From NCBI GenBank assembly GCA_900498245.1, contig LS998015.1, positions 1,944,303-1,959,810 on the forward strand: DNA of 15,508 nucleotides, given 5' to 3'. Source of the DNA: Candidatus Zixiibacteriota bacterium (lineage in GTDB: Bacteria; Zixibacteria; MSB-5A5; GN15; PGXB01). The translations under genes were made by a program, and so were the position numbers. Below the pieces are notes generated by a model. It did not search any database. It was not told where the DNA came from and saw only the letters and a program-made list of their open reading frames with translations. This document shows positions 1 to 15,508 of the stretch, piece after piece; the first letter of the stretch is position 1; the number at the start of each line of letters is the position of its first letter.

Positions 1-60
1 TGGTTCTGGGGAAAAAAGAGGATGTAGAGAATCTGAGGAAAAATTCCTGAAAAGCTATAT

Positions 61-498
61 TTAGCGGATCATCACCACGGCCAGCATCTTTTCGGGATCG
101 ACCAGATGCACCGTTTTCTGTTCCTGAACTATTCGGCCATAAAGAACATCCGGTCTGAGATCGGTTTCGGCCAATTCCACATCCCTGATGGCTCCGGGGG
201 TGGTCCGGATAATTTCTTCGGCGCTATCCACCACCAGCCCGATTTTTTTCCGTTGTTGCTCGACCACAATGACTCGATAATCGACGGAAGCAGAAGCCGA
301 AGTATTCAATAAAAATTGCCCCGGGTGAAAAACGCGGAGACGCCGGTTATTATATTTTATGAATTGTTCACCGTCGGCGGCGGGAGGTGTTTCGGCCCCC
401 TTGAAATTGACGATTTCCACGATATTCATCACATCGATGCCGAAGAAATACTCGCCCAATTTGAAACAAAGAAACTGAATCGGTTCGTTCTTTTTCAT
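61..498 (-). CDS. CheW-like chemotaxis/signalling coupling protein, divergent
   Basis: This 145-residue protein consists of a single CheW domain. CheW proteins are cytoplasmic SH3-like scaffolds that link the histidine kinase CheA to chemoreceptors. The N-terminus (FLCFKLGEYFFGIDVMNIVEIV, split as FLCFKLGEYF and GIDVMNIVEIV) matches the first CheW strands, and the 'IGLVVDSAEEII' stretch and the closing 'VHLVDPEKML' match the second half. The middle of the domain, where typical CheW has an N-L-R-G-like motif followed by P-v-i-D-L, is changed to YNNRRLRVFHPGQFL. No cheA, receptor or cheY gene lies nearby. It may therefore couple a different kinase, or work with partners encoded elsewhere. The start is the ATG at 498; no clear Shine-Dalgarno sequence precedes it, so the start rests on homology. 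It is the last gene before the left edge and lies 128 bp downstream of the DUF72 gene on the same strand. The family is fairly certain; the role is inference. Confidence 0.85.
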   Translation of the reverse strand: MKKNEPIQFLCFKLGEYFFGIDVMNIVEIVNFKGAETPPAADGEQFIKYNNRRLRVFHPGQFLLNTSASASVDYRVIVVEQQRKKIGLVVDSAEEIIRTTPGAIRDVELAETDLRPDVLYGRIVQEQKTVHLVDPEKMLAVVMIR

Positions 499-533
499 AA
501 TATTATTATCGTCAGATTTATCGATGCGGTTCT

Positions 534-539
534 ATTATA
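534..539 (-). promoter_or_regulatory. candidate -10 box (TATAAT) upstream of the CheW-like gene
   Basis: A perfect TATAAT on the minus strand lies about 36 bp upstream of the CheW-like start codon, inside the AT-rich 128-bp gap after the DUF72 gene. The region where a -35 box would sit is only a T-rich run, so no clear -35 hexamer accompanies it. It suggests the gene can be transcribed separately from DUF72, but the evidence is weak. Confidence 0.25.
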
Positions 540-626
540 TCTGATCCTATCCGCCAAAAAAATAAAAAAATCAATTCTTTAACTATCTCTTTATGCGTGG
601 CTCGCAACCAATTAAATAATAATACA

Positions 627-1406
627 TTACGCTTTGATATTATTGGCTGCATTAATTATCTCAATCATTCTTCGGGCCGTTGTCGGAGAATGACCGCTGT
701 AATGGTTATTGAAATAGGCATAGACTTCCCCCTTCTCGCGGGAAAATTCCTCCATCAAATCCGCCCACCATTTTAGATCCTCGTCATGGCTGAATCGCTC
801 ATAACTGAAATCCTCTTCGATCTTTTTGTGGTCGCCCAAGAATCTTATATACAGGAATCCCGAGGTAAATTCTGTCATTCGGGGCATCCAGGGATGGTCA
901 ATAAGGCAGAGACCAATTTCCCTCTCCCGCAGCCTCCGGTAAAATTCCGACTTCAGCCATTTTCTATTTCTCACTTCCACCGCCACCCGAGCGCCGTCAG
1001 GAATATCATCCAAAAGACCCTTTAAAACGGCATCATGATCGGAGGGATTGAAACTATAGGGGAATTGCAGAAGCAACGGTCCCTGTTTTTCTTCCAAATT
1101 TTTCATCACATCGATAAAAGCCATTAAATCTCTCCGCCGCGATTCCAGATCCCCTTCGTGAGTCACGGTCCGCGGAAATTTGGCCGTAAAAATGAAATCG
1201 GCGGGAGTGATTTTTTTCCAGTTTTTGACCATTTCAGGTGTCGGAATCCGATAAAAGGTGGCATCGATTTCAACGGTATCAAAGGCCGAGGTGTAAAAGC
1301 GCAGGAAATCTTTCGGGGAACAAAACTGGGGATAGAAATTTCCCAGCCAGTCGTTATAGCTGTATCCCGACGTCCCGATATGTATGGCGGCTCGTTTTTC
1401 TTTCAT
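627..1406 (-). CDS. DUF72 (YecE-like) TIM-barrel family protein
   Basis: This is a full-length DUF72 protein of 259 residues. The family (PF01904) has a TIM-barrel fold resembling a nuclease or xylose isomerase, but its biochemical role is not established. Family hallmarks appear in order: IGTSGYSYNDW at the N-terminus, then FDTVEIDATFYRIP, FIFTAKFPRTVTHEG, GPLLLQFPYSF, VAVEVRNRKW and the C-terminal YAYFNNHYSGHSP. I start it at the ATG ending at 1406. A TTG immediately upstream (1409) is in frame and could also serve. No good Shine-Dalgarno sequence is visible for either. It is divergent from the M29 aminopeptidase gene across about 120 bp. Nothing is broken or unusual in the frame. Confidence 0.9.
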   Translation of the reverse strand: MKEKRAAIHIGTSGYSYNDWLGNFYPQFCSPKDFLRFYTSAFDTVEIDATFYRIPTPEMVKNWKKITPADFIFTAKFPRTVTHEGDLESRRRDLMAFIDVMKNLEEKQGPLLLQFPYSFNPSDHDAVLKGLLDDIPDGARVAVEVRNRKWLKSEFYRRLREREIGLCLIDHPWMPRMTEFTSGFLYIRFLGDHKKIEEDFSYERFSHDEDLKWWADLMEEFSREKGEVYAYFNNHYSGHSPTTARRMIEIINAANNIKA

Positions 1407-1530
1407 CAATCGCTAAACAATCGATTCCGGGCAAAGTTCATTAATGAAGCCATAATTCCGGTCGCCGGCCATATTGCCATTCCCGGCAAAAAACCGTATT
1501 ATTAGCGATATTTAAAGAAGGGATAATCAT

Positions 1531-2658
1531 ATGAAAGATAAGCGCAATTCCACACTGGCGAAAAATCTGATAGACTACTCGGTCTCCCTGCAACCGGGCG
1601 AGGTGGTCTATGTTGAAATCAAGGGCAAAGAGACCCTGGAACTCGGCAAAGAGATAATTCGATACGCCGCCGAGAAAGGCGGGATGCCGTTCTGGTTTTA
1701 TAATGACGAATCGCTTCTGCGCCAGTTTCTTCTGACCGCCGGCGAGGAGCAGTTCCGCAAAATGGCCGATTTTCATCTCGAAATGATGAAACGTTCGGCG
1801 GCCTATATCGGACTGCGCGGCTCCGATAACCCTTTTGATCTGGCCGATATTCCCTCCAAGCAAATGGAAATGTTTCAGAAAATATTTTATAAGCCGGTTC
1901 ATCTGGAACAGCGGGTGAAACGGACCAAGTGGGTCGTCCTGCGTTATCCCAATAATGCCATGGCCCAACTGGCCGAGACCTCGCAGGAGAAATTCGAGGA
2001 TTTCTATTTTAATGTCTGTAATCTCGATTATGCCAAAATGTCCAAAGCGATGGATCCCCTGGTCGACCTAATGAAGAAAACCGACAAAGTGCGCCTCGTT
2101 TCCCCCGGCACCGATTTGACTTTCTCCATTAAGGGTATCGGCGTGGTCAAATGCGACGGCACCCGGAATATCCCCGACGGCGAAGTCTATACTGCTCCGG
2201 TTCGGGAATCGGTGAACGGCACCATCACCTATAATGCCCCCTCCCTGCACGAAGGATTCGTCTATAACAATATTTCCTTCACCTTCAAGAACGGCAAAAT
2301 AGTAAAAGCAACGTCGGCTTCATTTGAGGATAAACTCAACAAAGTCCTGGATACCGATGAAGGGGCCCGCTATATCGGGGAATTCTCCATCGGGGTGAAT
2401 CCCTTCGTTTTGCACCCCATGAAAGATACTCTCTTCGACGAAAAAATCCGCGGCTCCATTCATTTCACCCCGGGCGCCAGTTATGACGAGGCCCCCAACG
2501 GCAATAACTCCGCGATCCACTGGGATTTGGTTCTGATTCAGCGGAAAGATTACGGCGGCGGCGAGATTTATTTCGATGACAAATTGATTCGCAAGGACGG
2601 CGTTTTCACCGATCCCAAACTGGAGCAGGCTTTTTCCGAAGAGAATCTGCGCGCCTGA
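1531..2658 (+). CDS. M29-family metallo-aminopeptidase (AmpS/AmpT type)
   Basis: This is a 375-residue cytoplasmic aminopeptidase of the thermophilic metalloprotease family M29 (PF02073), which removes N-terminal residues from peptides using a two-metal centre. There is no signal peptide. The expected ligand pattern can be followed: Glu218 in NIPDGEVYTAP, Glu284 in YIGEFSIGVN, His311 in GSIHFTPGASY with Tyr318 close by, and His330 and Asp332 in AIHWDLV. The LFDEKIRG stretch before His311 is also typical. The family is usually around 370-410 residues, so this copy is complete. The start at ATG 1531 is supported by an AAGAAGGGA ribosome binding site about 8 nt upstream. The gene ends TGA followed at once by in-frame TAA. 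It stands alone on its strand and is closed by a strong terminator shared with the convergent LOG gene. Confidence 0.9.
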   Translation: MKDKRNSTLAKNLIDYSVSLQPGEVVYVEIKGKETLELGKEIIRYAAEKGGMPFWFYNDESLLRQFLLTAGEEQFRKMADFHLEMMKRSAAYIGLRGSDNPFDLADIPSKQMEMFQKIFYKPVHLEQRVKRTKWVVLRYPNNAMAQLAETSQEKFEDFYFNVCNLDYAKMSKAMDPLVDLMKKTDKVRLVSPGTDLTFSIKGIGVVKCDGTRNIPDGEVYTAPVRESVNGTITYNAPSLHEGFVYNNISFTFKNGKIVKATSASFEDKLNKVLDTDEGARYIGEFSIGVNPFVLHPMKDTLFDEKIRGSIHFTPGASYDEAPNGNNSAIHWDLVLIQRKDYGGGEIYFDDKLIRKDGVFTDPKLEQAFSEENLRA

Positions 2659-2668
2659 TAAAGCCGAT

Positions 2669-2702
2669 AAAAAAAAGACCGGATGTAATCCGGTCTTTTT
2701 TT
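2669..2702. terminator. bidirectional rho-independent terminator
   Basis: A perfect 8-bp GC-containing stem (GACCGGAT at 2677-2684 with ATCCGGTC at 2688-2695) encloses a 3-nt loop. It is flanked by an A-run on the left (2669-2676) and a T-run on the right (2696-2702). It therefore works as an intrinsic terminator on both strands: for the M29 gene ending at 2658 on the plus strand and for the LOG gene ending at 2718 on the minus strand. Confidence 0.9.
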
Positions 2703-2717
2703 ATGCTTCGATTATAT

Positions 2718-3383
2718 TTAAATGGCGATCGAGCGCCGCACTTTTTCGTAGCCCTCTTTAATAATTCGCACCACTTCATCCGGGCTGTCGGTCAGGGAAA
2801 ATAGTTTCAAGTCATCCTTCTCCAAAGTTCCGGTCCGAATCGGTCCGGAAAGGAGCCAGTCGATCAGGCCGCCCCAGAATTCCGAGCCGACCAGTACCAC
2901 CGGAAACTCGAATATTTTGTGAGTTTGCATGAGCGTCAGCGACTCGAACAGTTCATCCAGGGTCCCGAAACCGCCCGGCAAAATAACGAAAGCCGATGCG
3001 TATTTCACGAACATCACTTTCCGGGCAAAAAAGTATCGAAAATGAAGCGACAGGTCCTGAAAGTTATTTGGCTTTTGTTCCGTCGGTATTTCAATATTCA
3101 ATCCCACCGACTTGGAGCCCCCTTCCTGCGCCCCTCGATTCGACGCCTCCATAATTCCCGGACCCCCGCCGCTGATTATGGCGAAGCCGGCCTCGGACAG
3201 TTTTCGCGCAATAGTTCGGGCCATCTGGTAATATTTTGAATTCTCCGGCAGAACCGATGACCCGAAAATCGATACCGCCGGATGAAGGGTCCGGAGATTT
3301 TCATACCCGTCGACAAATTCCGACATGATGCGGAAGACCGACCAGGTGTCATCGTGGGATCCGTTGCGTTTTATTTCGTTCAT
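2718..3383 (-). CDS. LOG-family protein (TIGR00730-like; 'lysine decarboxylase-like')
   Basis: This 221-residue Rossmann-fold protein of the LOG family includes cytokinin-activating nucleoside 5'-monophosphate phosphoribohydrolases, long misnamed lysine decarboxylases. The signature PGGFGTLDE is at residues 136-144. The phosphate-binding SGGGPGIMEA is at 71-80, and Arg121-Lys122 lie in the family's conserved RK segment. The substrate in this bacterium is not known; release of a base from a nucleotide monophosphate is the family activity. The frame is open 102 codons further upstream, but that part overlaps the EamA gene and is not family-like, so I use the ATG at 3383. It is the last gene of the M20-SDR-EamA-LOG run, 68 bp after EamA, and ends just before the shared terminator. 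Confidence 0.88.
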   Translation of the reverse strand: MNEIKRNGSHDDTWSVFRIMSEFVDGYENLRTLHPAVSIFGSSVLPENSKYYQMARTIARKLSEAGFAIISGGGPGIMEASNRGAQEGGSKSVGLNIEIPTEQKPNNFQDLSLHFRYFFARKVMFVKYASAFVILPGGFGTLDELFESLTLMQTHKIFEFPVVLVGSEFWGGLIDWLLSGPIRTGTLEKDDLKLFSLTDSPDEVVRIIKEGYEKVRRSIAI

Positions 3384-3451
3384 AGTTTTTTCTACATCCC
3401 CGTTAAAAAGCTGCCTAATAATAATCGTCAAAAAACGAAAACTATCAAGGC

Positions 3452-4378
3452 CTACTTTATTTCGGTCATCAGCACGCCCCCGATAACTACTATTCCGCCG
3501 ATTATTAAAGATTGCGTAATCGGCTCCGAAAGCATCATGGCGGCCACCGCCGAGGCAATTATCGGCTGGATATTCTGGATTATGGCTACGCGGGATGCTT
3601 CCATATATTTCAGGACCCAGTACCAGAGAAAATAGGCCAGAATCGAGATCATCACGGCCATATACAGGACCGAAATCCATACTTGCCACGGCAGATGCCC
3701 CAATTCGGCGTTCCAGGCTCGATACAGGCCAAACGGGAAATAGACCATCGCTCCATATACCAAAGCCAGTCCGGTGGCTCTGAGAGCGCCGTATTGGCGC
3801 GCCAGAGGAATCCCGACTATCGTGCCGGTCGCCCAGGACAAAACCGAGATAACCAGAAGCAAATCTCCATAGAGATGTTCCGTCCCGAAGCGGATCTTCC
3901 CCCCGGCCATGACAATATAGACACCGATCAGGGCGATTATGATTCCGGTCACTTTGCGGATAGAAATCTTTTCCCCCAAAAAGATGACCGCGAGGACAAA
4001 AATGAAAAGGGGTGTCGTGGCGAACAGAAGCGCCCCGTGCCCGGCCGTAGTCATCGACTGACCGACCAGAAAAATCAACTGATTCATGGGAATAAGAAGA
4101 ATACCTACCACGAATATGCGGAGACGATCCCTCGCCGGAATTTTGACATTATTTCTTCTCAATCCCAATATAACTATATAGATTCCGGCGCAAATGGTGA
4201 AGCGGAGGAAGGCATAGACGAACGGGTCGATCTGATTCAGCCCCCACTTGGCCACAGGGTAGGCCAGCGATGAAATAAATTGGTGCAGAAATATGACGGC
4301 AAAAATGAATTTTACGGACGGCCGACCGCCCAATTCCTTAGCCGATTGCGCCGCGGCTGCAATAACCCTGTTATTCAT
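3452..4378 (-). CDS. EamA/DMT-superfamily transporter
   Basis: This is a 308-residue inner-membrane protein of the drug/metabolite transporter superfamily, with two EamA repeats and about ten predicted membrane segments. The first repeat holds FIFAVIFLHQFISSLAYPVA near the N-terminus and an FLRFTICAGIYIVILGL segment. The repeat boundary is marked by TTPLFIFVLAVIFLGEKIS, the typical end of a first EamA domain with its 'GE' turn. The second repeat ends with AMMLSEPITQSLIIGGIVVIGGV. Members export amino acids or other small metabolites; the substrate cannot be read from sequence. The ATG at 4378 is preferred over a TTG two codons upstream. No Shine-Dalgarno sequence is visible, and an AT-rich inverted repeat sits where one would be. 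It follows the SDR gene by 38 bp. Confidence 0.9.
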   Translation of the reverse strand: MNNRVIAAAAQSAKELGGRPSVKFIFAVIFLHQFISSLAYPVAKWGLNQIDPFVYAFLRFTICAGIYIVILGLRRNNVKIPARDRLRIFVVGILLIPMNQLIFLVGQSMTTAGHGALLFATTPLFIFVLAVIFLGEKISIRKVTGIIIALIGVYIVMAGGKIRFGTEHLYGDLLLVISVLSWATGTIVGIPLARQYGALRATGLALVYGAMVYFPFGLYRAWNAELGHLPWQVWISVLYMAVMISILAYFLWYWVLKYMEASRVAIIQNIQPIIASAVAAMMLSEPITQSLIIGGIVVIGGVLMTEIK

Positions 4379-4386
4379 ATTCAATT

Positions 4387-4417
4387 ATATATATCACAGC
4401 CACTTGACGATATATAT
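4387..4417. repeat. 9-bp AT-rich perfect inverted repeat between SDR and EamA genes
   Basis: ATATATATC (4387-4395) and GATATATAT (4409-4417) form a perfect inverted repeat with a 13-nt spacer. It begins at the SDR stop codon and ends 8 nt before the EamA ATG. In the minus-strand transcript it would fold over the place where the EamA ribosome binding site should be. It lacks a following U-run, so it is not a standard terminator. A translation-control hairpin or a regulator site are both possible. Confidence 0.4.
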
Positions 4418-5208
4418 TAAAGCAATCCTTTATAAGAACCGCCGTCGACCTGAATAGAGGTGCCGGTTATAAAAGCCGCCTTTTCCGAGGCCAGGAAGGT
4501 TATCAGAGCCGCCAATTCTTCGGGCTTGCCCAGCCGCCCCGCAGGAATGGTCGCCCGCCAGGATTGATAGGCCTCTTCCACGCTCTTTCCGGTTGCAGCC
4601 GAAATATTTTCCGCGAGGCCCTTGAGGCGTTCCGTATCGGTAAATCCGGGACATACGGTATTGATCGTAATTCCGAAAGGGGCCGTCTCGTTCGCAATCG
4701 ATTTGGCAAAACCGGTCACGCCTGCCCGGAGAGTATTGGAAATAATCAAATTCTCCAGCGGCTGTTTCACCGCCACCGATGTAATAAAAATAATTCTCCC
4801 CCATCGCGATTTCATCATATCAGGGATCACGGCGCGGGACAGATTGATGGCCGAGAAAAGGGTCAAATGGGCAGCCTTCTCCCATGCTTCTTTACTGTGA
4901 TTCAGAAATGGTCCGGGCGGCGGGCCTCCGGCATTGACAACCAGGATATCGATTCTGCCCAGTTCTGCGGTGGCATCGCGCGTCACCTTTTCCGCCATTC
5001 CCTCGATCGATAAATCACCCACGACTATGGCCGGGCGAAATCCGGTTTTTTCTTTTATCCTGGCTGAAGCTTTTTCTAAATTGGCCGCGCTTCGCGAATT
5101 TATGGCGACCTTCGCGCCTTCGGCGGCTAACGCCAGAGCCGTGGCGAATCCCAGACCGGCCGAGGCCCCGGTCACCAGGGCGGTTTTGCCCGTTATTCCC
5201 AGATCCAT
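4417..5208 (-). CDS. SDR-family oxidoreductase-like protein with altered catalytic site
   Basis: This 263-residue Rossmann-fold protein belongs to the short-chain dehydrogenase/reductase superfamily and resembles 3-oxoacyl-ACP reductase-like SDRs. The cofactor motif TGASAGLG is at residues 13-20 and NAGG at 92-95. The C-terminal GTSIQVDGGSYKG is typical of FabG-like SDRs. The usual Ser (Ser144) is present. At the positions of the catalytic Tyr and Lys of the YxxxK motif, 13 and 17 residues later, it has Ser157 and Arg161. An SDR subgroup with an imperfect tetrad is known (the BKR-like SDR group), so this is probably a subgroup trait, not decay. It may not be a standard reductase. The ATG lies 2 nt after the M20 stop codon, suggesting translational coupling. 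Confidence 0.88.
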   Translation of the reverse strand: MDLGITGKTALVTGASAGLGFATALALAAEGAKVAINSRSAANLEKASARIKEKTGFRPAIVVGDLSIEGMAEKVTRDATAELGRIDILVVNAGGPPPGPFLNHSKEAWEKAAHLTLFSAINLSRAVIPDMMKSRWGRIIFITSVAVKQPLENLIISNTLRAGVTGFAKSIANETAPFGITINTVCPGFTDTERLKGLAENISAATGKSVEEAYQSWRATIPAGRLGKPEELAALITFLASEKAAFITGTSIQVDGGSYKGLL

Positions 5209-5210
5209 AA

Positions 5211-6575
5211 TTATTTCACCCGGGCCAATTCATCAATCAGCGCCAAGGCGCTGTAACAGCCGCGTTCGAAATCTTTCACCGAAAAGCGCTCGTTCGGGGA
5301 ATGGGCGTTGTCATCGTTCTGGCCCCACCCCAACAAAAGGGTATCGGCCCCGAGGACATTTTTAAAGGTGCCGACAACCGGAATTGAGCCGCCTTCCTTA
5401 ATATAAACCGGCTCCTTTCCGAATCCCTTCTTTATCGCTTTGCCGGCGGCCGCCAGCCAGGGGCCATCGGTTGGCACCACCACGCCCGGGGCACCACCGT
5501 GCTTGATGACCTCACAGGTGACATACTTGGGGCAAATCTTTTTGATATATTTCTCTGCCTTATTGCAGATATCATTCGGCTTCTGGTGGGGCACCAGGCG
5601 CATGGTAATTTTGCAGGAGGCCCATGACGGAATAATGGTCTTGCCTCCTTCGCCCTGATAACCGCCGGTGATGCCGTTGATATCGAGAGTCGGACGGCTC
5701 CAGATCTGCTCCAGGGTGCTGTATCCCTTTTCGCCATGAATTCCCTTCGACCCGGTTTTAGCCAGAAAGTCCTTGACGGTAAACGGCAGTCTTTTTATCT
5801 GCTTCTTTTCCCAGGCCGTAATCGGTTTGACGTCTTTGTAAAAGCCGGGGATGGCCACTTTGCCGTTCTTATCATGCAATTTGGCGATTATTTCGCTCAA
5901 AACGTTGATCGGGTTCGCGATGGCGCCGCCGAAAGAACCGGAATGGAGATCGCGATTCGGCCCGGTAACTTTCACTTCGACAAAGCCGAGTCCCCTGAGT
6001 CCATAGGTTACCGCAGGAATATTCTTGCCGTACTGAGCGGTATCAGAGACCACGACGATATCGGCTTTGAGCAATTCGGCGTTTTCCTTAATGAACTGCT
6101 CGGTATGCTCGGAGCCAGATTCCTCTTCGCCCTCAAACATGAATTTGAGATTGACCGGGAGAGGAGTCGAGGTCGCCGTATAGGCCTCGACCGCTTTCAG
6201 GTGGGTGAACAGTTGCCCTTTGTCATCGGTCGTTCCCCGCCCCATGATATATTCTCCGACCAAAGTCGGCTCGAACGGCTTGGTTTTCCAGAGGTCGAGC
6301 GGGTCGACCGGCTGGACATCGTAATGGCCGTAGTAGAGGACGGTAATATTTTTGGGCGAGGTCATTAGACTGCCATAGACCACGGGATGCCCCTGAGTCG
6401 GGATTATGCGGGACTCGATTCCGATTCGGGTCATATGGTTCGCCAGCCATTCGGCGCAGGCCTTGATATCCGGCTTGTGCTCGCTTCGGGCGGAAATCGA
6501 CGGAAATCGTAGAAAATCGAATAATTCGTCTAATCTCTGGTCTTTCTTGTCATCGAGAAAGTTTTTCGGGTCCAT
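5211..6575 (-). CDS. M20-family dipeptidase (CN2/PepV-like metallopeptidase)
   Basis: This 454-residue zinc peptidase of family M20 is close to the carnosine dipeptidase-like (CN2) group, which hydrolyses dipeptides and short peptides in the cytoplasm. The metal site is complete: His84 and Asp86 in YYGHYDVQP, Asp117 in GRGTTDDKG, the base/ligand pair Glu151-Glu152 in EGEEESGS, Asp178, and His425 in NDDNAHSPNERF. The dimerisation domain contains GPNRDLHSGSFGGAIANP, including the conserved His that completes the partner active site. There is no signal peptide. The ATG at 6575 has a GGAG ribosome binding site 5 nt upstream. It is the first gene of the minus-strand run that continues into SDR, EamA and LOG. 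It is divergent from the first DUF1573 gene across 232 bp. Confidence 0.92.
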   Translation of the reverse strand: MDPKNFLDDKKDQRLDELFDFLRFPSISARSEHKPDIKACAEWLANHMTRIGIESRIIPTQGHPVVYGSLMTSPKNITVLYYGHYDVQPVDPLDLWKTKPFEPTLVGEYIMGRGTTDDKGQLFTHLKAVEAYTATSTPLPVNLKFMFEGEEESGSEHTEQFIKENAELLKADIVVVSDTAQYGKNIPAVTYGLRGLGFVEVKVTGPNRDLHSGSFGGAIANPINVLSEIIAKLHDKNGKVAIPGFYKDVKPITAWEKKQIKRLPFTVKDFLAKTGSKGIHGEKGYSTLEQIWSRPTLDINGITGGYQGEGGKTIIPSWASCKITMRLVPHQKPNDICNKAEKYIKKICPKYVTCEVIKHGGAPGVVVPTDGPWLAAAGKAIKKGFGKEPVYIKEGGSIPVVGTFKNVLGADTLLLGWGQNDDNAHSPNERFSVKDFERGCYSALALIDELARVK

Positions 6576-6742
6576 ATTTGCTCCAATTTTATGCTAATAT
6601 TGAATTCCTGATATTAATTCGGCCCCAGTCGGCGGCTTGGCCCGATCATATTGCCAACCGCGGGCGGGACGGCCGGGTCGCATCATAATAGTGACAACCT
6701 CTCTAAAAATCAATAAGATATAGAGTTATCTACGAAAAATTG

Positions 6743-6770
6743 TTGCCTTTTGGGGGGAACTATTTATTAT
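6743..6770 (+). promoter_or_regulatory. candidate sigma70-type promoter of the first DUF1573 gene
   Basis: TTGCCT (6743-6748) and TATTAT (6765-6770) are separated by 16 bp, matching 4 of 6 and 5 of 6 consensus positions. They lie about 40 bp upstream of the ATG at 6808, in the 232-bp divergent gap. A second TATAAT (6779-6784) follows closely but has no partner -35. The rest of this gap shows no recognisable gene. Confidence 0.4.
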
Positions 6771-6807
6771 TCCCAATTTATAATTAAATAACAGCGAGGA
6801 CGAAGGA

Positions 6808-7509
6808 ATGAAATTTGTTAAGATGACGGGCATCCTATTTTTTCTTATGGTTTCCACAAGTTATGCTGAGTCGGCAATAGAACTGGTTCCCGATTCCATT
6901 AATTTCGGTATCGTGCCGGCCAAATCGAATTTCTATCAAAAAGTGATTCTGAAATCGGTCGGTACCGATACCCTTGTGATTGACAGCATCAATCCGGTTT
7001 GCGATTGTATCAAAATGCCTCTGGACAAGACTATCCTCCCCCCCGGCGACAGCACCGTGTTCGAGGTCTCGTATGCGTCGGAGGAAATCGTCGGGGAGAG
7101 AAATCGCTGGCCGTATATCTATTACAACAGGATCAACGAAGCCAAGAGATTGCCGATCCGGGCCTTTATGGTGAGCAACCTGAGCGCCTTGCGCCCGATC
7201 TATGTGACCCCTTTTCGAATTATGGCCTCACAATTCGGCGATGCCAAAGTGACGGAATTTCCGTTCTTCATTGTCAACGAGACCTCCGATACCATTCCGC
7301 TGCGCCTTCTTTACACCGACAATGAATATTATAGTCTCGATTTTCCGGTTTTTGTCCCGGCCAAGAGTCGGGCCGAAGGCAAAATCATTCTCAACGAGAA
7401 GGGATTGGAAAGCGAGTTTGAAAAATCATTCACCTTCGAATTTATTAATTCCCGATCCGAGGCCAAAAATTATTCCGTCCCCGTCATCAGGAAAATCTAT
7501 AAAAAATAA
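6808..7509 (+). CDS. secreted DUF1573 protein with Cys-Asp-Cys motif
   Basis: This is a 233-residue protein with a classic signal peptide (hydrophobic GILFFLMVS core, likely cleaved after SYA at residue 20), so it acts outside the cytoplasm. The mature part starts with a DUF1573 (PF07610) Ig-like domain. It holds the framing motifs INFGIVPAKS, the C-x-C site Cys65-Asp-Cys67 in NPVCDCIKM, and PPGDSTVFEVSY. A second beta-rich half follows. No function is established for DUF1573; paired cysteines in an exported domain would be compatible with a disulfide or a redox or metal site. It is the most divergent of the three tandem paralogues: it has CDC where the others have UGC and CGC, and no TNEG segment. 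A GAGG/AAGGA ribosome binding region precedes the ATG. No terminator is evident before the next gene. Confidence 0.85.
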   Translation: MKFVKMTGILFFLMVSTSYAESAIELVPDSINFGIVPAKSNFYQKVILKSVGTDTLVIDSINPVCDCIKMPLDKTILPPGDSTVFEVSYASEEIVGERNRWPYIYYNRINEAKRLPIRAFMVSNLSALRPIYVTPFRIMASQFGDAKVTEFPFFIVNETSDTIPLRLLYTDNEYYSLDFPVFVPAKSRAEGKIILNEKGLESEFEKSFTFEFINSRSEAKNYSVPVIRKIYKK

Positions 7510-7537
7510 GGAGTTATGTCACCTATCGAGGAAATTC

Positions 7538-7565
7538 TTGACAGAAGCCATAATATGGTTAGATT
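7538..7565 (+). promoter_or_regulatory. candidate sigma70-type promoter of the Sec-type DUF1573 gene
   Basis: A perfect TTGACA (7538-7543) is followed after 16 bp by TAGATT (7560-7565; 4 of 6 matches to TATAAT). The start codon at 7636 lies about 70 bp downstream. This suggests the middle DUF1573 gene can be expressed apart from the first one. Confidence 0.45.
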
Positions 7566-7635
7566 TAATCGTAATCAGTATAAATAGATGGGAAAATGAC
7601 GAAATAGAGATATATGCTGGTATAAAGGAATTGTT

Positions 7636-8376
7636 ATGAAAAGATTGACATCGCTGTTATTGCTTTTGGCGGCCGTTTTGGGAGCCTTCGCCGTGGCCTC
7701 GGCGGAGCCGAAATTGACCATTCCCGAGACGGTCTTCGATTTCGGATTCGCCCCGCAGAACGCCAAGATCAGTCACATTTTCTGGCTGCATTCCACCGGC
7801 ACGGATTCACTGAAAATTATCAAAGTGAGTCCCGGCTGAGGATGCACTCAGGCTCCATTGGCTAAAACGGAGCTTGCTGTCGGCGACAGCACCGCACTCG
7901 AAATCATATTCAACACCGGGCACTATAGCAAGCGTCAAACCAAGCGTCCGGCGATAACGACCAACGAGGGCCCGGAGACAAAATACGTGCAGATCGTCTG
8001 CGACGTCTATACCAACCCGGACTCGACTTACCCTATCTCGATCATGCCGTACAAATTCGATATCTCCCAGTACGGCGAGAAAGAAAGATCTTCTCTGGAA
8101 TTCAGCGTGAAGAATCTCTCGGATCAGGATCTGGAAATGACGCTGGTCGATATGCCCGCCGGGATGTTTAAGATCACTCTGCCCAAGAAAATCAAGGCCG
8201 GGCAGAGCGCCAAGGGGAAAATAGAATTAATGAAGGCTCAAATCGGGAAGGAATTCGAAAAATCGGTGACCTTCCAGGTCAATGACAAACTTAATTCTCG
8301 TTTCACCGTACCTGTCAAGAGAACCATTCGAATCCCCGGCGCCACTCCTGCGGACACGACCACGGCCAAGAAATAG
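7636..8376 (+). CDS. predicted secreted selenoprotein of the DUF1573 family (in-frame UGA at codon 68)
   Basis: Read through one TGA, this is a 246-residue protein colinear with the 244-residue paralogue at 8574-9308. The signal peptide (LLLLLAAVLGAFAV core, cleavage likely after ASA) indicates export. Framing motifs shared with the paralogue are VFDFGFAPQNA, SHIFWLHSTG, VGDSTALEIIF, TTNEG, LEMTLVD and GMFKI. The TGA (7837-7839) falls exactly on the first Cys of the C-x-C motif, giving Sec68-Gly-Cys70 where the paralogue has Cys68-Gly-Cys70. Both sides of the TGA are intact, with no frameshift and no other stop. A SECIS-like hairpin follows within 37 nt. The AAGGAA ribosome binding site is well placed before ATG 7636. 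An automated caller would give a 67-residue fragment plus a 172-residue fragment from TTG 7858. The alternative is a pseudogene or a base error. I favour selenocysteine; the redox role is inference. Confidence 0.8.
7837..7839 (+). other. in-frame TGA, predicted selenocysteine codon (Sec68)
   Basis: The codon sits between Pro-Gly and Gly-Cys-Thr. The neighbouring paralogue has TGC at the same residue number (8775-8777), so a single third-base difference separates Sec from Cys. Sec replacing a conserved Cys in a C-x-C pair is the normal pattern for selenoproteins with Cys homologues. Confidence 0.75.
7849..7876 (+). promoter_or_regulatory. SECIS-like RNA hairpin downstream of the in-frame UGA
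   Basis: An 8-bp stem pairs 7849-7856 (CAGGCTCC) with 7869-7876 (GGAGCTTG); one pair is G-U. Above it comes an A-C mismatch and two A-U pairs (7858-7859 with 7866-7867). The 6-nt loop GGCTAA spans 7860-7865. The loop starts 20 nt after the UGA; in E. coli fdhF the spacing is about 18 nt and the loop also starts GG. This fits the bacterial SECIS rules: coding-region hairpin, short spacing and G in the first loop positions. The Cys paralogue has mismatches at two pairs that are closed here. Confidence 0.7.
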
Positions 8377-8394
8377 ACATCATCATTACTTCAT

Positions 8395-8423
8395 AAAAAC
8401 CCGGTTCGGCCGGGTTTTTTTTT
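8395..8423 (+). terminator. rho-independent terminator after the Sec-type DUF1573 gene
   Basis: A 9-bp stem (AAAACCCGG at 8396-8404 with CCGGGTTTT at 8410-8418), loop TTCGG and a 9-nt T-run (8415-8423) lie 20 bp after the stop codon. It separates the middle DUF1573 gene from the third one transcriptionally. Confidence 0.9.
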
Positions 8424-8483
8424 GAGAGGAATCTGTCTCCCCGTTTATTTCGCCGGGCGCGGCAATTTTATGAAGGTAAATGA

Positions 8484-8511
8484 TTGAAAATGGACTCTTT
8501 TTTTGTATAAT
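8484..8511 (+). promoter_or_regulatory. candidate sigma70-type promoter of the third DUF1573 gene
   Basis: TTGAAA (8484-8489) and a perfect TATAAT (8506-8511) are spaced 16 bp apart, a near-consensus promoter. It lies between the terminator at 8395-8423 and the start codon at 8574, giving a leader of roughly 55 nt. Confidence 0.5.
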
Positions 8512-8573
8512 TGAAATGGGCATATTGAGAGAGTTGACCCGGATGGCTTTATAATGGACGCCGGAGGAATTAA

Positions 8574-9308
8574 ATGAGAGTGCGATCTTCAATTATCAAA
8601 TTTACCGTATTTTTTCTTGTTTGCGGCGTTTCGGCATCGGCGTCGCCCCGATTGGTTATCCCGGACTCGACCTTCAATTTCGGATTTGTACCTCGGAATG
8701 CCCGTGTCAGTCATATTTTCTGGCTTCATTCCCTGGGCGTCGATACTCTCAAAATCCTTAAGGTCGATCCCGGTTGCGGGTGCACCCGGGCGCCGCTGGG
8801 GAAATCGGAACTTGCCCCGGGAGACAGCACCGCCCTGGAAATCATTTTCTCCACCGGGTATTACAGCGGCTGGCTGACCAAGCACCCCGGCCTTTTGACC
8901 AACGAAGGAAGCGATGTCCGGCTTCTTGATTTCGCCGCCAATATTGTGGTCAAACCGGACTCCACCTCTCCCGTGATTTTTGAGCCCTATAAATTTGAGT
9001 TGCCGCCATTTGAAAATAAGACAAGGCCCTCCCTTAATTTTGCGGTGAGAAATGTCTCCGGTCAACCGCTGGAAATGACTCTGGTTGACTTTCCGCCCGG
9101 CATGTTTAAGATCAATTACCCCAAAAAAATCAAACCGGGCGAAAGCGCCGCCGGCAAAATCGAAATCACGAAAAACTTTGATGGGAAAGATTTTGCCAAA
9201 TCGATAACATTCCAGATGAATGATAAGGAAAAGACCCGTTTTACCATACCGGTGACTGGAGCCATCAGGGTCGCGGTCCCCGATTCGGCCGGTTCCTCCT
9301 CAAAATAA
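8574..9308 (+). CDS. secreted DUF1573 protein with Cys-Gly-Cys motif (Cys counterpart of the Sec protein)
   Basis: This is a 244-residue exported protein with signal peptide core FTVFFLVCGV and likely cleavage after ASA. The DUF1573 motifs are STFNFGFVPRNA, SHIFWLHSLG, Cys68-Gly-Cys70 in VDPGCGCTRAPL, and APGDSTALEIIF. The second half holds LTNEG, LEMTLVDFPPGMFKI and PKKIKPGESAAGKIEI. It aligns end to end with the middle paralogue with almost no gaps and many identical blocks, so the two are tandem duplicates. This copy uses two TGC codons at the motif and lacks two of the base pairs of the SECIS-like hairpin. A GGAGG ribosome binding site lies 6 nt before the ATG. It has its own promoter and is preceded by a terminator. 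The biochemical function is unknown; a disulfide or redox role is inferred from the C-x-C. Confidence 0.88.
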   Translation: MRVRSSIIKFTVFFLVCGVSASASPRLVIPDSTFNFGFVPRNARVSHIFWLHSLGVDTLKILKVDPGCGCTRAPLGKSELAPGDSTALEIIFSTGYYSGWLTKHPGLLTNEGSDVRLLDFAANIVVKPDSTSPVIFEPYKFELPPFENKTRPSLNFAVRNVSGQPLEMTLVDFPPGMFKINYPKKIKPGESAAGKIEITKNFDGKDFAKSITFQMNDKEKTRFTIPVTGAIRVAVPDSAGSSSK

Positions 9309-9312
9309 GCAG

Positions 9313-9356
9313 AAAAAATAAATCGGATCCGGGCTACAAAGCCAATCGAATCCGAT
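9313..9356 (-). terminator. probable rho-independent terminator of the ABC/GWxTD operon
   Basis: Read on the minus strand, ATCGGAT (9356-9350) pairs with ATCCGAT (9328-9322). It encloses an inner 4-bp hairpin (9340-9343 with 9332-9335), and a T-rich stretch with six consecutive Ts (9318-9313) follows. It begins 30 bp beyond the stop codon of the last GWxTD gene. No T-run follows on the plus strand, so it fits the minus-strand operon better than the third DUF1573 gene. Confidence 0.55.
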
Positions 9357-9385
9357 AGGAACTTGCCAGAAGGGGACAACAGCGG

Positions 9386-10876
9386 CTAATAAATTTCCAA
9401 ATTATGATCCTTAATATATGTATCCCATTCTTTGTTATAAATTTCTCCGGTCGCTGTCGAGTGCACCAGCCGGAAGTCGCCGAACCCGCTGACATCTTCG
9501 AAAATAAATAATATCCCGCTCTGAATATTGCGGTAGTACCACCGCTCCCAGGGCCGTCCCATGATCGGCGCGATTCGGGTCTTGGTATTGGTATTTTCGA
9601 TTATCGGACCCAGTTCTTTCTCCGGCACAATCTCCTCGTCGCGCTGATCCCAGAACCCGTATTGCATCAGCACCCGGCCGCGGTCACTGCGCCAGCCGCT
9701 TTTGACTTCGGGGTCGTTGGAAAAATGCTCGAGGGCATAGTCGTAGCGCGCAAAGGCCTGATTCAGATATTCGTTCTCGCCGGTTCCCGGAGTCGGGTCG
9801 TGATCCCTGAAAAACTGCCCGGCATACCGGATTTTCCCCGAATCGTTCAGGCTATTGAATACCGCCAGTTCGGAGGGTGATAACAGGTAATGCACCAAGT
9901 TGCTGATAGTCGTGATGCTCGCCGTGTCCAGAGGACTTTTCATCCTGTATACGACGGCCGGCGGCTGGTATCCGGTTTTCGGAACGACAATGAATCGGCG
10001 GGTGGCGGTGACCGTCTCTCCGGATTCCACATCGGTCGCGGTCAAGGCAATATCATACCGCCCCGGATTGCCCCGAAATGGGAGCACATTAGTCAGGACT
10101 GCCGACGGACCCGGCTTATCCATGGCGATATCCCCGAAGTCATGGCGGTAGCCGTTGCTATCATTTAATGCGGGCACCCCCGCCTGAGTTATCAGGTAAT
10201 TGATTTTAAACTGGTCCTTCCGGGCGCTGTCATAGGCGAGCCCGTACAGTTCGGCGTAAGTATAGAGCAGGGTGTCTTCTTCGGAAAATATCCCCATGGG
10301 ATTGGGAATGACCTCGCGGTCGTTTTTCACCAGACGCGGATTTCCTTTGTATGATTCGTCCACGACCCGAATCTGAATCGCCAATTCCAGACTGCTCAAA
10401 GAAAGACGGTCCTTAACAACCGCCGGCACCTCAATTCGATCATACAGCATCGCCCCGTTCCTCTTGCTGGTGACATCGATGACATTGAGTTTGCCCTTAT
10501 AAATGCCGGGTTCAAGGTCGAGAAGCAGTTTATTGAACAGCCGTATTTTACTCATTCTGGCCGAAACGGTATCGGGCGCCATGGTATAGAAGTAAGTGCT
10601 GGACGAATCGACCGGCTTTCCCAGCGTATCGGTAACGATAATTTCGGCATAAATAGCCGCTCTCACTCCCGAAACCTGGCTGTCGATCGGCATAAACGCG
10701 AAATCGTTGCGGTTTACCGCAAAGGGAAATTCCACCAGAACCTTGGGACTGTCCGCCGGATTGGGAAAGAACGAAATTCCGGCCTGCACGCTGATTTTTG
10801 ATCCGGCCTCCTGCGCGGGCGCCAATGACGCCAGAATCCAGATAAGGCCGCCAAAAATAAAAAATATCTTCTTCAT
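9386..10876 (-). CDS. secreted GWxTD-domain protein A (variant motif GWRSD)
   Basis: This 496-residue exported protein has signal peptide core IFFIFGGLIWILASL with likely cleavage near PAQ at residue 22. The first 300 residues look like beta-sandwich material. The C-terminal GWxTD domain (TIGR03514-like) contains FFRDHDPTPGTGENEY (356-371), then the name motif as Gly394-Trp-Arg-Ser-Asp398 followed by RGRVLMQYG. It ends with WERWYYRN and FIFEDVSGFGDFRLVHS. GWxTD proteins have no assigned activity; they are envelope proteins common in Bacteroidetes-related and candidate phyla. Here Thr of the motif is Ser. The gene follows protein B by 30 bp and is the last gene of the five-gene minus-strand unit, before the terminator at 9313-9356. 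The start ATG has only a weak ribosome binding site. Confidence 0.85.
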   Translation of the reverse strand: MKKIFFIFGGLIWILASLAPAQEAGSKISVQAGISFFPNPADSPKVLVEFPFAVNRNDFAFMPIDSQVSGVRAAIYAEIIVTDTLGKPVDSSSTYFYTMAPDTVSARMSKIRLFNKLLLDLEPGIYKGKLNVIDVTSKRNGAMLYDRIEVPAVVKDRLSLSSLELAIQIRVVDESYKGNPRLVKNDREVIPNPMGIFSEEDTLLYTYAELYGLAYDSARKDQFKINYLITQAGVPALNDSNGYRHDFGDIAMDKPGPSAVLTNVLPFRGNPGRYDIALTATDVESGETVTATRRFIVVPKTGYQPPAVVYRMKSPLDTASITTISNLVHYLLSPSELAVFNSLNDSGKIRYAGQFFRDHDPTPGTGENEYLNQAFARYDYALEHFSNDPEVKSGWRSDRGRVLMQYGFWDQRDEEIVPEKELGPIIENTNTKTRIAPIMGRPWERWYYRNIQSGILFIFEDVSGFGDFRLVHSTATGEIYNKEWDTYIKDHNLEIY

Positions 10877-10906
10877 TCTTTATCTCACTCAGGGTTCTCG
10901 TAATCG

Positions 10907-12217
10907 TTAATATCTTCCATCATACGGATATTGAAGCCGATAGTCCCCGTCACCCCATTCATCTATAAACAGGAAACGGCGCACGTCACCGGCCTGATAA
11001 TAATCCCAAATCTGATAGGCCTTGCTGTCCAGTTCGAAGGGAAAATCCTCGATTTGATCCGGCTCTCCATAGGTGATATAAACACTTCCCCGATCGGTCA
11101 ACCAGCCTTCTTTGCGAAGAATCGAAAAGTGGGCATTGGCATAATCGATCCGGCGGTAGTATTCCCCTTTGGCCTCATTCGCGGGAGTTCCGGGGGTCGG
11201 ATCCCGCTTCAGCCAGAACTGGTTCCAGAGATGCAATTTTTCTTCGGGCGTCGCCGCTTTCTTGAAGGCCTTCATCTCCGCCGGGGTGGCGATATATTTG
11301 AGTTCCGAAACGGCCGTTTCAAAATCATTTTTGACCATCGCTTCCGGCGACCAGTATATTATCAGAGGTTCGCGGACATCGGTGACCACTTTATCCCGTC
11401 TCCCCTTAAGTGATATTTCCAGGGTATATACTCCCGCTTTGATTCCGGTTAAAGATATTCTTCGAATTTGCCGCAGCGTCGGCTCCGCAAAAACCGAGGT
11501 CAGCGTGTCCCGATAGACGGCATCCATCCGCTTGTTCAGAAGCTGTGTTTCCACCATGACATTGGCACGTTTGCCGGAACCCTGGTACAGTTCCAAATAG
11601 TACATCAACGCACTACCGGAATCGCCGCCATACTCCCGTCCTACCGAGGGAATAACCGTCTTGCCGGCCTTCAAAAACAGGGAATCATAAATAGTAGTAT
11701 CTACGGCGCGGACAAACTCGATACCGGATACCATGGGATCGCCGCCGTCATATTTCTGGATGTCGAGTTTAAGACTGCGCTTGCTTTTGGCCCCGGAATT
11801 TTGATCGGTCAAAATACAATCGATCTTATATTTCCCGGCCGCCAGATCGAAATTTATCTGACTCGTGCGAAAATCCGTTTCCGAAATTGTCCTGGCGTAA
11901 TCGGGGACGCTGACAGTCCGGTCACGACTCAGGCCATTGATCTGATGGCCCTTACTGTCATATATTGCCAGCGCCAGTTCATAGGCGGCGGAATAACCGT
12001 CGGCCGTTTTGACAAATTGAAGGTTGGAATTAAAAATACGATAGTAAATTTCGATGCGATTGGTATCGGGGCGGTCGGTGCGGAATTGGGCGAAATCGAC
12101 CTGAAAATCAGGCGTTCCGACCTGCTTTTTGCCCTCCTGCGACAGGGCCGTCCCGCTTCCGAAAAGCGATAGCGCACAAATTGCGGTAATAAATGCATGC
12201 TTCATCTTCATAAACAT
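10907..12217 (-). CDS. secreted GWxTD-domain protein B (canonical motif GWLTD)
   Basis: This 436-residue exported protein has a signal peptide (AFITAICALSLFG core, likely cleavage at ALS/Q near residue 26). The N-terminal two thirds are predicted beta-rich with no recognised enzyme motif. The GWxTD domain occupies about residues 330-436. It has FWLKRDPTPGTPANEAK (334-350), EYYRRIDYAN, Gly371-Trp-Leu-Thr-Asp375, RGSVYITYGEPD and a closing DYRLQYPYDG. It shares this domain plan with protein A, so the pair are tandem paralogues with diverged N-terminal parts. The first ATG (12217) is favoured over two further in-frame ATGs at residues 3 and 5, because GAGG lies 8 nt upstream of it. It follows the second permease by 56 bp. 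Function is unknown; secretion partner or scaffold for the adjacent ABC system is inference. Confidence 0.87.
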   Translation of the reverse strand: MFMKMKHAFITAICALSLFGSGTALSQEGKKQVGTPDFQVDFAQFRTDRPDTNRIEIYYRIFNSNLQFVKTADGYSAAYELALAIYDSKGHQINGLSRDRTVSVPDYARTISETDFRTSQINFDLAAGKYKIDCILTDQNSGAKSKRSLKLDIQKYDGGDPMVSGIEFVRAVDTTIYDSLFLKAGKTVIPSVGREYGGDSGSALMYYLELYQGSGKRANVMVETQLLNKRMDAVYRDTLTSVFAEPTLRQIRRISLTGIKAGVYTLEISLKGRRDKVVTDVREPLIIYWSPEAMVKNDFETAVSELKYIATPAEMKAFKKAATPEEKLHLWNQFWLKRDPTPGTPANEAKGEYYRRIDYANAHFSILRKEGWLTDRGSVYITYGEPDQIEDFPFELDSKAYQIWDYYQAGDVRRFLFIDEWGDGDYRLQYPYDGRY

Positions 12218-12273
12218 CTACCCGGCCTCAATCTATATAGACGCAGGATAATTGGCAACAGTTAAAAAAATGA

Positions 12274-13515
12274 TTACTCGTAGCGGAGAGACTCGATAGG
12301 ATCTACTCGGGCCGCGCGATAGGCGGGATAAATGCCTGCGATCAGGCCGACCGACACGGCCACCAGGAATCCAAGAAAGACATAAAGCCCCGATACTCCG
12401 AACGGAAGCGGTGTCAGCATGCCGATCAAAAGAGAGGTCATAAGACCCACCCCGATTCCCAACACTCCCCCCGTTCCCGAGAGTGTCATGGCTTCGATGA
12501 GGAATTGCCACAGGATATTGTTGCGCCGCGCTCCGATCGCTTTGCGGACGCCGATTTCACGGGTCCGCTCCGTCACCGAAACGAGCATAATATTCATCAC
12601 CCCCACTCCCCCCACCATCAACCCGACCGATGAAATAACGATCATCGCGATATATATGTACTTGGTGATATTGCCGACCATCTCTCGCAAATTTTCCTGG
12701 CCGAAGACCGCAAAATCATTTTCCTTGTCATAAGGAACCTTCCGCGCCTTGCGTAACGCCACCGTAATCTCTTCTTTGGCCTGTTCCACCTGCGCCATCG
12801 AGGCGGCGCTGACCGCCAGCGTCAAAGCCGTATCCCAGGGATACAGCTTCATATATGTCTCCAGCGGGATATAGACATTATTGTTGTCATTGTCGCCGAA
12901 TAATGATTTTATTTTGGCGAATGTCCCGATAACCGTAAATCTTTCATTATTGAGCCGAATCTGCTTATCGATCGGATCTTCGCCGGGAAAAAGGGCCTCC
13001 TTGACATCGGACCCGAGCAGGCAGAACATCATCCGGTTGTCGTTGTCGAGTTTCGTGAAAAATCGGCCCGCTTCGACCGTATTGCTGCGAACCTTAAGGA
13101 AGTCCGGAACCACTCCGATGACTACCGGGCGATTCGCCTTTCGTCCCTGATATTTGACCGTATTGCCCCCCGGCGGATAATAGTGATTCTCCGGCGAGAC
13201 CGCCGTAACGGCGGGGCACGATTCGCTAATCGCTTCGGCCTCATAGACAGTAATATCCTTGCGGTTCCGCTCTTCGTCGGTCAATTCGTCCCAGTCGGTG
13301 TTGGGGGGAAAAGTATCCACGAAAATTATGTTGCTTCCCAGATCGGTAATGGAACTTTGCACCGCATTGTCGAGGCCGCGAATAAGTGACGTCATCGCAA
13401 TCACCGACCAGACTCCGATCAACACGCCCAGTATTGTCAGGGCCGAACGAAATTTATTGGAGAGAAGGGAGTTCATGGCCATGATGACCCCTTCTTTCAT
13501 TTCTACCGAATTCAT
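12274..13515 (-). CDS. MacB/FtsX-type ABC transporter permease, second copy
   Basis: This 413-residue inner-membrane permease has the MacB architecture. One N-terminal membrane helix (about 25-45, ALTILGVLIGVWSVIA) is followed by a large periplasmic MacB_PCD domain (about 46-285). Three C-terminal helices of the FtsX domain follow (about 287-309, 337-366 and 377-398). The intracellular coupling segment [17 protein letters not shown] follows the second helix, as usual in this family. It lacks an ATPase domain, so it must use the ATPase encoded two genes upstream. It starts 9 nt after permease 1, with which it shares all the major motifs, so the exporter is probably a heterodimer of the two permeases. 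MacB-type systems transmit force across the inner membrane and move lipoproteins, peptides or other envelope substrates; the substrate here is unknown. Confidence 0.92.
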   Translation of the reverse strand: MNSVEMKEGVIMAMNSLLSNKFRSALTILGVLIGVWSVIAMTSLIRGLDNAVQSSITDLGSNIIFVDTFPPNTDWDELTDEERNRKDITVYEAEAISESCPAVTAVSPENHYYPPGGNTVKYQGRKANRPVVIGVVPDFLKVRSNTVEAGRFFTKLDNDNRMMFCLLGSDVKEALFPGEDPIDKQIRLNNERFTVIGTFAKIKSLFGDNDNNNVYIPLETYMKLYPWDTALTLAVSAASMAQVEQAKEEITVALRKARKVPYDKENDFAVFGQENLREMVGNITKYIYIAMIVISSVGLMVGGVGVMNIMLVSVTERTREIGVRKAIGARRNNILWQFLIEAMTLSGTGGVLGIGVGLMTSLLIGMLTPLPFGVSGLYVFLGFLVAVSVGLIAGIYPAYRAARVDPIESLRYE

Positions 13516-13524
13516 AATTTTGAC

Positions 13525-14745
13525 CTATTCAAAACTCAATGCTTTCACCGGCTGAAGGCGCGCCGCTTTCATGGCCGGATAGATACCGAAAAACAAACCG
13601 ACGCTCGAAGAAATAATCAGGCCCGTCACGATAGCAAAGATCGATGGCGTCATGTTCATTTTAATCAGATGTATCAGGATATTCCCCAAAATCACTCCGA
13701 TCGAGATTCCGATAATTCCCCCGGAGAGCGAAAGCACCAGAGATTCGAACAGAAATTGCATGAGGATGTTTTTTCGTTTGGCCCCGATCGACTTTCTGAT
13801 GCCGATTTCCCTCGTTCTTTCCGTCACCGATACCATCATGATATTCATAATGATGATTCCGCCGACCACCAGCGCGATGGAGGAAATACCCACCAGGCCG
13901 AAACGGATATATTTGGTGACATCGTTGATGACGGCCATAATCGCTTCGGCCGTGAAAATGCCGAAATCATCGTCCTTCTTGTACGGCACCTTGCGAATGC
14001 CGCGTAGGACCACGCGCGTCTCATCCATCGCCTCGTTCATACGATCCAGCGAAACGGCCTCGACGTAAATATTGATATTATCCCGGGGGCCCCCAAAATC
14101 GCGTTTAAATGAAAAGTACGGGACATAAATAATTTTGTCATGATTTTCGTTGAAAGACGAACCTTTTTTCTTGGCGATACCGATTATCTGATAGCGAATA
14201 TTATTGACCTTGATTTCCTTGCCGATCGGATCCATGCCGGGGTAGAGTTCCTCGGCGATGGTGGCGCCGACAAAGGCCACGCGGCTCCGGGATTTGTCCT
14301 CTTCCGGATAGAAAAATCGTCCCTGATCCACCTGCATATCGACAAGACTGATAATATTGGCCGACGCCCCCCCGATAAAGACCCGCTTCAGTTTCCTGCT
14401 CCCGTACTTCACTTCGCCGTTGCGGTAAGACAGGGCCGCTACCTTCCCGCAGTCGGTACAGCCGTCCTCGATCGCCTTGACGTACTCATATTTAAGCGGT
14501 TTTCGTTTCAGGGCCTCCATGAAGGCATCGTGCCCGGTAATCAACCCGAACCGGTCGACAATGAAAGTGGTCGGTCCCAGAACGGCCAGTTCCCCCTCGA
14601 TCGATTGCGACAGTCCTTCCAGGGCCGAGACAATCGTGATAACCGAAGAGACCCCGATAATTATTCCCAGGAGGGTCAGGCTCGTTCTCAATTTGTTGGC
14701 CCGGAGAGCGCTTAGGGCCATTTTAAAAATTTCCCAGATAATCAT
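13525..14745 (-). CDS. MacB/FtsX-type ABC transporter permease, first copy
   Basis: This 406-residue permease has the same plan as its downstream partner. Its first helix is at about 22-42 ([19 protein letters not shown]). A periplasmic MacB_PCD domain runs to about residue 278, with FtsX-domain helices at about 280-302, 332-360 and 368-390. The coupling helix stretch is [20 protein letters not shown]-x-x-C pair (Cys96-Thr-Asp-Cys99) lies in the periplasmic domain and is absent from the partner permease, which has a single Cys there. The start codon overlaps the ATPase stop codon (ATGA arrangement), so translation is coupled. Together with the ATPase and the second permease it forms one ABC exporter. 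The substrate is unknown. Confidence 0.92.
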
Positions 14746-15458
14746 ATATTGGTATGATTGTTGACCTTTTCTTCCGTAGTTACATGCTCGTCGCGGTCTA
14801 TCTGCCCGTCACGAATATGAAGGATGCGGTCAGCGTAAAGGGCCACTTCCCGCTCGTGCGTGACAATCACAATCGTGTTCCCTTCTTTATGCAGACGGGA
14901 AAACAATTGCATGATTTCCAGACCGGTTTTCGAATCCAGGTTTCCGGTCGGTTCATCGGCCAGAATGAGAGCCGGTTCGTTGACCAGGGCCCGCGCAATC
15001 GCCACCCGCTGTCTCTGTCCGCCGGAGAGCTCGTTCGGTTTGTGCATCATCCGTTCCGTCAGGTCAACCGTCTCCAGCGCCCGTTTCGATTTTTCCTCGC
15101 GGAGATGTTTCGGCGTGCCGTTGTAGATGAGCGGCAGTTCCACATTGTGAAGGGCCGTGGCGCGCGGCATCAGATTGAATGTCTGAAAAACAAAACCTAT
15201 CTCTTTATTGCGGATCACGGCCAGTTCGTCATCATCCATCGCGCTGACCAGTTTCCCCTTAAAATAGTATTCGCCCTGGGTCGGAGTATCCAGACATCCG
15301 ATCAAATTCATCAGGGTCGATTTCCCCGATCCCGACGGCCCCATGATCGCTACGTAATCGCCTTTTTCGATGGCCAGGGACACGTCCCGCAGGGCATGCA
15401 CCACCACCTGCCCCATTTCATATGTCTTCCAGATGTTTTTCGTTTCTATAAGAGACAT
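14742..15458 (-). CDS. ABC transporter ATP-binding protein (MacB/LolD type)
   Basis: This 238-residue cytoplasmic ATPase drives the two permeases that follow. All motifs are present: Walker [10 protein letters not shown] (40-48), Q-loop Gln92 in VFQTFNL, signature LSGGQ (144-148), Walker B ALILADEP with catalytic Glu169, D-loop NLDS (173-176) and H-loop His201. The short length, the [16 protein letters not shown] stretch and the [21 protein letters not shown] segment are typical of the MacB/LolD/FtsE group, not of importers. It is the first gene of the five-gene unit. Its TGA stop overlaps the next ATG by 4 bp. The Shine-Dalgarno sequence is weak (GGAAG about 13 nt upstream). LolD-like lipoprotein trafficking is possible, but the permeases look more like MacB. 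Confidence 0.95.
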
Positions 15459-15497
15459 CGCAGTTACATCGCTTCCGATCTAAATTGTTTCTCTATC

Positions 15498-15503
15498 TTT
15501 ATA
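15498..15503 (-). promoter_or_regulatory. possible -10 box (TATAAA) of the ABC/GWxTD operon
   Basis: TATAAA on the minus strand lies about 40 bp upstream of the ATPase start codon. The matching -35 region would be beyond the right edge of the window, so this cannot be confirmed here. Confidence 0.2.
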
Positions 15504-15508
15504 TCATC

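Follow-up and report, generated by a model that had tools for sequence, protein, structure and literature searches.

The gene at positions 7636−8376 of the window (the whole 15,508-nucleotide stretch of a Candidatus Zixiibacteriota genome analyzed here) almost certainly encodes a genuine selenoprotein, exported and belonging to the DUF1573/OS_HP2 family. Its reading frame runs from the ATG at 7636 to the TAG at 8374−8376 (247 codons including the stop). The sole internal stop is the TGA at 7837−7839, codon 68, with the frame open on both sides and the translation ...KVSPG-U-GCTQAPL... across it; from the sequence, selenocysteine (Sec) is predicted to be inserted at UGA68. Standard-code gene calling cuts the gene into two fragments, as seen in the program-made list of open reading frames. 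An earlier, sequence-only reading had reported a single in-frame TGA at codon 68 with an intact frame on either side and a tandem paralogue with TGC at the same residue number. We confirmed both from the sequence, the TGC being codon 68 of the gene at 8574−9308. The window contains the following features.

6808−7509, plus strand: upstream DUF1573 paralogue with a C-D-C motif; a conserved neighbor, with an upstream copy in relatives too.
7636−8376, plus strand: DUF1573 selenoprotein gene, 246 amino acids, predicted UGA-Sec at codon 68; PF07610, E = 1.3e-23.
7636−7704, plus strand: N-terminal signal peptide, approximately residues 1−23, from the sequence and the AlphaFold2 model (helix 2−21).
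7837−7839, plus strand: UGA codon predicted to be read as Sec, the first residue of the U-G-C motif; TGA in the same column in 102/132 phylum genomes, TGC or TGT in Cys copies.
7852−7873, plus strand: intermediate helix, GCTCC (7852−7856) with GGAGC (7869−7873), from covariation and z-scores against synonymous recodings.
7876−7890, plus strand: probable SECIS core hairpin GCTGTC-GGC-GACAGC, its loop 42 nt after the UGA, at a fixed position and near-invariant across the phylum.
8400−8423, plus strand: terminator-like hairpin CCCGG-TTCGG-CCGGG with a T run, 3′ of the Sec gene, read directly in the sequence and absent from the list returned by the pattern scan.
8574−9308, plus strand: tandem Cys paralogue with a C-G-C motif and without the hairpin; TGC at its own codon 68, ...DPG-C-GCTRAPL....
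9386−15458, minus strand: convergent operon encoding a pair of GWxTD-type proteins, a pair of MacB/FtsX permeases, and one ABC ATPase, assigned with Pfam apart from the protein at 9386−10876.

The host genome (Zixibacteria; a single contig of 3.51 Mb, 98.9% complete) carries the machinery for Sec insertion. selB (325 bits, above the cut-off) adjoins selA (487 bits), a single tRNA-Sec (anticodon TCA) scores 71.9 bits, and selD (375−384 bits) is itself Sec-coding, with an in-frame TGA; this selD is locus L134 (G000:C1:438747−439673). All four genes that the sequence-only reading had proposed looking for (selA, selB, selC for tRNA-Sec, and selD) are thus present. A search for Fdh-alpha gave only matches below the cut-off and without a TGA, and so no second SECIS comparison is available at that gene. 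Among the first 91 genomes with a TGA gene, 18 lack a tRNA-Sec match, and most of these are draft metagenome-assembled genomes. The Sec gene and selB are present but tRNA-Sec was not found in G023 (a single contig, 84% complete) and G083 (96% complete). The missing matches are likely attributable to draft incompleteness.

The product exceeds the PF07610 gathering score (83.2 bits vs 26.1). Its signal peptide is predicted to be cleaved between ASA and EP, and the secreted protein would consist of two PapD/HYDIN-like Ig domains, with U-G-C in a loop of the first. The AlphaFold2 model (mean pLDDT 94) comprises the signal helix and two Ig-like domains, the first resembling Porphyromonas gingivalis 2qsv, VesB/VesC, and HYDIN domains and the second resembling PapD-type chaperone domains. 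In the best structural match, 2qsv, the N-terminal Ig domain has a like fold (Z 13.8, rmsd 2.6 over 104 residues), although identity to the Sec protein is low (16%) and likeness of fold shows no function.

The genomic neighborhood is conserved. Each of the 12 relatives compared has GWxTD genes tail to tail with its DUF1573 cassette. In 11 of them, the GWxTD genes are followed by a pair of FtsX/MacB permeases and an ABC ATPase. Another DUF1573 copy usually lies upstream of the cassette in relatives. Within the window, the minus-strand gene at 9386−10876 encodes a 496-amino acid protein that cross-hits its GWxTD neighbor and has no Pfam match. The operon (9386−15458 in the window and loci L180−L191 in the relatives) has the order GWxTD-GWxTD-FtsX-FtsX-ABC and is convergent to the cassette across the phylum. 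Such synteny with a GWxTD/MacB operon may reflect a shared function.

From the fold, export, motif, and neighbors, we tentatively propose, at slightly less than even confidence, that envelope proteins are its substrates in thiol/selenol redox chemistry through selenenylsulfide exchange, possibly the proteins that the adjacent GWxTD/MacB-type system handles. The selenoprotein could instead be a structural or PapD-like assembly chaperone in which U-G-C is a noncatalytic metal-binding or structural selenenylsulfide site, a possibility we take seriously but consider doubtful. In favor of such a protein, the fold is matched best by Ig domains of the PapD-like, HYDIN-like, and VesB-like kinds, and the family searches matched no thioredoxin-like domain. 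Phylum-wide retention of Sec, however, would argue for reactivity.

Decoding of UGA68 would involve SelB and Sec-tRNA, aided by an in-frame downstream SECIS with a GCUGUC-GGY-GACAGC core. The hairpin with this consensus starts 36 nt after the UGA; numbered from the T of the TGA (position 0), GCTGTCGGYGACAGC occupies bases +39 to +53 and forms a perfect hairpin of 6 bp whose loop has 3 nt. In Sec copies it is nearly without variation, wobble bases included. Among the first 71 sequences no covariation was found in the core hairpin, which is too invariant, but in family f12 the hairpin reads GCTATCGGYGATAGC, and all six copies there carry a compensatory swap from G-C to A-U. Four copies (in G106, G107, G123, and G097) have a C-A mismatch beside the loop. 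Older Cys copies have no hairpin and usually encode Pro (CCN) or other residues at the hairpin site, where Sec copies encode Val (or Ile or Ala), and the RNA element therefore constrains the protein.

We compared the hairpin region with recodings that keep the protein sequence. The native region was more stable in 79/79 Sec copies (mean z of −3.2), but not clearly so in Cys copies (−0.5) or in an upstream control (−0.2). Single-sequence folding gave z-scores of −0.7 to −2.1, and the synonymous-codon controls were the decisive ones. The RNAalifold consensus shows the GGY hairpin, with the upstream part paired differently. In searches against Rfam, the window matched no known RNA family, and the SECIS region gave no convincing match. 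The hairpin pattern occurs in 93 genomes, compared to one match for the reversed-pattern control, and an RNA model matches 107/132 genomes. Of 40 extra regions with the pattern, 14 do not belong to DUF1573 and resemble chance matches or AVGDS-coding peptides. The hairpin is missing from two TGA copies, L104 (G087:C7) and L220 (G117:C146), which either use another SECIS or are decaying genes. Overall, the sequence comparisons indicate that GCUGUC-GGY-GACAGC is the probable SECIS core.

The published bacterial SECIS (bSECIS) model places a G within the first two loop bases and a spacing of 16−37 nt between the UGA and the loop (PMC13188914). The GGY hairpin resembles this consensus in its 3-nt apical loop starting with GG, its 6−7-bp stem, and its location in the coding region after the UGA. 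It differs in that the loop lies 42 nt from the UGA, rather than 16−37 nt, and that an extra covarying helix lies between them. The energy limit of the model (≤ −7.5 kcal/mol) is reached by 60/79 copies; a hairpin with a seventh pair, like that of the window, has −8.4 kcal/mol and a bare 6-bp hairpin −6.8 kcal/mol. In the intermediate helix, one pair varies among U-A, A-U, G-U, and G-C, giving 26 compensatory cells (0/500 shuffles scored as high), and the remaining four are either retained or broken; the helix pairs in 82% of cells. Against synonymous recodings, its z-score is approximately −3.0 in Sec copies and −0.4 in Cys copies.

A possible explanation for the long spacing would involve the intermediate helix folding away 22 nt, which would probably bring the loop in effect to approximately 20 nt from the UGA. 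With the 22-nt helix folded out, the remaining 20 nt equals the spacing in selD, where a GUU-loop hairpin, GGCCAAA-GUU-UUUGGCC, lies 20 nt after the UGA (read by eye from the sequence). This match with the selD spacing is suggestive support for a looped-out geometry. We consider the chances about even that the copies in most of the phylum use a distinct bacterial SECIS class, in which approximately 22 nt is folded out in a two-hairpin arrangement and a GGY hairpin 42 nt downstream acts on the UGA and forces the protein sequence. Alternatively, SelB might read the intermediate helix at a normal spacing, with the invariant hairpin serving in pausing or mRNA stability. Covariation in the intermediate helix speaks for this arrangement, as do the position of the core hairpin outside the 16−37-nt range and the presence, in 12/79 copies, of a hairpin in the intermediate region that conforms to the published model at approximately 20 nt. 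We nevertheless regard it as unlikely, since only those 12/79 copies fit the model, whereas the GGY hairpin is nearly invariant, has a loop that obeys the G-[G/U] rule, and covaries in family f12.

Conservation across the phylum bears on the reading of the TGA itself. A protein search found homologues in 130/132 phylum genomes, and, with copies found through the hairpin pattern and an RNA model included, a TGA occupies the exact motif codon in 102 of the 132 (91 genomes plus 11 more). Stops in relatives align exactly with the motif codon and are always TGA, never TAA or TAG, and their presence in so many genomes is therefore not due to chance. Complete copies have approximately 165−200 open codons 3′ of the TGA. 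Beyond the TGA, the frame evolves under purifying selection, with dN/dS of 0.10−0.28 for pairs with unsaturated dS and 89 synonymous against 14 nonsynonymous differences between the host genome (G000) and its nearest relative, G089, of the same genus. For this pair, nonsynonymous divergence after the motif is 0.034 in the Sec copy and 0.26 in the Cys copy, and the Sec copy is thus the slower evolving of the two. A search of genome contigs gave three relatives only, and a 92%-identical copy lies in a candidate division Zixibacteria contig. P66, G67, U68, G69, C70, P74, and V82-G83-D84-S85 are among the residues that do not vary across 57 Sec members, and the invariance of the last four partly reflects the RNA hairpin. 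Since the motif can be U-H-C in family f12, strict conservation is limited to U and the second Cys; L205 and L207 (in G101 and G102) have P-U-H-C in place of PG-U-G-C.

Together, the conservation of the TGA and the purifying selection exclude a pseudogene, an assembly error, and a general stop reassignment. That the TGA is read in another way, as a stop reassigned to Trp or Gly or through plain read-through with a standard amino acid, is very improbable. A frame that is open when TGA encodes any residue would by itself fit these options equally well, but the residue that alternates with it is Cys, selA, selB, tRNA-Sec, and selD are all present, and a dedicated hairpin accompanies the TGA. Within the same set, TGA also serves as an ordinary stop, ending 18 of the Sec genes and 15 of the Cys genes. 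A nonsense mutation or assembly error producing a pseudogene in one tandem copy, which an in-frame TGA beside an intact Cys paralogue might suggest, has a negligible probability given the recurrence of the TGA at the same codon, the intact and selected frame beyond it, and the slower evolution of the Sec copy in the G000/G089 pair. The sequence-only reading had argued that a nonsense mutation at exactly this codon would be a coincidence, and the phylum-wide recurrence bears this out. The comparison it suggested, of TGA or Cys at the aligned column in homologues, finds both in relatives. Its proposal of an exported selenoprotein in which UGC replaces CGC is almost certainly right, in agreement with the Sec machinery and the TGA/Cys column.

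The sequence-only reading had also held that Sec replaced Cys. For the tandem paralogue, the tree and fossil hairpins indicate that this direction is probably reversed. A tree from which the motif and SECIS columns were left out requires 18 Sec/Cys changes, and well-supported branches make 11 of these unavoidable. Several Cys copies cluster in it with a Sec copy from their own genome or genus (G000/G089, G082, G087, G068, and G056). This tree is quick and midpoint-rooted with many weak branches, and the direction of change therefore rests mainly on the fossil hairpins. An intact hairpin is kept in the Cys (TGC) copies L050 (G028), L029 (G087), and L160 (G091), which are apparently recent Sec-to-Cys conversions. 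Cys homologues with remnant SECIS-like structures have been described in other families (PMC1794560). The tree and fossil hairpins suggest that many Cys copies in the clade derive from Sec copies. Tandem Cys copies would thus mostly be duplicates of Sec genes in which the UGA changed to a Cys codon and the SECIS was lost afterwards, and the paralogue at 8574−9308 probably arose as such a later duplicate.

These results add a large, near-fixed set of exported selenoproteins for a candidate phylum, and they illustrate clearly how an RNA signal can dictate the residues of a protein. The duplicated genes form a natural series of successive Sec-to-Cys stages with a decaying SECIS, and the conserved neighborhood is a concrete lead on the function of DUF1573 proteins. 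Our literature search, with most subscription journals outside its coverage, found no paper on selenoproteins in Zixibacteria.

The suggestion that the selenoprotein family was undescribed proved wrong. The Sec-containing DUF1573 family has been listed since at least 2008 as OS_HP2 (pfam07610, UxC; PMC2398784), and "DUF1573 domain-containing protein, UGC" appears in review tables (PMC9312934, PMC13188914). Since DUF1573 with Sec in UGC is already in print, the gene in the window adds a new, divergent member to an established family. The NCBIfam model NF041425 (OS_HP2_seleno) matches 57/57 Sec members tested. Records of DUF1573 selenoproteins from other phyla include MDJ0815992.1 and CAB1076174.1. 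The protein in the window scores 77 bits (E = 1e-21), below the curated cut-off of 100 bits that NCBI uses for the OS_HP2 subfamily name, and we therefore file it as a DUF1573 selenoprotein rather than as a member of the NCBI subfamily proper. What is new here is that the gene is nearly fixed in a phylum, that its probable SECIS is long-spaced with two hairpins, and that synteny with GWxTD/MacB genes is conserved. The gene shares with the DUF1573/OS_HP2 family the same domain and the same U-G-C motif with Sec first, but differs in being a divergent member that is near-fixed in a whole phylum. In this phylum's copies, which the hairpin comparison covered, the probable SECIS is near-invariant and long-spaced.
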